Assembly: GCF_005280655.1 (NCBI RefSeq)
Contig: NZ_CP040058.1
Coordinates: 777,001-841,000, forward strand
Source of the DNA: Anaerostipes rhamnosivorans
GTDB lineage: Bacteria; Bacillota; Clostridia; Lachnospirales; Lachnospiraceae
Direction: 5' to 3'
DNA: 64,000 nucleotides
Shown here: positions 1 to 64,000 of the stretch, piece after piece
How positions within the stretch are numbered: the first letter of the stretch is position 1
Layout: each line of letters opens with the position of its first letter
Made by a program: the position numbers and the translations under genes
Notes under the pieces: generated by a model
Told to the model about the DNA's origin: nothing
Seen by the model: the letters and a program-made list of their open reading frames with translations, nothing else
Databases searched by the model: none

Positions 1-984
1 GCCTACCACATCGCACGGGAAAGGGTGAATACCCACAGTGTGGAGGACGCGGTGGCAAAAGCGATCCGAAAGGTCAAAGGGGCATATTCCCTGGTTGTTA
101 TGTCTCCGAGAAAGCTGATCGGGGCAAGGGACCCATATGGTTTTAAGCCGCTCTGTATCGGAAAAAGAGACAATGCCTATATTCTAGCTTCTGAGACCTG
201 TGCGCTGGACACCGTGGGAGCAGAATTTGTCCGCGACGTGGAGCCGGGTGAGATTGTGACTATCACAAAGGACGGTATCCAGTCGGACTGCAGCATGTGC
301 CTACCAAAGGGAGAAGCAGCCAGATGTGTATTTGAGTATATTTATTTTGCAAGGCCGGACAGCTGCATTGATGGAGTCAGTGTCTACGAGTCCAGGCTCA
401 AGGCCGGCAAGTATCTGGCAGTGGACTCACCGGTAGAAGCCGACGTGGTGGTGGGCGTGCCTGAGTCCGGTAACGCCGCAGCTTTGGGTTATTCCCTGGA
501 ATCCGGCATACCGTACGGGACCGCCTTTGTGAAGAACACTTACGTTGGACGGACGTTCATTAAGCCGAAGCAGAGCAGCCGGGAATCCAGTGTCCAGGTG
601 AAGCTGAATGTATTAAAGGAGTCGGTAAAAGGAAAAAGAGTCATCATGATTGATGATTCCATTGTCCGGGGCACTACCAGTGACCGGATCGTATCCATGC
701 TCAGAGATGCAGGAGCTTCGGAAGTCCACGTAAGGATCAGTTCCCCGCCGTTTTTGTGGCCTTGTTATTTTGGTACGGATGTCCCGGCCAGAGAACAGCT
801 GATCGCCTATAACCGCAGCATCGATGAGATCTGTGATATAATCGGGGCAGACAGCCTTGGTTACCTGAGGACCGAGAGACTTGACGAGCTCTCAGAAGGA
901 CTTCCGATCTGCAGAGGATGTTTTACAGGAACATATCCGATTGAGCCGCCGAAGGAAAATATCCGCGGAGATTATGATAAATAA
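1..984 (+). CDS. purF: Amidophosphoribosyltransferase, 5' end missing
   Basis: First committed enzyme of purine synthesis; it transfers the amide nitrogen of glutamine to PRPP to give phosphoribosylamine in the cytosol. The frame is open at base 1, so about 327 residues are visible and the N-terminal part with the catalytic Cys1 lies outside the window. The PRPP-binding motif VIMIDDSIVRGTTS is encoded near 640-681. Cysteines in RCVFEYIYFARPD, WPCYFG and ICRGC match the four ligands of the 4Fe-4S cluster of the Bacillus subtilis type of the enzyme, so an oxygen-sensitive iron-sulfur form is expected. It is followed after 14 bases by purB, so both are likely in one purine operon. The identification is firm; only the start is unseen. 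Confidence 0.96.
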   Translation, partial: AYHIARERVNTHSVEDAVAKAIRKVKGAYSLVVMSPRKLIGARDPYGFKPLCIGKRDNAYILASETCALDTVGAEFVRDVEPGEIVTITKDGIQSDCSMCLPKGEAARCVFEYIYFARPDSCIDGVSVYESRLKAGKYLAVDSPVEADVVVGVPESGNAAALGYSLESGIPYGTAFVKNTYVGRTFIKPKQSSRESSVQVKLNVLKESVKGKRVIMIDDSIVRGTTSDRIVSMLRDAGASEVHVRISSPPFLWPCYFGTDVPAREQLIAYNRSIDEICDIIGADSLGYLRTERLDELSEGLPICRGCFTGTYPIEPPKENIRGDYDK

Positions 985-998
985 GGAGATTTTAATTC

Positions 999-2429
999 AT
1001 GAACGATAAATATCAGAGCCCGTTATCCGAACGCTATGCCAGTAAAGAAATGCAGTATGTCTTTTCTCCGGATATGAAGTTCAAGACATGGAGAAAACTG
1101 TGGATCGCCCTGGCAGAGGTGGAGAAGGAACTGGGTCTTTCTATCACGGAAGAACAGATCAACGAGTTAAAGGAACATGTGGAGGACATCAACTATGACG
1201 TTGCCAAGGAGCGCGAAAAGCTGGTGCGCCATGATGTTATGTCCCATGTCTATGCCTACGGACAGCAGTGTCCAAATGCCAAAGGAATCATCCATCTGGG
1301 AGCGACGTCATGTTATGTGGGAGATAACACAGATATCATCATCATGACAGAGGCGTTAAAGCTCGTGAAGAAAAAGCTTGTAAATGTCATCGATGAGCTT
1401 TCAAAATTCGCTTTGGAATACAAAGATCTTCCAACTCTTGGCTTTACCCACTTTCAGCCGGCCCAGCCGACCACAGTGGGCAAACGTGCAAGTCTCTGGC
1501 TGATGGATCTTGTATATGACCTTGAAGACCTTGACCATGTGATCGACAATATGCGTCTCCTTGGCTCCAAGGGAACAACCGGAACCCAGGCCAGCTTTTT
1601 AGAACTGTTTGAGGGAGACCATGAGACCATCAAAAAGATTGACGGCATGATCGCAGAAAAAATGGGATTTGACAAGTGCCAGCCGGTATCCGGACAGACG
1701 TATTCAAGGAAGATCGATTCCAGAGTGCTCAATGTGCTGAGCGGTATTGCACAGTCTGCCCATAAGTTCTCCAACGATATCCGCCTTCTCCAGCATTTGA
1801 AAGAAGTAGAAGAACCGTTTGAGAAAAACCAGATCGGTTCCTCCGCTATGGCATACAAGAGAAATCCTATGAGAAGCGAACGTATGGCATCCCTGGCTGA
1901 TTATGTGATGGCTGATGCCATGAATCCTGCCCTGGTTGCATCCACCCAGTGGTTTGAGAGGACCCTGGATGACTCCGCCAACAAGCGTCTTTCCGTTCCG
2001 GAAGGGTTCCTTGCCATCGACGGCATCCTGGACCTGTACTTAAACGTAGTGGACGGCCTTGTGGTTTACCCGAAGGTTATTGAGAGCCGTCTCATGAAAG
2101 AGCTTCCGTTTATGGCAACGGAAAACATCATGATGGACGCAGTAAAGGCAGGGGGGGACCGTCAGGAACTTCATGAAAAGATCCGCGTACATTCTATGGC
2201 CGCAGGAAAGGTCGTCAAAGAAGAAGGAAAAGAAAACGACCTGTTAGAAAGGATCGCAGCGGATCCTTCTTTCGGAATGACCATTGAGCAGCTGGAAGCG
2301 ATCATGGAACCTAAGAATTTCGTAGGACGTGCACCGCAGCAGACAGAAGAATTCGTAAAAGAAGTCATCCAGCCGATCCTGGAGGAAAATAAAGACCTGC
2401 TCGGTTTGACGGCAGAGATCACGGTATAA
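999..2429 (+). CDS. purB: Adenylosuccinate lyase
   Basis: Cleaves fumarate from SAICAR and from adenylosuccinate, so it serves both the common purine pathway and the AMP branch. The 476-residue protein carries the fumarase/lyase superfamily signature GSSAMAYKRNPMRSE at about residues 276-290, which forms the flexible catalytic loop. It is longer than the roughly 430-residue Bacillus form, and its signature is closer to that of the long lyases also found in eukaryotes. The start ATG has TAAGGAG at 982-988. The gene follows purF directly and ends in a terminator, so it closes this operon. Its partner in the AMP branch, purA, lies about 33 kb downstream in its own unit. Confidence 0.97.
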   Translation: MNDKYQSPLSERYASKEMQYVFSPDMKFKTWRKLWIALAEVEKELGLSITEEQINELKEHVEDINYDVAKEREKLVRHDVMSHVYAYGQQCPNAKGIIHLGATSCYVGDNTDIIIMTEALKLVKKKLVNVIDELSKFALEYKDLPTLGFTHFQPAQPTTVGKRASLWLMDLVYDLEDLDHVIDNMRLLGSKGTTGTQASFLELFEGDHETIKKIDGMIAEKMGFDKCQPVSGQTYSRKIDSRVLNVLSGIAQSAHKFSNDIRLLQHLKEVEEPFEKNQIGSSAMAYKRNPMRSERMASLADYVMADAMNPALVASTQWFERTLDDSANKRLSVPEGFLAIDGILDLYLNVVDGLVVYPKVIESRLMKELPFMATENIMMDAVKAGGDRQELHEKIRVHSMAAGKVVKEEGKENDLLERIAADPSFGMTIEQLEAIMEPKNFVGRAPQQTEEFVKEVIQPILEENKDLLGLTAEITV

Positions 2430-2440
2430 TTTATATATGA

Positions 2441-2473
2441 CGAAAAGCTCCTTTTTAAAGGGGCTTTTCTTTG
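2441..2473 (+). terminator. Intrinsic terminator after purB
   Basis: Twelve-base arms around AAAAGCTCC and GGGGCTTTT pair with one G-T, followed by a short T run, 12 bases after the purB stop. It separates the purine operon from the lipid kinase gene. Confidence 0.8.
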
Positions 2474-2496
2474 TTCCATAGGAAGGTTTGAGGAAT

Positions 2497-3411
2497 ATGT
2501 ATTATTTTATTGTCAATCCAAACGCAGGCTCCCGTAAGGGGATGCGTTTCTGGGAGGAGATCAAGAAATATCTTATGGAGGAGGGCATTGACTTTCGTGA
2601 GATGCTGACCAGAGGACAGGGGGATGCCGAGAGATATGTCAGGCGGATCACCAGGAGACATTGTCCGGATGTGATCACAGTGGTGGGCGGCGACGGAACC
2701 CTGCACGAAGCCGCCTCGGGAATGGAGAAAGGAGCAGAAGCCAAACTGGCATTTGTTCCTGCAGGCTCCGGAAATGACTTTGCCAGGGGAATAGGGTATT
2801 CAATCGATCCTATAGAAAGGGTTCGGTCCATCGTCTCAAGCTGCAGTGTACGGCCTCTGGATGTAGGAGATCTCCAAAGCAAAGAGGGATCTGGGAGTTT
2901 TCTTGTCAGTTCTGGCATTGGATATGATGCCAGGGTCTGTCACATGGTCAATCATGCAAAGAGTAAGAAGTTTTTAAACCGACTGCATCTTGGCAAGCTC
3001 ACCTATCTGGAAATCGGACTCCGAGGGCTTCTTTCGGCAAAGCTGTTTTCCATGCGTTTGATCCTGGACGGCGCCAGGGAACAGCTGTTTTCTGATGTCC
3101 TGTTTGTGTCCATACATAATCTGCCCTATGAGGGCGGAGGACTGAAATTTTCTCCTGGCGCGGTTCCGGACGATGGCTTTCTGAACCTGTGTATCGTGGC
3201 GGGGATATCAAAAAGAAAGATGATACCTCTCCTTACGAAAGTGCCGGCGGGAAAACATGAAGGGTGTCCTGGAGTATACAGCCTGCGCTGCCGCAAAGCG
3301 GAGTTTTATATGGATGAGCCCCAGTATTATCATATGGATGGGGAAGTGCCGGGACAGTCCAGTCATGTGACCATATCGGTCAATACCCGCGGATTAGAGC
3401 TTTTGGGCTGA
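2497..3411 (+). CDS. YegS/DgkB-type lipid kinase
   Basis: A 304-residue protein of the diacylglycerol kinase catalytic-domain family, which phosphorylates a membrane lipid hydroxyl, commonly diacylglycerol. It opens with YYFIVNPNAGS and has the nucleotide-loop motif VVGGDGTLHEA near residues 61-71, then AGSGNDFARG, both hallmarks of the family. An in-frame TTG lies 9 bases upstream, but GGAAGG at 2481-2486 fits the ATG at 2497 far better. In Gram-positives such enzymes recycle diacylglycerol released during lipoteichoic acid synthesis, which fits the two LTA-synthase-like genes of this window. The exact substrate cannot be told from sequence. Confidence 0.85.
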   Translation: MYYFIVNPNAGSRKGMRFWEEIKKYLMEEGIDFREMLTRGQGDAERYVRRITRRHCPDVITVVGGDGTLHEAASGMEKGAEAKLAFVPAGSGNDFARGIGYSIDPIERVRSIVSSCSVRPLDVGDLQSKEGSGSFLVSSGIGYDARVCHMVNHAKSKKFLNRLHLGKLTYLEIGLRGLLSAKLFSMRLILDGAREQLFSDVLFVSIHNLPYEGGGLKFSPGAVPDDGFLNLCIVAGISKRKMIPLLTKVPAGKHEGCPGVYSLRCRKAEFYMDEPQYYHMDGEVPGQSSHVTISVNTRGLELLG

Positions 3412-3481
3412 TCATGGAGTAAAATGGCCTCAGTCTGTAAATCCTATCAGGGAGAACGGTTTACAGAAAGGAAGAGAATAG

Positions 3482-5086
3482 ATGGACAAGATATATTTTA
3501 ACGGAGACATCCTGACAATGGAAGAAGACAGACAAGAGCCGGAAGCGGTCCTCGTATCGGGAACAGTCATAACGTTTGTGGGAAGCCTCAAGGAGGCAGA
3601 ACGCCTTTCTCCGGGAGCAGAGATGAACGATCTGAAAGGAAAGTCATTGATGCCGGCGTTCATTGACTGCCACAGCCATATTTCCCTTGTGGCCCAATTT
3701 TCCCAATTTGCAGATCTGTCAGGAAGTACAGATTTTCAGGATATCAAAGGGCGTCTGCTGGCATATCAAAAGGAGCAGAAAACCGGGGAAGACGGAGTGA
3801 TCATCGGTGTGGGTTATGATCATAATTTTCTGGAGGAAAAGAGGCATCCTGACAAGACCGTACTGGACCAGGTATCCGGGCGGGTACCAGTTTTTATCCT
3901 GCACGCTTCCGGGCACATGGGAGTTGCAAACTCCGCGCTTTTAAAGACCGCGGGCATCGATGCCACAACAAAAGATGTGGAGGGTTCCAGGTTCGGGCGG
4001 GTGCCGGGTTCCATGGAGCCGGATGGCTATGCGGAAGAGACAAAAGCTCTGAAGCTGCTTCTTGACCAGGTGTACAGCAAGGTGCCCAGGGATCCGAAAG
4101 CGCAGATACACAAAGCCCAGGAGCTTTACCTGTCCCATGGGATCACAACAGTACAGGATGGCGCCGCGTCCGCCCAGGATGTGGAGAGCTTATACGAGGC
4201 GGCTGGGGATGGCAGCCTGCTGGTGGATGTGGTCTCTTATATTCTGGTGGGAGAGAATCCAGAACAGGTGGAACAGAAGTATCCGGACCTTAAGAAACGG
4301 TATTGGAACCATATGAAGCTGGGAGGCCGGAAAGTGATCCTGGACGGTTCGCCCCAGGGCAGGACTGCTTGGCTTTCCAAACCGTATGAGGGGGAAACAG
4401 AGTACCGGGGATATCCAGCCATGGAGGACAGCGAAGTGAAAGGATATGCCGCCGATGCTATAAACAGCGGGATGCAGATCCTGGCCCACTGCAATGGGGA
4501 TGCAGCTTCCGAGCAATGGATCGAAGGCTGGAAAGCTGCCATGAAGCAGACGAAAACGGCAGAAAATGAGGATTTAAGGCCGGTGATGATCCACTGTCAG
4601 ACGGTGAGAAAGGAACAGCTCTCCCAGATGAAGAAGATCGGAATGATCCCGTCCATGTTCGTGGACCATGTTTACTTCTGGGGAGATATCCATCTAAAGA
4701 ACCTGGGAAAAGAGAGGGCAGAAGTCATAAGTCCGGCGAGATCGGCGTTTGAGCAGGGCCTCTGTGTGAATTTCCACCAAGACTCACCGGTAATCCCTCC
4801 GGACATGCTGCACACGGTCTGGTGCGCAGTGAACCGTACCACCAGAGAAGGGACCGTGCTTGGGGAAGAAGAAAGAGTGAGCATTTACCAGGCGTTAAAG
4901 GCAGTGACGATCAACGGAGCCTATGCCTATTTCGAGGAAGACCAAAAAGGAAGTATAACGGAAGGAAAGCTTGCGGATCTGGTGATCCTATCTCAAAATC
5001 CATTGAAAACCCCTCCCCAGAAGCTGAGAGAGATCAAGGTGGAAGAGACGGTGAAGGAGGGCAGGACTGTGTACCGGAGAGGTTAG
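3482..5086 (+). CDS. YtcJ-like amidohydrolase (amidohydrolase family 3)
   Basis: A 534-residue metal-dependent hydrolase of the amidohydrolase superfamily. The HxH metal motif is in DCHSHIS (residues 62-68) and further conserved histidines occur in the barrel, for example HCNGD and HQDSPV. The C-terminal segment GKLADLVILS is the usual end of the composite beta domain. Members hydrolyse amides, formamides or related C-N bonds; the substrate here is unknown. No signal peptide is present, so it acts in the cytosol. GAAAGGAAGAG precedes the ATG, and a 7-bp inverted repeat (CTGTAAA, 3435-3441; TTTACAG, 3460-3466) sits just upstream. Its stop overlaps the convergent LacI-type gene by 4 bases, and no terminator is visible between them. 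Confidence 0.85.
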   Translation: MDKIYFNGDILTMEEDRQEPEAVLVSGTVITFVGSLKEAERLSPGAEMNDLKGKSLMPAFIDCHSHISLVAQFSQFADLSGSTDFQDIKGRLLAYQKEQKTGEDGVIIGVGYDHNFLEEKRHPDKTVLDQVSGRVPVFILHASGHMGVANSALLKTAGIDATTKDVEGSRFGRVPGSMEPDGYAEETKALKLLLDQVYSKVPRDPKAQIHKAQELYLSHGITTVQDGAASAQDVESLYEAAGDGSLLVDVVSYILVGENPEQVEQKYPDLKKRYWNHMKLGGRKVILDGSPQGRTAWLSKPYEGETEYRGYPAMEDSEVKGYAADAINSGMQILAHCNGDAASEQWIEGWKAAMKQTKTAENEDLRPVMIHCQTVRKEQLSQMKKIGMIPSMFVDHVYFWGDIHLKNLGKERAEVISPARSAFEQGLCVNFHQDSPVIPPDMLHTVWCAVNRTTREGTVLGEEERVSIYQALKAVTINGAYAYFEEDQKGSITEGKLADLVILSQNPLKTPPQKLREIKVEETVKEGRTVYRRG

Positions 5087-6162
5087 GTATTCCTGGCCTT
5101 TCCGGTACTCTTGCGTTTCACGATAAATGGTTCAAACTCAAGCTTTGTCACAAAGCTTCTGGGTTTGTTCTTGGACTGGGATTCCCTGTGCCTTACGATG
5201 ATGTCCACAGCCTCCCTTCCCTTGGCCTCAATAGAGTGTTCCACGGAAGTCAGGGAGATCCGGCGCATGTCCGCCATAGGGATGTTGTCAAAACCGCACA
5301 CTGAAAAATCATTTGGGACTTTATACTTCATATCAAACAAGGCGTCTAAGATACCCAATGCCACCATATCATTGTAGGCCACAAAGGCAGTGGAGTCTGT
5401 CCCTTCCGTGAGGATTTCTTTGGTCAGGTTAAAGCCGCAGGAATACTCCAGCATGTTGGGGGAAAGAGTATTGTATTCCCCGGTGGAGACAGAACGGCAG
5501 GTCACATTCCCGGGATCAAAACCGTGTTCGTAAAAGGCTTTTTTTAGCCCCTCAAAACGCTTGGAGCGGGAACGCTCGATGGTGCTCATGGGTGTGGACA
5601 CATAGGTGATCTTCCGGTGGCCCAGGGACAACAGATGCTCTGCTACCAGATAAGCCGGTTTGGTGCTGCTTACATGAATAGAGTCAAACATGATGTCGTC
5701 ATTTTTGTCACCGATGTTGATCACAGGGATCTGTTTGGACAGCTGGTTTACATCGTCCAGCCAGGAAGTGGGGTAGAGATAGACAATGCCCGACGCGTCA
5801 AAGTCCTTTATCATATTCAGGTAGAACTGCTCAGTGTTGGGATTTCTTAAGGTTGGGGCCACAAATGTCACATATCCGTAGTCATGGGCGCGCTCTGTGA
5901 TAGAGTGCACTAAAATAGAATAATAGTGGTTGGATAGAAACGGGCACATGATGACAATGACCTTAGAAAGCCCGATCAGCTGGGTATCCTTTTTTTTCTT
6001 CTTTTCATAACCCAGTTCCTTTGCTGCATTTAACACCTTCTTTCTGGTCTCCTCTGAAAAGGACACATTGCTCTTCTGGTTCAGGATCATGGAAACTGCG
6101 GATTGGGAAACATTTGCATAGTTTGCAATATCTTTTGTGGTGATCTTCTTTTTCGAAGCCAT
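5083..6162 (-). CDS. LacI-family transcriptional regulator
   Basis: A 359-residue repressor with an N-terminal helix-turn-helix (TTKDIANYANVSQSAVSMIL, about residues 8-27) followed by a periplasmic-binding-protein-like sugar sensor domain. The start has AGGAGG directly upstream. It is divergent from fsa and the split transketolase across a 330-base AT-rich region holding several palindromes, so control of that sugar-phosphate operon and of its own gene is the natural inference. The effector is unknown. A lysine-rich stretch (KKKKKD, about residue 55) lies where the hinge to the sensor domain is expected. The alternative target is the convergent amidohydrolase, but that gene has its upstream region elsewhere. 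Confidence 0.9.
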   Translation of the reverse strand: MASKKKITTKDIANYANVSQSAVSMILNQKSNVSFSEETRKKVLNAAKELGYEKKKKKDTQLIGLSKVIVIMCPFLSNHYYSILVHSITERAHDYGYVTFVAPTLRNPNTEQFYLNMIKDFDASGIVYLYPTSWLDDVNQLSKQIPVINIGDKNDDIMFDSIHVSSTKPAYLVAEHLLSLGHRKITYVSTPMSTIERSRSKRFEGLKKAFYEHGFDPGNVTCRSVSTGEYNTLSPNMLEYSCGFNLTKEILTEGTDSTAFVAYNDMVALGILDALFDMKYKVPNDFSVCGFDNIPMADMRRISLTSVEHSIEAKGREAVDIIVRHRESQSKNKPRSFVTKLEFEPFIVKRKSTGKARNT

Positions 6163-6182
6163 AAATCCTCCTAATCAAAAAA

Positions 6183-6380
6183 AATATTAATTAATTAATA
6201 TTCATTAATAAAAAATGAAAATATTAATAATAAAACGGTATTTATTAGTCTTTAAAAAAATCATATCATAAACAGAAAAGAAAAAACAGATAAAATCGAG
6301 GTTTTTTTGAGAACATCAATCTGGTATACAATAATCAAAAACCAGAGGTTATTAATAAAGATGAAAATTATTAATAATTT
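6183..6380. promoter_or_regulatory. AT-rich palindrome cluster between lacI-type gene and fsa
   Basis: The intergenic stretch 6163-6492 is strongly AT-rich. It holds a perfect 20-bp palindrome built on AATATTAATT at 6183-6202, the perfect 10-bp TTATTAATAA at 6349-6358, and the perfect 16-bp AAATTATTAATAATTT at 6365-6380, with further ATTAATA copies at about 6206-6212 and 6221-6228. All share the core ATTAAT. Position between divergent genes suggests operators for the LacI-type regulator, although LacI operators usually have a central CG. Simple AT-richness is the alternative. Confidence 0.45.
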
Positions 6381-6415
6381 CCTTTGAAATCGCATAAACA
6401 CTAGGGTTTTGGCGT

Positions 6416-6445
6416 TTGACAAATGAAAGGAATCCATGGTTAAAT
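6416..6445 (+). promoter_or_regulatory. Probable fsa promoter
   Basis: A perfect -35 hexamer TTGACA at 6416-6421 is followed after 18 bases by TTAAAT at 6440-6445 (4 of 6 to consensus). It lies 36 bases downstream of the last AT-rich palindrome and about 50 bases before the fsa start. Confidence 0.55.
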
Positions 6446-6492
6446 GATACCAGAGCAAAAGTGTAGCAATTCATTTTTAGGAGGAAGATAAT

Positions 6493-7146
6493 ATGAGATT
6501 CTTTTTAGACACAGCAAATGTAGAAGATATCAAAAAAGCCAATGACATGGGAGTGATCTGCGGTGTTACAACAAACCCGTCTCTGATCGCAAAATCAGGA
6601 AGACAGTTTGAGGATGTCATCAAAGAAATCACTTCTATTGTAGACGGAGCTATCAGCGGTGAAGTAAAAGCGACAACAACGGATGCAGAAGGCATGATCA
6701 AAGAAGGAAGAGAAATCGCTAAAATTCATCCGAACATGGTAGTTAAGATCCCTACAACAGTGGAAGGATTAAAGGCTACAAAAGTATTATCTTCTGAGGG
6801 AGTAAAGACAAACCTGACTCTCGTATTCAACCCGACACAGGCACTGCTTGCAGCAAGGGCAGGAGCTACATATGTTTCTCCATTCTTAGGAAGACTGGAT
6901 GACATTTCCCAGAACGGTTTAGACCTGATCGCTGATATCGTAGAGATTTTTGAGGCAGGCGGAATCGACACTCAGATCATCTGTGCAAGTGTCCGCAATC
7001 CGATCCATGTCATCGAATGTGCTAAGATGGGCGCTGATATTGCTACCATCCCTTACAATGTCATTGAGCAGATGATGAATCATCCTTTGACAGACCAGGG
7101 AATCGCAAAATTCCAGGCAGATTACAAAGCAGTATTTGGAGAATAA
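6493..7146 (+). CDS. fsa: Fructose-6-phosphate aldolase / small transaldolase
   Basis: A 217-residue class I aldolase of the small transaldolase (TalC/MipB/FSA) family, acting on seven- and six-carbon sugar phosphates in the non-oxidative pentose phosphate pathway or cleaving fructose 6-phosphate. The N-terminal [13 protein letters not shown] is diagnostic and the Schiff-base lysine is Lys85 in VVKIPTT, the same number as in the E. coli enzyme. AGGAGGAAG precedes the ATG. It is followed after 18 bases by the two transketolase halves, which gives a complete pentose phosphate shuffling operon. Transaldolase and aldolase activities cannot be told apart safely from sequence; with transketolase next door, transaldolase is the likelier role. 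Confidence 0.92.
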
Positions 7147-7164
7147 GAAAGGTTGGGAGAAAAA

Positions 7165-7986
7165 ATGACAGTGGCAGAATTACAAAAAACAGCCAATGAG
7201 ATCCGAAAAGGGATCATTAAAGCGACACACGCTGCAAAATCCGGACATCCGGGGGGATCTTTATCCTCAGCAGATATGTTTGCATATTTATATTTTGAAG
7301 AGATGAACATTGATCCTGAAAATCCTAAGATGGAAGACAGGGACCGTTTCGTGTTATCAAAAGGACACGTTGCACCTGGACTTTACTCCACTCTTGCAGA
7401 GAGAGGATTTTTCCCGAAAGAAGATTTACTGACACTGCGCCACATTGATTCTTACTTACAGGGACATCCTGACATGAAGAAAATCCCTGGTGTTGATATG
7501 TCCAGCGGATCTTTGGGACAGGGAATCTCTGCAGCAGTGGGAATGGCTTTAGCTGCAAAATTAAAAGGAAAAGACTACCGCACTTACACACTTCTCGGAG
7601 ACGGTGAGATCCAGGAAGGACAAGTATGGGAAGCTGCCATGAGCGCAGGATACAGAAAGCTTGACAACCTGGTTGTCATTGTTGATAACAACGGCCTTCA
7701 GATCGACGGAAAGATTGATGATGTCTGCTCTCCGTACCCGATCGACGCAAAGTTTGAAGCGTTTAACTTCAATGTAATCAATATCGACGGACATAACTTT
7801 GATGAAATCGCTGATGCACTCAAAAAAGCAAAAGAGTGCAAAGGAAAACCGACCGCCATCATCATGAAGACAGTCAAAGGAAAAGGCGTATCCTTCATGG
7901 AAAATCAGGTTGGATGGCATGGTTCTGCTCCGAATGATGAACAGTGTGAACAGGCATTGAATGAATTAGAGAAGGTGGGATGTTAA
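7165..7986 (+). CDS. Transketolase, N-terminal (thiamine diphosphate) subunit
   Basis: A 273-residue half transketolase that binds thiamine diphosphate. GDGEIQEGQVWEA followed by VDNNGLQIDG forms the cofactor-binding GDG...NN motif, and SGHPGGSLS near the N-terminus is the usual active-site segment. The ATG at 7165 is preferred to the upstream TTG at 7153 because GGGAG lies between them at good spacing. The downstream gene starts one base after its stop, so the two halves are translated together and probably assemble into the active enzyme. Two-gene transketolases are common in Clostridia and archaea. Confidence 0.93.
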   Translation: MTVAELQKTANEIRKGIIKATHAAKSGHPGGSLSSADMFAYLYFEEMNIDPENPKMEDRDRFVLSKGHVAPGLYSTLAERGFFPKEDLLTLRHIDSYLQGHPDMKKIPGVDMSSGSLGQGISAAVGMALAAKLKGKDYRTYTLLGDGEIQEGQVWEAAMSAGYRKLDNLVVIVDNNGLQIDGKIDDVCSPYPIDAKFEAFNFNVINIDGHNFDEIADALKKAKECKGKPTAIIMKTVKGKGVSFMENQVGWHGSAPNDEQCEQALNELEKVGC

Positions 7987-7987
7987 G

Positions 7988-8926
7988 ATGGCAGATGTAA
8001 AGAAAATCGCAACCAGAGAAAGCTATGGAAACGCCCTGGTTGAATTAGGAAAAGAAAATCCAAACGTAGTAGTGTTAGATGCCGATCTGGCTGCCGCTAC
8101 AAAGACTGGTGTATTTAAGAAAGAATTCCCGGAACGCCACATTGACTGCGGTATTGCGGAGTGCAATATGGTTGGAGTGGGAGCGGGACTTGCTGCCAGC
8201 GGAATGATTCCGTTTGTCAGTACATTTGCAATGTTTGCTGCAGGCCGTGCATATGAGCAGGTAAGAAATGGTGTGGGATATCCTCACCTGAACGTAAAGA
8301 TCGGCGCTACCCACGGCGGTATCTCTGTCGGAGAAGACGGTGCTACCCATCAGTGCTGTGAAGATGTGGCTTTAATGCGCACGATCCCTGGAATGACAGT
8401 CATTGTTCCTTCAGACGATGTAGAAGCAAAGGCAGTTGTAAAGGCAGCGGCAGAACTTGACGGACCTGTCTACATGAGATTCGGACGTCTGGCTGTGCCT
8501 GTGATCAATGACACAGCAGACTACAAATTTGAGATCGGAAAAGGTACCGTGTTAAGAGAAGGTACCGATGTGACCATCATCGCAAACGGACTCTGCGTAG
8601 GTGAAAGCCTTGAAGCTGCCGAGAAGCTTGCTGCAGACGGAATCAACGCAAAGGTTATCAACATGGCAACCGTGAAGCCGCTTGATGACGAGCTGGTGAT
8701 CGCAGCGGCAAAAGAGACCGGAAAAGTGGTCACAGTGGAAGAACATTCTGTGATCGGCGGACTTGGAAGCGCGGTATGTGATGTACTGAGTGAAAAAGCA
8801 CCGACTCCGGTACTGAAACTTGGCGTACAGGACGTATTCGGACATTCAGGACCGGCAGTTGCCCTGATTAAAGAATTCGGACTGGACAGCGAGGGTATCT
8901 ATAAGAGCGTAAAAGCTTTTGTATAG
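7988..8926 (+). CDS. Transketolase, C-terminal (pyrimidine-binding) subunit
   Basis: A 312-residue second half of transketolase, holding the pyrimidine-binding domain (about residues 1-165) and the C-terminal transketolase domain (about 185-305). DCGIAECNMVGVGAGLA contains the glutamate that activates the thiamine ring, and HGGISVGEDGATHQ is typical of the family. It starts one base after the N-terminal subunit. The gene ends in a strong terminator, so the operon is fsa and the two transketolase genes. Confidence 0.93.
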   Translation: MADVKKIATRESYGNALVELGKENPNVVVLDADLAAATKTGVFKKEFPERHIDCGIAECNMVGVGAGLAASGMIPFVSTFAMFAAGRAYEQVRNGVGYPHLNVKIGATHGGISVGEDGATHQCCEDVALMRTIPGMTVIVPSDDVEAKAVVKAAAELDGPVYMRFGRLAVPVINDTADYKFEIGKGTVLREGTDVTIIANGLCVGESLEAAEKLAADGINAKVINMATVKPLDDELVIAAAKETGKVVTVEEHSVIGGLGSAVCDVLSEKAPTPVLKLGVQDVFGHSGPAVALIKEFGLDSEGIYKSVKAFV

Positions 8927-8951
8927 AGAATCATCATATTAGCTTCATGAA

Positions 8952-8980
8952 AAAGGGACTTCTTCGGAGGTCTCTTTTTT
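8952..8980 (+). terminator. Intrinsic terminator after transketolase
   Basis: Arms 8952-8962 and 8967-8977 pair over 11 bp (two G-T pairs) around a TTCG tetraloop and run into TTTTTT. This isolates the operon from the PRD regulator gene. Confidence 0.9.
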
Positions 8981-8998
8981 GTTACTAGGAAAATTCTA

Positions 8999-9052
8999 CC
9001 GCATTAAAATGTCCGGACTCGATAATTTGGGCAAATTTTTCTATGCTATACT
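8999..9052 (+). promoter_or_regulatory. PRD-regulator gene promoter with upstream 19-bp element
   Basis: The element CCGCATTAAAATGTCCGGA (8999-9017) lies 48 bases upstream of TATACT (9047-9052), which has an extended -10 TG one base before it. No good -35 hexamer is present (AATTTG at the expected place). An almost identical element stands at the same distance from the -10 of the EIIB operon (11687-11740), which points to one activator for both promoters. Confidence 0.7.
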
Positions 9053-9114
9053 TGAAATAACAAAAAAGGAGGTGTAAAAAAGATTTCATTTTTATTGAGA
9101 GGAGCCTGGAAGGG

Positions 9115-11088
9115 ATGAGACGTTCAAAAGATAAATTCTATAAGAAACAGATTTTTGACTGCCTTATGGATGGAAAGATTGTTTCAGCGGGAAAAATTGC
9201 TCGGGAAGTAGGCCTTTCTGAAAAATCTGTAAGGAACAAGCTAGATGGAATGAATGAGTTTCTATTACAGAACAATCTGGGAGAGATCCGGCGCAAGCCA
9301 AGGGTTGGGATATGGCTGGAGGCAACCAATGAGCAGAAAGGGCAGATCCAAGCAATCCTTGGCAGGAGGGAAAAATATCAGGTGGGAAATTACGATCCTG
9401 AAGAGCGGATGACTGAAACCTTGAAGTTATTTTTTAACCTTCGTCCATGGCAGACACTGACAACACAGAAATTATCGGAAAAACTGTATTTGAGCGTTCC
9501 CACTATGCTGAAGGTGCTGAAAGAATGTGAAGAATGGCTGAACCAATACCATATCATATTAGTGAATGAAAGAGGTAAGGGATACCGGCTCAAAAGCCAG
9601 GAAAATGAATACAGGGTGGCATTAAAGAATCTGATCATGGATAAATCGGATGTGGAGGATATCCGGGCGAACATCAGTTATTTCTTTCCGAACATTGATG
9701 TGCGGGCAGTTGAAAAGTGCATTATCCAGACCGAAAATGAGTGGAAATATCGGTTTACGGATGATTCTTATTATGAAATTTTAATTTATTGCTGTTTAGC
9801 GTACAAACGAAAGGAGTTGGAAATTCCCCTGGTGAGCGATTACTATCAGGAGGAGCTTAAGATCCTAAAAAAATATACGGAATATGCTTTTACAGTGGCT
9901 ATTTTTGAAAAATTGGAGGAGGTGTTCCATGTACATTTTCTGTCTGAGGATATTCTGTTTTTGTCTATTCAGATCTTGTGTTCAAAATTTATCGGTATCT
10001 CTGAAGTGGAAGTTACTTTGGAGCAGGTAAAAAAGTATGATAATAAGCTGGTGGAATTTGTAGACAGGATGTTAAAAATGATCGGGGATGTGCTGGAAGT
10101 GGACCTGACCGCTGATCAGAAGGTGAAGGAAAGTCTGATCGTGCATCTGCGTCCCACAATATTCAGATTAAGATACGGAACACCTCAGGATAATGCTCTG
10201 ATTGATTTTATTAAAGAGGAGTATAAAAACGTATTCCGGGCCAGCTGGGTCATCAGCATTTTATTTGAGGAGAGTTATAACCTGCAGATCACAGAAGATG
10301 AGATCGGGTACATCGTGTTGTATATCCAGGCAGCCATGGAAAGGAAAAAGCATCAGTATAACGCATTAGTGATCACGGATTCCAACATGGGCCATGCCCA
10401 GCTGATCAAAGAACGGATAAGAAAGTTTGTACCGGAGATTGGAAAATTGGTATTTGTCAGCACCCACGATTATAAGACAGAGGATTATTGGGACTATGAT
10501 CTGATCATTTCCTCAAAGATCATGAAGACAAAGGATAAAAGGGTTGCTGTGATCCCGAACATTTTAAGTGAAAACGGAATCATCAGGCTAAGGAATCATC
10601 TGGATGATATGAACTCCCAGCTGATCGAGAATGAAAACCCATTCTCTCCCGAATGCTGCCTGCTGTTTTCACCGGAACTGATCTTCACAGGTCTAAACGT
10701 TCAGACCAAGGAAGAGTGTTTAAAAATCATGTGTGAAGCCATGCAAAAAAAGGGTGTCGTAAAAAATGACTTTTATGACACTGTGATGGAACGTGAAAGC
10801 AAGACAACAACGACCATCGGGAATGGAATCAGCCTTCCCCATGGATCCCCTACCGCTGTGAATGAATCAAAGGTGGCGATCGCTTTTTTAGAGAAACCGG
10901 TTATATGGGATGGGGAACAGATCCAGATTGTATTTCTGCTCGGTTTTAAAATGAATACAAGAGATGAGATTCACCGTATCCAGTTGTTTTACAAGGAATA
11001 TGTGTCCCTGATCGATACAGAGGAGAAGATTAAAATGTTAAGGAACATGAAATCAACGATTGAAGTGTATAAATATCTTATTCAGTAG
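9115..11088 (+). CDS. PRD-containing transcription regulator with EIIB-like and EIIA domains
   Basis: A 657-residue BglG/MtlR/LicR-type DNA-binding regulator controlled by PTS phosphorylation. Order: helix-turn-helix (about 1-65, AREVGLSEKSVRNKL), a linker domain, two PTS regulation domains (about 190-300 and 310-408), an EIIB-like domain (about 414-500) and a fructose-type EIIA domain (about 515-657). His344 in LIVHLRP of PRD2 and His576 in SLPHGS of the EIIA domain are present. The second expected PRD2 histidine is Tyr403 (GYIVLYI), and Ser423 occupies the usual Cys position of the EIIB-like domain, so some control sites are lost. It probably activates its own gene and the EIIB-EIIC-aldolase operon. 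GGAAGGG precedes the ATG. Confidence 0.92.
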   Translation: MRRSKDKFYKKQIFDCLMDGKIVSAGKIAREVGLSEKSVRNKLDGMNEFLLQNNLGEIRRKPRVGIWLEATNEQKGQIQAILGRREKYQVGNYDPEERMTETLKLFFNLRPWQTLTTQKLSEKLYLSVPTMLKVLKECEEWLNQYHIILVNERGKGYRLKSQENEYRVALKNLIMDKSDVEDIRANISYFFPNIDVRAVEKCIIQTENEWKYRFTDDSYYEILIYCCLAYKRKELEIPLVSDYYQEELKILKKYTEYAFTVAIFEKLEEVFHVHFLSEDILFLSIQILCSKFIGISEVEVTLEQVKKYDNKLVEFVDRMLKMIGDVLEVDLTADQKVKESLIVHLRPTIFRLRYGTPQDNALIDFIKEEYKNVFRASWVISILFEESYNLQITEDEIGYIVLYIQAAMERKKHQYNALVITDSNMGHAQLIKERIRKFVPEIGKLVFVSTHDYKTEDYWDYDLIISSKIMKTKDKRVAVIPNILSENGIIRLRNHLDDMNSQLIENENPFSPECCLLFSPELIFTGLNVQTKEECLKIMCEAMQKKGVVKNDFYDTVMERESKTTTTIGNGISLPHGSPTAVNESKVAIAFLEKPVIWDGEQIQIVFLLGFKMNTRDEIHRIQLFYKEYVSLIDTEEKIKMLRNMKSTIEVYKYLIQ

Positions 11089-11110
11089 TGAAAGGAAAAG
11101 GAGGACAAGG

Positions 11111-11560
11111 ATGGATATTAAAAGTGTGTTGGATGAGAGAGTCATTGACCTGCATATGAACGCAGGGGATAAAAAAGAGGCAATCTTATATCTGGCAGAA
11201 AAACTAAAGTCGGCGGGATATATCGCAGATGTGGATGAGTATGTGGCGGATATTTATGTGAGGGAAGCTCAAGGACAGACCGGGATCGGAAACTTTGTAG
11301 CCATTCCTCATGGAAAAAGTAGTTCGGTCACGCAGGTGGGGATTGCCATCGGAAAGCTGGACCAGGAGATCCAGTGGGAGACTTTAGACGGAAAAGGGGT
11401 AAAACTCATTTTTTTGTTTGCGGTGGGAAATGACAATGAGAACGCCAAGACCCATTTAAGACTTCTGGCGGAAGTTGCCAGGACTCTGGGGAACGATGAG
11501 GCTGTGAACACACTGCTTGAGGCAGAAAGTGTGGAAGATTTAAAGAAAGTATTTTCATAA
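11111..11560 (+). CDS. PTS fructose-family EIIA component
   Basis: A 149-residue soluble phosphocarrier that takes phosphate from HPr and passes it to the cognate EIIB. The active-site histidine is His67 in FVAIPHGKSS. Length and motif fit free-standing EIIA of the fructose/mannitol family. The ATG at 11111 has AGGAGG 5 bases before it; an upstream in-frame ATG inside the regulator gene lacks a ribosome site. It lies 22 bases after the PRD regulator, is probably co-transcribed with it, and is followed by a terminator, so EIIA is made with the regulator and apart from EIIB-EIIC. Confidence 0.93.
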   Translation: MDIKSVLDERVIDLHMNAGDKKEAILYLAEKLKSAGYIADVDEYVADIYVREAQGQTGIGNFVAIPHGKSSSVTQVGIAIGKLDQEIQWETLDGKGVKLIFLFAVGNDNENAKTHLRLLAEVARTLGNDEAVNTLLEAESVEDLKKVFS

Positions 11561-11578
11561 AAGTTGATGAAAGAACAG

Positions 11579-11609
11579 ACAGTTCCGGTTTTCCTGGAGC
11601 TGTTTTTTT
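11579..11609 (+). terminator. Intrinsic terminator after EIIA
   Basis: Ten-base arms ACAGTTCCGG and CTGGAGCTGT around a TTTTC loop, followed by seven T. It ends the regulator-EIIA unit before the EIIB promoter. Confidence 0.85.
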
Positions 11610-11686
11610 CTTAATATTGCTTATAAAATATTACCGGAATAAAGTGTTAAAACTGTCCGTTTTCTTTGGGAAAGGGAAAAGAAGTT

Positions 11687-11740
11687 CCGCATTAAAAAGC
11701 CCGGAGTTAATGAACACAGGGACACAAACTATAGTATGAT
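11687..11740 (+). promoter_or_regulatory. EIIB operon promoter with upstream 19-bp element
   Basis: CCGCATTAAAAAGCCCGGA (11687-11705) matches the element before the PRD gene at 17 of 19 positions and again lies 48 bases from the -10, here TATGAT at 11735-11740. A weak -35 (TGAACA) is possible. A third, poorer copy, CCGGAATAAAGTGT, begins at about 11633. The position around -60 to -42 suits an activator rather than a repressor. Confidence 0.7.
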
Positions 11741-11790
11741 TTATTCACAGGATAAAGTTCATCAGCCAGAAGGAAAGGAGGATACAGAAA

Positions 11791-12105
11791 ATGAAGATTG
11801 TAGGAATTGCAGCTTGTACATCAGGAATCGCCCATACATATATTGCAAAAGAAAAAATTGTAAGGGCAGCGCAGGAACTTGGATTTGAGGCGCATATTGA
11901 AACACAGGGGACCATAGGGACGGAAGATGAGGTGACACTGGAACAGATCAGGGAAGCTGATGTGGCGCTGATCGCGGCGGACATCAAAGTCGGCGGAAAA
12001 GAACGCTTCAAGGGCCTGCCTATCGTGGAGGTTCCGACAGAGGCAGTGATCAAAGCCCCGAAGAAACTGTTGCTGACCATCCAGGGAAAAGTTATGAAAA
12101 ATTAG
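11791..12105 (+). CDS. PTS fructose-family EIIB component
   Basis: A 104-residue cytosolic phosphocarrier; Cys9 in GIAACTSGIAHTYIAKE is the phosphorylation site, and the segment is typical of EIIB of the fructose family. It receives phosphate from EIIA and passes it to the sugar entering through EIIC. AAAGGAGG lies upstream of the ATG. It is the first gene of an operon EIIB-EIIC-aldolase-aldolase and starts about 50 bases after the promoter with the PRD-type element. Confidence 0.94.
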   Translation: MKIVGIAACTSGIAHTYIAKEKIVRAAQELGFEAHIETQGTIGTEDEVTLEQIREADVALIAADIKVGGKERFKGLPIVEVPTEAVIKAPKKLLLTIQGKVMKN

Positions 12106-12126
12106 AGAAGAAAAGGGAGGACAACG

Positions 12127-13209
12127 ATGCTAAAAAAATTACAGTTAAAAAAACATGCCATGACCGCCATTTCTTACATGCTGCCGTTGGTTGTGGCTTC
12201 TGGTCTGCTGATCGCCATTGGAAATCTCACCGGCGGTTCTGTCATTGAAGATTATGCAAAATCATTTTCTGTGCCGTCCGCCTTAACCAGCCTCGGAGTG
12301 CTGGGGATGGGGCTGCTTGCGCCGGTGATTTCTGCGGCGATTGCTTACTCGATTGCGGACAGGCCGGGAATTGCCCCAGGTCTGCTGATCGGCTGTATCG
12401 CCAAAGAAATCGGGGCCGGATTTTTAGGAGGCATGCTGGGAGGCTATATTGTTGGATTCTTTGTACTCTGGCTGAAGGATAAGCTGAAAGTCCCGAAATG
12501 GGCGGAGGGCCTGATGCCGATGATGATCGTTCCGACCATTGCGTCGATTGTGGTTGGGCTCTTAATGTTTTTTGTCATTGGAGTGCCGATCGTATGGCTG
12601 ACCAACGCATTGACAGAATTCCTGACAAGTATGCAGGGCAGCGCCAAATTTGTATTTGGTGCCATCATGGGAGGAATGGCGGCCTTTGACTTTGGAGGCC
12701 CCGTCAACAAAGTTGCCTCGCTGTTTGCGGACGGCTTGCTGCTGGAAGGTGTCCAGGGGCCGGAGGCAGTGAAGATCCTGGCATCTATGGTGCCCCCATT
12801 CGGAGTGACTCTCTCATATGCGGCGTCAAAATTTATGAAGAAGCAGAAGTATAATAAAGAGGAAGAAGATAATATTAAGATCGCATTCCCGATGGGCATC
12901 TGTATGATCACGGAAGGGGTCATCCCAATCGCCATGAACGATTTGGTACGTGTGGTATTCTCCTGTACAGTGGGAGCTGCCATCGGCGGTGGCCTATCTA
13001 TGATGTGGGGTGTGGAATCACCGGTGCCATCCGGAGGCATGTTTATTGTTCCGGCCATGAATAAGCCGCTGCAGTTCTGTCTGGCGCTGGCTATCGGTTC
13101 CGTAATCACGGGAATCCTTCTGTTCATACTGAAAAAGAAACCTGTGGAAAACCAGGCCGACACGGAGGAAGAGGAAGATATTGATTTCTCAGATATTAAA
13201 ATTTCATAA
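12127..13209 (+). CDS. PTS fructose-family EIIC permease
   Basis: A 360-residue membrane permease with about nine hydrophobic segments. FDFGGPVNKVA (about residues 188-198) and ITEGVIPIA are typical of fructose-family EIIC proteins. It moves a sugar across the membrane while EIIB phosphorylates it. The last 25 residues are acidic and cytosolic. The split into separate A, B and C proteins differs from the fused FruA of many bacteria, and no 1-phosphofructokinase of clear FruK type is in the operon, so fructose itself is not assured as substrate. The two aldolases downstream suggest a ketose phosphate or bisphosphate intermediate. Confidence 0.92.
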   Translation: MLKKLQLKKHAMTAISYMLPLVVASGLLIAIGNLTGGSVIEDYAKSFSVPSALTSLGVLGMGLLAPVISAAIAYSIADRPGIAPGLLIGCIAKEIGAGFLGGMLGGYIVGFFVLWLKDKLKVPKWAEGLMPMMIVPTIASIVVGLLMFFVIGVPIVWLTNALTEFLTSMQGSAKFVFGAIMGGMAAFDFGGPVNKVASLFADGLLLEGVQGPEAVKILASMVPPFGVTLSYAASKFMKKQKYNKEEEDNIKIAFPMGICMITEGVIPIAMNDLVRVVFSCTVGAAIGGGLSMMWGVESPVPSGGMFIVPAMNKPLQFCLALAIGSVITGILLFILKKKPVENQADTEEEEDIDFSDIKIS

Positions 13210-13222
13210 GGAGTAGAAGAAA

Positions 13223-14077
13223 ATGTATGTATCCATGAAGGGAATGCTGAGCCGTGCCAATGAAGAAAACTATGCAGTCATGGCGATCAATTGCTTTAAT
13301 ATAGAAACAGCCAGAGCAGTCATTGAGGCAGCCCAGTCTTTAAGGGCCCCTGTCATTGTGAATATTGTTCAGGAGCATATGGTAAAACACTGCGACAGCA
13401 GTCTGATCGCTCCTATAGTAAAAAAACTGGCCCAGAGAGCCAGCGTGGAGGTGGCGTTGAATTTCGACCATGGTGAGGACCCTGGTTTATTAAAGAAAGC
13501 TCTGGTTGACGGTTATTCCAGTGTGATGGTAGATGCTTCTGCCTATGACCTGGAAGGCAACATCAAGATGACCAAAGAGATCGTGGACTTTGCAAGCCAA
13601 TTTGACGCCAGCGTGGAAGGGGAGATCGGCTGTATGGGAGTCAGTGAAGGAGACCATTATACAGATGATGATATGAAGACAGATCCGGACGAAGCGCTGC
13701 GTTTTGCCAGAGAGACCGGAATCGACGCACTGGCAATCTCTTTCGGGAGCTCCCATGGGAATTATCCGGAAGGATTTGTACCCGCATTTGATTTTGAAAT
13801 ACTGAAGAACATTAAAGAAAAGACAAAAATGCCTCTTGTTCTTCACGGAGGAAGCGGATCCGGGGATGATAATATCCGTAAATGCGTGGAATATGGGATC
13901 AATAAAATAAACGTGGGATGTGATTTTATGAATGCCAATGTGGAAAGCATCAAAAGACAGCTGGACAAAGATCCGGATATTAATTATTGGGTCATGATGC
14001 ACCAGGCAGAAAAGGACAGTCGTGAGCTTGTAAAAAAGTACATTAAATTGTCAAAGTCTGAAGGAAAATCATTATAA
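13223..14077 (+). CDS. Class II ketose-bisphosphate aldolase (first copy)
   Basis: A 284-residue zinc-dependent aldolase of the fructose/tagatose-bisphosphate class, which cleaves a ketose bisphosphate to DHAP and an aldehyde. Catalytic Asp82 and zinc ligand His83 lie in NFDHGED; further zinc ligands are in SSHGNYPEG and VLHGGSG. NFDHG replaces the more common HLDHG, and the second copy downstream differs clearly, so the two are diverged paralogues, not a recent duplication. It lies 13 bases after EIIC with GGAG before the start. The substrate (fructose, tagatose or another ketose bisphosphate) cannot be fixed by sequence. Confidence 0.9.
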   Translation: MYVSMKGMLSRANEENYAVMAINCFNIETARAVIEAAQSLRAPVIVNIVQEHMVKHCDSSLIAPIVKKLAQRASVEVALNFDHGEDPGLLKKALVDGYSSVMVDASAYDLEGNIKMTKEIVDFASQFDASVEGEIGCMGVSEGDHYTDDDMKTDPDEALRFARETGIDALAISFGSSHGNYPEGFVPAFDFEILKNIKEKTKMPLVLHGGSGSGDDNIRKCVEYGINKINVGCDFMNANVESIKRQLDKDPDINYWVMMHQAEKDSRELVKKYIKLSKSEGKSL

Positions 14078-14101
14078 AAAGAAGATAAGGAGAATCGTAC
14101 A

Positions 14102-14971
14102 ATGTTGATGAATATGAAAGATTTGCTGAAGGTAGCAGATGAAAAAGGGTTTGCAGTGCCTGCATTTAATATCGGAAGCGACCAGCTGTTAAAAGCGGTC
14201 ATGCAGGAAGTAAAAGAGTTAAGGAGTCCCGTGATCCTGGAAATGTCTCCCGATGAGTTTCATTTTGTGGAGGACAGTCTGGTTCAAAGTATGATCTACG
14301 AAGCATCTAAAACTGATGTGCCGGTGGTTATTCACCTGGACCATGGAGACACATTTGAGACAGTCATGCAGGCCATTCGGGCAGGGTTCACTTCTGTTAT
14401 GATCGACGCATCAACGCTTCCATATGAAGAGAACGTTGCGGTTACAAAAAAGGTATGTGAGGTGGCTCATCTGGTGGGAGTTTCTGTGGAGAGCGAATTA
14501 GGAACCATCGGAACCACAGGGAATTCAATTGAGGGCGGCACCACCGGTGTCATCTATACGGATCCTGAACAGGCAAATGATTTTGTGAAGCAGACGGGCA
14601 TTGATACCCTGGCGGTGGCAATCGGAACGGCTCATGGAATTTATCCGAGTGATAGGAAACCGGAACTCCGGCTGGATATTTTGCAGACATTAAAGGATTC
14701 ATTAGATATCCCTCTCGTGCTGCATGGGGGATCCAGCAATAAGGATGAAGAGATTGCAAAAGCAGTGAAGATCGGAATCTCTAAGATCAACATTTCCAGT
14801 GACATCAAAGCAGCCTTTTATGCAAAATGCCGGGAGGTCTTAAAGGAGCATCCAGAATACAGGGAACCATTGGAGATTTATCCAGAGCCGATCAAAGCCT
14901 GCAAGGCAGTGGTGGCGGATAAAATAGTACTTTTTGATTCCAGGGATAAAGTAAAATATTATTATGGGTAA
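14102..14971 (+). CDS. Class II ketose-bisphosphate aldolase (second copy)
   Basis: A 289-residue zinc aldolase of the same class as its upstream neighbour. Asp80 and His81 lie in HLDHGDTFE, with the other zinc ligands in TAHGIYPSD and VLHGGSS. It carries a family-typical glutamate segment (VSVESELGTIG). AAGGAG precedes the first ATG; two further in-frame ATG codons follow within five codons. It closes the EIIB-EIIC operon before a terminator. Two diverged aldolases in one PTS operon suggest either two substrates or a heteromeric or backup function. Confidence 0.9.
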   Translation: MLMNMKDLLKVADEKGFAVPAFNIGSDQLLKAVMQEVKELRSPVILEMSPDEFHFVEDSLVQSMIYEASKTDVPVVIHLDHGDTFETVMQAIRAGFTSVMIDASTLPYEENVAVTKKVCEVAHLVGVSVESELGTIGTTGNSIEGGTTGVIYTDPEQANDFVKQTGIDTLAVAIGTAHGIYPSDRKPELRLDILQTLKDSLDIPLVLHGGSSNKDEEIAKAVKIGISKINISSDIKAAFYAKCREVLKEHPEYREPLEIYPEPIKACKAVVADKIVLFDSRDKVKYYYG

Positions 14972-14986
14972 AACGATCGTTTGAGG

Positions 14987-15014
14987 AAAGGGGCGGCTTC
15001 GGCTGCTCTTTTCT
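14987..15014 (+). terminator. Intrinsic terminator after second aldolase
   Basis: Eleven-base arms (14987-14997 and 15002-15012, three G-T pairs) with a TTCG tetraloop and a T-rich tail. The ROK kinase gene starts about 50 bases later, possibly by read-through. Confidence 0.8.
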
Positions 15015-15065
15015 TCATTTCACAGAAAACTTGTTATTTAACAAATCTAAGAAAGGCGGAGAGAT

Positions 15066-15956
15066 ATGAGATATGCAGTTGGCATTGATGTGGGTGGAAC
15101 GAATACAAGGGTGGCTTTGATCGATGAACACTTTCATATTATACAGAGAGAACAATTTCTGACGGACAAAGAGGAGGCTGGGGAAACGATTTGCGGAATA
15201 AAGAACATCATTCGTGGCTTTCAGGTAAAAGTGGAGGGCATCAGCATCTCCTGCCCGGGGCCATTGGACTTGATGGCAGGTATTGTATTGACCCCGCCCA
15301 ATCTTCCGGGCTGGCATAATTTGCCCATAGAAAAGAGACTTCAAGAAGCTCTGGGAGTTCCGGTATACCTGGAAAATGACGCAAATCTGGCGTGCTTGGC
15401 GGAAGCGGCAGCAGGTGCGGGTAAGGATAGCAGATATGTTCAGTTCTTGACGGTCTCTACCGGAATTGGGGCAGGATTTTGTATAGACCGGAAGATCTAT
15501 CATGGTTCCAGGGGATTTGCGCAGGAGGTGGCCAATTCCGTTTTGTGGAGGAACGGTCCGTTCCAGGGAGATCTGAAAAAAGGATCTGTGGAATCCATCT
15601 CCAGTGGGACTGCCATTGTCAAGAGAGCAAAGGAAGCCGGACTTTCTGTAAAGCATGCCGGTGAGGTTTATCAGCTTGCAGAAAAAGGGAACACAGCGGC
15701 AAAGGAGATTATGGAGGATGCATATGAATTCCTTTCAAATTTTATTGGTATCTTATATGGGGTTCTGGATCCCGATTTGTTTATACTTGGCGGAAGCGTT
15801 GCCTTAAAGATTCCTGGATTTATTGAAGAAATTCAGAGTAGGGCAGAGGAAAAGGTATACACAGCATTGAGAGATCATATTCATGTTGTACCAGCGCAGC
15901 TTGGGGAAGACTGTGGTCTGATTGGCGCGGCGTATCTGGTATTTCACACACCGTAA
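15066..15956 (+). CDS. ROK-family sugar kinase, zinc-motif lacking
   Basis: A 296-residue ROK protein (repressor, ORF, kinase) without a DNA-binding domain, so a sugar kinase such as gluco-, fructo- or allokinase. GIDVGGTNTRVALID near the N-terminus binds ATP phosphate, ENDANLACLAEA holds the catalytic Asp, and LILGGS-like FILGGSVAL follows. The usual CxCGxxGCxE zinc motif is replaced by PFQGDLKKGSVE with no cysteine, so zinc cannot be bound in the normal way. GAAAGG precedes the ATG. It lies between the PTS operon terminator and a ribokinase-like gene, and probably belongs to the same sugar metabolism. Confidence 0.85.
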   Translation: MRYAVGIDVGGTNTRVALIDEHFHIIQREQFLTDKEEAGETICGIKNIIRGFQVKVEGISISCPGPLDLMAGIVLTPPNLPGWHNLPIEKRLQEALGVPVYLENDANLACLAEAAAGAGKDSRYVQFLTVSTGIGAGFCIDRKIYHGSRGFAQEVANSVLWRNGPFQGDLKKGSVESISSGTAIVKRAKEAGLSVKHAGEVYQLAEKGNTAAKEIMEDAYEFLSNFIGILYGVLDPDLFILGGSVALKIPGFIEEIQSRAEEKVYTALRDHIHVVPAQLGEDCGLIGAAYLVFHTP

Positions 15957-15993
15957 TAAAGAAGAAAAACTCATTTCTTCCTATGTTGACAGA

Positions 15994-16002
15994 TGTTATA
16001 AT
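15994..16002 (+). promoter_or_regulatory. Extended -10 promoter of the PfkB-family kinase gene
   Basis: TGTTATAAT is a perfect extended -10 element about 30 bases before the start codon of the kinase gene. A TTGACA at 15986-15991 is too close to serve as its -35. Confidence 0.5.
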
Positions 16003-16032
16003 AAGATAAAAACGGGTCTGGGAGGTAGCTTT

Positions 16033-16902
16033 ATGAAGGTGTTAAATTATGGCTCTTTAAACTATGATTTTGTATATCAGGTGGACCACATCACGGAGCC
16101 TGGAGAGACACAGGCGTCAGACAAAAGGGAGACGTTTTGCGGCGGCAAGGGGCTGAACCAGTCCATTGCACTTGCAAAAGCCGGGGTGAAGGTCTTTCAG
16201 GGCGGTACGGTTGGAAGTGACGGGCAGATGCTCCTCGATGTGCTGAATGAATACGGGGTGGATACTGCTTTTGTGCGCACGGTTGACGGAGAGACCGGAC
16301 ATGCAGTCATACAAGTGGACCGGAATGCGCAAAACGGAATACTGCTCTTTGGGGGAGCAAATATGAGGCAGTCTAAGACAGAAATGGATAAGGCGCTGGA
16401 GCAGTTTAGACCAGAAGATTTTCTATTGATTCAGAATGAGATCAATCTGTTGGATTATCTTATTGATAGAGCTTTTGAACGGGGGCTGCGAATTGTGTGT
16501 AATCCCTCACCTTATAATAACGCGCTGGACTGTTGTGACTTTTCTAAAATCTCTATTTTTATGCTTAATGAAGTTGAAGGTTTCCAGATGACAGGAAAGA
16601 GAGAGCCGGATAAAATACTGAATGTGATGGCAGAACAGTTTCCAGCAGCAGAGATCGTATTGACGCTGGGGGAGGAAGGCGCTGTGTATCAGAAAGGAAC
16701 AGAGAGGATTAAACAGGCCTGTGTGCCGACAGATGTGGTAGATACCACTGCGGCAGGAGATACGTTTACCGGTTATTTCATTGCGGGTATCATTGACGGT
16801 ATGTGTCCGGCGGATAATTTAAAAAGGTGTGCGAAAGCATCCTCCATTGCGGTATCCCGTAAGGGAGCGGCACCGTCCATTCCTTTTGCAGAAGAAGTTT
16901 GA
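16033..16902 (+). CDS. PfkB-family carbohydrate kinase, ribokinase-like
   Basis: A 289-residue kinase of the ribokinase superfamily. TFCGGKGLNQSIALAKAG near residues 36-53 is the first PfkB signature, and DTTAAGDTFTGYF near residues 236-250 is the second, with the catalytic Asp of the anion hole. The DTTAAGD form is that of ribokinases rather than DTTGAGD of phosphofructokinases. GGAGGT at 16021-16026 fixes the ATG at 16033; a longer frame upstream has no ribosome site. It could phosphorylate ribose, linking to the transketolase operon, or another sugar of the PTS island. Confidence 0.85.
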   Translation: MKVLNYGSLNYDFVYQVDHITEPGETQASDKRETFCGGKGLNQSIALAKAGVKVFQGGTVGSDGQMLLDVLNEYGVDTAFVRTVDGETGHAVIQVDRNAQNGILLFGGANMRQSKTEMDKALEQFRPEDFLLIQNEINLLDYLIDRAFERGLRIVCNPSPYNNALDCCDFSKISIFMLNEVEGFQMTGKREPDKILNVMAEQFPAAEIVLTLGEEGAVYQKGTERIKQACVPTDVVDTTAAGDTFTGYFIAGIIDGMCPADNLKRCAKASSIAVSRKGAAPSIPFAEEV

Positions 16903-16944
16903 ATCTTAGAAATTTTCTGAATATAACTAAAATGGAAAAATATG

Positions 16945-16973
16945 TTGTTTCCTTTGCGCATAAGAGATATAAT
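16945..16973 (+). promoter_or_regulatory. Promoter of the heptad-repeat gene
   Basis: TTGTTT, 17 bases, then a perfect TATAAT (16968-16973), about 30 bases before the ATG. Confidence 0.6.
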
Positions 16974-17003
16974 AGACTTAACACAAAAGAAGGAGGTCGG
17001 AGA

Positions 17004-17492
17004 ATGGACGACAATACATTACTTATAAAGATTGAAGAAATAATGGACCAAAAACTGGATGAGAAACTAGACCTTAAACTTCAGCCGATCTATGATAGAC
17101 TGACAGGGGTAGAAGACAGACTGACAGGGGTAGAGGATAGACAGACAGGGGTAGAGGATAGACTGACAGAGGTAGAAGTCAGGCTGACAGGGGTAGAGGA
17201 TAGACAGACAGGGGTAGAAGTTAGGCTGACAGGGGTAGAGGATAGATTGACAGGAGTAGAAGATAGACAGACCTCAATGGAGGAGGATCTTACCTCGGTT
17301 AAGAAAACATGTTTCCGCGTAGAAAATGAGTTGATCCCTCAGTTAAATGCTCTCTATGAAGATAGGATACCACATGCGGAGTTTCGTAGATTGAGTGAGC
17401 AGGTAGAACAAAATACGAGGATGCTCTCAGTGATGAAGGACGTCATCATCAGCCATAGTGAAGAAATTAGATGTCTTAAAGAAGTGAAGTAA
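17004..17492 (+). CDS. Heptad-repeat coiled-coil protein of unknown function
   Basis: A 162-residue, strongly charged soluble protein with no signal peptide or membrane segment. Residues 32-94 are nine heptads of the type RLTGVED, with Leu and Val at a/d positions, so a long parallel coiled coil is expected. A leading acidic/lysine helix (KIEEIMDQKLDEKLDLKL) and a C-terminal helical part (about 100-162) flank it. AAGGAGG at 16990-16996 fixes the ATG at 17004. It has its own promoter and terminator and is a single-gene unit. Similar short heptad proteins occur in Lachnospiraceae genomes; no function can be assigned. The repeat number could change by slippage because the DNA repeats are nearly identical. 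Confidence 0.75.
   Translation: MDDNTLLIKIEEIMDQKLDEKLDLKLQPIYDRLTGVEDRLTGVEDRQTGVEDRLTEVEVRLTGVEDRQTGVEVRLTGVEDRLTGVEDRQTSMEEDLTSVKKTCFRVENELIPQLNALYEDRIPHAEFRRLSEQVEQNTRMLSVMKDVIISHSEEIRCLKEVK
17097..17285 (+). repeat. 21-bp tandem repeats inside the coiled-coil gene
   Basis: Nine units of 21 bp, each coding one heptad (R-L/Q-T-G-V-E-D). Several units are nearly identical at DNA level, for example the recurring CTGACAGGGGTAGA. The period is exactly seven codons, so gain or loss of units would keep the frame. Confidence 0.9.
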
Positions 17493-17543
17493 TACTTCTG
17501 ATTGACCCTTCTTTCCCGTATAATTCTAATCCGTACGGACAGC

Positions 17544-17578
17544 AAAAACCACCAGCCAAGTATGCTGGTGGTTTTTTT
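17544..17578 (+). terminator. Intrinsic terminator after coiled-coil gene
   Basis: A perfect 13-bp stem with core ACCACCAGC/GCTGGTGGT, a 7-base loop and a T run of seven. It probably works on both strands, because the other strand also ends in T. Confidence 0.92.
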
Positions 17579-17589
17579 AGTTCAGTTTT

Positions 17590-17776
17590 ATTGAGTCTCG
17601 GTAACGGCTTTCGCACTAAATTCAACCTTCGCCTTTGGCTCGGTTTCATTAAGTGAGCAAAGGAAGTTACACTCGACTAAGCATTCGACTTTCGCCTGCG
17701 GCTCGGTCTCATTGAGTCTCGGTAACGGCTTTCGCACTAAATTCAACCTTCGCCTTTGGCTCGGTTTCATTAAGTG
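17590..17776. repeat. Duplicated 66-bp non-coding repeat with a degenerate middle unit
   Basis: Bases 17590-17655 and 17711-17776 appear identical over 66 bp, with a period of 121 bp. Between them lies a degenerate relative (TTCGCCTGCGGCTCGGT against TTCGCCTTTGGCTCGGT). The units contain small inverted repeats such as GCCTTTGGC. A minus-strand frame across the block reads the two identical copies in different frames, so coding is unlikely. The block lies between the coiled-coil terminator and the 3' end of glmS; apart from it the gap 17493-17796 holds only the terminator. Confidence 0.85.
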
Positions 17777-17796
17777 CTCAATGCCAATGCCAATGT

Positions 17797-19617
17797 CTAT
17801 TCTACTGTTACGGATTTGGCGAGGTTTCGTGGCTGATCTACGTCGTTTCCTCTGAATACGGTCACGTGGTATGCGAGAAGCTGTAGTGCCACGGTAACTC
17901 CGAAGGTTCCGAATCTATCATCTACGGCAGGTACCTGGATCAGGTCATCGTATACGCCTTCGTAGTCTGACATATCTTTGTCGGTTACCATGATGACATG
18001 GGCTCCGCGGGCTTTGACTTCTTCCACATTTGCCATGATCTTTGGCAGCACATGATCCTGTGTTGCAATCGCGATAATTGGAACGCCCTCGGTTACAAGA
18101 GAGATGGTTCCGTGTTTTAATTCTCCTGCATTATATGCCTCGGAGTTAACGTAAGAGATCTCTTTTAATTTCAGGGATCCCTCGCTTGCGATGGCATAAT
18201 CCAGGCTGCGGCCCAGGAAGAACGCGGAGAAGGTGTCTTTGATCTTTTCTGCGATATCTTTGATGTAGCTGTCCATTTCCAGGACTTCTGACACAGTGGC
18301 GATGGCCTCTTCAAATTTTTTGCAATATTCTGATAATTCTACCTCCGTAAATTTACCACTCAGTTCTGCCAGTTTCAGTGCAATCAGATAGAATCCTGCG
18401 CACTGTACGGAGAATGCTTTTGTGCTGGCAACAGCAATTTCCGGTCCTGCGTGTGTATATAATACCTGATCGCTTTCTCTTGCAATGCTGGATCCTTTGA
18501 CATTGACGATGGAGAGGGTTTTTGCACCGCGTTCATTGGCAAGACGCAGGGCAGCAAGGGAATCGGCTGTTTCTCCGGACTGGGAAACGATCACAACCAA
18601 CGTATGTTCATCCAGGATTGGATCCATGTAACGGAACTCAGAAGAAAGTTCCACAGTGACAGGAATGCGCACCATAGATTCAATCAAGTGGCGGCCCACT
18701 AATCCTGCGTGCATTGCGGTACCACATGCGGTCACGATGACACGGTTGATGCCTTTAAACAGGTCATCAGAAATACCGTCAGCGCTGAAATCTGCAAGAC
18801 CGTTGTGAAGTCTCGGCATAACAGTGTTTGTCAGTGCTTCCGGCTGGTCGTAGATTTCTTTCTGCATAAAGTAATCATATCCGCCCTTCTGTGCAGCGGT
18901 AGTATCCCAGTCAACGTGAAGCATTTTAGGTGATACGACATTCTGATCCATATCATAAAGTGTAATGCCGTCTTCTTTCATCACGACAATGTGTTCTTCC
19001 GGCACAACAAAGTAGTCTTTAGAATACTGAAGCAACGCTACCATATCAGAAGCGATAAAAGCACCGTCATCTGTGGAGGTAGCTACCAATGGGCTGGAAT
19101 TGCGCATGCAGTAGATCTCTCCTGGATGGTCTTTGAACATGATGCAGAAACCGTAAGCTCCGTCAAGGATTTCATTTGCTTTCTTCATTGCTGCAAATGG
19201 GTCTCCATCATATACAGAGTCCAGATATAAAGCGGCTACCTCAGTGTCAGTCTCAGAAACCGGAGTGCGTCCCTGAGCCTTGAGGGCAGCAGCGAGTTCT
19301 TTGTAATTTTCGATGATCCCATTGTGAATCAAAGTGATATTTCCTGCTACATGGGGATGGGCATTGGTAGTTGTAACACCTCCGTGGGTAGCCCAGCGTG
19401 TATGGCCGATCCCGCATGTTCCGCTGCGATCATCAGAAGAATCCACCTTTTCACGGAGGTTAGAAACCTTTCCCGCTGTTTTGATAATCTTTGTAGACCC
19501 ACCTTCATTAACTGCGATCCCGGCGCTGTCGTATCCGCGGTATTCCAGCTGTGTAAGGCCCCCTACTAAGATATCTGCTGCTTCGAGTTTCCCTGTAAAT
19601 CCAATAATTCCACACAT
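17797..19617 (-). CDS. glmS: Glutamine-fructose-6-phosphate aminotransferase (isomerizing)
   Basis: Makes glucosamine 6-phosphate from fructose 6-phosphate and glutamine, the entry to peptidoglycan and amino-sugar synthesis. The 606-residue protein starts MCGIIGFTG, with Cys2 as glutaminase nucleophile, followed by the class II amidotransferase domain (to about 215) and two SIS sugar-isomerase domains (about 285-420 and 455-595). SQSGETADSLAAL and KELKHG-like GELKHGTISL are typical. The gene is transcribed on the minus strand from a strong promoter and is preceded by a glmS ribozyme, so its mRNA is self-cleaved when glucosamine 6-phosphate is plentiful. Confidence 0.97.
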   Translation of the reverse strand: MCGIIGFTGKLEAADILVGGLTQLEYRGYDSAGIAVNEGGSTKIIKTAGKVSNLREKVDSSDDRSGTCGIGHTRWATHGGVTTTNAHPHVAGNITLIHNGIIENYKELAAALKAQGRTPVSETDTEVAALYLDSVYDGDPFAAMKKANEILDGAYGFCIMFKDHPGEIYCMRNSSPLVATSTDDGAFIASDMVALLQYSKDYFVVPEEHIVVMKEDGITLYDMDQNVVSPKMLHVDWDTTAAQKGGYDYFMQKEIYDQPEALTNTVMPRLHNGLADFSADGISDDLFKGINRVIVTACGTAMHAGLVGRHLIESMVRIPVTVELSSEFRYMDPILDEHTLVVIVSQSGETADSLAALRLANERGAKTLSIVNVKGSSIARESDQVLYTHAGPEIAVASTKAFSVQCAGFYLIALKLAELSGKFTEVELSEYCKKFEEAIATVSEVLEMDSYIKDIAEKIKDTFSAFFLGRSLDYAIASEGSLKLKEISYVNSEAYNAGELKHGTISLVTEGVPIIAIATQDHVLPKIMANVEEVKARGAHVIMVTDKDMSDYEGVYDDLIQVPAVDDRFGTFGVTVALQLLAYHVTVFRGNDVDQPRNLAKSVTVE

Positions 19618-19710
19618 GTTGAAATCTCCTTTTTATTTAATTTTATGCGGACACAAATAAAACGTCGCTTTAAATTCAGAAAAAGCGGCCATGTGTCCTT
19701 TCATTTATTA

Positions 19711-19904
19711 GGTTTTGTGTGGTTTTTATATCTTTGGCTGTACAGCCTTTGTTCTGCGATTACTCACAGTTTTTTTCTGTACATCACGTGTCCAAAGCCA
19801 CGGGAAAGCATCCGCCGAATTTTCGATCACTTTCCACCTCGTTAACCTTCTAATCCTCCTTATCTTTGATAAACAGGGTTCCGTTCCAGAAGGTGCATGG
19901 CGCT
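19711..19904 (-). ncRNA. glmS ribozyme (glucosamine-6-phosphate riboswitch)
   Basis: On the minus strand the glmS leader reads AAGCGCC with the expected cleavage between A (19904) and G (19903). Then ACCTTCT pairs with AGAAGGT, followed by TAACGAGG and the conserved core ATCGAAAATTCGGCGGATGC (about 19809-19828), which matches the catalytic core of known glmS ribozymes. The 3' limit at about 19711 is an estimate. The class is known to cleave its own mRNA when bound to glucosamine 6-phosphate. A further hairpin with arms GGACACA and TGTGTCC lies between ribozyme and gene. Confidence 0.95.
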
Positions 19905-19978
19905 TAAAATATCTATAACTCCTTTCTTTTTCAAGACTAGAAACTTTACAAAAAACCATAAGAAAAGTTTCCTTGGGC

Positions 19979-20007
19979 ATCGTATCATGGATACAGAGTT
20001 CTGTCAA
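19979..20007 (-). promoter_or_regulatory. glmS promoter
   Basis: Read on the minus strand: perfect TTGACA (20007-20002), a 17-base spacer and TACGAT (19984-19979). Transcription would start near 19972, about 70 bases before the ribozyme cleavage site. Confidence 0.8.
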
Positions 20008-20067
20008 TCAGGTGCAGGTATTTAAGAATTTTTTCATAATTAAAGAGTAGATACTTTGGAATGACAA

Positions 20068-20076
20068 TGTTATAAT
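20068..20076 (+). promoter_or_regulatory. Extended -10 promoter of the first LTA-synthase-like gene
   Basis: TGTTATAAT is a perfect extended -10; no clear -35 is visible 17 bases upstream. It is divergent from the glmS promoter and lies about 50 bases before the start codon. Confidence 0.5.
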
Positions 20077-20123
20077 ACACTGTATGACTTTTTGGAAGAT
20101 AGAATCAAAGTAAGGAGAGTATC

Positions 20124-22127
20124 ATGAAATCTTTGGTAAAGAATATAGTAAAACAGATCGGAAGGTGGATAGAGAAGGTACCGGTCCTGTGTAATATCGT
20201 GCTGGCTTTCGGCATGGCTTTTTTATTGGAGGTTCTCGGGCGCCAGACCTTTGACCAGGGAGTTTTCGGGTTTGTCAACGACAGGACCAAAATGTTTTTG
20301 TACAGTGCGTTTATCATTTTTGTAACTTATTCTGTGGTACTGATCGTGAAAAGAAGGCTGTTTACTTACATTATAGTGACGCTGCTTTGGTCTGTGATCG
20401 GTATTGTCAATTTCCTGATGCTCAGTGCGAGAAACACCCCATTCACCTATGTGGATGTAACTCTGATGAAGTCAGTTCTTCCGGTAATGACCAATTACTA
20501 TTCGCCGGCAGCGATCGTTTTTATGGGGGCACTGATTTTAATTGTATTAGTCCTGCTTGTGGTTGGATTTTTATATCTTCCTAAAAAGCAGAATCTTCAA
20601 TATAAAAGGAACATTCTCGCAGTCGCTATTATATTTGCCGGGTTCGGAGGCGCCACTGTCTATGGATTCAGGAGCAATATGCTCACGGACAGGATCGGCA
20701 ATATCCGGATTGCCTACGGGGATTACGGAACACCTTACTGTTTCTCTATCACCGCATTAAAGAACGGGATAGATAAACCTTCCAATTATTCAAAAGAAAA
20801 GGTCGATCAGATCGAGGAAAGGACCGAGGAGGCACAGGCAAAGAAAAAGGGCAAAGTAAAAAAGCCGAATATTATTTTTGTGCAGCTGGAGTCCCACTTT
20901 GATATCACCCAGGTGAAAGGGGTCAAGTTCAACCAGGATCCCCTTCCGAACTTCCACAAGTATATGAAAGGATATTCTTCAGGGCAGCTTAGTATGCCGT
21001 CTTACGGCGCCGGAACTGCTAATTCAGAATTTGAGGCGATCACAGGAATGAACCTCGATCACTTCGGTGCGGCGGAATATCCTTACAAGACAGTGTTGCA
21101 GTCCACCACAACGGAGAGCATGGCTACCCTGTTAAAAGAGGACGGCTACACGGCACATGCTATCCATAACAACAGTGCCGCTTTTTATGACAGGGATTTA
21201 GTATTTTCACAGCTGGGATTTGACACGTTTACTTCAAAAGAATGCATGAATATTAAGAAGTGGACAGAAAACGGATGGGCAAAAGACAGCATTCTTACCG
21301 GATGTATCTTGAATGCTTTGGATTCAACAAAGGGACAGGACTATATCTATACAATTTCTGTGCAGGGACATGGAGATTATCCAAAAACAGAGATCATAGA
21401 GAATCCGAAGATCAAAGTTGTCAGCGGTGTAAAGGATGAAGCATTAAAGAATAAATATACTTACTACGCCAATCAGGTTTATCAGATGGACCAATTTGTG
21501 GGAGATCTGGTCAATGCACTAAAAAAGCGCGGTGAGGATACAGTTCTTGTAATGTATGGAGATCACCTTCCGAGTCTGGATGTGGATGACAAGGATCTGA
21601 CTTATGGCAACAAATATGAGACGAGCTACTTCATTTGGGATAACATTGGATTAAAGAAAAAGGACGGTGTGGTTCAGGCTTATCAGCTGGGATCAGAGAT
21701 CCTTGGAAAACTCAACATCAAAAACGGAGTCATGAACAGTTTCCACCAGACACGCAAAGGTACAAAGAATTATCAGAAAGATATGAAAACGCTTCAGTAT
21801 GATATGCTGTATGGCAAGCAGTATGTCTGGGACCAGAAGAATCCGTTTACAGCCTCAGACATTATGTTTGGAATTAAAAAGGTCAATGTGACAAAGGCAT
21901 ACGAGACAGAAGACAGCACATTTATAGAAGGAAACAACTTCACGAACTTCTGCCAAGTCTATGCAGCGGATGCGAAGATCAATACAACATTCCACAATGA
22001 TCACCTGCTGGAAGTATCCAAGAAAGATTTGAAGAAGGGTGATACCTTTACGGTGAAGATCGTGAGCAAGGCACCGAGAGTCCTGCAGACATCCAACGAA
22101 TATGTCTATCAGGGTCTGAAACAATAA
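20124..22127 (+). CDS. LTA-synthase-family membrane sulfatase (first)
   Basis: A 667-residue protein with about five membrane segments in residues 1-185 and an extracellular sulfatase-fold domain. Family members transfer glycerol phosphate from phosphatidylglycerol to lipoteichoic acid or modify other glycopolymers. The catalytic threonine is Thr298 in GAGTANSEFEA (Thr300 in S. aureus LtaS), and metal ligands are in QLESHFD and YGDHLPSL. The last 90 residues (FIEGNNFTNFCQVYAADAK) resemble an IPT/TIG-like beta domain, which the classical LtaS lacks. AAGGAGAG precedes the ATG. A second family member lies at 32545. Which polymer each one serves is open. Confidence 0.9.
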   Translation: MKSLVKNIVKQIGRWIEKVPVLCNIVLAFGMAFLLEVLGRQTFDQGVFGFVNDRTKMFLYSAFIIFVTYSVVLIVKRRLFTYIIVTLLWSVIGIVNFLMLSARNTPFTYVDVTLMKSVLPVMTNYYSPAAIVFMGALILIVLVLLVVGFLYLPKKQNLQYKRNILAVAIIFAGFGGATVYGFRSNMLTDRIGNIRIAYGDYGTPYCFSITALKNGIDKPSNYSKEKVDQIEERTEEAQAKKKGKVKKPNIIFVQLESHFDITQVKGVKFNQDPLPNFHKYMKGYSSGQLSMPSYGAGTANSEFEAITGMNLDHFGAAEYPYKTVLQSTTTESMATLLKEDGYTAHAIHNNSAAFYDRDLVFSQLGFDTFTSKECMNIKKWTENGWAKDSILTGCILNALDSTKGQDYIYTISVQGHGDYPKTEIIENPKIKVVSGVKDEALKNKYTYYANQVYQMDQFVGDLVNALKKRGEDTVLVMYGDHLPSLDVDDKDLTYGNKYETSYFIWDNIGLKKKDGVVQAYQLGSEILGKLNIKNGVMNSFHQTRKGTKNYQKDMKTLQYDMLYGKQYVWDQKNPFTASDIMFGIKKVNVTKAYETEDSTFIEGNNFTNFCQVYAADAKINTTFHNDHLLEVSKKDLKKGDTFTVKIVSKAPRVLQTSNEYVYQGLKQ

Positions 22128-22171
22128 GAAGGCTTTATTTGACAGAAATGGCGTAAAATCTGTATTTCCAG

Positions 22172-22200
22172 TCGACAGGCCGGAAACGTCATGGTATAAT
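22172..22200 (+). promoter_or_regulatory. Promoter of the tig-clpP-clpX operon
   Basis: TCGACA, exactly 17 bases, then perfect TATAAT (22195-22200), 60 bases before the tig start. No CIRCE or CtsR heptad repeat was noticed nearby. Confidence 0.8.
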
Positions 22201-22259
22201 GACTTAATGTTTGTATAAAACTACAACAAAGATAATGATATTTAGGAGGATTTGTAAGA

Positions 22260-23546
22260 ATGGGATTACAAGTTGAAAAGTTAGACAATAATATGGTGAA
22301 AGTGACAATCGAAGTAGAACCTGATAAATTAGATGCAGCGATTAAAAAAGCTTATAATAAGAAGAAATCAGAGTTCAGCGTGCCGGGATTCAGAAAAGGA
22401 AAGGTACCTCAAAACTTCATTGAAAAAGCTTATGGAGTAGAAATTTTTTATGAAGACGCAGCGAATATCCTGATTCCGGAAGCATACAGTGAATCAATGA
22501 AAGATTCTGACTTAGATATCGTTTCCAGACCGGATATCGATGTGGTTCAGCTGGAAAAAGGAAAACCTTTCATCTTTACTGCAGTGATCGCGATCAAACC
22601 AGAAGTAACTCTGGGAGATTATAAAGGATTGGAAGTGGAAGACAAGAAGATCCGCGTAACAAAAGAAGAGATTGAGGAACAGCTCAAAAAGGAACAGGAA
22701 GCAAATGCCAGAGAGATCACAGTAGAAGACCGTCCGATCAAAGACGGCGACATTACCTTGATCGACTACTCAGGTTCTGTTGACGGTGAAAAATTCGAGG
22801 GAGGAACTGCAGAAGACCAGACTCTGGTTATTGGATCAGGAACTTTTATCGAAGGTTTTGAAGAACAGCTGATCGGCAAGAGCATCGGTGATGAAGCAGA
22901 GATCAATGTGACTTTCCCGGAACAGTACCATGCGCCTGAATTAGCAGGAAAACCGGCTGTTTTCGAGGTGAAGATTAAAGGAATCAAAGAGAAAGAACTT
23001 CCGGAATTAGACGATGAGTTTGCATCCGAGGTGTCTGAATTTGAGACCTTGGAAGATTACAAAAAAGAGATCAAAAAGAACATCAGAGCACAGAAAGAGG
23101 AAGCTGCCAAGACAGAAAAAGAAAACGCTTTAGTGGACCAGGCAGTAGAAAATGCATCTATGGACATCCCAGATGCCATGATCGAAGAGCAGGTACAGCA
23201 GATGGCAGATGAGTTTGCACAGAGACTCAGCTACCAGGGCCTTAACATGGAACAGTATCTTCAGTATACAGGAAGTGATGCCCAGAAGTTTGCAGATGAA
23301 TTAAAACCTCAGGCATTAAAGAGAATTCAGACTCGTCTCGTATTAGAGGCGATCGTTGCAGCAGAAGGTATTGAAGCCAGCGAAGAAGACTTCAAGAAAG
23401 AATTAGAAAAGATGGCTGGTATGTACCAGATGGAAACAGAGCAGTTAGAAAAAATGGTACAGGGAAGCCAGAAGGAACAGATGATGGATGACATTGCTGT
23501 TCAGAAGGCAGTTGATTTCCTGATCAGTTCCAGCCAGGCAAAATAA
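22260..23546 (+). CDS. tig: Trigger factor
   Basis: Ribosome-bound chaperone and prolyl isomerase that meets nascent chains. The 428-residue protein has the N-terminal ribosome-binding domain with the signature GFRKGKVP (about residues 41-48), an FKBP-type isomerase domain (about 150-245, DGDITLIDYSGSVDGE) and a C-terminal helical cradle. AGGAGG precedes the ATG. The arrangement tig-clpP-clpX-lon, one after another, is common in bacteria and groups folding with proteolysis. Confidence 0.97.
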   Translation: MGLQVEKLDNNMVKVTIEVEPDKLDAAIKKAYNKKKSEFSVPGFRKGKVPQNFIEKAYGVEIFYEDAANILIPEAYSESMKDSDLDIVSRPDIDVVQLEKGKPFIFTAVIAIKPEVTLGDYKGLEVEDKKIRVTKEEIEEQLKKEQEANAREITVEDRPIKDGDITLIDYSGSVDGEKFEGGTAEDQTLVIGSGTFIEGFEEQLIGKSIGDEAEINVTFPEQYHAPELAGKPAVFEVKIKGIKEKELPELDDEFASEVSEFETLEDYKKEIKKNIRAQKEEAAKTEKENALVDQAVENASMDIPDAMIEEQVQQMADEFAQRLSYQGLNMEQYLQYTGSDAQKFADELKPQALKRIQTRLVLEAIVAAEGIEASEEDFKKELEKMAGMYQMETEQLEKMVQGSQKEQMMDDIAVQKAVDFLISSSQAK

Positions 23547-23577
23547 TTGACAGATTGAAAACCGGGAGGGATTTAAG

Positions 23578-24168
23578 ATGAGTTTAGTACCTTATGTCAT
23601 TGAACAAACAAGTCGTGGAGAGCGTTCTTACGATATTTATTCCCGCTTATTAAAAGAAAGAATCATCTTCCTGGGAGAAGAAGTTACTGATGTTTCAGCA
23701 AGCCTGATTGTCTCCCAGCTTCTTTTTCTGGAAGCGGAAGATCCGGAAAAGGATATCAGCCTGTATATCAACAGTCCAGGGGGATCTGTATCAGCAGGGT
23801 TAGCGATCTATGACACCATGAACTTTATCAAATGTGACGTTTCCACGATCTGTATGGGAATGGCAGCAAGCATGGGGTCGTTCCTCCTCTCAGGAGGAGC
23901 AAAAGGGAAGCGTATGGCGCTCCCGAATGCAGAGATCATGATTCATCAGCCGATGGGCGGAGCCCAGGGCCAGGCAACAGAAATCCAGATTGCCGCAGAG
24001 CATATGCAAAAGACGAAAAAGCGCTTAAACCGCATTTTAAGTGAGAATACTGGAAAACCAATAGAAGTCATCGAACGGGATACGGACCGTGACAACTGGC
24101 TGTCCGCAGAGGAAGCTGTAGAGTATGGTCTGATTGATGCTGTCTTTGACAAGAAGAGGGAATCATAA
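23578..24168 (+). CDS. clpP: ATP-dependent Clp protease, proteolytic subunit
   Basis: A 196-residue serine protease that forms two stacked heptamer rings. The catalytic triad is Ser98 ([11 protein letters not shown]), His123 (IMIHQPMGG) and an aspartate near residue 172, the numbering of B. subtilis ClpP. The N-terminal segment [20 protein letters not shown] is typical of mature ClpP with little or no propeptide. The gene is 31 bases after tig and 22 bases before clpX, so one operon supplies chaperone, protease and unfoldase. Confidence 0.98.
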
Positions 24169-24190
24169 TTAGAAAGAGCGAGGTAATTCT

Positions 24191-25492
24191 ATGGTAAATC
24201 ACAGTGATGACAAAAAGCAGCTCCGTTGCTCTTTTTGTAATAAGACGCAGGACCAGGTGAGAAAACTCATCGCCGGGCCAAAAGCAAAAGGCGTCTATAT
24301 TTGTGATGAATGTATTGAAGTCTGCGCGGATATCATTGCCGAAGAGTTTGAACAGTATATTGATGACACGGAGATCCATTTAAATAAACCGAAAGAGATC
24401 AAAGCGTTTTTGGATGACTATGTGATCGGGCAGGATGAAGCAAAAAAAGTACTGTCGGTAGCTGTCTATAACCATTATAAGAGAATCCTGCTAGGAGACT
24501 CCTCTGATATTGATCTCCAGAAGAGCAATATCATCATGCTGGGGCCTACAGGTTCAGGAAAGACATTGCTGGCTCAGACGTTAGCTAAAATGCTGAATGT
24601 TCCGTTTGCCATCGCAGACGCAACAGCATTGACTGAAGCTGGTTACGTTGGAGAGGATGTTGAGAATATCCTGCTGAAGATCATTCAGGCTGCGGATTAT
24701 GACATTGAACGTGCTCAGTGCGGCATTATCTATATTGACGAGATCGATAAGATTACAAGAAAATCAGAAAATACTTCCATTACCAGAGATGTCTCTGGGG
24801 AAGGCGTACAGCAGGCTTTGTTGAAGATCATTGAGGGAACGGTTGCATCTGTTCCGCCTCAGGGTGGAAGAAAGCATCCTCACCAGGAGTTTATCCAGAT
24901 TGACACGACTAATATCTTGTTTATCTGCGGAGGAGCTTTTGACGGTCTGGAGAAAATCATAGAGTCCAGGATCGGACAGAAATCCATCGGATTCAACGCT
25001 GAGATCGGGAATGGAAGGAAAGAAGATATCGGAGGCCTTCTCCAGCAGGTGCTGCCGGAGGACTTCGTAAAATTCGGGTTGATCCCTGAGTTCATAGGAA
25101 GGGTTCCTGTGAATGTATCTTTAAATCCTCTGGACAGGGAAGCACTTGTCCGTATCCTCAAAGAGCCGAAGAGCGCACTGGTAAAACAATATCAGAAGCT
25201 GTTTGAGCTGGATGGAGTGGAGTTGGAGTTTAAGGACGAGGCTCTGGAAGCGATCGCAGAAAAGGCCATGGAAAGAAAGACTGGTGCCAGGGGCTTAAGG
25301 GCGATCATGGAAGATGTTATCATGGAGTTAATGTATCAGGTTCCTTCTGACGAAGAAGTGTCCAAATGTGTGATTACAAGGGAAACAGTGGAATCCGGGG
25401 CAGAACCGGAGATCGAGCGTTCCGTAGATAGGGCAAAAAAGCCGTCAGGCGTTAAAAAGAGGACGAAGAAGAGCAATGGCGAGATAGCATAA
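24191..25492 (+). CDS. clpX: ATP-dependent Clp protease, ATP-binding subunit
   Basis: A 433-residue AAA+ unfoldase that feeds substrates to ClpP. The N-terminal zinc-binding domain has four cysteines (CSFC near residue 13, CDEC near residue 40), the Walker A is GPTGSGKT and the Walker B is IIYIDEID. The IGF-type ClpP-docking loop appears as KSIGFNAE. The C-terminal tail is lysine-rich ([14 protein letters not shown]). A terminator follows, although lon starts 100 bases later. Confidence 0.98.
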
Positions 25493-25510
25493 TCATTCGA
25501 CCAAAAGTCA

Positions 25511-25558
25511 AAAACTGCTTTAATACAAGAATTTCTTGCTATTGAGGCAGTTTTTTTG
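25511..25558 (+). terminator. Intrinsic terminator after clpX
   Basis: AAAACTGC pairs with GCAGTTTT; inside, CAAGAA and TTCTTG pair again, giving a long interrupted stem followed by seven T. It may be partly read through into lon, for which no strong separate promoter is evident. Confidence 0.8.
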
Positions 25559-25594
25559 GCATAAATGACTATATTATTAACGAAGGAGAAGCAG

Positions 25595-27904
25595 ATGAAG
25601 AAAGTATTACCGATGCTTGCGCTGAGAGGCAAATACATATACCCAAATTCGGTGATTCATTTTGATGTCTCACGGAGCAAGTCAGTCCGTGCGATTGAGG
25701 AAGCCATGCAGAACGATCAGATGATTTTCCTGAATAATCAGATTGATCCGGCTATGGAAGACCCGAAATCTTATGATCTTTATCAGATCGGTACTTTGGC
25801 GAAGATCCGGCAGGTCGTAAAATTGCCCCAGAATATCATAAGGGTTTTCGCAGAGGGAATGTTCCGTGCTGAGATTACAGAGATCTGTGAAGAAGAGCCA
25901 ATCTTCCGGGTAGAAGTTGCCTATCAGCATACAGAGCAGCAAGTATTTGAAGAGGACGAAAAAGAGGCGGTATTCCGTGCTCTGAAGGAAAGTTTTGAGA
26001 AATATACAGGGGTGTGGAATCAGATGGACCCCAATGTATACAGCTATATTTTAATGCAGACGGATCTAGAAGTGTTTGTAGACCACTTGGCAACCCATCT
26101 GCCGTTTTCCCTGCAGAATAAGCAGAAGCTTCTGGAGGAGATGGATCTGAAACAGCGTTGCAGCCTTATGCTGGTGCTGCTGGAACAGGAGCTAAGGCTG
26201 GCTTATCTGAGACTGGATATCCAGGAAAAGGTGAAGGAAAGCATCGATGACAACCAGCGGGAGTATATGCTCAGAGAACAGCTTAAAGTAATCCGGGAAG
26301 AGCTTGGAGAGACCAATATCGCAGATGAGGCGGATGAATTCTTAAGCCAGCTCTCTGAGATGGAAGCGGATGATGAAGTAAAGGATAAGATTAAAAAAGA
26401 GATCTCACGTTTTCAGGCGATGGGAAACAGCGCGGCGGAGAGCGCTGTACTCAGGACTTATATTGAGATCATGCTGGATGTTCCGTGGGAAAAGCTTTCC
26501 GAGGATTCCATGGATCTTGAGGAAGCAGAAACAATTTTAGATGAAGACCACTACGGCCTGAAGAAGGTTAAGGAACGTGTACTGGAATATCTGGCGGCCA
26601 GAGCCATGAGCCAGAAAAAGGACGCGGCCATTCTCTGCCTCGTGGGTCCTCCGGGAACCGGAAAGACATCCATCGCAAGATCCATTGCAAGGGCTACCCA
26701 CAAAGAGTATGTGAGGCTTTCCCTGGGCGGTGTCCGGGATGAGTCTGAGATCAGAGGCCACAGAAAGACCTATGTGGGAGCTATGCCTGGAAGGATCGTG
26801 GCGGCCATCCGCCAGGCCAAGGTACGCAACCCGCTGATGCTCCTTGATGAAGTGGATAAGGTCGGAAAGGACCAAAGAGGGGATACGGCTTCCGCACTTT
26901 TAGAAGTTCTGGACGGAGAACAGAACGAACATTTCCGCGACCACTATCTGGAAGTGCCTTTAGATTTAAGCGATGTACTATTCATTGCCACTGCCAATGA
27001 CCTGTCTACGATTCCGAAGCCGCTCTTGGACCGGATGGAGATCATTGAAGTTTCCAGCTATTCTGAGAATGAGAAGTTCCATATCGCAAAGAACTACTTG
27101 GTGAAAAAGCAGATGGAAGCCAATGGTCTGACGCCGAAAGAGATCGTCTGGAAAGATGACGCCCTGAGACTGCTGATCGACAGCTATACTAGAGAGGCGG
27201 GAGTAAGAAGCCTTGAGAGGGCCATCGGCAATGTATCCCGCAAGGTCACAAAGGATATTTACCAGGGCAAGAAGAAAAAGGTGACCGTGACAAAGAAAGC
27301 AGTCAGAGATTATCTTGGCAATGCACCTTATGAGTTGGAGAAGGAAAGCCTTAAGGATGAGACTGGTATTGTCCACGGCCTGGCATGGACCAGCGTCGGA
27401 GGTGTTATGCTGAATGTGGAAGTGAACACGATGTCTGGAAAAGGCAAATTCATTGTTACAGGATCTTTGGGAGATGTGATGAAGGAGTCCGCACAGGCTG
27501 CGGTGAGTTATATTCGGAGCCAAAGCACAAAATACAAGATCAAGGATGATTTCTTTGACACCCATGATATCCACATCCATATCCCGGAAGGAGCGGTTCC
27601 GAAAGACGGGCCGTCTGCAGGAATTACCATGACAGTCGCCCTGCTCTCAGCCATCACGGGAAGAAAGGTCAGGGGAACAACAGCCATGACCGGTGAAGTG
27701 ACCATCAGGGGACAGGTGCTGGCTATTGGAGGACTGAAAGAAAAAATGCTGGCCGCAAAACGTGCTGGCATGACAAAGGTACTGGTTCCGAAGGCCAATG
27801 AAAAGGATGTCAAAGAATTTGACAAAGAGATCACAGATAACATAGAAATCATATCTGTGAAGAAGATTGAGGACGTCATAAAAGAAGCTCTTCTATCTGA
27901 ATAG
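25595..27904 (+). CDS. lon: ATP-dependent protease Lon
   Basis: A 769-residue AAA+ serine protease that removes damaged and regulatory proteins in the cytosol. It has an N-terminal LON substrate domain (about 1-200), a coiled region, an AAA+ module with GPPGTGKT, and the C-terminal protease with the Ser-Lys dyad Ser674 (KDGPSAGIT) and Lys717 (GGLKEK). The spacing of 43 residues is that of E. coli Lon. The ATG at 25595 is chosen because GAAGGAG lies 6 bases upstream; the ATG at 25565 has no ribosome site. The gene lies between clpX and folC. Confidence 0.97.
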   Translation: MKKVLPMLALRGKYIYPNSVIHFDVSRSKSVRAIEEAMQNDQMIFLNNQIDPAMEDPKSYDLYQIGTLAKIRQVVKLPQNIIRVFAEGMFRAEITEICEEEPIFRVEVAYQHTEQQVFEEDEKEAVFRALKESFEKYTGVWNQMDPNVYSYILMQTDLEVFVDHLATHLPFSLQNKQKLLEEMDLKQRCSLMLVLLEQELRLAYLRLDIQEKVKESIDDNQREYMLREQLKVIREELGETNIADEADEFLSQLSEMEADDEVKDKIKKEISRFQAMGNSAAESAVLRTYIEIMLDVPWEKLSEDSMDLEEAETILDEDHYGLKKVKERVLEYLAARAMSQKKDAAILCLVGPPGTGKTSIARSIARATHKEYVRLSLGGVRDESEIRGHRKTYVGAMPGRIVAAIRQAKVRNPLMLLDEVDKVGKDQRGDTASALLEVLDGEQNEHFRDHYLEVPLDLSDVLFIATANDLSTIPKPLLDRMEIIEVSSYSENEKFHIAKNYLVKKQMEANGLTPKEIVWKDDALRLLIDSYTREAGVRSLERAIGNVSRKVTKDIYQGKKKKVTVTKKAVRDYLGNAPYELEKESLKDETGIVHGLAWTSVGGVMLNVEVNTMSGKGKFIVTGSLGDVMKESAQAAVSYIRSQSTKYKIKDDFFDTHDIHIHIPEGAVPKDGPSAGITMTVALLSAITGRKVRGTTAMTGEVTIRGQVLAIGGLKEKMLAAKRAGMTKVLVPKANEKDVKEFDKEITDNIEIISVKKIEDVIKEALLSE

Positions 27905-27936
27905 ACAAAAAGATAAGACGCAGGAGGGAAACCTTA

Positions 27937-29214
27937 ATGAACTATCAGGAGACAATGGAATTTATCGGACGGGCTAATAAATTTGGGAGTGTGTTAGGGC
28001 TTGATAATATCAGAGAGCTTTTAAGACGGCTTAACAACCCACAGGACCGATTGAAGATCGTTCACATTGCGGGCACCAACGGAAAGGGTTCCATCCTGGC
28101 GTTTCTTGCGTCAGTATTCAAAGAGCAGGGTTATGAAGCAGGACGATACGTCTCTCCTGCTTCTTTCTGCTATGAAGAAAGGTTCCGTATCAACGACCAG
28201 ATCATTTCAAAGGATGACCTGTGCTTTTATATGGAGAAAATAAAAAAAGCCTCGGAGGAGATGGTCAGGGATGGAAAAGAACATCCTACCGTCTTTGAAA
28301 TGGAGACCGCTCTTTCTTTTCTTTATTTTCTCGATAAAAAAGTGGATGTGGTGCTTTTGGAGACGGGGCTCGGAGGCCGGCTGGACGCAACCAATGTGAT
28401 CACAAAACCTCTCTGTACCGTCATCGCATCCATCGGGTTTGACCATACCCAGTATCTGGGAAGCACGATAAAAGAGATTGCTGGGGAGAAGGCAGGGATC
28501 ATCAAGGAAGGCTGCCCTGTTATATCTTATTTTAATAATGCAGAGGCCAATGGGATGATCACAGAAAAAGCAAAGCAGAAACATTCACCCGTCACGTTCA
28601 CTGATCCGGAACGACTTGTGATTTTTTCAGAATCTCTTGACGGCGCTGAGTTTTCTTATGTCTGTACAGACGGGACAGAGTACCGGAATATGGTAATCGG
28701 ACTGCTGGGGAGGCACCAGATTTATAATGCCGTGACCGCTCTGGAGGTGCTTCAAATCTTAAAAAATTCTTATCTTTTTCTGCAGGATTCCATAAGGGAT
28801 GGACTCAGGAATGCTGTGTGGGATGGGAGATTACAGCGTATTTCAGCGGTTCCTGCGGTTTTTTGCGATGGAGCGCACAACCCGGACGGAGCACAAAGCC
28901 TTTTACAATTTCTTGAAAAGAATTTTACAAATAAAAAAATAATCTATATAATGGGAGTATTGTCGGATAAGGATTATTTAAAGATGCTAAAGATCATGTC
29001 TCCGATGTCAAATGAGATCTATACAGTGACTCCTGAAAGTGACCGTGCTCTGCCTGCTAAAGAACTGGCTGAGGCAGCAAGGCCATTTTACAACTGCGTG
29101 ACAGCGGGAGGAAGCCTTAGAGAATGCTATCAGAAAGTCAGGAATCACTGTGGACAGGATGACGTCATTGTTGTATTCGGGACATTATCATTTTTAAAGG
29201 AACTGAGAGGTTGA
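27937..29214 (+). CDS. folC: Folylpolyglutamate synthase / dihydrofolate synthase
   Basis: Adds glutamate to dihydropteroate and extends the folate polyglutamate tail. The 425-residue Mur-ligase-type protein has the P-loop HIAGTNGKGSILAFL (about residues 43-57), ETGLGGRLDATN and the C-terminal FCDGAHNPDGA. AGGAGGG precedes the ATG, 32 bases after lon. It opens a folate operon of five closely packed genes: folC, an HD protein, folP, folB-folK and then pheA. Confidence 0.95.
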   Translation: MNYQETMEFIGRANKFGSVLGLDNIRELLRRLNNPQDRLKIVHIAGTNGKGSILAFLASVFKEQGYEAGRYVSPASFCYEERFRINDQIISKDDLCFYMEKIKKASEEMVRDGKEHPTVFEMETALSFLYFLDKKVDVVLLETGLGGRLDATNVITKPLCTVIASIGFDHTQYLGSTIKEIAGEKAGIIKEGCPVISYFNNAEANGMITEKAKQKHSPVTFTDPERLVIFSESLDGAEFSYVCTDGTEYRNMVIGLLGRHQIYNAVTALEVLQILKNSYLFLQDSIRDGLRNAVWDGRLQRISAVPAVFCDGAHNPDGAQSLLQFLEKNFTNKKIIYIMGVLSDKDYLKMLKIMSPMSNEIYTVTPESDRALPAKELAEAARPFYNCVTAGGSLRECYQKVRNHCGQDDVIVVFGTLSFLKELRG

Positions 29215-29218
29215 ATCG

Positions 29219-29692
29219 GTGGAGAGGCTTTCATATATTATCAATCATCCTGAATATCAAAAAGCGTACCGGCAGATTCAGGACTCAGAGAAGGGGCGGA
29301 TCTTCTGCCCGCATAATACAGAACACTTTCTTGCGGTATCCAGGATCGCCTATATTTTTGTTTTGGAACAGCACCTGGATATACCAAAAGATGTGATTTA
29401 TGCCGCAGGTTTTCTACATGATATCGGGAGAGGAAAGCAGTATACGGAAGGAACGCCTCATGTGAAGGCGGGAGTGCTGATCGCATCGGATATTCTTTTT
29501 GACTCTCCCTATGAGCCAGAGGAGAGGAAAACCATCCTTTCCCTCTTAGAATCACACAGAAGACCGGACAGTGACAGACTTTCCTGTCTTTTTTACAGGG
29601 CAGATAAACTTTCCAGGGACTGTATGAACTGCAAGGCAAAAAAAGAGTGTTACTGGCCTGAGGAAAAGAAAAATAACGGTTACCGATATTAG
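29219..29692 (+). CDS. HD-domain protein in the folate operon
   Basis: A 157-residue small HD-superfamily protein, that is, a likely metal-dependent phosphohydrolase. The HD pair is in FLHDIGRGKQY (about residues 66-76), with an upstream His in HNTEHFLAV and a later ESHRRPD. A cysteine cluster, CMNCKAKKEC, near the C-terminus could bind metal. The start is GTG at 29219, 4 bases after the folC stop, with GAGAGG upstream. Location inside folC-folP-folBK suggests a step in folate synthesis, such as removal of phosphate from dihydroneopterin triphosphate, but that is inference. Confidence 0.75.
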   Translation: MERLSYIINHPEYQKAYRQIQDSEKGRIFCPHNTEHFLAVSRIAYIFVLEQHLDIPKDVIYAAGFLHDIGRGKQYTEGTPHVKAGVLIASDILFDSPYEPEERKTILSLLESHRRPDSDRLSCLFYRADKLSRDCMNCKAKKECYWPEEKKNNGYRY

Positions 29693-29701
29693 GAGTTTAA
29701 T

Positions 29702-30508
29702 ATGAAGATAGGAAACAAAGAATTTGATATGGAACATCAAGGGTATATTATGGGCATACTAAATGTAACCCCCGATTCCTTTTCTGACGGAGGAAAATAT
29801 ACTCAGATAGATCAGGCCTTAAAGCATACCGAGCGTATGCTGAACGAAGGGGCAGATATCATTGACATAGGCGGTGAGTCCACACGTCCAGGCCATGAGA
29901 AGATCACATCAGGGGAAGAGATTGAGAGGACAGCACCGGTGATCGAAGCCTTAAAGAGAGAGTTTAACCCGGTTATTTCCCTGGATACCTACAAATCCCA
30001 GGTGGCAGAGGCGGGAATACATGCCGGAGCCGATATGATCAATGACATATGGGGGCTGAAATGGGACGGCAGCATGGCGCCGCTTCTAGCAAAGGCAGGA
30101 CTTCCGGTTTGTCTGATGCACAACAGGAAAGATACAGACTACGATGATTATCTCAGCGATGTGCTAAAAGACCTAAAAGAGACCATGGAGCTTGCAGAAG
30201 ATGCGGGAATTGCAAAAGAGAACATTATATTAGATCCGGGGATCGGCTTTGCTAAAACTTTGGAACAGAATCTGATGCTGATGAATCATCTGGAACTTTT
30301 GCAGGATCTTAAGGTGCCGGTGCTTTTGGGTACATCCAGAAAGTCCATGATCGGACTGACGCTTGATCTGCCGGCTGATGAGCGCGTAGAGGGAACTCTG
30401 GCAACCACGGTAAGCGGATATATGAAAGGCTGCCGGATGTTCCGGGTTCATGATGTCAAAGAAAACAGGCGTGCCCTTTCTATGATTGAGGCGATCTGCC
30501 GCTGTTAA
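29702..30508 (+). CDS. folP: Dihydropteroate synthase
   Basis: Joins p-aminobenzoate to hydroxymethyl-dihydropterin diphosphate; the target of sulfonamides. The 268-residue TIM-barrel protein has both family signatures: GILNVTPDSFSDGG (about residues 17-30) and DIGGESTRPGH (about 57-67). AGGAG at 29691-29695 precedes the ATG, 9 bases after the HD gene. It is followed 14 bases later by the folB-folK fusion that makes its pterin substrate. Confidence 0.97.
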   Translation: MKIGNKEFDMEHQGYIMGILNVTPDSFSDGGKYTQIDQALKHTERMLNEGADIIDIGGESTRPGHEKITSGEEIERTAPVIEALKREFNPVISLDTYKSQVAEAGIHAGADMINDIWGLKWDGSMAPLLAKAGLPVCLMHNRKDTDYDDYLSDVLKDLKETMELAEDAGIAKENIILDPGIGFAKTLEQNLMLMNHLELLQDLKVPVLLGTSRKSMIGLTLDLPADERVEGTLATTVSGYMKGCRMFRVHDVKENRRALSMIEAICRC

Positions 30509-30522
30509 AGGAGCATAGAAAT

Positions 30523-31347
30523 ATGGATCAGATCATAATTAAAGAGCTGGAGATTTACAGCAATCACGGCGTATATAAGGAAGAAAAGGTGCTGGGGCAG
30601 AAGTTTTTGGTGTCCGCGGTGCTTTATACGGATACTAAACGGGCCGGGGTCAGCGACAAGATTGAGTACTCAGTCAACTATGGGGAAGTGTGCCACAGGA
30701 TCCGTGATATCATGGAAGGGAACACGTTTGACTTGATTGAACGGGTGGCGGAGACCATCGCAGAGCGTCTGCTGATGGAGTTTACGCTTATAAAGAAAGC
30801 AGAGGTAGAAGTCAAAAAGCCGTGGGCTCCCATTGGACTCCCAATCCAAAGTGTTTCTGTAAAGATTGAGAGAAAATGGCACAGGGCATATATTGGAATT
30901 GGTTCTAACATGGGAGACCGCAGGGAATATATTAAGCGTGCCGTTGAACAAATCGGACAGGAAGAGGATACCCGCATTGTACGGGTGTCCAGTCTGATGG
31001 AGACAGAACCTTACGGAAACGTTGACCAGGACCGATTTATCAATGGATGCATTGGGCTTGACACATTAAAGAATCCGTCGGAGCTGCTGGAGTTTCTTTT
31101 AGGACTGGAAAATAAGGCTGGAAGAGAACGTACCGTACACTGGGGCCCCAGGACGTTAGACCTGGATATTCTTTTGTACGATGACCTGATTCTCAATGAA
31201 CCGCACCTGACAATCCCTCACATAGAAATACCCAAGCGGCAGTTCGTGCTGGAACCGCTTTCGGAGATTGCACCCCATGTGAGACATCCGGTGCTCAACC
31301 GGACCATTCTGGAACTAAAAGATGCATTGGAGGAGAAGGATAGTTAA
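30523..31347 (+). CDS. folBK: Dihydroneopterin aldolase / HPPK fusion
   Basis: A 274-residue fusion of two consecutive folate enzymes. Residues 1 to about 118 are dihydroneopterin aldolase (IIKELEIYSNHGVYKEE, FDLIERVAETI), and residues from about 124 are hydroxymethyl-dihydropterin pyrophosphokinase (AYIGIGSNMGDR, RTVHWGPRTLDLDILLYDD). The fusion channels dihydroneopterin to the diphosphate used by FolP. No GTP cyclohydrolase I (folE) is in the cluster, so the first pterin step must be encoded elsewhere. The pheA start follows one base after the stop. Confidence 0.95.
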   Translation: MDQIIIKELEIYSNHGVYKEEKVLGQKFLVSAVLYTDTKRAGVSDKIEYSVNYGEVCHRIRDIMEGNTFDLIERVAETIAERLLMEFTLIKKAEVEVKKPWAPIGLPIQSVSVKIERKWHRAYIGIGSNMGDRREYIKRAVEQIGQEEDTRIVRVSSLMETEPYGNVDQDRFINGCIGLDTLKNPSELLEFLLGLENKAGRERTVHWGPRTLDLDILLYDDLILNEPHLTIPHIEIPKRQFVLEPLSEIAPHVRHPVLNRTILELKDALEEKDS

Positions 31348-31348
31348 T

Positions 31349-32479
31349 ATGAGAGATTTAGTTGATATAAGGAAGGACATTGACCAGATCGACCAAAAGA
31401 TCGTCCGGCTGTTTGAGGAACGGATGCAGTGTTCCGAAGAAGTGGCTGAGTATAAAAAAGGAACCGGGAAACCCATCTATGACAGAAAAAGGGAACAAGA
31501 GAAGATAGAGACTTTGACGAAAGAAGTGGGACCAGAGTTCCTTAAAAAGGGGACCGAGGAATTATTTTTACAGCTCATGTCGATCGGACGCCGGTATCAA
31601 TACAGTCTTTTGTCAGAGGAAGACAGCTATGTCCGCAAAAAGTTCAAACAGGTGGACCGGCTGGAGATCAACAGTGACACAAAGGTGGTGTACCAGGGCA
31701 TCCCTGGAGCGTATCAGGAACAGGCTATGGTCCAGTTTTTCGGAGAAGACATCAGTCATTTTACGGCAGAGGAGTTCAAAGATGTTGTTGTTGCTGTAGA
31801 TGAGGGAAAAGCGGATTATGGGATCCTTCCTATTGAGAATACTTCTGCGGGAACGGTCAGCGGTATTTACGATCTGCTCCTAAATCATGACGTATGCGTG
31901 GTGGGAGAGGAGACTGTGGAATGCAACCATGCCCTTGTGGGGATCCGGGGTACGGATCTTTCTAAAGTGACAAAGGTCTATTCCCATCCGCAGGGACTGA
32001 TGCAGTGCAAGGAGTTCTTGGATGAGACAAAATGGGACCAGGTGCGCATCAGAAATACGGCAGTGGCCGCCAAGAAAGTGGCGGATGACAATGACTGCAC
32101 AAAGGTGGCCATTTCCAGCGAGCGGGCTGCAAAGCTCTATGGGCTGGATGTGTTAAAAGAGAAAGTGAATTTCGAGGGTAATAACTGCACGCGTTTTGTG
32201 GTGATGTCTAAGAAAAAGCAGTACCGGAAAGACGCAAAGAAGGTAAGCATCAGTTTTTCACTGCCCCATGAGACGGGATCTCTTTATAACATTCTGGCGC
32301 ATTTTATGTTTAATGACGTCAGTATGACAAACATTGAATCCAGGCCGCTTCCGAACAGGCAGTGGGAATACGGGTTTTACATTGATGTAGCCGGCAACTT
32401 AAATGAGCCGGGCATCCGCAACGCTCTGACCGGGATCCGGGCAGAGGTCAAAGACTTTAAAATACTTGGGAATTTTTAA
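31349..32479 (+). CDS. pheA: Bifunctional chorismate mutase / prephenate dehydratase
   Basis: Makes phenylpyruvate from chorismate in two steps. The 376-residue P-protein has an AroQ chorismate mutase domain (about 1-85, LVDIRKDIDQIDQKIVRLFE), a prephenate dehydratase domain (about 105-285, VYQGIPGAYQEQA, NNCTRFVVM with the Thr-Arg pair) and a C-terminal ACT domain whose ESRP motif binds phenylalanine, so feedback inhibition is expected. AGGAGAAGGA lies upstream of the ATG at 31349. It is the last gene of the folate operon; both pathways draw on chorismate. Confidence 0.95.
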   Translation: MRDLVDIRKDIDQIDQKIVRLFEERMQCSEEVAEYKKGTGKPIYDRKREQEKIETLTKEVGPEFLKKGTEELFLQLMSIGRRYQYSLLSEEDSYVRKKFKQVDRLEINSDTKVVYQGIPGAYQEQAMVQFFGEDISHFTAEEFKDVVVAVDEGKADYGILPIENTSAGTVSGIYDLLLNHDVCVVGEETVECNHALVGIRGTDLSKVTKVYSHPQGLMQCKEFLDETKWDQVRIRNTAVAAKKVADDNDCTKVAISSERAAKLYGLDVLKEKVNFEGNNCTRFVVMSKKKQYRKDAKKVSISFSLPHETGSLYNILAHFMFNDVSMTNIESRPLPNRQWEYGFYIDVAGNLNEPGIRNALTGIRAEVKDFKILGNF

Positions 32480-32544
32480 ATACATTGAAGAGGGACAGGA
32501 TGATCCGATCATCATAAAAAATACAAATTAGGTGGGAAGTAAAC

Positions 32545-35043
32545 ATGAACAGTAAATCAAATGGTTTCAAAGATAAGCTAGGAAAAATCCATAACTTTAT
32601 CCATAAGTTTGGTAAATACTTTATTATTGCATGCCTGATCTTATTCTGTGTGCTTTGTATAAAGAACAAAGATCAATTTGCGGAGCGTGTGGCCAAAGGT
32701 GTGCCGGAAAGCGGCATGGAGAAGATTGCTATCGCAGACGGAGACACTGTGGAACAGGAATTCAAGGCCAATTTCAACACGGCGGAGCGTTTAGATTTCC
32801 GTGTGGGAAGAAATTATGGGGACGCAAGGCCCGGAAGCATTGACCTTAAGATCAAAGATTCCAAGGGAAACGTTGTATTCCATATCACCCCGACCATAGA
32901 AGAGGTAGACGGAAAAACTGAGATTAAAGCGACCATGAGGCGCAGAGAACTGCATGATGACCGCTGGTACAAGGTGATCGTCAACCAGAAGTTAAAGAAG
33001 GGCGAAACCTATACTTATGTGATCAAAGGCATCGGGATCAAGAAAAAGGATCCGCTGTACATCTACATTTCAAAGGATATGGGATCCGTGTTCCAGCCTC
33101 TCGTAAAGAACGGAAAGAAAACAGAGGTCAGGCTCTGTGCCAGAGTCATGACAACACAGGTTGACATGTGGGCTATCGGATTGACCATCGCCATTGCACT
33201 TGGGCTGATCGTTTTGCTCCTGATCCAGTTGAATATTCCAGAAAAATGGAATAAATGGCTGTCATGGGCACTGTTTATTATCAATCCATGGCTGGCATTT
33301 TATATGGTGGAAAAGGTATTTTATAATCCGATCAGTGTCATGGGAATCTTCTCATATGCACTGAATGTGATCTGGTTCTATATCATCTTCGGAATCCTGC
33401 TGCTGATTTTCAACCGGACAAAGTATGCGATTATTGTTGGAGACTTGTTATTATACGGATGCGCCATCGGAAATTACTTTGTCATGCAGTTCAGGGGAAC
33501 ACCGATCACACCGGCGGACATCTGGGCGCTCGGTACAGCCATGGACGTGGCGGACCACTACACTCTGTCCTACAATAAGGCTGCCATTGTGGCAACCATT
33601 ATCTGTCTGGCGTTGGTGATCATCGCATGGAAGCTGGATACTATAAAGGCATTCCGTTGGAAGCAGCGCCTTGTGGCACTGGTCCTTGTGGCTGCGCTCA
33701 CGGCGGGACAGAGTTTCCTTTGCACAAGAGTCAACTTTTTGGAATCGAAGAATGTAAAGGTAGAATTCTTCAACCAGAAAAAGGGATACAAACGAAATGG
33801 ATTTGTCTTAAGCTTCCTTTTAAATGTCCAGTATCTGCTTGGAACAGAACCGGAAGGATACAGTGTAGATAAAGTAAAGGACATTGCTAAAAATTACACT
33901 GTGACCACAGGACAGAACAAGTCCTTGAAACAAAAACCGAATGTGGTCGTGATCATGAATGAGACCTTCTCTGATTTGAATGTGGTCAATAAGATCAAGA
34001 CTAACAAAGAAGTGATGCCGTATATTAATTCCATGAAAGAAAATACGATCAAAGGAAATATGCTGGTATCTGTTTTTGGAGGCGGAACCAGCAACTCTGA
34101 GTATGAGTTCCTGACTGGAAACTCTGTTTCCTCTCTTCCATTGAACGGAAATGCTTATACCCAGTTTGTGAAACATCAGGTGCCGAGCCTCGCTTCCCAG
34201 CTTAAGGAACAGGGATATGAGACAACGGCGTTCCATCCTTACAAACCGAATGCATGGAACCGGCAGAGTGTATATCCTCTTCTTGGATTTGATAATTTCC
34301 TGGACGAGACATCTCTGGATGAATCCAAGGTAAAAAGAATCAGAGGCTGGGTCAGCGATGAATCTGATTATGACAAGATCATAGAAACCTTTGAGAAAAA
34401 GAAAGCGGACAATCCGCTGTTTATGTTCAACGTAACTATCCAGAATCACGGAGGATATTTGATCCCGGATGATAACTTTAAACAGGAGATCACCATCAAG
34501 GATGAGAAGAAGACGGAAACCGCTGAGCGCTATCTGTCCCTGATCCACGAATCTGACCGGGCATTCAAGAAGCTGATCGATTACTTTAAAACCCAGAAAG
34601 AGCCGACCATCGTGGTCATGTTCGGAGATCATCAGCCGAAGCTTGAAGATGATTTCTATGAACTTCTCTATGGAAAGGACTTAAACAGTCTAAATATCAA
34701 GGAGATGCAGAAAAAGTATACGGTTCCGTTTGTGATCTGGGCCAATTATGACATCAAAGAGAAGGACAACGTAAATCTCACAAGCGCCAACTACCTGTCC
34801 ACATTGATGCTTCAGCAGACAAACTTAAAGCTCACTCCATATAATCAATATCTGGAGGAACTTCAGAAACAGATTCCGGCCATCAACGCCAATGGATATG
34901 TTACCAAAGACGGTAAGAACGTAGAGACTCAGAATGAGGAAGACAAAGATAAATGGCTTACAAATTACCAGTATCTGCAGTATAATTCCCTTCTGGATCA
35001 TAAACACCGCGTAGATTCTTTCTTTTCTGTGAAAGAAAAGTAG
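32545..35043 (+). CDS. LTA-synthase-family membrane sulfatase (second, with N-terminal extracellular insert)
   Basis: An 832-residue relative of the gene at 20124 with a different build. One membrane segment (about 24-42) is followed by about 160 extracellular residues of beta type (about 50-205), then five or so membrane segments (about 210-400) and the extracellular sulfatase domain. Thr515 in GGGTSNSEYEFLTG is the expected nucleophile; metal ligands are in MNETFSDL and FGDHQPKL. The inserted domain between the first and second membrane segments is absent from S. aureus LtaS. Together with the other copy, this suggests two different glycerol-phosphate or phosphoethanolamine transfer reactions at the cell surface. 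Confidence 0.88.
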   Translation: MNSKSNGFKDKLGKIHNFIHKFGKYFIIACLILFCVLCIKNKDQFAERVAKGVPESGMEKIAIADGDTVEQEFKANFNTAERLDFRVGRNYGDARPGSIDLKIKDSKGNVVFHITPTIEEVDGKTEIKATMRRRELHDDRWYKVIVNQKLKKGETYTYVIKGIGIKKKDPLYIYISKDMGSVFQPLVKNGKKTEVRLCARVMTTQVDMWAIGLTIAIALGLIVLLLIQLNIPEKWNKWLSWALFIINPWLAFYMVEKVFYNPISVMGIFSYALNVIWFYIIFGILLLIFNRTKYAIIVGDLLLYGCAIGNYFVMQFRGTPITPADIWALGTAMDVADHYTLSYNKAAIVATIICLALVIIAWKLDTIKAFRWKQRLVALVLVAALTAGQSFLCTRVNFLESKNVKVEFFNQKKGYKRNGFVLSFLLNVQYLLGTEPEGYSVDKVKDIAKNYTVTTGQNKSLKQKPNVVVIMNETFSDLNVVNKIKTNKEVMPYINSMKENTIKGNMLVSVFGGGTSNSEYEFLTGNSVSSLPLNGNAYTQFVKHQVPSLASQLKEQGYETTAFHPYKPNAWNRQSVYPLLGFDNFLDETSLDESKVKRIRGWVSDESDYDKIIETFEKKKADNPLFMFNVTIQNHGGYLIPDDNFKQEITIKDEKKTETAERYLSLIHESDRAFKKLIDYFKTQKEPTIVVMFGDHQPKLEDDFYELLYGKDLNSLNIKEMQKKYTVPFVIWANYDIKEKDNVNLTSANYLSTLMLQQTNLKLTPYNQYLEELQKQIPAINANGYVTKDGKNVETQNEEDKDKWLTNYQYLQYNSLLDHKHRVDSFFSVKEK

Positions 35044-35061
35044 GAATCTCCCTGCGGATTC

Positions 35062-35090
35062 TTGACACATTGGAAAAAACAATATAATAT
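35062..35090 (+). promoter_or_regulatory. purA promoter
   Basis: Perfect TTGACA at 35062-35067; -10 either TAATAT (35085-35090, spacer 17) or TATAAT (35083-35088, spacer 15). The 70-base leader holds a weak TTCGC/GCGAA hairpin (35101-35126). Confidence 0.75.
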
Positions 35091-35160
35091 TAAAATGTTG
35101 TTCGCTTTATGCAAAAGAAAATGGCGAAGACACGTCATTGATAATTAGGAGGATACACAT

Positions 35161-36447
35161 ATGGTTAAAGCAATAGTGGGAGCCAACTGGGGCGACGAAG
35201 GAAAAGGTAAGATTACAGATATGTTGGGGGAAACTTCTGACATCATCGTACGTTTCCAGGGAGGAGCGAATGCCGGGCATACCATCATTAACGACTACGG
35301 AAAGTTCGCGCTTCACACGCTGCCTTCCGGTGTATTCTATAATCATACAACCAGCATTATCGGAAACGGTGTGGCGCTGAATATTCCAGTCCTTTTTAAG
35401 GAGGTTGAGGAGATTGTGTCACAGGGAGTGCCGAAACCAAAGATCCTGGTTTCTGACAGGGCCCAGATCGTGATGCCGTACCACATCCTGTTCGATGAAT
35501 ACGAGGAGGAGAGACTGGGCAAAGGATCTTTCGGATCCACAAAATCAGGGATTGCGCCGTTTTATTCTGATAAGTATGCTAAGATCGGTTTCCAGGTCAA
35601 CGAACTGTTTGACGGGGAAGCATTAAAAGAAAAATTGACAAAGATCTGTGAGACAAAGAATGTACTGCTTGAGCATCTGTACCACAAACCTCTCCTGAAC
35701 CCGGACGAGTTGTATGACACTCTGATGGAATACAAGGAGATGGTAGCGCCGTATGTCTGCGATGTTTCACTGTTTCTGCACAATGCACTGAAAGAAGATA
35801 AGACGATTCTTTTAGAGGGACAGCTTGGCTCCCTGAAGGATCCGGACCACGGTATTTACCCGATGGTGACGTCTTCCTCCACACTGGCTGCATACGGAGC
35901 TATCGGTGCGGGTATTCCGCCTTATGAGATCAAAAAGATCGTCACAGTTGTCAAAGCGTATTCCAGCGCCGTAGGTGCGGGGGCTTTCGTCAGTGAGATC
36001 TTTGGGGAAGAAGCCGATGAACTCCGAAAACGCGGTGGAGACGGCGGTGAATTTGGTGCGACGACCGGACGTCCGAGACGGATGGGCTGGTTTGACGTTG
36101 TAGCTTCCAAGTACGGATGCAGGATGCAGGGAACCACAGATGTGGCCTTTACTGTTCTGGATGTCCTTGGATATTTAGAGGAGATTCCGGTTTGTGTCGC
36201 TTATGACATTGACGGCAAAGTGACCACTGACTTCCCGACTACAGGGGAACTGGAAAAAGCAAAACCGGTGATCGAGGTGCTTCCGGGCTGGAAGAGCGAC
36301 ATCCGCGGTATCACAGAGTATGAAGACCTTCCGGAAAACTGCAGAAAGTATATAGAGTTCGTCGAGGAGAAGATCGGATATCCGATCACATTGATCTCCA
36401 ACGGACCCGGAAGACATGAGATTATCCGCAGAGGATATACAGACTAG
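35161..36447 (+). CDS. purA: Adenylosuccinate synthetase
   Basis: Joins IMP and aspartate with GTP to form adenylosuccinate, the first AMP-specific step. The 428-residue protein starts with the GTP/IMP signature VGANWGDEGKGKITDML and has GANAGHTI and the C-terminal GRP-type guanine-binding segment ISNGPGRHE. AGGAGG precedes the ATG. It is transcribed alone from its own promoter to a strong terminator, apart from purF-purB. Confidence 0.97.
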   Translation: MVKAIVGANWGDEGKGKITDMLGETSDIIVRFQGGANAGHTIINDYGKFALHTLPSGVFYNHTTSIIGNGVALNIPVLFKEVEEIVSQGVPKPKILVSDRAQIVMPYHILFDEYEEERLGKGSFGSTKSGIAPFYSDKYAKIGFQVNELFDGEALKEKLTKICETKNVLLEHLYHKPLLNPDELYDTLMEYKEMVAPYVCDVSLFLHNALKEDKTILLEGQLGSLKDPDHGIYPMVTSSSTLAAYGAIGAGIPPYEIKKIVTVVKAYSSAVGAGAFVSEIFGEEADELRKRGGDGGEFGATTGRPRRMGWFDVVASKYGCRMQGTTDVAFTVLDVLGYLEEIPVCVAYDIDGKVTTDFPTTGELEKAKPVIEVLPGWKSDIRGITEYEDLPENCRKYIEFVEEKIGYPITLISNGPGRHEIIRRGYTD

Positions 36448-36455
36448 AAATAAGG

Positions 36456-36491
36456 AAAAACCTCTTTGTAGATATGACAAAGAGGTTTTTT
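36456..36491 (+). terminator. Intrinsic terminator after purA
   Basis: A perfect 14-bp stem with core ACCTCTTTGT/ACAAAGAGGT, a 7-base loop and a T run. lepB starts 20 bases later. Confidence 0.9.
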
Positions 36492-36510
36492 GTCCAAGTA
36501 AGGAGGCATC

Positions 36511-37065
36511 ATGGAAAAGGAACAGGAGCAGGAAAATAAAAAGAAACAAAACTTCAGAAAAGAAGTCAGGAGTTGGATCGTGTGCATCGTTGCGACCCTG
36601 GCAATCACTTTGTTCATCACAAACTTTGTCATTGTCAACGCCAGCATTCCAAGCGGATCCATGGAAAATACGATCATGACAGGAGATAAACTCATTGCAT
36701 TCAGGACCGCTTATCTGTTCGGCGAACCAAAACGGGGGGATGTGATCATCTTTAAATACCCGGATGATGAAACTGAATGGTATATTAAAAGAGTCATTGC
36801 GCTTCCGGGTGAGACCATCGAAGTCAAAGACGGGAAGGTATATATCAACAAAAGCAAAAAGCCCTTGAAGGAGCCTTATATCAAAGAGGAGCCCGTGGAT
36901 GATTTCGGACCGTATAAGGTGCCGGACAACGGTTATTTTGTCATGGGCGACAATCGGAACAGCTCCAACGATGCGAGAGAGTGGCAGACCCACTATGTGA
37001 CCAGAGAGGAGATCATAGGGAAGGCAAGTTTCAGATATTATCCATCTCCGAAATGGATCAAATAA
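36511..37065 (+). CDS. lepB: Signal peptidase I
   Basis: Membrane serine protease that removes signal peptides. The 184-residue protein has a charged cytosolic N-terminus, one membrane segment (about 22-42) and the catalytic pair Ser50 (IPSGSMENT) and Lys93 (YIKRVIALPG); MGDNRNSSNDAR is the family box E. AAGGAGG precedes the ATG. This is the short, single-span Gram-positive type. The lipoprotein gene follows after 12 bases and may be co-transcribed. Confidence 0.95.
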   Translation: MEKEQEQENKKKQNFRKEVRSWIVCIVATLAITLFITNFVIVNASIPSGSMENTIMTGDKLIAFRTAYLFGEPKRGDVIIFKYPDDETEWYIKRVIALPGETIEVKDGKVYINKSKKPLKEPYIKEEPVDDFGPYKVPDNGYFVMGDNRNSSNDAREWQTHYVTREEIIGKASFRYYPSPKWIK

Positions 37066-37077
37066 AGGAGAGAGCTC

Positions 37078-38205
37078 ATGAAAAGAAAAATCAGGATTCT
37101 TATGGTATTCGCGGCTGTGCTGGCCTTCATGGCAGCAGGATGTTCCAAAAAATCAGAATTAAAACCGTTTTCATCAGAAGAGGAGTTAAAGACATTTATA
37201 GGGGAGACGACCAAAAAGGATGAGGTATCTGATTTCCCTAAGCTGGATTATGCTTCGGACCGCACAGTGATGTTTCACAACTCTGCGGGATTTTATGTCT
37301 ACGATATGAAAGAGAAAAAGATATCTGCTGCTCTGGATCTGGAAAAAATGAAGCTGTTTTCAGAGGATGGTGAGACGGAAACAAAGATTATTGTATCCAG
37401 TGATGGCACAGTGGTGCGCCTTCTCAGAACAAAGGGAGAGGACACAGTCGAGGATTATTTCTTTGATGTGAAAAAAATGACACTGTCCGATAAAAAGAAA
37501 GCCTTTGATGACATCTATGAAGGTGATATTCAGCAGAAAGAACAAAAGAATTTTGCGGGCAGGCCAAAGGAGGACGTGATCCAGGAGTTGATGAGCCAAG
37601 GACAGAATGACTCCAATGCATTGATCCAGAATAACAGCACAGTGGATTTTCTCGGTTATCCGTCCGGTGTCTATATGAAGGAAGACCAGATGTTTAAAAA
37701 TCTGTCTCTGGTCCAATATGACGTGAAGACAAAAAGGAAGACTGTGATTCCTCTGTTTAAAGGTTTTGTGAACCTGGATCAGGAGACAGACGCGTCAAAG
37801 CTTTCATTTAAAGATAGCCGTTTTATGAAATTCAGCAGCAAAGGGGTACTGTATTTTGATGTGGATGCCATGAAGGGCACCGATGGGGCAAAGGGTACTT
37901 TTGGAAACCTTGTCATCGGCAATGTTTTTCAGACACAGAACGGAAAGCTCACTGTGACCTTTGAGGATCTCTCCAAGGCAGATCTGTCGCTGAAGCCGGT
38001 TCTGTCCCTGAACAATATGGATGAACAGGGAGAACCTCAGATGGCGGAACTTAGGAAAGGAAAAAATACATATACCTTCAAGAACCTGAGCAAGAGCCTG
38101 TTTTATTATATCGATTATTACCCTACGAAGGATGCGGTAAGTGAGAAGGCTGCCAAGAAGATCGAACAACAGAATGCAAAGCTTAATGTTATTATAGGAA
38201 ACTAA
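37078..38205 (+). CDS. Lipoprotein of unknown function
   Basis: A 375-residue exported protein with a lipoprotein signal peptide: positive start (MKRKIR), hydrophobic stretch and lipobox MAAGC, with Cys22 as lipidation site. The rest is hydrophilic, rich in lysine and acidic residues, with beta-type segments (FHNSAGFYVYDM, YDVKTKRKTVIPLF) and no recognised domain or catalytic motif. It should be anchored on the outer face of the membrane. It follows lepB closely. No role can be given. Confidence 0.8.
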   Translation: MKRKIRILMVFAAVLAFMAAGCSKKSELKPFSSEEELKTFIGETTKKDEVSDFPKLDYASDRTVMFHNSAGFYVYDMKEKKISAALDLEKMKLFSEDGETETKIIVSSDGTVVRLLRTKGEDTVEDYFFDVKKMTLSDKKKAFDDIYEGDIQQKEQKNFAGRPKEDVIQELMSQGQNDSNALIQNNSTVDFLGYPSGVYMKEDQMFKNLSLVQYDVKTKRKTVIPLFKGFVNLDQETDASKLSFKDSRFMKFSSKGVLYFDVDAMKGTDGAKGTFGNLVIGNVFQTQNGKLTVTFEDLSKADLSLKPVLSLNNMDEQGEPQMAELRKGKNTYTFKNLSKSLFYYIDYYPTKDAVSEKAAKKIEQQNAKLNVIIGN

Positions 38206-38210
38206 AGGCA

Positions 38211-38239
38211 TGGACGCGCGCAAAGGCCTGTGTTATAAT
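38211..38239 (+). promoter_or_regulatory. ridA promoter
   Basis: TGGACG, 17 bases, then TATAAT inside the perfect extended -10 TGTTATAAT (38231-38239), just after the lipoprotein stop. Confidence 0.65.
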
Positions 38240-38294
38240 AGAAGCACAAAAAAATTGTATGAACCTTAATATTTTTTAGAAAGTGAGGTAGATC

Positions 38295-38678
38295 ATGATG
38301 ACACGTGAAACGATCAATGCAGACAAAGCTCCTGCGGCAGTGGGACCTTACTGCCATGCAGTAAAAACAGGAAACCTTGTATTCACATCGGGACAGCTTG
38401 GGCTGGATCCAAAAGAAGGAACACTCCCAGAAGGAGTGGAGGCACAGGCAGACCAGGCTCTGACAAATCTAAACGAAGTACTGAAGGCTTCTGGATTGTC
38501 TCTGGATCATGTGATCAAGACAACCGTATTCTTAAATGATATCAACGATTTTGCGGCAATCAATGCAATTTATGAGAAACGGTTCGGGGACAATAAACCG
38601 GCCCGTTCCTGCGTGGAAGCAGGGGCTCTTCCAAAAGGTGCGCTGTTTGAGATCGAAGCCATCGCAGTGGCTGAATAA
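38295..38678 (+). CDS. ridA: RidA-family 2-iminobutanoate/2-iminopropanoate deaminase
   Basis: A 127-residue YjgF/YER057c/UK114 protein that hydrolyses reactive enamines and imines released by PLP enzymes such as threonine dehydratase. The conserved arginine that binds the substrate carboxylate is in ARSCVEAGALPKGALFEIEAIA, the family signature. It forms trimers in known cases. Two adjacent ATG codons (38295, 38298) are possible; AAGTGAGG lies upstream of both. It is a single-gene unit with promoter and terminator. Confidence 0.95.
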   Translation: MMTRETINADKAPAAVGPYCHAVKTGNLVFTSGQLGLDPKEGTLPEGVEAQADQALTNLNEVLKASGLSLDHVIKTTVFLNDINDFAAINAIYEKRFGDNKPARSCVEAGALPKGALFEIEAIAVAE

Positions 38679-38693
38679 TCTGTATTTGAAGGA

Positions 38694-38738
38694 TAACCTC
38701 TTTCCGGGGAATTTATAGTTCCCGGAGAGAGGTTTTCT
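38694..38738 (+). terminator. Intrinsic terminator after ridA
   Basis: AACCTCTTTCCGGGGAA pairs imperfectly with TTCCCGGAGAGAGGTT and is followed by TTTCTTT. Confidence 0.85.
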
Positions 38739-38767
38739 TTGATTGTCATAGAATATAGGGGTATAAT
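38739..38767 (+). promoter_or_regulatory. Promoter of the GGDEF gene
   Basis: TTGATT, 17 bases, then perfect TATAAT (38762-38767), about 40 bases before the start. The -35 hexamer overlaps the T tail of the ridA terminator. Confidence 0.6.
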
Positions 38768-38808
38768 GGAGACAATACTTAGCCAGAACACTGAGCCAGG
38801 GGGGTAAA

Positions 38809-40218
38809 ATGGAGAAACAGAAAGGGAACAGACAGCTGAATACGATGATCATACTGCTGCTTATCGTTGGGCTGCTCTCTTTTTTTATTTTCTCTTTTGT
38901 GCAGTATTACCGGAAAATGGATACTAAAATTGCTGACCAGACCAGGCTTGACTTAAAGACGACCAATGATACGGCAAAGGCATCCCTGCAGTCTCTTCTC
39001 AAAGACAACCAGAACTGGCTGGAAAGCTTGGCAATGATCTGTGATGTGCCGGACGGAACGGGACAGGAAAATTGGTGGGACATAGTCAGAAGGTTTGACT
39101 CAAAGGGGCTGAAGCTCGGAGTTGCAGACAAGAAAGGCAATATTTACTACAGTGATCATAAAAGACAAAAAATCGCAGACAGAACTTACTACAAAAGTCT
39201 GATGAGAGATCAGAGCAGCATCTCAAAGGTACTCATGGACAAAGAGGAAGGAACAGAATCTATTATCATAGGTGTTCCGCTGGTCAGAGACGGAAAAGTC
39301 AAGGGTGCAGTATGCCTGGAGTACAGTACTATGGAACTGGGAAGAATGTTAAACGGAAAAGAATTAAAAGGGACGGGAGCCGTACTCGTGTTTTCCAAAA
39401 AGGGCAATGTGGCGGCATCCTATAAAGGCATGGAGAAATTTCATACGATGTATGAGATGCTGGATACTATGAAGTATGATGACAGCAGTGAACTGCCTGC
39501 CATGGAGGCCAATATCCAAAAAGGGAATAGCGGCTATTTATATTACCACAACAATGGAAAACTACGGATGCTTTACTATGAACCAGCAGGAATCAGTGAC
39601 TGGTATATCTGTACTCTTGCAGTGGCAGAGACCTATGAGGAAACTCTCTATTCTCTTAAAAGAGAGACCCTGTTTCTGATGCTAAAAGGGACCATGATTA
39701 CAATTCTGCTCTTTATTTTTAGTCTTCGGTTTTTTAGACTGCACCGCAGCGAGAAAAAGGAAAATACAAAAGATGCGCTGACAGGGTCCCTGAACCGGAA
39801 GAACTTCCAGAGGATCTTGGAAAAGGACCTGAAAAGCAAAAGGAGATACATTGCATGTTTTTTTCTGGACATTGATGATTTTAAGGGGGTTAATGACACT
39901 TACGGCCACCAAAGAGGAGATGAGGTCCTGACCGGGGTGGCCAGCTGCCTTCGGAAGAGTCTACGTGAAAAAGATGTGGTCAGCCGTTATGGAGGAGATG
40001 AATTCACCTGCCTGATTTACGGAACAAAAGACAGAAAAAAGATCGAGGAGATCGCCGGAAGGGTACTTAGGTCAGTGACAGCGGAGAACCATGTGAATAT
40101 AAGCATAGGGATTACGTTGATAAAAGACGGCGACTCTTACGGCCAGGTGATCGAAAGAGCGGACAGCGCCCTGTATGAAGCGAAAATAAGAGGAAAGAAC
40201 CAGTATGTGATATTATGA
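38809..40218 (+). CDS. Cache-domain diguanylate cyclase
   Basis: A 469-residue membrane sensor that makes c-di-GMP. One membrane segment (about 14-32), an extracellular Cache-type ligand domain (about 35-290), a second membrane segment (about 293-313) and a GGDEF domain (about 325-469). The active site is intact (SRYGGDEFTC, Gly395 onward), and an RxxD inhibitory site (REKD) lies five residues before it, so product inhibition is expected. GGGGGG-like purines precede the ATG. It probably links an outside small molecule to motility or surface behaviour. No EAL or HD-GYP protein is in the window. Confidence 0.92.
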   Translation: MEKQKGNRQLNTMIILLLIVGLLSFFIFSFVQYYRKMDTKIADQTRLDLKTTNDTAKASLQSLLKDNQNWLESLAMICDVPDGTGQENWWDIVRRFDSKGLKLGVADKKGNIYYSDHKRQKIADRTYYKSLMRDQSSISKVLMDKEEGTESIIIGVPLVRDGKVKGAVCLEYSTMELGRMLNGKELKGTGAVLVFSKKGNVAASYKGMEKFHTMYEMLDTMKYDDSSELPAMEANIQKGNSGYLYYHNNGKLRMLYYEPAGISDWYICTLAVAETYEETLYSLKRETLFLMLKGTMITILLFIFSLRFFRLHRSEKKENTKDALTGSLNRKNFQRILEKDLKSKRRYIACFFLDIDDFKGVNDTYGHQRGDEVLTGVASCLRKSLREKDVVSRYGGDEFTCLIYGTKDRKKIEEIAGRVLRSVTAENHVNISIGITLIKDGDSYGQVIERADSALYEAKIRGKNQYVIL

Positions 40219-40279
40219 CATTTTCCACATGATTTCCGTTCAGCTCTTAGAATGCCTCACTCCAATCATGTGGAAAATG
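40219..40279. repeat. Palindromic repeat element, copy 1
   Basis: A perfect 16-bp stem (CATTTTCCACATGATT, 40219-40234; mate 40264-40279) around a 29-base loop. The inner 49 bp (40225-40273) are repeated in reverse orientation at 51714-51762 with one mismatch. It lies between the convergent GGDEF and MATE genes. No T run follows on either strand, so it is not a standard terminator. Confidence 0.88.
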
Positions 40280-40323
40280 GATGAAATATCTTCTGGAGAA
40301 ACCGGCCGACAAGCCAGATAACA

Positions 40324-41727
40324 TCATTCCATGTTAGGAGTGATGTCTGGTTCTTCCGGATGTCTCAACAGTTTTTTTGAGGTAAAGTAGAAAACCCCGG
40401 TGGTGATAGCAGATGCCAGTGTATCCGCGATGGGTTCTGCGGTGAAGATTCCGGTGGTTCCCAAAAAGACTGGGAGGATCAGGGCCAGAGGGATCAGAAG
40501 TATGATCTTTCGCAGGAGAGCCATGATCAGTGAGATCTTTGCCCTGCCCAGTGCCATGAAGGTGTTCTGGCAGGCGTACTGTGCTCCTATGAACAGAAAA
40601 CCGCCCATAAAGATACGGATCATAGGTTTTCCCAGTGCAGCCAGTCCACGGGCAGCTTCCCCGCTGGAGAACAGGTAGATATATATCTGGGGCACTGCCA
40701 TGGAGAGTGCCCATATTGCGGAAGTATAGGCCACGGTGATGGTAAACAAAAGCCGGAAGGCCTTTTTTACCCGGTCCATATTCCGGCTTCCGTAGTTGTA
40801 GCTGATGATGGGCTGTGCGCCCTGGGCCAGACCCAGCGCAGGCATGGATAGAAACTGCATGGAGCTTATGGCAATGGTGGTGATGGAAACAAGTGCATCC
40901 GCGTTGGCGCCTCCGTATCGTTTCATGCCGGAGTTTAAGGTGATCTGAACCAGGCTTTCTGTAGACTGCATAATAAATGGCGCGATCCCCAGGGCGATCA
41001 CAGGGAGCAGTACCTTTAGCTCAGGCCGCAGATACTTTCTTCTGATCTTAAGGTCTGTCCGTTTTCCTGTCAGAAAGCAGATGACCCAGAGGGCCGATAC
41101 CCCTTGGGATATGACGGTGGCAAGGGCGGAACCTTTGACTCCCAGACCCAGACCAAAGATAAAGATCGGATCTAAGATAATGTTCAGCAGAGCCCCGATC
41201 AACACGGTCAGCATACTGGTCTTGGCAAACCCCTGGCAGGTGATAAAGCTGTTGAGGCCCAGGGAGAACATGACAAAGATGGAACCGATCAGATAAATAC
41301 TCAGGTAATCATTGCCGTAAGGCAGGATGTTTTTGGTGGCTCCGAACATGGAGAGCAGGGATTCCTTTCCCAGATAAAAAAACAGGGTAAGAGGAACGGC
41401 CAGAATAGTCAGAGCAGTCACCGCATTCCCAAGAATCTTTTCCGCGCCGTCATGGTCCTTCTGTCCCATTTTGATGGAAACTCTTGGGCTGCCTCCCATA
41501 CCGATCATGGAAGCAAATGCGGAAATGATCATGATGATCGGGAATGCAATGCCGAGTCCGGCAATGGCAAGGGGTCCTTCCCCTCCGGGCAGCCTGCCGA
41601 TATAGATCCGGTCTACCATGTTATAGAGCGCGTTGATGACTTGGGCGGCGATAGTGGGGACGGCCAGCTGAAACAACAGTTTTCCTATCGGCATAGTGCC
41701 CAGTGCAGTTTCATTGTTGGTGTTCAA
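40324..41727 (-). CDS. MATE-family multidrug/cation efflux protein
   Basis: A 467-residue antiporter of the MATE family with about 12 membrane segments, expelling drugs or metabolites against Na+ or H+. Two homologous halves are evident; the first contains PTIAAQVINALYNMVDRIYI and GMGGSPRVSIKMGQ, and the second QGAQPIISYNYG. The TTG at 41727 is chosen because GAAGGAG stands 8 bases upstream; a longer frame to 41814 has no ribosome site. It is divergent from the glucosidase gene. Substrate unknown. Confidence 0.9.
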   Translation of the reverse strand: MNTNNETALGTMPIGKLLFQLAVPTIAAQVINALYNMVDRIYIGRLPGGEGPLAIAGLGIAFPIIMIISAFASMIGMGGSPRVSIKMGQKDHDGAEKILGNAVTALTILAVPLTLFFYLGKESLLSMFGATKNILPYGNDYLSIYLIGSIFVMFSLGLNSFITCQGFAKTSMLTVLIGALLNIILDPIFIFGLGLGVKGSALATVISQGVSALWVICFLTGKRTDLKIRRKYLRPELKVLLPVIALGIAPFIMQSTESLVQITLNSGMKRYGGANADALVSITTIAISSMQFLSMPALGLAQGAQPIISYNYGSRNMDRVKKAFRLLFTITVAYTSAIWALSMAVPQIYIYLFSSGEAARGLAALGKPMIRIFMGGFLFIGAQYACQNTFMALGRAKISLIMALLRKIILLIPLALILPVFLGTTGIFTAEPIADTLASAITTGVFYFTSKKLLRHPEEPDITPNME

Positions 41728-41871
41728 AAATATCACTCCTTCATATGATTCAATAGGGTCTTTTAGTGCTGACCTTCCAAAATCAGGGAAGGGAAAAAAG
41801 ACCGATGAGAACATGATACCTTATTAAGCGGAGTACGTCTACCCGGAGAGAAGGAAAGAGAGGTGCAGTCA

Positions 41872-43449
41872 ATGGAGAATTACAGAGGGAGAGAGGAAAT
41901 CGTCTATCAGGTTTATCCAAAAAGCTTTTGTGACAGTGACGGGGATGACATCGGAGACTTGAAGGGAATCACAGAAAAGCTTGGCTATTTAAAGGATCTT
42001 GGGATCACGATGCTGTGGATCTGCCCGGTATACGCATCCCCTATGGATGACAATGGATATGATATTTCGGATTATTACAGCATGAATCCTATGTTCGGTA
42101 CCATGGACGAGATGGAGCAGCTGATCCATGAGGCCGGCAGGAAAGGCATAAAGATTATGATGGACCTGGTCCTCAATCATACATCCGATGAACATGAATG
42201 GTTTCGCAAAGCTTTGGCAGATCCACAAAGTAAATACAGAGATTATTATATATTTGAGACACTCCAGAACGGGTGTCCGCCCAGTAATTTAAGATCAGTG
42301 TTCGGCGGTTCTGTCTGGGAACCTGTACCGGGAACCGATGAATACTATTTTCACTCTTTTTCAAAGAAGCAGCCGGATCTCAACTGGGAGAACAAAGAGA
42401 TGAGATCTGAGCTGTATGAAATGATTCGGTGGTGGATGAACAAAGGAATTGCCGGTTTCCGGGTGGATGCCATTAACTTTATCAAGAAAGATCTGAATGC
42501 CTCTGTAATAAAACCTGATGGAAAAGACGGATTGGCTAGCTGTTTTCCCTATACAAGAAATGTAGAGGGAATCCAAAAGTTCCTGAAGGAAATGAGAAAA
42601 GAGGTGTTTGAGCCGTGCGGGTGTATCACGGTTTCAGAAGCGGTGGATGTGCCGTATTCTGAACTCGGAAATTATATCGGGGATCAGGGCTGTTTTTCTA
42701 TGATGTTTGACTTCCACTACACCAACTTTGATCTTGAGGGAAACGATGAAAAATGGCATAAAAGAAAAGATTGGACCATGGAAGAGTTCAGGGAGCTGTT
42801 GTTTGAGAGCCAGGAGGAAATCCAGAAAACCGGGTGGCAGGGTCTGTTTATAGAAAATCATGACCAGCCAAGGGCAGTAAATAAGTTTTTTCCGTTTAAA
42901 GAGGACCAGACTTACGAGGCATCCACTGTTCTGGCGGGCATGTATTTTTTTCTGCGGGGGACGCCTTTTATTTACCAGGGGCAGGAATTGGGTGTCAAAA
43001 ATGTGTGGAGGGATTCCATTGAAAGTTTTGACGACATTGAGAGCAGGGGGCAGTATGAAACGGCCCTGTCAGATGGGTGTACAAAAGAGGAGGCACTGTA
43101 TTATATTAATTTAAGAAGCAGGGACAATGCAAGGCAGATGATCGATTGGGAAGAAGCCGGGAGACAGGAAAATGATAAAAAATCTGTATTAAGTTTCTAC
43201 AAGGAGATGACAGCCCTGCGGAAACGGGAATCTTGTCTGGTGCAGGGCAGTTTTAAACCGCACAGAGAATATGGAAAAGATGTTGTGGCATATGAGAGAA
43301 ATGACGGTTTTACAAGGATCCTTGTGCTGTGTAACTTTTCAAAAATAAGACAGGAGATCAAAAATGTGGACGGAAAAATCTTATTGAGTAACCAGCCGGT
43401 TATACAAGGATTTTTAGAACCATTTCAAGTTATTGTGATAAAAAAGTAA
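41872..43449 (+). CDS. GH13 alpha-glucosidase (oligo-1,6-glucosidase type)
   Basis: A 525-residue cytosolic glycoside hydrolase of family 13 that releases glucose from alpha-linked oligosaccharides. The nucleophile is Asp199 (FRVDAINF), the acid/base Glu256 (TVSEAVDVP) and the third acid Asp331 (ENHDQPRAVN). DLVLNHTSDEHEWF is the first conserved region. VSEAVDVP replaces the usual VGE with a Ser before the Glu, which is uncommon. The ATG at 41872 has GAGAGG 8 bases upstream. No signal peptide. It is shorter than the usual 555-560 residues, mostly in the C-terminal beta domain. Confidence 0.9.
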   Translation: MENYRGREEIVYQVYPKSFCDSDGDDIGDLKGITEKLGYLKDLGITMLWICPVYASPMDDNGYDISDYYSMNPMFGTMDEMEQLIHEAGRKGIKIMMDLVLNHTSDEHEWFRKALADPQSKYRDYYIFETLQNGCPPSNLRSVFGGSVWEPVPGTDEYYFHSFSKKQPDLNWENKEMRSELYEMIRWWMNKGIAGFRVDAINFIKKDLNASVIKPDGKDGLASCFPYTRNVEGIQKFLKEMRKEVFEPCGCITVSEAVDVPYSELGNYIGDQGCFSMMFDFHYTNFDLEGNDEKWHKRKDWTMEEFRELLFESQEEIQKTGWQGLFIENHDQPRAVNKFFPFKEDQTYEASTVLAGMYFFLRGTPFIYQGQELGVKNVWRDSIESFDDIESRGQYETALSDGCTKEEALYYINLRSRDNARQMIDWEEAGRQENDKKSVLSFYKEMTALRKRESCLVQGSFKPHREYGKDVVAYERNDGFTRILVLCNFSKIRQEIKNVDGKILLSNQPVIQGFLEPFQVIVIKK

Positions 43450-43484
43450 GAGAATGATTTCAAAACCAGAAAGGAGCAATCATT

Positions 43485-43773
43485 ATGACTTGTTTTTTAT
43501 GTAAAGGAAATGTAGAAAAGGCTATTACAACATATATGACAGAATACAATAATTGTTATATTATACCCACAGGGCATCCCGTATTTTACACCCTTCGGGT
43601 GGACGCGCAACGCGCGACAAGGTTTCATTAAGAACGTGCCATGTACAAAATGTAATCAATGTGGTGAAGAATGTCTAAATGGTGTTACCTTACAGAAAAT
43701 TGAAAACATTTTAGAAAAACTAAAAGTCATCATTACAGAAATTGCTGTTGTAGATTTTAACAATGCTGCTTAA
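43485..43773 (+). pseudogene. YgiT-type zinc-finger gene broken by a 61-bp insertion
   Basis: The frame starts MTCFLCKGNVEKAITTYM with a good ribosome site (AAAGGAG) and then stops at a TAA (43629-43631) after 48 codons. Removing 43566-43626 restores a frame reading IIIKNVPCTKCNQCGEECL and ending at 43773 with DFNNAA, giving a protein of about 75 residues with CxxC...CxxCGE zinc ligands. This matches the YgiT/MqsA-type zinc-finger family, often the antitoxin-like partner of a DUF4258 or MqsR-like protein; no such partner is visible upstream. The insertion shifts the frame, so no full product can be made. Confidence 0.8.
43566..43626. repeat. 61-bp hairpin-rich insertion, related to 51673-51711
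   Basis: The insert contains short inverted repeats: GGGCATCCC, CACCCTTCGGGTG and GCGCAACGCGC. Its first 39 bases (counted from 43564) align without gaps to 51673-51711 at 31 positions. Several differences keep the hairpins paired. No clear target duplication is visible, although the borders lie in an AT-rich codon run. Confidence 0.7.
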
Positions 43774-43790
43774 AGTTGTTTAAATAAGTA

Positions 43791-43818
43791 TTGACATACG
43801 TTTATAATAGGTTATAAT
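43791..43818 (+). promoter_or_regulatory. Promoter of the riboflavin operon
   Basis: Perfect TTGACA (43791-43796), 16 bases, perfect TATAAT (43813-43818); a second TATAAT at 43803-43808 is too near. Start expected close to 43825, shortly before the FMN aptamer. Confidence 0.85.
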
Positions 43819-43836
43819 AAATAATATTAATTGAAT

Positions 43837-43948
43837 AGGATCTTCAGGGCAGGGTGGAATTCCCTACCGGTGGTACAGCCCACGAGCCGCAAGGCATGAT
43901 TCGGTGAAACTCCGAAGCCGACAGTATAGTCTGGATGAAAGAAGATAA
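43837..43948 (+). ncRNA. FMN riboswitch (RFN element)
   Basis: The leader contains the conserved RFN pieces in order: GGATCTTCAGGGCAGGGTG, CCCTACCGGTGGT, AGCCCACGAGCC, GATTCGGTGAAACTCCGAAG, CCGACAGTATAGTCTGGATG and GAAGAT. The 5' GATCTTC pairs with 3' GAAGAT(a) to close the aptamer. The class binds FMN and stops expression of the riboflavin genes when FMN is plentiful; two terminator hairpins follow. Confidence 0.97.
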
Positions 43949-43958
43949 ATGATAAACG

Positions 43959-44036
43959 AACTCTGGGATTTACGCACAGCGTAGGTCAGATGCATTTGGT
44001 GTATTTGATCTGCTGTTATAAGTCTCAGTTTTTTTA
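43959..44036 (+). terminator. Riboswitch expression-platform terminator
   Basis: AACT, GGGATTTA and ACAGC (43959-43980) pair with GCTGT, TAAGTCTC and AGTT (44012-44030), enclosing a further hairpin (CAGATGCA...ATCTG). The stem ends in TTTTTTTATTTTT. It starts 10 bases after the aptamer and is the likely FMN-controlled switch. Confidence 0.75.
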
Positions 44037-44094
44037 TTTTTATTGGTTTTGTTGCGTAATACAACAAGATCCATGAATGAACTTTAGCTTTTTT

Positions 44095-44133
44095 AAGCCC
44101 TGAAGTCCTGTGATGCAGGATTTTGGGGCTTTT
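44095..44133 (+). terminator. Second leader hairpin before ribD
   Basis: AAGCCC and GTCCTG pair with CAGGAT and GGGGCTT (one G-T), followed by TTTTCTATATTCTTT, ending 12 bases before the ribD ribosome site. It gives the leader a second possible stop. Confidence 0.75.
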
Positions 44134-44163
44134 CTATATTCTTTGAAAGGAGGTTTTTCTTTT

Positions 44164-45243
44164 ATGGAGGAACAGTTTATGAAACGGGCCATCCGTCTGG
44201 CCAGGAAAGGAATTGGATATACGAACCCCAACCCGGTCGTGGGTGCGGTTATTGTAAAAGGCGGCCGGGTGATCGGGGAGGGATTCCACGAGGCATACGG
44301 AGGCCTGCACGCAGAAAGAAATGCGTTTAAGAACTGTACAGAGGATCCCCAGGGGGCAGATCTTTATGTGACACTGGAGCCGTGCTGCCATTACGGAAAG
44401 ACACCGCCCTGTACAGAGGCCATCATGGAACATGGGATCCGCAGGGTTTATGTGGGAAACATGGACCCGAATCCTAAGGTAGCCGGCAGGGGTGTCCAGA
44501 TCCTCAGAGAACACGGGATTCAGGTGGAAACAGGAATCATGGAGGAAGAGTGTAGAAAGATCAATGACATCTTCTTTCATTACATCAGCCACGAGACACC
44601 CTATGTAGCTTTAAAATATGCTATGACTCTGGATGGCAAGATTGCTGTAAAAACAGGAGAGTCCAAATGGATCACCGGACAGGAAGCCAGAGAGCACGTC
44701 CATACTCTCAGACACAAGTATGCGGCCATTCTGGCAGGCATCGGAACCGTCCTCTGTGATGATCCTATGCTGAATGCCAGAGTAAGGGGCGGGAACAATC
44801 CGGTGCGTGTGATCTGCGACAGCAGGCTGAGGATCCCGCTTTCTTCCAAGATCGTTCAGAGTGCCAAAGTGATCCCGACCATCGTGGCCGCCTGCGAGAG
44901 AACAAAGAAAGCTGAAAAGCTGGAGGAGCTTGGCTGCCGGGTTCTGATCTGTCCGGAGAAAAAAGGGCAACTGGATCTGATGGAGCTGTTTCGGGCACTG
45001 AGAAAAGAAAAGATCGACAGTGTCCTTGTGGAGGGCGGAGCTGATATTAACGATTCGGTTATAAGGACCGGAGCTGTAAAAAAGATATATACCTATGTCG
45101 CTCCTAAACTGTTTGGAGGAAAACAGTCCAGATCCCCGGTAGAAGGAGAAGGGATTGAAAGGATCAGCGATGCTGTAATGTTAGATGGGCCGGAGATCAC
45201 CAAGATTGGTGAAGATCTTCTGCTGGAATATGAAGTGAGGTGA
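44164..45243 (+). CDS. ribD: Bifunctional riboflavin deaminase/reductase
   Basis: Carries out the second and third steps of riboflavin synthesis. The 359-residue protein has an N-terminal zinc deaminase (HAERNAF with His and Glu; PCCHYGKTPPC with the cysteines) and a C-terminal NADPH reductase of the dihydrofolate-reductase fold (about 145-359, KYAMTLDGKIA, ITGQEAREHVH). GAAAGGAGG at 44145-44153 fits the ATG at 44164; another ATG five codons on (MKRAIRLARKG) is possible. It is the first gene of the FMN-controlled operon. Confidence 0.96.
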   Translation: MEEQFMKRAIRLARKGIGYTNPNPVVGAVIVKGGRVIGEGFHEAYGGLHAERNAFKNCTEDPQGADLYVTLEPCCHYGKTPPCTEAIMEHGIRRVYVGNMDPNPKVAGRGVQILREHGIQVETGIMEEECRKINDIFFHYISHETPYVALKYAMTLDGKIAVKTGESKWITGQEAREHVHTLRHKYAAILAGIGTVLCDDPMLNARVRGGNNPVRVICDSRLRIPLSSKIVQSAKVIPTIVAACERTKKAEKLEELGCRVLICPEKKGQLDLMELFRALRKEKIDSVLVEGGADINDSVIRTGAVKKIYTYVAPKLFGGKQSRSPVEGEGIERISDAVMLDGPEITKIGEDLLLEYEVR

Positions 45244-45247
45244 AACA

Positions 45248-45892
45248 ATGTTTACAGGAATTATCGAAGAACTGGGAGCTGTCATATCCGTAAAGAGGGG
45301 AGGACAGTCTTCCATGATCAGGATTGGTGCATCAAAGATTCTGGAAGATTTACATACAGGGGACAGCATTGCAGTCAATGGCGTCTGTCTGACTGCCGTC
45401 GCATTTGACGGCCAGGGATTTATGGCAGATGTGATGAACGAGACTTTTGAGAAGAGCACGCTGGAAAGCCTGCGCCCCAAAGACCCGGTCAACCTGGAAC
45501 GGGCCATGAGTGCCGGGGGCCGGTTCGGCGGACATATAGTGGCAGGGCATGTGGACGGAACCGGGACGATTTTGTCAGTGAAACAGGATGCCAACGCAGT
45601 CTGGTTCAAAGTTGAGGTACGGCCTGAGATCCTGCGCTACTGTATTAAAAAGGGTTCTATCGCCATTGACGGGATCAGCCTGACCATTGCAGAGACAGGG
45701 ACTTCCTGGTTTCAAGTCTCGGTCATCCCCCATACCTTAAAGCAGACGGTACTGGGGTTCAGGAAGCCGGGGGAAGCGGTCAATCTGGAAAATGATATGA
45801 TCGGAAAATATGTGGAGAAACTGCTGGAACCAAAGACAGAAGAAAAAAGCAGCAGTTTGACAGAGGAAATGTTGATAAATGCAGGATTTTAG
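45248..45892 (+). CDS. ribE: Riboflavin synthase, alpha chain
   Basis: Dismutates two lumazines to riboflavin. The 214-residue protein consists of two lumazine-binding repeats of about 95 residues, the first opening with MFTGIIEELG and containing NGVCLTAV, the second with DGISLTIA. SAGGRFGGHIVAGHVDGTG is typical of the hinge. It starts 4 bases after ribD. In Gram-positive nomenclature this gene is called ribE; in E. coli the equivalent is ribC. Confidence 0.97.
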   Translation: MFTGIIEELGAVISVKRGGQSSMIRIGASKILEDLHTGDSIAVNGVCLTAVAFDGQGFMADVMNETFEKSTLESLRPKDPVNLERAMSAGGRFGGHIVAGHVDGTGTILSVKQDANAVWFKVEVRPEILRYCIKKGSIAIDGISLTIAETGTSWFQVSVIPHTLKQTVLGFRKPGEAVNLENDMIGKYVEKLLEPKTEEKSSSLTEEMLINAGF

Positions 45893-45903
45893 GAGGATAA
45901 GAA

Positions 45904-47100
45904 ATGAAATTCAGTACGATCGAAGAAGCATTGGAAGATTTAAGACAGGGAAAGATCATCATTGCCACAGACGATGAAGATAGGGAGAATGAGGGGGATT
46001 TTATCTGTGCCTCAGAATTTGCGGATACGCAGAACATCAACTTCATGGCAGTCCATGGAAAAGGCCTGATCTGCATGCCCATGAGCGCGGCTATGGGAGA
46101 GAAGCTTGGTCTTTCACCTATGGTAAGACAGAATACGGATAACCATGAAACTGCATTCACAGAGAGTATCGACCATGTGGAAACCACCACAGGCATCTCG
46201 GCAGTGGAGCGTTCCGTCACGGCCATAAAGTGTATGCAGGATGACATCAGGCCGGAGGATTTAAGGCGTCCGGGACATATGTTTCCTCTGATTGCAAAAG
46301 CCGGTGGAGTCATGGAGAGAAACGGGCACACAGAAGCCACGGTGGATCTGATGAAACTGGCGGGCCTGAAAGAAAGCGGACTTTGTTGTGAGATCATGAG
46401 AGAAGACGGGACCATGATGCGGACTGCTGAGCTTATGCAGCTGGCCGAAAAATTCGGCCTTAAGATGGTCACCATAAAAGCGCTGCAGAATTACCGCAAA
46501 AAACATGAGGTGTTCGTAAGCCGGGAGGTAGAGACCCCTATGCCCACAAAGTATGGGAACTTCAGAGCATACGGATATGTCAACCAGTTAAACGGAGAGC
46601 ATCATGTGGCGTTGGTCAAAGGCGATGTGGCGGATGGAAATCCAGTACTCTGCAGAGTTCATTCAGAGTGCCTGACAGGAGATACCTTCGGATCTCTGCG
46701 CTGTGACTGCGGAGACCAGTTTGCAAGAGCCATGCAGAGAATTGAGGAGGAAGGGCGGGGTATTCTGCTTTACTTAAGACAGGAGGGGCGGGGCATCGGC
46801 CTGATCAACAAACTAAAAGCTTATGCTCTCCAGGATCAAGGAATGGACACGGTGGAGGCGAATCTGGCTCTTGGTTTTGAGGAAGACCAGAGGGAGTATT
46901 ACATAGGAGCCCAGATCTTGAGGGATCTGGGGGCATCCAAGTTAAGGCTTTTAACCAACAATCCGACCAAGATCGAAGGGCTTGGAGATTTTGGCTTAGA
47001 GATCACAGAGCGGGTGCCGATCCAGATCAAGCTTACCGATTATGATAGGTTTTACATGAAGACGAAACAGGAAAAGATGGGACATTACTTAACGTATTAA
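45904..47100 (+). CDS. ribBA: Bifunctional dihydroxybutanone-phosphate synthase / GTP cyclohydrolase II
   Basis: Supplies both precursors of riboflavin. Residues 1 to about 200 are DHBP synthase ([22 protein letters not shown]), and residues from about 205 are GTP cyclohydrolase II, with the zinc ligands in [15 protein letters not shown] and the catalytic RQEGRGIGL. The 398-residue length is that of B. subtilis RibA. AGGAGG precedes the ATG, 12 bases after ribE. Confidence 0.97.
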
Positions 47101-47132
47101 TCAGCGGCAAACAATCAAAAAGGAGAAAAGAT

Positions 47133-47597
47133 ATGAATATTTTAGAAGGAAAATTAGTTGCGAAAGAGATGAAAGTGGGAATCGTGGCTGCCAGATTTAA
47201 CGAATTTATCGTATCCAAGCTGCTTAGTGGAGCATTGGACGGACTGCGCAGGCATGATGTGCGGGAGGATGACATTTCGGTGGCATGGGTCCCGGGAGCG
47301 TTTGAGATTCCAATCGCTGCCCAAAAGATGGCCGATTCAGGAAAATATGACGCTGTGATTTGTCTGGGTACCGTCATCCGAGGATCTACATCACATTATG
47401 ATTATGTCTGCAATGAAGTGTCCAAGGGCATTGCTCATGTGTCTATGGAAAGCCGGATCCCGGTACTGTTTGGAGTGCTGACAACGGAGAATATTGAGCA
47501 GGCTATCGAGCGCGCCGGCACCAAGGCAGGTAACAAGGGATATGACTGCGCATTGTCAGCCATAGAAATGGTAAATTTGCTCAAAGAGATCGGTTAA
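47133..47597 (+). CDS. ribH: 6,7-dimethyl-8-ribityllumazine synthase
   Basis: Joins the ribityl-pyrimidine with dihydroxybutanone phosphate. The 154-residue protein has the family segments [32 protein letters not shown] and FGVLTTEN. It forms pentamers or 60-mer shells in known cases. It ends the rib operon before a strong terminator. Confidence 0.97.
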
Positions 47598-47607
47598 ACT
47601 GGACGGA

Positions 47608-47654
47608 GCCGCTTATTTCCTGTAAAATAAAACAGGAAATAAGCGGCCTTTTTT
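47608..47654 (+). terminator. Intrinsic terminator after ribH
   Basis: A perfect 16-bp stem, GCCGCTTATTTCCTGT against its mate, with an 8-base loop and a T run of six. Confidence 0.95.
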
Positions 47655-47673
47655 CTATAGGAAAGTTCTATGA

Positions 47674-47732
47674 ACCTCCCTATGAATAAAAAAGGCTTTT
47701 CGGGCAAAATGTCCACAAATACATAGGGAGGT
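47674..47732 (+). promoter_or_regulatory. Stem covering the sirtuin ribosome site
   Basis: ACCTCCCTATG (47674-47684) is perfectly complementary to CATAGGGAGGT (47722-47732), which contains the AGGGAGGT ribosome site 6 bases before the sirtuin ATG. The 37-base loop has a small TTTT/AAAA hairpin. If the 5' arm is transcribed, translation would be off unless the stem opens. No clear promoter is seen between the ribH terminator and this stem. Confidence 0.6.
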
Positions 47733-47738
47733 ATCGCA

Positions 47739-48467
47739 ATGGATCAGATTGAACAACTTCAGAACATGATAGATGAAAGCAGCAGGATTGTGTTTTTTGG
47801 CGGGGCAGGAGTGTCTACAGAAAGCAATATCCCGGATTTCAGAAGTACTGACGGACTTTATAACCAGACTTACCAGTATCCTCCGGAAGTTATCGTAAGC
47901 CATACTTTTTTTGTACAGAAAACTGCAGAGTTTTATGACTTTTATAAAAAGAAAATGTTGTTTCCACAAGCCCAGCCAAACCCGGCCCATTTAAAGCTGG
48001 CCGAGCTTGAGAAGGCGGAAAAGCTCACAGCGATCGTCACACAGAATATTGACGGACTGCACCAAAAGGCAGGAAGTGAGAAGGTTTTTGAGCTGCATGG
48101 AAGCGTTCACAGAAATTACTGTCAGAGATGCCATAAGTTTTTTGACATAGACTATGTGGTAAAGAGCGAGGGTATCCCGCACTGTGATGAATGCCAGGGA
48201 CTGATCAAACCGGATGTTGTACTGTATGAGGAAGGGTTGGATGCATCTGTGATGCGGGGAGCCATCGATGCTATTTCCAAGGCGGATATGCTGATCATCG
48301 GGGGAACATCGCTGGTGGTATATCCTGCGGCGGGAATGATCGATTACTTCAGGGGAAAACATCTGGTACTGATCAACAGGGATGCTACGGGCAGGGACCG
48401 TCAGGCAGAGCTGTGCATAACGGACCCTATCGGAGAGGTTCTAGGGCAGATCAAGGTGAACCCATGA
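47739..48467 (+). CDS. cobB: NAD-dependent protein deacylase (sirtuin)
   Basis: Removes acyl groups from lysines using NAD. The 242-residue protein has the Rossmann motif GGAGVSTESNIPDFRS, the catalytic TQNIDGLHQKAG and HGS (His near residue 120), and four zinc cysteines (CQRC near 127-130, CDEC near 149-152). GGTSLVVYPA binds the ribose. The ribosome site lies in a strong stem. The stop overlaps the ATG of the NusG-domain gene (ATGA), so the two are translationally coupled. The symbol follows common usage; some Firmicutes call it srtN. Confidence 0.94.
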   Translation: MDQIEQLQNMIDESSRIVFFGGAGVSTESNIPDFRSTDGLYNQTYQYPPEVIVSHTFFVQKTAEFYDFYKKKMLFPQAQPNPAHLKLAELEKAEKLTAIVTQNIDGLHQKAGSEKVFELHGSVHRNYCQRCHKFFDIDYVVKSEGIPHCDECQGLIKPDVVLYEEGLDASVMRGAIDAISKADMLIIGGTSLVVYPAAGMIDYFRGKHLVLINRDATGRDRQAELCITDPIGEVLGQIKVNP

Positions 48468-48829
48468 AGAAAAAGGATCTGATATTGATCGGTCTTGTCC
48501 TTGCCGCAGCGGCAGCTGGGTTCTTATTTATGTACTCTTCAAAGAAAGACGGTGAGAAGGCCGTGGTAACAGTGAATGGGAAGGAAGTGTGGTCCGGCAG
48601 TCTCTCTGAGGACGCGGTCTACACAGTGAAAAGCAAGAACGGGACGAATGTGGTCCGAATTCAACACAAAAAAGTATCGGTTACGAAGGCAGACTGCCGC
48701 GATCAGATCTGCAGACGGCATAAAGCCATTGATAAAACCGGGGAGACGATCGTCTGCCTGCCCCATAAGGTGGTTGTGGAGATCAAGGACGGAACGAAGG
48801 AGAAGGAATATGACGGAATTACAAATTAA
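48464..48829 (+). CDS. NusG domain II-containing membrane-anchored protein
   Basis: A 121-residue protein with one N-terminal membrane segment (about 5-23, LILIGLVLAAAAAGFLF) and an outside domain of the NusG-II type: VTVNGKEVWSGSL, DCRDQICRRHKAI and GETIVCLPHKVVVEI. Despite the name it has nothing of transcription factor NusG except the fold of domain II. Three cysteines are present outside. It overlaps the sirtuin by four bases and precedes a Gx-type membrane protein and ApbE. Such proteins occur next to ApbE and Rnf-like redox genes; their function is unknown. Confidence 0.85.
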   Translation: MKKKDLILIGLVLAAAAAGFLFMYSSKKDGEKAVVTVNGKEVWSGSLSEDAVYTVKSKNGTNVVRIQHKKVSVTKADCRDQICRRHKAIDKTGETIVCLPHKVVVEIKDGTKEKEYDGITN

Positions 48830-48841
48830 GGAGTTCAGGCA

Positions 48842-49342
48842 ATGACCAGGAGGATTGCTGCGGACGGTATGTTTTTAACTCTGGCAATCGTAGTCTCTTA
48901 CATCGAAGTACTTCTGCCCATCCCGGTGGGAATTCCGGGGATCAAGATTGGACTGGCCAACGGAGTGATCATGGTGCTGCTATTTTTTACTACTTGGAAA
49001 CGGGCCTTATTCATCTCTGTGCTGAGAATACTGTTGGCAGGTTTTTTGTTCGGAAATCCAATGACCATCGTCTACAGTCTTGCAGGCGGCGTGTTGAGTA
49101 TCACTGTCATGGCTCTTTTAAAAAAGACAGGGGGGTTTTCAGCAGTGGGACTCAGTGTTGCCGGCGGAGTGGCGCATAACCTGGGGCAGCTCAGTGTCGC
49201 CGTGTTACTGATGGAGAATGTAAGAATCTATTATTATGCACCGGTGCTTCTGGTGACAGGAACCGTCGCCGGTATTGCCATCGGGGCATTGACAGCAGGG
49301 CTTGTAAAAAAGATACCGCCAGCCCTTTTTGCGCAGGGATAA
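48842..49342 (+). CDS. Gx transporter family / heptaprenyl-diphosphate-synthase component I-like membrane protein
   Basis: A 166-residue protein with five or six membrane segments, opening MTRRIAADGMFLTLAIVVSYIE and containing GIKIGLANGVIMVLLFF and GVAHNLGQLSVA. The family is often annotated as heptaprenyl diphosphate synthase component I, but the topology is like small S-component transporters. GGAG at 48830-48833 precedes the ATG. It sits between the NusG-domain gene and ApbE in one tight operon, so a role in moving or inserting a cofactor, perhaps a flavin or quinone precursor, is possible but unproven. Confidence 0.8.
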   Translation: MTRRIAADGMFLTLAIVVSYIEVLLPIPVGIPGIKIGLANGVIMVLLFFTTWKRALFISVLRILLAGFLFGNPMTIVYSLAGGVLSITVMALLKKTGGFSAVGLSVAGGVAHNLGQLSVAVLLMENVRIYYYAPVLLVTGTVAGIAIGALTAGLVKKIPPALFAQG

Positions 49343-49357
49343 CCACAGGAGGAAAAC

Positions 49358-50413
49358 ATGAAAAAGAGATTATGTACAGCTATGGTGATCCTGATCGCTG
49401 CTGTTGCGGCCGGAGGCTGCCAGAAGAAGGAAGAGATACAGAAATATTCCCATGTGGATTATGCCATGGGGACTGTGACCAATACGACCTTATATGGAAA
49501 CAGCCAGGATCTTAATGAGATTGAGCAGAAGATGATCGATGAGATGAAACAGCTGGAGACCGGGCAGCTGTCCTGGAGAAAACAATCTTCCGGCGTGGCA
49601 AAATTAAATCGGGGAAACAGGGGAAAAGTGTCACTGTCAGAACCCCTTTTTACCTGGCTTAAAAAATCCCTGCAGATTGCCAAAGACAGCGGAGGCGCCG
49701 CAGACCCTGCCATCGGCAGCCTGACGCAGATGTGGGACTTTGAGTCTAAAAATCCTTCCGCTCCCGATGCCCAAAAGATCAATGCACTGCTGAAGGAAGG
49801 TGTCATCAGCAATGCATATGAGCATGTGGAGCTTGATGACAAGAATAAAACAGTCAAGAAAAATTCATCTATAAAGATTGATCTTGGAGCATTTGGAAAA
49901 GGGATTGGAACGGATGAGGCATTAAAATTTTTAAAGAAGGATAAGAGTGTGACAGGCGCAATGGTAGCACTTGGAGGCAGTATCGTTGTCTATGGAGAGA
50001 AACCGGACGGGGAAGACTGGAAGGTTGGGATTCAGAATCCAAATGGGCAGCAGGGAGAGGCCATAGGGGGGGTGACAGTTAAGAGCGGAACCTTTATCTC
50101 CACTTCCGGAGACTATGAGAAATACTTTGTGGATAAAAAGACTGGGAAACGATATTTTCATATCTTGGATGAGAAAACCGGATATCCGGCCAAGACAGAG
50201 ATCACTTCCTGTACCATTGTGTGCGATTCTGGAATTGTCAGCGATGGACTGTCTACAGCATGTTTTGTGCTGGGACCTGAAAAAAGCCAGCCTCTGTTGA
50301 AAAAGTATGGCGCCAAAGCTATTTTTGTGGATAAGAAGAAAAATGTCTATGTGAGCAGCGGACTGGATTTCCAGCTTACTGACAATGAATACACCTTATC
50401 GCAATCATCCTGA
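49358..50413 (+). CDS. apbE: FAD:protein FMN transferase (ApbE), lipoprotein
   Basis: Moves FMN from FAD to a threonine of exported redox proteins, using Mg. The 351-residue protein has a lipoprotein signal with Cys21 (AAGGC), then IDLGAFGKGIGTDEAL, TFISTSGDYEKYF and FHILDEKTGYPA, the ApbE flavin and metal motifs. It should sit on the outer face of the membrane. AGGAGG precedes the ATG. It is the last gene of the sirtuin-NusG-Gx-ApbE operon. A target with an FMN-binding domain is not in this window. Nearness to the rib operon fits a flavin supply theme. Confidence 0.94.
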   Translation: MKKRLCTAMVILIAAVAAGGCQKKEEIQKYSHVDYAMGTVTNTTLYGNSQDLNEIEQKMIDEMKQLETGQLSWRKQSSGVAKLNRGNRGKVSLSEPLFTWLKKSLQIAKDSGGAADPAIGSLTQMWDFESKNPSAPDAQKINALLKEGVISNAYEHVELDDKNKTVKKNSSIKIDLGAFGKGIGTDEALKFLKKDKSVTGAMVALGGSIVVYGEKPDGEDWKVGIQNPNGQQGEAIGGVTVKSGTFISTSGDYEKYFVDKKTGKRYFHILDEKTGYPAKTEITSCTIVCDSGIVSDGLSTACFVLGPEKSQPLLKKYGAKAIFVDKKKNVYVSSGLDFQLTDNEYTLSQSS

Positions 50414-50436
50414 AAGAAGTAAATAATTTAGTAAAG

Positions 50437-51495
<1,059 letters not shown>

Positions 51496-51529
51496 TTAGT
51501 AACGAAAAACATTCTATATATTAACCTAT

Positions 51530-51558
51530 AGTATACCTTATTGCATGGAGTCCGTCCA
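51530..51558 (-). promoter_or_regulatory. Promoter of the GalR-like gene
   Basis: On the minus strand: TGGACG (51558-51553), 17 bases, TATACT (51535-51530). A TTTAGTAAC operator-like site (51495-51503) lies downstream, next to the ribosome site, consistent with self-repression. Confidence 0.55.
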
Positions 51559-51585
51559 GCCGGTGGTTATAAATTTATTATCGAT

Positions 51586-51654
51586 GTTTACTAAAAGATA
51601 GTTATTAAATTTGGTAAATATTTTAGTAAACTAATATTGAATTATTTACTAAAC
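51586..51654. promoter_or_regulatory. Operator cluster for the GalR-like repressor
   Basis: Three sites share the nonamer TTTACTAAA or its complement: GTTTACTAAAA (51586-51596), TTTTAGTAAAC (51621-51631) and TTTACTAAAC (51645-51654). Two more half-like copies are at 51495-51503 and 50427-50435. The near-palindromic core and the place between divergent gal genes suit a LacI-family repressor that loops DNA between sites. Confidence 0.7.
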
Positions 51655-51665
51655 GGTGTTACCAT
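51637..51665 (+). promoter_or_regulatory. Probable gal operon promoter
   Basis: TTGAAT (51637-51642), 17 bases, TACCAT (51660-51665). One TTTACTAAA operator lies exactly between the hexamers, so bound repressor would block polymerase. Confidence 0.5.
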
Positions 51666-51672
51666 AAAGCCA

Positions 51673-51711
51673 TACCCAAAGGGAAAACCGTATCTCACTC
51701 CCTTCGGGGGG
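51673..51711. repeat. Relative of the ygiT-inserted repeat in the gal leader
   Basis: This stretch aligns without gaps to 43564-43602 (31 of 39 positions). The ACTCCC/GGGGGT hairpin around TTCG takes the place of CACCC/GGGTG in the other copy. It lies downstream of the gal promoter, so it would be part of the leader RNA. Confidence 0.65.
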
Positions 51712-51764
51712 TACCACATGATTGGAGTGAGGCATTCTAAGAGCCGAACGGAAATCATGTGGTA
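51712..51764. repeat. Palindromic repeat element, copy 2
   Basis: TACCACATGATT and its mate form a perfect 12-bp stem. The inner 49 bp (51714-51762) are the reverse complement of 40225-40273 with one change (C-G for T-A). It follows directly on the hairpin repeat above and lies in the gal leader, about 50 bases before the symporter start. Confidence 0.88.
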
Positions 51765-51811
51765 AATGTCATAGGAACGATATTAAGATATGAAAACAGG
51801 AGGCTTTATGT

Positions 51812-53191
51812 ATGGAAACAAGAAAAAGCAGTGAAAAGGTACCGGGCAGGGTGAAATATACGTTTGCCTTCGGAGCACTTGGCAAGGATTTAATCTACGG
51901 AATGATCGCAACATTCTCAATGATTTATTTCACAGATATTTTAAAGGTATCACCGGCCTTCATCGGTATTGTATTTTTTGTAGCAAAATTGTGGGACGCA
52001 TTCAACGACTTATTCATGGGCATGCTGGTGGACAACACTAGGACAAGGTGGGGGAAATTTGTTCCCTGGCTGGTCGTCGGAACTCTGATCAACTCTGTCG
52101 TGTTCGTTGTATTATTTACGGATTTTCATTTGTCAGGTAACGCACTCTGTGTATTTGTGGCTGTGATCTATGTGGCGTGGGGCATGACCTATACGATCAT
52201 GGATATTCCGTATTGGTCCATCATCCCAAATCTGACCTCGGATCCAAGAGAGCGGGAAGTGGTATCCGTACTTCCGCGTATCTTTGCCAGCCTTGGCCAG
52301 TCACTGATCATTGCAGGATTCGGAGTGCAGATCATCGGGGCGCTGGGAGGAGGTTACATCGGATATCACAGGTTTGCGATGTTTATCGCCGGAATGTTTA
52401 TTTTTACCATTGGTGTTGCCGTGTTTAACCTGAAAGTAAAGGACGGCGGAAATGTGCCGTCCGAAAAAATATCTTTTCGGGGCGTATTTTCCATCATCAA
52501 GCAGAATGACCAGCTGCAGTCAGCAGTAGGTCTGATCCTGCTGTATAACGTAGGCATCCAGTTTATTATGGGGGTGGCAGTTTACTATTTTACATATGTG
52601 TGTGGAAATGCAGGAATGCTGTCCGCGTTTATGATCAGCGCCTCTATCGCAGAAGTGGTGGGACTTATCATCTTTCCGAAAGTGGCTGCCAGGCTTTCCA
52701 GAAAGGTATCCTTTCTACTGGCCTGTATTCTTCCGTTTGTGGGATTGGCGCTGCTCTTGGCTGTAGGATTTGTGTGCCCACAGAATATCGTGCTGACTGC
52801 CATTGCAGGAATTATTGTAAAGACGGGAACAGGACTGGAGCTTGGATGTGCCACCGTGTTCTTATCCGATGTGGTTGATTACGGGGAGTATAAGCTGGGA
52901 ACAAGAAATGAGTCAGTTGTCTTCTCTTTGCAGACATTGATCGTAAAGTTTACGGCAGCGCTGACCTCTCTTTTTATCGGATTTGCACTCCAGCAGACCG
53001 GTTATATCCCAAACAGCCCGGATCAGAGCCTTCTGACGATGAATTCTATCCGTGTTCTGATGTGTGCAGTGCCTGCGGTTTCCATGCTGGTGGCCTATGT
53101 AGTTTATAAAAAAGCATATAAGCTCAACGACAGCTTTATGAAACATGTGATTGAGACAATACAGGAAAGGAGATTTAAGGCAGAAGCATGA
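51812..53191 (+). CDS. GPH-family sugar:cation symporter
   Basis: A 459-residue permease with 12 membrane segments, of the glycoside-pentoside-hexuronide family (MelB/LacS type without the EIIA tail). The early segment FGALGKDLIYGMIATFSMIYF and the loop WDAFNDLFMGMLVDNTRTRWGKF are diagnostic, the latter holding the Asp residues that bind cation and sugar. AGGAGG precedes the ATG at 51812. As first gene before galK-galM-galT-galE it very likely imports galactose or a galactoside. No beta-galactosidase is in the operon. Confidence 0.92.
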   Translation: METRKSSEKVPGRVKYTFAFGALGKDLIYGMIATFSMIYFTDILKVSPAFIGIVFFVAKLWDAFNDLFMGMLVDNTRTRWGKFVPWLVVGTLINSVVFVVLFTDFHLSGNALCVFVAVIYVAWGMTYTIMDIPYWSIIPNLTSDPREREVVSVLPRIFASLGQSLIIAGFGVQIIGALGGGYIGYHRFAMFIAGMFIFTIGVAVFNLKVKDGGNVPSEKISFRGVFSIIKQNDQLQSAVGLILLYNVGIQFIMGVAVYYFTYVCGNAGMLSAFMISASIAEVVGLIIFPKVAARLSRKVSFLLACILPFVGLALLLAVGFVCPQNIVLTAIAGIIVKTGTGLELGCATVFLSDVVDYGEYKLGTRNESVVFSLQTLIVKFTAALTSLFIGFALQQTGYIPNSPDQSLLTMNSIRVLMCAVPAVSMLVAYVVYKKAYKLNDSFMKHVIETIQERRFKAEA

Positions 53192-53212
53192 TGCCCTGCC
53201 AGAGTGATATAG

Positions 53213-54493
53213 ATGAAAGAGACAAGTGTATTGATAGAGGAATTTGAAAAAGGGATTTACAGGGATCTGCTGAGAGACATCTACGTGGATGAGGAACTGC
53301 TGGACAGTCAGACAAAAAGGTACATAAAAGCGCTAAAGGAATATGAAGACAGGTTCGGGACGGAGAATGTGGAGATTTATTCAGCGCCCGGCCGGAGTGA
53401 AGTAGGAGGGAATCATACAGACCATCAGTATGGGAAGGTACTGGCTACTTCCATTAACCTGGATGCCATCGCAGTGGCCTCTAAGACAGAAGACGGAAGG
53501 ATCACGGTTGTTTCCGACGGATATGACCTGATGGAAGTGGATTTGGATGACCTGCTTGCCAGAGAGGAAGAAAAAGAGACGTCCATGGCACTGATTCGTG
53601 GTGTTGCCGACAGACTGAGGCAGAAAGGCTATAGGATCGGGGGTTTCCGGGCCTATATCACAAGCGATGTTCTGATCGGTGCAGGGCTGTCTTCCTCCGC
53701 AGCTTATGAGACCTTGATCGGCACGATTCTTTCAGGGCTGTACAACCAGATGGACATAGATCCGGTGTTCTTAGCCCAGGCAGGACAATATGCAGAAAAT
53801 GAGTATTTTGGAAAACCGTGCGGGCTGATGGACCAGATGGCGTCCTCTGTGGGCGGGATGATTTATATCGATTTTGAAAATCCAGAGAAACCGGAAGTAA
53901 AACAGGTAAAAGTGGACTTTGAATCCTTCGGCCACAGTCTTTGCATTGTGGACACAAAAGGCTCCCATGTGGATCTGACAGAGGATTACGCCATGATACC
54001 GTCTGAGATGAAACAGGTGGCCCGCTATTTTGAGGAAGATGTGTTAAGAAAAGTAGACAAGACAGATTTTTATCTGAACATCCCCGCCATCCGTGAAATC
54101 CTCGGAGACCGTGCGGTACTGCGTGCTATGCACCTTTTTGAGGAAAACAAAAGGGTCGGACAGGAAGTCGAGGCCCTGGAGAAGAGACGGTTTGACCTGT
54201 TTAAAAAACTGGTGAAGGATTCAGGAGATTCCTCATTTAAGTATCTCCAAAATGTGTATTCCAGCCACGAAGTCAATCATCAGAGTGTGTCCATCGGACT
54301 GGCCGTAAGCGATGTCATACTGGGAGACAAAGGGGTGAGCCGTGTCCACGGAGGCGGATTTGCGGGAACAATCCAGGCGTTTGTGCCAAATGAGATTGTC
54401 CCGCTCTATCAGAAAACTATGGACAGCGTATTCGGAGAAGGAGCATGCCATATCTTAAAAGTCCGAAAATACGGCGGAATGAAAGTTTTGTAA
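53213..54493 (+). CDS. galK: Galactokinase
   Basis: Phosphorylates galactose at C1. The 426-residue GHMP kinase has the galactokinase signature SAPGRSEVGGNHTDHQYGKV near residues 57-76, the ATP loop GAGLSSSAAYE and the C-terminal VHGGGFAGTIQAFV. It is longer than E. coli GalK (382) because of an N-terminal helical extension of about 30 residues. SEVGGNHTDH replaces the common NLIGEHTDY wording, as in other Clostridia. Second gene of the gal operon. Confidence 0.94.
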   Translation: MKETSVLIEEFEKGIYRDLLRDIYVDEELLDSQTKRYIKALKEYEDRFGTENVEIYSAPGRSEVGGNHTDHQYGKVLATSINLDAIAVASKTEDGRITVVSDGYDLMEVDLDDLLAREEEKETSMALIRGVADRLRQKGYRIGGFRAYITSDVLIGAGLSSSAAYETLIGTILSGLYNQMDIDPVFLAQAGQYAENEYFGKPCGLMDQMASSVGGMIYIDFENPEKPEVKQVKVDFESFGHSLCIVDTKGSHVDLTEDYAMIPSEMKQVARYFEEDVLRKVDKTDFYLNIPAIREILGDRAVLRAMHLFEENKRVGQEVEALEKRRFDLFKKLVKDSGDSSFKYLQNVYSSHEVNHQSVSIGLAVSDVILGDKGVSRVHGGGFAGTIQAFVPNEIVPLYQKTMDSVFGEGACHILKVRKYGGMKVL

Positions 54494-54505
54494 GGAGACA
54501 GGACA

Positions 54506-55534
54506 ATGACAGAGATCAAGGTAACCGAACAAAGAACAGATGGTATTGATATCATTGAGATGAAGGGAAAGGATTTGACAGTGAGCGTCACCAATTTAGG
54601 ATGCCATATTCTGTCGGTCCTGATGAAAGATAAAGACGGAAATGTGGATGATGTGGTGCTGGGACTTGAGAATATAGACGATTACAAAAAAGATGAGAAG
54701 TATATCGGAGGAATCCTGGGACGGGTGGGAAACCGGATCAAGGACGGAAAGTTCATCCTAAACGGACAGGAATATCATCTGGCAGTCAACAACGGACCCA
54801 ACCATCTCCATGGAGGAAGAGAAGGATTTGACAAAAAAATCTGGGACTATGAAATAAAAGAAAACAGGGTGATCTTCAACTATCTGTCCAGAGATATGGA
54901 GGAGGGGTATCCAGGCAGCCTGAGGGTCCATGTTTCATATGAATTGGTTGGAAATACGCTGACTATGGTACTCTATGGAACCACAGATAAGGATACCATT
55001 GTCAACCTGGCCAACCATACCTATTTTAACCTGTCTGGCGGAAAAGAAAAAATATATGATCACATGCTGAAAATAAAAGCGTCCAAGATTGCCTGTATTG
55101 ATAAAGACGGCTGTACGACCGGAGAGAGGATGAATGTAGACGGTACTCCATTTGATTTCAGAAAGTTTCATAAAATTGGGGGACGTATCAAGGAAGACCA
55201 TCAACAGCTGAAGTTTGCAGGGGGATATGATCATCCGTATCTGTTCAGCAGCCAGAGGGATCAGATTACGCTGTTTCATGAAGGCACGGGACGGAAAGTG
55301 ACAGTTTCTACAAATCTCCCTGCCGTACAACTCTATACATCCAATTTTCTGGAAGGGGGATTTCCCGGAAAGAAAGGAAAAGCCAATGAAAACAGGGACG
55401 GGGTTTGTCTGGAAACAGAATTTCTTCCAAATTCCATTAATCTGGAGGAGCATCCGGATATGATCCTTAGAAAAGAAGATAGATATGCAGTGTTTACCGC
55501 TTATAAGTTTGAGGTGCATGAAGATGATAAATGA
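54506..55534 (+). CDS. galM: Aldose 1-epimerase (galactose mutarotase)
   Basis: Converts beta-D-galactose to the alpha anomer used by GalK. The 342-residue beta-sandwich protein has the conserved histidines in NGPNHLHGGREGFDKK and NLANHTYFNL, and the acid in the C-terminal CLETEFLPNS (Glu). AAGGAGACAGG precedes the ATG. Its last 11 bases overlap galT, so the two are translationally coupled. Confidence 0.94.
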   Translation: MTEIKVTEQRTDGIDIIEMKGKDLTVSVTNLGCHILSVLMKDKDGNVDDVVLGLENIDDYKKDEKYIGGILGRVGNRIKDGKFILNGQEYHLAVNNGPNHLHGGREGFDKKIWDYEIKENRVIFNYLSRDMEEGYPGSLRVHVSYELVGNTLTMVLYGTTDKDTIVNLANHTYFNLSGGKEKIYDHMLKIKASKIACIDKDGCTTGERMNVDGTPFDFRKFHKIGGRIKEDHQQLKFAGGYDHPYLFSSQRDQITLFHEGTGRKVTVSTNLPAVQLYTSNFLEGGFPGKKGKANENRDGVCLETEFLPNSINLEEHPDMILRKEDRYAVFTAYKFEVHEDDK

Positions 55535-57026
55535 TAATATTGCAAAACTGGTACAGTATGGATTAGAAAAAAAGCTGATCGAGCCTGAGGACCGGACCTA
55601 TACCATCAATCAGTTTCTGGAGATCTTTCATCTGGATGGCTATGAGGAGCCGGAGGAACCTTATGGAGAGGTGGATCTGGAGAAAGTGCTCCATGAGTTG
55701 ACAGATGCTGCCTATGACCGGTATATCATCAAAAGCAATGATATTGTGACCAGAGACTTGTTTGACACCAAACTGATGGGGGTTCTGGTCCCGAAACCAA
55801 GCCAGGTGATCCGGAACTTCAGGGAAAAGTATAAAAAAAGTCCCGTGGAAGCCACTGATTTTTTCTATCAGTTCAGCCAGGATACAGACTATATCCGCAG
55901 ATACAGGGTGAAAAAGGACTGGAAATGGACTGTGGAGAGCCCATATGGAACCATTGATATCACCATCAATCTGTCAAAGCCGGAAAAAGATCCAAAGGCC
56001 ATCGCGGCAGCTAAAAATGCAGTCCAGGGCAGGTATCCAAAATGTCAGCTTTGTATGGAAAATGAAGGATATGCAGGACGTATGAACCATCCTGCCCGCC
56101 AAAACCACAGGATTATTCCGATCACGGTCAACGGCAGCAGATGGGGATTCCAGTACTCTCCGTATGTATACTATAATGAGCACTGTATCGTATTTAACGG
56201 GGAGCATATACCCATGAAGATTGACCGGACTGTATTTGTAAAGCTGTTTGATTTTGTACGGCAGTTCCCTCATTATTTCCTTGGCTCCAATGCGGATCTT
56301 CCCATTGTGGGAGGTTCCATATTGTCCCATGACCATTTTCAGGGAGGGCATTACCAGTTTGCCATGGCAAAGGCTAAGATAGAAAAACATTACACAATCC
56401 GGGGATTTGAGGATGTGGAAACTGGGATCCTGAAGTGGCCGCTGTCTGTGCTGCGGATCCGTTCTAAGGATCAGGAGCGTCTTATCGATCTGGCGGATCA
56501 TATTTTGCATGTCTGGAGGGCATATACGGACGAAGCCGCCCACATTTACGCAAAGACAGAGGGGGAAGCGCATAATACCATCACCCCTATTGCAAGAAAA
56601 ACAGGGGATACCTATGAACTGGACCTGACTCTGAGGAACAATATCACCACAGAGAAACATCCACTGGGACTGTTTCATCCTCATGAAGAATACCATCATA
56701 TAAAAAAAGAGAACATCGGGCTGATCGAAGTCATGGGCCTTGCGGTGCTGCCGTCCAGACTCAAGCAGGAGATGGAACTTCTGGCAGACTGTCTTGTAGA
56801 CAAAACCCCTGTGAAAGATCATGAGTGCCTGGCAAAGCATGTTGACTGGGCAGAGCAGTTTGTGTCAAAATATAAGGAGATCAACGAAGACAATGTCATG
56901 GAGATCCTGAAGGAGGAGATCGGGCGGGTCTTTGTGAAGGTCCTTGAGAATGCAGGTGTTTATAAGTGTACCAAAAAGGGCAGGGAACAGTTTGAGAGAT
57001 TCATTTGTACGTTGGATCAGCATTAA
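55524..57026 (+). CDS. galT: Galactose-1-phosphate uridylyltransferase, Firmicutes type
   Basis: Exchanges UMP between UDP-glucose and galactose 1-phosphate. The 500-residue protein belongs to the longer type 2 GalT family of Firmicutes, not the 350-residue HIT type. Typical segments are ENEGYAGRMNHPARQNHRII, GGSILSHDHFQGG with the histidines, and LGLFHPHEEYHHIKKENIGL. The ATG at 55524 is chosen because GAGGTG stands 7 bases upstream. The preceding galM overlaps it and galE follows after 17 bases. Confidence 0.95.
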   Translation: MINDNIAKLVQYGLEKKLIEPEDRTYTINQFLEIFHLDGYEEPEEPYGEVDLEKVLHELTDAAYDRYIIKSNDIVTRDLFDTKLMGVLVPKPSQVIRNFREKYKKSPVEATDFFYQFSQDTDYIRRYRVKKDWKWTVESPYGTIDITINLSKPEKDPKAIAAAKNAVQGRYPKCQLCMENEGYAGRMNHPARQNHRIIPITVNGSRWGFQYSPYVYYNEHCIVFNGEHIPMKIDRTVFVKLFDFVRQFPHYFLGSNADLPIVGGSILSHDHFQGGHYQFAMAKAKIEKHYTIRGFEDVETGILKWPLSVLRIRSKDQERLIDLADHILHVWRAYTDEAAHIYAKTEGEAHNTITPIARKTGDTYELDLTLRNNITTEKHPLGLFHPHEEYHHIKKENIGLIEVMGLAVLPSRLKQEMELLADCLVDKTPVKDHECLAKHVDWAEQFVSKYKEINEDNVMEILKEEIGRVFVKVLENAGVYKCTKKGREQFERFICTLDQH

Positions 57027-57043
57027 GAAAGGCGGAAGAAGGA

Positions 57044-58039
57044 ATGAAGATTTTAGTATTAGGCGGGGCAGGATACATTGGGTCCCACACAGTTTATGAA
57101 TTGATCGATGCAGGAGAAGATGTGGTCATCATCGATAACCTGGAGACAGGATATAAAGAGGCAGTTCATCCAAAGGCAAAATTTTATCAGGGTGATTTAA
57201 GAGACAGAGCTTTTGTGGACAGCGTTCTGGATCAGGAGACTGACATTGATGCGGTCATTCACTTTGCGGCCAACTCCCTCGTTGGGGAAAGCATGACGAA
57301 TCCGTTGAAATACTACGACAACAATCTGTGCGGCACAAAAACTATGCTGGAATCCATGGTGGCCCACGGTGTAGACAAGATCGTCTTTTCATCCACGGCC
57401 GCAACTTATGGGGAGCCGGAAAAAACTCCAATCCTGGAAACAGACAGGACAGAGCCCACCAACACTTACGGTGAGACCAAGCTCTCTATGGAAAAGATGT
57501 TTAAATGGGTGGGAAAGGCACATGGACTTCGGTTCGTATCTCTCCGATATTTTAATGCATGCGGAGCCCACAAAAGCGGGGAGATCGGTGAGGCACACAA
57601 TCCGGAGACCCATCTGATCCCGTTGATCCTTCAGGTTCCAAATGGGAAAAGGGATGCCATCAGTATTTTTGGAACCGATTATCCAACAAAGGATGGCACA
57701 TGTGTCAGGGACTATATCCATGTGACCGACCTGGCTCAGGCACATATCCTGGCAGTGAAGTATTTGATGCAAGGCAATGAGAGCGACATTTTTAATCTCG
57801 GAAACGGCATTGGATTTACAGTAAAAGAAGTCATCGAGACTGCAAAAGAAGTGACCGGAAAGCCGATCAAGGCAGTGGAAGAAGGACGGAGAGCAGGAGA
57901 TCCTGCAGTACTGATCGCTTCCAGTGAGAAAGCAAAGAAGGTTCTTGGATGGAATCCAGAACATGCCAATCTCCATGAGATCATTGAGAGTGCATGGAAC
58001 TGGCACAGCACACATCCGGAAGGATATAAAACAAAATAA
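57044..58039 (+). CDS. galE: UDP-glucose 4-epimerase
   Basis: Interconverts UDP-galactose and UDP-glucose with bound NAD, closing the Leloir pathway. The 331-residue short-chain dehydrogenase-type protein has GGAGYIGSHTVYEL at the N-terminus, the catalytic Ser-Ser-Thr in FSSTAATYGEP, and Tyr-Lys in NTYGETKLSME. The ATG at 57044 has GGAAGAAGG upstream; the longer frame has no ribosome site. Last gene of the operon, followed by a terminator. Confidence 0.96.
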   Translation: MKILVLGGAGYIGSHTVYELIDAGEDVVIIDNLETGYKEAVHPKAKFYQGDLRDRAFVDSVLDQETDIDAVIHFAANSLVGESMTNPLKYYDNNLCGTKTMLESMVAHGVDKIVFSSTAATYGEPEKTPILETDRTEPTNTYGETKLSMEKMFKWVGKAHGLRFVSLRYFNACGAHKSGEIGEAHNPETHLIPLILQVPNGKRDAISIFGTDYPTKDGTCVRDYIHVTDLAQAHILAVKYLMQGNESDIFNLGNGIGFTVKEVIETAKEVTGKPIKAVEEGRRAGDPAVLIASSEKAKKVLGWNPEHANLHEIIESAWNWHSTHPEGYKTK

Positions 58040-58054
58040 ACAGATTGGGAAAAT

Positions 58055-58112
58055 AGGGGTCTGCAGGCAAAAGCACATGCTAAGAAGCCAGAGCAGGAAC
58101 CCCTGTTTTTTT
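58055..58112 (+). terminator. Intrinsic terminator after galE
   Basis: AGGGGT pairs with ACCCCT, and CTGC with GCAG across a 2-base bulge; a T run of seven follows. The stretch 58113-58240 after it shows nothing recognisable. Confidence 0.8.
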
Positions 58113-58244
58113 ATTTCAGATGAGGCTGGCTTGCCCTTTTTGTTCTGTTTGTTTAAGGTCGGCGGGAGGAAGAGTAAAATAATAGAAAATGATGAAGCGT
58201 TTATTGCCATAATTGCACGTATATCACAGTTCTTATAAAATATG

Positions 58245-58273
58245 TTGACTAATCCAGTACATGGATTTATACT
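58245..58273 (+). promoter_or_regulatory. Promoter of a candidate non-coding RNA
   Basis: TTGACT (58245-58250), exactly 17 bases, TATACT (58268-58273): five of six at both hexamers. No open frame with a ribosome site begins soon after it. Confidence 0.7.
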
Positions 58274-58279
58274 TTTGTT

Positions 58280-58395
58280 GAGAGATAAATACAAATAAGG
58301 TCAGTTGCCTGGCAGGTTTTGCTGTTTAGCAGCGTCACCTAGTAACCCTTAGAAAATGTAATCTGAAAAACCTGTCGGACGAGACCTATTTTTTC
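58280..58395 (+). ncRNA. Candidate structured small RNA or leader
   Basis: From the expected start near 58280 the RNA can fold as a multi-branched structure. AATAAGGTC pairs with GACCTATT (one bulge) as the closing stem, and GGCAGGTTTT (58311-58320) with AAAACCTGTC (58367-58376) as an inner 10-bp stem. Inside are GCTGtttagCAGC (58321-58333) and TTAGA/TCTGA (58349-58366). The closing stem runs into TTTTTT, so the whole looks self-terminated. It does not match any riboswitch, 6S, SRP or tmRNA core I know. It could be a small RNA or an unnamed riboswitch. Confidence 0.4.
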
Positions 58396-58451
58396 ATGAA
58401 CATAGTTTATGGCTATCTTATTTGAATTGTAATATTTTTATGACAATATAT

Positions 58452-58501
58452 AAAAAGAACAGGAATTATGCATTTTTTAATGCACATTCCTGTTCTTTTT
58501 T
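58452..58501. terminator. Strong terminator before the response regulator gene
   Basis: AAAAAGAACAGGAAT pairs perfectly with its mate, and TGCATT with AATGCA inside, followed by TTTTTT; the other strand also ends in T. It insulates the two-component genes from upstream transcription. Confidence 0.92.
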
Positions 58502-58528
58502 GCATTTGGGTTAGGAAAGAGGTAAAAT
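58500..58528 (+). promoter_or_regulatory. Possible promoter of the two-component operon
   Basis: TTGCAT, 17 bases, TAAAAT (58523-58528). The -35 overlaps the T tail of the terminator; start expected near 58535, about 30 bases before the regulator ATG. Confidence 0.45.
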
Positions 58529-58566
58529 ATGATTAAGTTTTACTTTATATATAGAAAGGACTGTAG

Positions 58567-59283
58567 ATGGAGAGAACGTTAAAAATTGCAATCTGTGATG
58601 ATGAACAAACTTACTTGGATATTTTAGAAGATGAATGTCTCCAATTTCTGGACAGCAGAAACCAAAAAGCAGAGATTACCTGTTTCCAAAGAGGCGGAGC
58701 GCTTCTTAACTCAGATGGTGAGTTTGACATTATTTTGCTGGATGTTGAACTGCCCGATATGGATGGATTTTCAGTGGCTGAGGAATGGAAACGCCAGCAG
58801 AAGCCCGGCAAGATCATTTTTATAACGAGCCATGATGAATGGGTACAGAGAGCATTTAAGGTTCAGGCCTTCCGGTATCTATATAAAAGCGGGAGCGGAC
58901 AGGACCTGTTGGAGGCTCTGGAAGATGCGCTAAAGGACATGAATGACAATGAAGGAATCATGCTGGAAGGAAAGGAAGAGAGCAGATTCGTATATTTTAG
59001 GGAGATCCGGTGGATTGAGGCGTTGGGTGATGAAATTGCGGTGTTCCTTGTGGGAGGGCATCTGATTGTGAGACTTTCTTTGAAGAAGATTGAGGGATGT
59101 TTGGATGAGAGGTTTCAGCGGATTCATAAGGGATATATCATTAATTTCCAATTTGTTGAACACTATAACAAGGACAAGCTTGTCTTAGACTGTGGAAAGG
59201 AATTTCAGATTTCCAAGAGAAAACAAAAAGAAGTCAAAAACCGTTATTTTGAGTACATAACGAAATATGCAAAAGTGATATAA
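58567..59283 (+). CDS. LytTR-family response regulator (AgrA/ComE type)
   Basis: A 238-residue regulator with a receiver domain (about 1-120; phosphorylation site Asp59 in IILLDVELPDMDG, acidic pair Asp11-Asp12) and a LytTR DNA-binding domain (about 140-235, RFQRIHKGYIINFQFVE). Such regulators bind paired direct repeats. GAAAGGA precedes the ATG. The kinase gene follows after 39 bases, which contain a 7-bp hairpin (CCATTTC/GAAATGG, 59290-59306). No agrB or agrD gene is adjacent, so the signal is not evident. Confidence 0.93.
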   Translation: MERTLKIAICDDEQTYLDILEDECLQFLDSRNQKAEITCFQRGGALLNSDGEFDIILLDVELPDMDGFSVAEEWKRQQKPGKIIFITSHDEWVQRAFKVQAFRYLYKSGSGQDLLEALEDALKDMNDNEGIMLEGKEESRFVYFREIRWIEALGDEIAVFLVGGHLIVRLSLKKIEGCLDERFQRIHKGYIINFQFVEHYNKDKLVLDCGKEFQISKRKQKEVKNRYFEYITKYAKVI

Positions 59284-59322
59284 ACTAATCCATTTCCAGG
59301 AAATGGACAGTGAGGGTGAAAA

Positions 59323-60585
59323 GTGAGAGAATTATATTGGGTATATGTTTATGCGATTGAGCTTTGGAAAATGATCTTGATCATGAGAGGTATTTTAGGG
59401 GTTGAACCATCGCGGAAAAGGGAAGCCGTAGTTTTTCAGATCCCGGCAGTCTTAGGAGTTGTCTTGTGTTACAGATTTGGTTTTTCGGTCAATAAGGTGA
59501 TCGTTCTTTTTATTATTGTATCCGGCTGGATCTATTTCAAAAAGTTTTTTCTTCCCATCTTTACGTGGCTTGGAATATCCATCATGGACTTTCTGATTGG
59601 TTTGTTTATCATATTCTTTGCTCAAATGGATTTTCAGACGGCCTATGCCAGCAATCATTTTGCGGATGTGGAAGAAATATTTAGTTTTATCATGATCCTG
59701 ATCGTTATAACGATCAGGAAAAGATTCAAGGTGAATAAGATCCAATATACGTACAGTGATGTGGCCTTGGGAGCGATGGTGCTCATCGGAGTCATTGCAT
59801 GTATCGGACCATTTTTGTCTGAAGGATTCCAGAACTGGACGTCTTTTGGAAAGAGGCTTGAGATCCTGCTTGGATTTTTGCTGATGCTGATCGGGATCAG
59901 TACTATTATTATAAGGATCTGCAGTGTAAGGCAGAAGCAGGAACAGTTTGAACAACAGATGCTCTGGAATGAAAGACTGCTGAACGAACAGAAAAAGTAT
60001 TATGAACTGCTCCTTCAAAAGGAGGAGATGACGAAAAAGATCAGGCATGATATGAAAAGCCAGCTGGGCTGTCTGGGCAGGTTTCTTGAAAAGGGAGAAT
60101 ATGATCAGGCGAAGGAATATTTAGGCGAATTGATCGGCGGTATCCAGAGGCTGAATATTCTTGTATCTACCGGCAATGACGTGGTGGATATTGTGGTAAA
60201 TGATATCGTCCAGCGTGAAAAGATGGATCTAAACTGGAAAGGCAGGATTCCCAGCAAGCTGAATATGACCAACGCGGAGATCTGTATCCTGTTTTCAAAT
60301 CTTTTGAAAAATGCCGCGGAAGCCGTCAAGGATGTAAAGGAAAAGACGGTCAATGTAACAATTAAAGTGAAGGGACACCATCTGCTTTTAGAAGAAAGCA
60401 ACCATACCCTAAAACCAGTCATTTTTGAAGAAGGCAGATTAATGACTACAAAGCATGATAAGGAGAAGCACGGAATCGGAAGCCAGAATATTAAAGAAAT
60501 CGTGGAGAAGTATAATGGCAGTGTTTCTTACCACTGTGAAAATCATATATTTCAGGTGAATATTATCCTTTTAGATGCTATTTAA
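59323..60585 (+). CDS. AgrC-like sensor histidine kinase (GHKL)
   Basis: A 420-residue membrane kinase with about six membrane segments in residues 1-205, no extracellular sensor domain, then a dimerization helix with the phospho-acceptor His242 (IRHDMKSQLG) and a GHKL ATPase domain (N box LFSNLLKNAAEAV, G box GIGSQNIKEIV). This build is that of peptide-sensing AgrC and related kinases. The start is GTG with GAGGGTG upstream. It pairs with the LytTR regulator before it. A 10-codon frame lies 138 bases downstream. Confidence 0.92.
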   Translation: MRELYWVYVYAIELWKMILIMRGILGVEPSRKREAVVFQIPAVLGVVLCYRFGFSVNKVIVLFIIVSGWIYFKKFFLPIFTWLGISIMDFLIGLFIIFFAQMDFQTAYASNHFADVEEIFSFIMILIVITIRKRFKVNKIQYTYSDVALGAMVLIGVIACIGPFLSEGFQNWTSFGKRLEILLGFLLMLIGISTIIIRICSVRQKQEQFEQQMLWNERLLNEQKKYYELLLQKEEMTKKIRHDMKSQLGCLGRFLEKGEYDQAKEYLGELIGGIQRLNILVSTGNDVVDIVVNDIVQREKMDLNWKGRIPSKLNMTNAEICILFSNLLKNAAEAVKDVKEKTVNVTIKVKGHHLLLEESNHTLKPVIFEEGRLMTTKHDKEKHGIGSQNIKEIVEKYNGSVSYHCENHIFQVNIILLDAI

Positions 60586-60723
60586 TGGAAAAAAATACAA
60601 CGTTTATTCAATTATTCCGTCGTTCCCCGCGGTTGTATTGAAACTAGGAATAAGACCTCTTATAGTGTGTATTGTTACCGAATTTCTTACCGAAAGCAAA
60701 GCAGTATAAAGGGGGATAAATCA

Positions 60724-60756
60724 ATGACATGCATGAGATGGCCATGGCCGTTCTAA
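60724..60756 (+). CDS. Possible 10-residue peptide frame
   Basis: ATG at 60724 follows AAAGGGGG by 8 bases and opens a 10-codon frame, MTCMRWPWPF, ending in TAA. Just upstream are two exact TTACCGAA copies (60675-60682, 60687-60694), the kind of direct repeat LytTR regulators may bind. The Trp-Pro-Trp stretch recalls Trp-rich signalling peptides, and the place behind an AgrC-like kinase is suggestive. So short a frame may arise by chance; no transporter or peptidase gene is near. The rest of the gap 60586-60883 holds only the terminator below. Confidence 0.2.
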   Translation: MTCMRWPWPF

Positions 60757-60836
60757 TCATCTAGTCGGGGATAAAGCACTTATTACAAAGGATAAACAAA
60801 AGGTTGAGGGTATACATATAGTAAGAGACATAAAAA

Positions 60837-60875
60837 CAGGAGGCATTTCTGATACATCAGAGGGGCCTCCTTTTG
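60837..60875. terminator. Terminator between kinase unit and desulfoferrodoxin
   Basis: AGGAGGC pairs with GCCTCCT, and TCTGA with TCAGA inside; TTTT follows on the plus strand and GTTTTTAT on the minus strand, so it can serve both convergent units. Confidence 0.85.
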
Positions 60876-60883
60876 TTATGCGG

Positions 60884-61252
60884 TTATGCCATCCATAATC
60901 CATGCAGGTTGCAGTATTCATATGCGGCTACAAATTCCTCATTGTCTGCCAGGAAGAATTCTGCCTCCGGTTTTTCTCCAGGCTTTAAATACTTTATATG
61001 ATTTCCCATGCTGGTTTCGACACAGATGAACATAATGTAATGGGCTTCCATCATCGGATGTTCCACCTCGCCTACTTTTACACTGACCTTCCGGTCCTCC
61101 ACTGTAACGGCAGGCACATGCTTTTCTGCAGCGCCATCCGTAGTCCCTGGAACAAGTTCCGTCATTTTCTGGCCGCAGCACATGACTGGCACGCCGCTGT
61201 CCTGGACTAATGTCATGATATTTTTACAGTGTTCACAGATAAAAAACTTCAT
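60884..61252 (-). CDS. dfx: Desulfoferrodoxin (superoxide reductase, two iron centres)
   Basis: Reduces superoxide to peroxide without making oxygen, a typical anaerobe defence. The 122-residue protein has the desulforedoxin-like FeCys4 domain (Cys6, Cys9, Cys25, Cys26) and the catalytic centre with Lys44-His45 (EKHVP), His65, His71, Cys114 and His117 (CNLHG). The ATG at 61252 has AAGGGAG 8 bases upstream, and starting there removes nine unlikely residues. A rubredoxin partner is not in the window. Confidence 0.95.
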   Translation of the reverse strand: MKFFICEHCKNIMTLVQDSGVPVMCCGQKMTELVPGTTDGAAEKHVPAVTVEDRKVSVKVGEVEHPMMEAHYIMFICVETSMGNHIKYLKPGEKPEAEFFLADNEEFVAAYEYCNLHGLWMA

Positions 61253-61368
61253 AATAAAAACTCCCTTCTTTGAAAACAATGACCCCAGTTATAAGTATTA
61301 ATATAACAGAATATGACCTATTTGTCTGTAAAATGTGGAAAAAAATGAAGCATACCAAGGGAGAAATA

Positions 61369-61377
61369 CATATACTA
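61369..61377 (+). promoter_or_regulatory. Possible SigK-type -10 of the dpa operon
   Basis: CATATACTA fits the mother-cell SigK -10 consensus CATANNNTA, 31 bases before the dpaA start. The AC of the -35 is not at the ideal distance. dpa genes are known SigK targets in B. subtilis, so the match is meaningful. Confidence 0.5.
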
Positions 61378-61408
61378 TAGTTAGATGGCAGCAGAAAGGA
61401 GCGATAAA

Positions 61409-62251
61409 ATGTATGATTTTGCAGTTCTCGGCGGAGATCTCAGGCAGGCTTATATGGCAAAACAGCTCTCCGAAAGAGGTTTTTCTGTCATCACTTATGG
61501 GATCGTGTCCGGTGAGAAGCAGGCGGATTCCATGGAAGAAGCTGTGGTGAATGCCAGGGCACTGATCGGCCCGATTCCTTTTTCCAAGGACCGTGAGAAT
61601 CTGGTTTCCATGGCGTGCCGTGAGGACTTCGGTATAGAGGATGTAAAACGTTGTCTGACAAAAGGGCAGAGCATCTTTGCGGGATGTATCCCGGATGACT
61701 TCTGCGGCTATTGCCAGCATATAGGTGTTGATGTGCATGATTTTATGAAGATGGATGCCGTGGCAGTAAAAAATGCCGTGTCAACGGCAGAGGGGGCAGT
61801 GGCAGAAGCGGTGTTCGACTCACCGCTGCAGATCCAGGGAAGCCAGTGTCTTGTACTGGGCTTTGGCCGTTGTGGCAGTGTATTGGCTGAAAAATTAAAC
61901 CTATGGTCGGCCAAAGTGACCGTAGCTGCAAGGAAACCAACGCAGAGAGCCCAGGCAGAATCTTTTGGGATGAATGCAGTCTCCCTGGAAAATCTGAAAC
62001 AGGAAATTTCCCAGGCTGATTTCATATTCAACACTATCCCCGCTCTGGTTTTAGACAGAGAATGTCTGGAGTTTGCCAAAAAAGATGTCCTGATTGTGGA
62101 TATCGCGTCCGCTCCCGGCGGTGTGGATTTTGAGGCCGCGGAAGAATTGGGAATCGACGCAAGGCTGTGCCTTGGGATTCCCGGTAAATATGCGGCGTGT
62201 TCTGCGGCTGCCATTCTGACAGAAACAATGATTACGGAATGGGATGTATGA
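61409..62251 (+). CDS. dpaA: Dipicolinate synthase subunit A
   Basis: With DpaB, makes dipicolinic acid from dihydroxy-tetrahydrodipicolinate in the mother cell of sporulating bacteria; the product with calcium dries the spore core. The 280-residue protein has an N-terminal domain opening FAVLGGDLRQAYMA and a Rossmann NAD(P) domain (about 140-280, CLVLGFGRCGSVLAEKL). GAAAGGAG precedes the ATG. The stop overlaps the dpaB start. This gene pair is the clearest sign of spore formation in the window. Also called spoVFA. Confidence 0.95.
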   Translation: MYDFAVLGGDLRQAYMAKQLSERGFSVITYGIVSGEKQADSMEEAVVNARALIGPIPFSKDRENLVSMACREDFGIEDVKRCLTKGQSIFAGCIPDDFCGYCQHIGVDVHDFMKMDAVAVKNAVSTAEGAVAEAVFDSPLQIQGSQCLVLGFGRCGSVLAEKLNLWSAKVTVAARKPTQRAQAESFGMNAVSLENLKQEISQADFIFNTIPALVLDRECLEFAKKDVLIVDIASAPGGVDFEAAEELGIDARLCLGIPGKYAACSAAAILTETMITEWDV

Positions 62252-62832
62252 TGAGTGTAAAAGGAAAGAAAATAGGAATTGCCATGACTGGTTCATTCTG
62301 CACATATGAGAAAATATTTGTCCAGCTTGAAAAGCTTACGGAGGAAGGGGCAAAGGTGCAGACGATCTTTTCAGGTGCTGCACAGAGCATAGACAGCCGG
62401 TTTGGAAAAGCCGGAGATTTTCTGAAAAAAGCCGAAGAGATCACAGGAATTCCGCCGATGAAAACCATTGCACAGGCTGAACCGATTGGTCCCAAAAGTC
62501 TTCTTGACGTTCTGGTGGTCTTTCCGTGCACTGGCAATACGCTGGCGAAGCTTTGCAACGGCATTACGGATTCTCCAGTCCTGATGGCAGCAAAGGCACA
62601 TTTAAGAAATGATAAACCTTTGGTGATCTCTGTATCAACCAACGATGCTCTGGGAATTAATATGAAGAACATCGGTGCCTTGATGAACATGAAAAATATC
62701 TATTTTGTTCCATTTGGGCAGGACGATCCGGTTAAAAAACCGAACTCCATGATCGCCGATACCAGCCTTTTGATCCCGACTGTGGAAAAAGCGCTGGAGG
62801 GCAGACAATATCAGCCGGTTATCCGGGGATAG
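62248..62832 (+). CDS. dpaB: Dipicolinate synthase subunit B
   Basis: A 194-residue flavoprotein-fold subunit of dipicolinate synthase, with GIAMTGSFCTYEKIF at the N-terminus, the central VVFPCTGNTLAKLCNGITDS and NIYFVPFGQDDP. It starts at an ATG overlapping the dpaA stop (ATGA); the ribosome site is weak, so coupling to dpaA is likely. Called spoVFB in B. subtilis. A hairpin follows. Confidence 0.95.
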   Translation: MMSVKGKKIGIAMTGSFCTYEKIFVQLEKLTEEGAKVQTIFSGAAQSIDSRFGKAGDFLKKAEEITGIPPMKTIAQAEPIGPKSLLDVLVVFPCTGNTLAKLCNGITDSPVLMAAKAHLRNDKPLVISVSTNDALGINMKNIGALMNMKNIYFVPFGQDDPVKKPNSMIADTSLLIPTVEKALEGRQYQPVIRG

Positions 62833-62837
62833 AACTT

Positions 62838-62870
62838 CAGGCTCCCAGTGATGTCTTACTGCGGAGCCTG
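62838..62870 (+). other. Hairpin between dpaB and asnB
   Basis: CAGGCTCC and CAGT pair with ACTG and GGAGCCTG around a 7-base loop (12 bp with a C-C opposition). It lacks a T run, so termination would be weak; it could protect or separate the mRNAs. Confidence 0.6.
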
Positions 62871-62898
62871 TATAAAAATAATTGAAGAGGTGGCACAT

Positions 62899-64000
62899 AT
62901 GTGTGGTATTGCAGGATTTTGTAATCCTCATAACAGGTATCAGGAAAACAAAGGGCAGTGGGAAGAGATTTTGGACCGTATGAACCAGGTCCAGAAGCAC
63001 CGGGGTCCTGATGATCAAGGGACGTTTTTGGAAAATGGGTGCGGCCTGGCCCATGTACGTCTTTCAATCATTGACTTATACACCGGACATCAGCCCATGG
63101 TCAGGGAGGAATCCGGGCGTAAGTTTGTCATTGTATATAATGGTGAGATTTACAACATGAAGGAATTAAAACAGGAGTTGAAAAACGAGGGGGCAATCTT
63201 TAAGACAACCAGTGACACGGAAGTGATTCTGGCTGGATACATCCTCCACGGTCCTGCTTTTGTAGAGAAGCTGAACGGCATCTTTGCGATCAGTATCTGG
63301 GATTCCGCGGAAAAGAAACTGTTTTTGTTCAGAGACCGGCTGGGTGTGAAGCCTCTGTTTTATTCTTTTGCGGGGCAGACATTGGTATTTTCATCTGAGA
63401 TCAAGGGCATTTTTCAGTACCCAGGCATTGAGCCAGTCATTGACAGGGACGGACTCGGGGAGATCTTTGGCCTAGGACCGGCGAAATCCTATGGAAAGGG
63501 AGTATTCAAAGGCATTTCGGAAGTACTGCCGGGCCATTTTCTTGAGTACAGTATGGACGGACTGAAAGATCACACCTATTGGCAGCTTGAGAGCAGGCCC
63601 CATGAGGAGTCTTACGACCAGACCGTAGAGAAGCTGTCCTACCTGGTACACGATGCGGTTAAGATGCAGATGCTCTCAGATATTCCAATCTGTACTTTTC
63701 TATCCGGAGGTGTGGACAGCAGCCTTGTGACGGCCATATGCGCCAAAGAACTGGGTAAACAGGGAAAACAGCTAAATACCTTTTCTTTTGATTTTGTGAA
63801 CAATGACCAATATTTCAAGGCCAACTCCTTCCAGCCATCCCAGGACAGACCGTGGGTAGACCGGATGGTGGAGGCGGCCGGAACAAATCACACGTACCTG
63901 GAATGCAATAACGAGCAGCAGATTGAAAACTTGTACCGGGCCGTGGATGCAAGAGACCTGCCGTGTATGGCGGATGTGGAGTCTTCTCTTCTCTATTTCT
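62899..64000 (+). CDS. asnB: Asparagine synthase (glutamine-hydrolysing), 3' end missing
   Basis: Makes asparagine from aspartate with glutamine and ATP. About 367 residues are visible; the frame is open at the right edge. It starts MCGIAGFCN with Cys2 as the glutaminase nucleophile (the Met is removed), followed by the class II amidotransferase domain (RGPDDQG, VYNGEIYN, SDTEVIL) and the start of the synthetase domain with the PP-loop FLSGGVDSSLV near residues 269-279. AGAGGTGG precedes the ATG. In sporulating relatives asnB-type genes can be cell-wall related amidating enzymes; that cannot be decided here. Confidence 0.95.
   Translation, partial: MCGIAGFCNPHNRYQENKGQWEEILDRMNQVQKHRGPDDQGTFLENGCGLAHVRLSIIDLYTGHQPMVREESGRKFVIVYNGEIYNMKELKQELKNEGAIFKTTSDTEVILAGYILHGPAFVEKLNGIFAISIWDSAEKKLFLFRDRLGVKPLFYSFAGQTLVFSSEIKGIFQYPGIEPVIDRDGLGEIFGLGPAKSYGKGVFKGISEVLPGHFLEYSMDGLKDHTYWQLESRPHEESYDQTVEKLSYLVHDAVKMQMLSDIPICTFLSGGVDSSLVTAICAKELGKQGKQLNTFSFDFVNNDQYFKANSFQPSQDRPWVDRMVEAAGTNHTYLECNNEQQIENLYRAVDARDLPCMADVESSLLYF

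What the first reader, a model, noticed from the sequence alone, without database searches (positions are those of the whole stretch)
8999..11740. Two matching 19-bp elements at the same distance from two PTS promoters
CCGCATTAAAATGTCCGGA (8999-9017) and CCGCATTAAAAAGCCCGGA (11687-11705) differ at 2 of 19 positions. Each starts exactly 48 bases before a -10 hexamer (TATACT 9047; TATGAT 11735), and neither promoter has a good -35. Seen: sequence and spacing. Known: PRD regulators of the MtlR/LicR group activate PTS promoters from sites just upstream of -35. Inferred: this is the binding site of the PRD regulator at 9115, acting on its own gene and on EIIB-EIIC-aldolases. A weaker third copy begins near 11633.
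Basis: partly seen in the sequence, partly recalled or inferred. Interest (0 to 1): 0.72.

Follow-up and report, generated by a model that had tools for sequence, protein, structure and literature searches.

The report
Operator pair of a sugar-PTS regulator
Two matching DNA elements in a gut bacterium are very probably the binding sites through which a sugar-responsive regulator switches on its own gene and the neighbouring sugar-uptake genes, an arrangement already known from the Bacillus mannitol system but with its own binding sequence and an unusually rigid promoter layout.

Summary
In detail: both 19-mers lie where stated, each starting exactly 48 nt before a -10 hexamer. The PRD-EIIA-EIIB-EIIC-aldolase-aldolase-ROK locus occurs in 6 of 11 genomes of the genus and in 2 of the 5 listed from another. 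All 18 regulator and EIIB promoters read there, two of them relics, carry the element, with the best -10 at offset 48 when TGn is given a bonus, 14 of 18 without. In the genus, zero-mismatch matches to a degenerate 19-mer lie only at this locus or a relic (14 of 14). The 19-mer is the core of a roughly 38-nt block: A-tract, TACCRYATTAAAANGYCC, TYRAT half-site reaching the -35 position. The weak third copy (CC at 11634) matches a box at -53/-54 in 8 of 8 EIIB promoters. Regulators 30-34% identical have TTACC in that slot with other letters after it, and the 48-nt distance still holds (17 of 18 with bonus, 10 of 18 without). Best explanation: operator of the local PRD regulator at -35-less promoters, with autoregulation, as in Bacillus MtlR. 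A new member of a known kind. No binding or transcription data exist.

The parts
8947..8982 (+). Hairpin with a U-rich 3' side between the transketolase gene and the regulator promoter (intrinsic-terminator-like)
   Evidence: RNA fold -17.8 kcal/mol, z -4.76; the consensus scan did not list it
8990..9027 (+).
   Evidence: sequence; alignment of 16 promoters; 18 promoters
9044..9052 (+). Extended -10, TGC TATACT, 48 nt from the CC of the operator
   Evidence: the only TACC-N43-TGnTAnnnT on either strand of the window
9115..11088 (+). PRD regulator: Mga-type HTH, two PRDs, EIIB-like region without Cys, EIIA domain; H344 and H576 kept
   Evidence: ORF; Pfam; alignments
11111..11560 (+). Fructose-type PTS EIIA
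   Evidence: TIGR00848 126 bits, above cut-off; PF00359
11577..11610 (+). Terminator-like hairpin between EIIA and the EIIB promoter
   Evidence: 12-pair stem plus T run; z -4.45
11632..11652 (+). Second, degenerate upstream box (TACCGGAATAAAGTG...), CC at 11634, 53 nt before the main site
   Evidence: p=0.13 alone; a box at -53/-54 in 8 of 8 EIIB promoters
11678..11715 (+).
11735..11740 (+). -10 TATGAT, 48 nt from the CC of the operator, no TGn
11791..12105 (+). Fructose-type PTS EIIB
   Evidence: TIGR00829 above cut-off
12127..13209 (+). Fructose-type PTS EIIC
   Evidence: TIGR01427 above cut-off
13223..14077 (+). Class II ketose-bisphosphate aldolase 1
14102..14971 (+). Class II ketose-bisphosphate aldolase 2
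15066..15956 (+). ROK-family sugar kinase, last gene of the unit shared by the 7 loci compared
   Evidence: synteny; the G010 deletion ends in its last few codons

Best explanation
The two elements are the core of two operators for the PRD regulator encoded at 9115-11088. The regulator binds next to, and overlapping, the place of a missing -35 hexamer, and helps RNA polymerase open two promoters: its own (regulator-EIIA) and that of EIIB-EIIC-aldolase-aldolase-ROK. Autoactivation therefore accompanies induction of the transporter. SHOWN by sequence: conservation of the block, the fixed 48-nt spacing, co-occurrence with the regulator, restriction to this locus in the genus, second boxes upstream, terminator-like hairpins that separate the two units. 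INFERRED: that this regulator is the protein that binds, that it activates, that the named -10s are used, and that PTS phosphorylation (probably at H344 in PRD2 and H576 in the EIIA domain) sets its activity.
For: Orthologs of the regulator (65-80% identical) occur in 6 of 11 genomes of the genus, the window's own included, and in 2 of the 5 genomes of genus g245 listed (71% and 70%). All 14 zero-mismatch genus hits lie at this locus or at the G010 relic; of 15 one-mismatch hits 5 lie at the locus or the A. hominis relic and 10 elsewhere, against 13 hits of the reversed control pattern. In 18 of 18 promoters (10 regulator, 8 EIIB) the best -10 starts at offset 48 with a TGn bonus, 14 of 18 without, although offsets 29-43 are little conserved (at most 1.1 bits). 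Columns not used to find the sites are conserved too: A-tract, A18, T20, A23, T24. Regulators 30-34% identical have TTACC with other letters after it, and offset 48 in 17 of 18 loci with the bonus. In G010 one deletion removed everything from about codon 27 of the regulator to the last few codons of ROK, so the genes behave as one unit. MtlR of B. subtilis: one operator type before both mtlA and mtlR, autoinduction, proposed class II contact (PMC3217849, passages).
Against: No binding, footprint or RNA data. The genomes with this element belong to two genera of one family, so the counts are not independent. Four of 8 EIIB promoters, this one included, lack TGn. Without the TGn bonus another hexamer ties or wins in 4 of 18 main and 8 of 18 distant promoters. 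Of the 14 second boxes tested, 5 are not significant, the window's included, and the window's own regulator promoter has none. The G010 operator is still intact although the regulator is gone (recent loss, or another user). The first HTH of the 34% homolog G405 differs little from ours (GLSEKTIRTK against GLSEKSVRNK); the second differs more.
Confidence: 0.83

Rival explanations
1. The element is bound by another regulator, such as the LacI-family protein at 5083-6162, CcpA, or an unlinked protein.
For: LacI and transketolase genes adjoin the locus in the window and the A. hominis relic. Binding was not tested.
Against: No LacI hit (tblastn, E<=1e-10) in the fetched stretches of 15-20 kb around the other 6 orthologous loci that carry the element. 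No cre-like site with 2 mismatches or fewer lies in either intergenic region (8927-9114, 11561-11790); the nearest 2-mismatch sites (8646, 9251, 11843) and the 1-mismatch site at 10568 are inside coding sequence, and the window has no more such sites than shuffles (45 against a mean of 36.6; 13 of 100 shuffles reach 45). In the genus, zero-mismatch hits occur only where the regulator gene or its remnant is.
Confidence: 0.07
2. The PRD protein binds the element but represses, being released by the sugar.
For: The block reaches the -35 position, where a bound protein could block polymerase.
Against: Neither promoter has a good -35, so each looks activator-dependent. Studied precedents (MtlR, ManR) are described as activators (PMC3217849, PMC4495994, passages).
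Confidence: 0.06
3. It is a sigma-factor or UP-type core promoter element that needs no dedicated regulator.
For: A-tract and rigid spacing to the -10.
Against: Zero-mismatch hits are confined to this locus and its relic in the genus. The CC..GYCC core is not UP-like (recalled knowledge of UP elements). The letters change with the regulator in the 30-34% homologs while the spacing stays.
Confidence: 0.03
4. It is an RNA element (antiterminator or riboswitch-like) in a longer transcript.
For: The consensus scan calls a weak stem at 9010-9033.
Against: It lies upstream of the proposed -10 in 18 of 18 promoters. Rfam gives no match at E<=1 in 8400-17600. The spacing to the -10 is what is conserved; a conserved fold was not searched for.
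Confidence: 0.01

Closest known systems
Bacillus subtilis MtlR with PmtlA and PmtlR (PMC3217849, passages; PMC8560693, passages; PMC10992428, passages)
   Same: HTHs (Mga-like second HTH), two PRDs, EIIB-like and EIIA parts; one operator type before both the regulator gene and the PTS operon; position next to sigma; a long operator (42 nt shared, an inner palindrome with conserved flanks).
   Different: The MtlR box is TTGTCA-spacer-TGCCAA; the 42-nt shared sequence lies 7 nt upstream of mapped -35 boxes (TTGTAT, TTGATT). Here the sequence is unrelated, the block overlaps the -35 position, a good -35 is missing, and a second box lies 43-54 nt upstream in 16 of 18 promoters. Here both PRD1 His, the second PRD2 His and the EIIB Cys are missing.
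Bacillus subtilis ManR, manPA and manR promoters (PMC4495994, passages)
   Same: PRD-containing activator listed as regulator of its own gene and of the PTS operon.
   Different: Discussed there as a possible class I activator through alpha-CTD with sites upstream of -35. Its operator sequence and domain order were not read here.
AtxA/Mga/MafR-type PRD virulence regulators (PMC8560693, passages)
   Same: Two N-terminal HTHs including the Mga HTH, and PRDs.
   Different: They lack the EIIA domain and are reported to bind AT-rich, curved DNA with little consensus; here the proposed operator is strongly sequence-conserved.

Membership tests
MtlR/LicR-type PRD transcription activators | Mga-type (second) HTH | tested here: met
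   PF05043 1.2e-10 at 113-168; PF08279 25.8 bits, cut-off 25, over the same stretch
MtlR/LicR-type PRD transcription activators | A separate first HTH at the N-terminus | tested here: inconclusive
   residues 1-70 align with the N-termini of PRD paralogs but have no Pfam hit of their own
MtlR/LicR-type PRD transcription activators | Two PRDs | tested here: met
   PF00874, 2 stretches
MtlR/LicR-type PRD transcription activators | EIIB(Gat)-like domain | tested here: inconclusive
   no Pfam hit in the region; aligns with the corresponding part of paralog L029
MtlR/LicR-type PRD transcription activators | Conserved Cys in the EIIB-like domain (MtlR C419) | tested here: not met
   VCIAG of paralog L029 aligns with ITDSN; no Cys there in 7 of 7 orthologs aligned. 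MtlR itself was not aligned
MtlR/LicR-type PRD transcription activators | All four PRD histidines | tested here: not met
   only H344 (first PRD2 position) kept, in 7 of 7 orthologs; the other three His of L029 align with Y, Q and Y
MtlR/LicR-type PRD transcription activators | C-terminal EIIA_2 domain with active-site His | tested here: met
   PF00359 1.7e-28; H576 in 7 of 7 orthologs
MtlR/LicR-type PRD transcription activators | Shared operator before own gene and PTS genes, next to the RNA polymerase site | tested here: met
   18 of 18 promoters by sequence; binding itself not tested
MtlR/LicR-type PRD transcription activators | Activation controlled by PTS phosphorylation | not testable with these tools
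   needs biochemistry
LevR-type sigma54 PRD activators | Sigma-54 AAA+ domain | tested here: not met
   no such Pfam domain
BglG/LicT antiterminators | CAT RNA-binding domain and RAT terminator overlap | tested here: not met
   no CAT domain; NCBIfam LicT and GlcT far below cut-off; no Rfam hit
AcpB/EbpR/MafR regulators | NCBIfam NF053736 cut-off of 130 bits | tested here: not met
   55 bits
CcpA cre site | WTGNAARCGNWWWCA | tested here: not met
   no match with 2 mismatches or fewer in 8927-9114 or 11561-11790

The most novel reading that the evidence does not exclude
A whole clade of fructose-type PRD regulators in this family of bacteria uses a rigid -35-less promoter code: TACC, nearly always after an A-tract, exactly 48 nt before a -10 that is usually TGn-extended, with a second box near -44/-53 in one subclade. 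The regulator-specific letters inside the operator drift, but the geometry is frozen. In this species the code and the regulator have been kept while the EIIB-EIIC transporter was replaced (55-60% identical to the others, which are 85-98% alike), so a conserved sensor may now be served by a foreign transporter.
Probability: 0.35. Interest if true: 0.5.

Novelty: new member of a known kind. Interest (0 to 1): 0.36.

Why it matters
It gives a concrete, testable operator and promoter layout for a PRD regulator in Anaerostipes and a related genus. It suggests that EIIB promoters of related PRD regulators could be found from geometry, and it offers natural experiments: operators left behind after whole or partial operon loss, and a retained regulator beside a diverged transporter. 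It does not change how PRD activators are thought to work.

Tried and rejected
Searched for other targets of the element in the own genome. Six 3-mismatch hits (L003-L008): none has TA...T in the 48-nt slot, and 4 of 6 lie inside open frames of 120 codons or more. Family scan with a 27-mer, up to 2 mismatches, 397 genomes: 9 places in 7 genomes, against 3 hits of the reversed control. Four of the 9 are the operator pairs of G000 (0, 0 mismatches) and G268 (0, 1); of the other five one (G346) has 1 mismatch and four have 2. Three of these five lie inside open frames, one (G414) between frames, and one (G282, L088) ends about 85 nt upstream of a small membrane-protein frame and was not followed.

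Looked for the element at the 33% homologs L036 and L037, where the regulator sits inside the operon. Only 5-mismatch matches, none before the operon; upstream of the L037 operon I saw a vague resemblance by eye and make no claim. L038 starts inside the regulator gene, so its promoter could not be read.

Considered a direct-repeat reading of the block (ACC at 0 and near +27, clear in the distant clade) beside the inverted-repeat reading CATTAA-N11-TTAATG. The evidence does not decide: the right half is TTAAT in some promoters only; columns 21-22 are T10/C6 and A9/G7 of 16.

Considered cre, Rfam elements, LacI and sigma54: see rivals. Literature searches. I saw no listed paper on this regulator or operator in Anaerostipes; the genus name has no occurrence in the 15 papers listed of 32 found. 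That is the whole basis for calling it undescribed. Papers were seen as found passages or as listings only.

Caveats on my own counts. In one search the sites were found with a pattern that fixes CC, ATTAA, A, G and CC, so those columns are conserved by construction; that every expected promoter gave a hit is the evidence. T48, A49 and T53 were also required there; this dropped one match only, the A. hominis upstream copy at 11531. The G504 pair was found with one mismatch allowed. The -10 weights are my own ad hoc numbers. In the distant clade the slot was anchored on the A-tract plus TTACC, so only the distance is tested there.
Full report
THE OBSERVATION. Both 19-mers are present at 8999-9017 and 11687-11705 and differ at 2 positions; each starts exactly 48 nt before TATACT (9047) or TATGAT (11735). 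A degenerate version with up to 3 mismatches hits the window only there; 100 shuffles give a mean of 0.06 hits and never 2. In the 3.59-Mb genome the same search gives 8 hits (reversed control 0): these 2 and 6 with 3 mismatches, 4 of the 6 inside open frames of 120 codons or more and none with a -10 in the 48-nt slot.

THE LOCUS. Pfam and NCBIfam give: PRD regulator (Mga HTH, two PRDs, EIIA_2) at 9115-11088; fructose-type EIIA at 11111-11560; EIIB at 11791-12105; EIIC at 12127-13209; two class II ketose-bisphosphate aldolases; a ROK kinase; then a PfkB kinase. Terminator-like hairpins lie before the regulator promoter (z -4.76) and between EIIA and the EIIB promoter (z -4.45), so the two operators probably serve two transcription units. 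The label 'Acac' (A. caccae) in my scripts is recalled, not tested.

CONSERVATION. Close orthologs of the regulator (65-80%) occur in 6 of 11 genus genomes, the window's own included, and in G268 and G504 (71%, 70%), 2 of the 5 genomes of genus g245 listed. The order REG-EIIA-EIIB-EIIC-Ald-Ald-ROK is the same in the 7 loci compared (G504 was not compared). I read 18 promoters: 10 before regulators (two of them relics) and 8 before EIIB. All 18 carry the element. With a bonus for TGn the best -10 between offsets 36 and 61 is at 48 in 18 of 18. Without the bonus it is at 48 in 14 of 18; in three of the other four another hexamer scores the same as 48 and in one it scores 0.1 more. TGn is present in 10 of 10 regulator promoters and 4 of 8 EIIB promoters, not in the window's EIIB promoter.

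THE FULL OPERATOR. Aligning 16 of these shows a block from -9 to +28 around the CC: AAAAA-NN-T-A-CCRYATTAAAANGYCC-NN-A-N-TYRATRA-N-C. Columns that were not used to find the sites are conserved too (A at -9 to -7 in 16 of 16; A18 in 15 of 16; T20, A23 and T24 in 16 of 16), while offsets 29-43 carry at most 1.1 bits each. The EIIB site of the window reads as an interrupted inverted repeat, CATTAA-N11-TTAATG; the regulator site has a poorer right half (TCGATA). With a 17-nt spacer a -35 hexamer would sit at offsets 25-30, so the block overlaps that place.

THE UPSTREAM COPIES. A T(A/T/G)CC(A/G) box lies 43-54 nt upstream of the main site in 16 of 18 promoters: all 8 EIIB at -53/-54, and 8 of 10 regulator promoters at -43/-44 or -54. 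It is missing before the window's own regulator gene and before the A. hominis relic. In a leave-one-genome-out matrix scan of 16 promoters, 14 have such a box; 9 of the 14 have p<=0.02 and 5 are not significant, the window's own copy at 11634 among them (p=0.13); two more copies sit at -97 in A. butyraticus and Ca. A. excrementavium. The two spacing classes differ by about one helical turn.

SPECIFICITY. In 11 genus genomes a degenerate 19-nt pattern with up to 1 mismatch has 29 hits. All 14 with no mismatch lie at this locus or at the G010 relic; of 15 with one mismatch 5 lie at the locus or the A. hominis relic and 10 elsewhere; the reversed control pattern has 13 hits. The four genus genomes with neither locus nor relic (G002, G006, G008, G009) have no zero-mismatch hit. 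In 397 family genomes a 27-mer with up to 2 mismatches hits 9 places in 7 genomes, the control 3 places; 4 of the 9 are the operator pairs of G000 and G268, which are also the only two of the 397 with a close ortholog, and one unrelated place (G346) has a single mismatch. The regulon therefore looks local.

NATURAL EXPERIMENTS. In G010 the operon is deleted from about codon 27 of the regulator to the last few codons of ROK, judged against A. butyraticus; the operator and -10 remain. In A. hominis a second, broken copy at the same chromosomal place as the window's locus keeps an operator with 2 changes from the window's, while the gene has lost about residues 53-267 and everything from about 595 on to about ROK residue 228.

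DISTANT HOMOLOGS. In 17 genomes of another genus (17 of 145 searched) plus G234 there is a regulator 30-34% identical to ours; the operon order is EIIB-EIIC-aldolase-regulator-EIIA in the two examined (G405, G234). All 18 EIIB promoters read have TTACC with CC 48 nt before a TGnTAnnnT, 17 of 18 after an A-tract as defined; 3 loci also have such a -10 at distance 43. The best -10 is at 48 in 17 of 18 with the TGn bonus and in 10 of 18 without it. The letters after TTACC differ among three subgroups and from ours. The HTH residues differ too, little in the first HTH (GLSEKSVRNK in 7 of 7 of ours; GLSEKTIRTK in G405), more in the second. A frozen distance under changing letters is what a regulator contacting RNA polymerase should leave.

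HOW IT LIKELY WORKS. By analogy with MtlR: B. subtilis mtlA and mtlR share a 42-nt sequence 7 nt upstream of -35, MtlR autoinduces, and a class II contact with sigma was proposed (PMC3217849, passages). Here a good -35 hexamer is missing and, before the regulator, an extended -10 compensates. MtlR is described as phosphorylated at four PRD histidines, with conserved C419 and H599 (PMC8560693, passages). Aligned with paralog L029 of the same genome, which has His or Cys at the six places I take to correspond (MtlR itself was not aligned), our regulator keeps only the first PRD2 His (H344) and the EIIA His (H576). So the signal probably enters through these two: activation through PRD2 by HPr and inhibition or recruitment through EIIA would follow the MtlR scheme, but that is inference.

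TRANSPORTER SWAP. EIIB and EIIC of the window are 55-60% identical to those of the 6 other loci compared, which are 85-97% (EIIB) and 86-98% (EIIC) alike among themselves, although the window's regulator is 65-80% and its aldolases 78-89% identical to theirs. No closer EIIC than 60% was found in 195 relatives at E<=1e-90. Replacement by an unsampled donor, or fast divergence, has happened under a conserved operator.

VERDICT. It is an ordinary kind of system with its own operator sequence, a larger site than reported, and a notably rigid geometry. The sugar is unknown.

Noticed in passing
window 11791-13209: EIIB and EIIC are far more diverged from the orthologous loci (55-60%) than their neighbours in the operon, while the other loci's EIIB/EIIC are 85-98% alike: likely transporter replacement or fast divergence in this lineage.
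   Followed up: partly
L035 8887-11400: A. hominis holds a broken remnant of this operon at the syntenic place (regulator start, later regulator part, end of ROK, PfkB) and a complete copy elsewhere (L034).
   Followed up: partly
L083 (G010:C16), around 4370 on the + strand of the locus: Whole-operon deletion that leaves the operator, the -10 and about 27 regulator codons.
   Followed up: yes
window 16899-17492 and L035 11373-11921: Small coiled-coil-like gene with tandem repeats (DRLTGVEDRQTGVE in the window, LEGRFNSLEGRF in A. hominis); the repeat unit differs between the two species.
   Followed up: no
L029 1435-3447 and L030 1471-3435: Two paralogous PRD-EIIA regulators in the same genome, 23% identical; L029 has all six presumed phosphorylation residues, and neither has the TNCC-48 layout within 400 nt upstream of its start.
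   Followed up: partly
L088 1593-1619: A 2-mismatch operator-like sequence ending about 85 nt upstream of a small membrane-protein frame (ECF-transporter-like by eye) in G282, a genome without a regulator match at E<=1e-70; probably chance.
   Followed up: no
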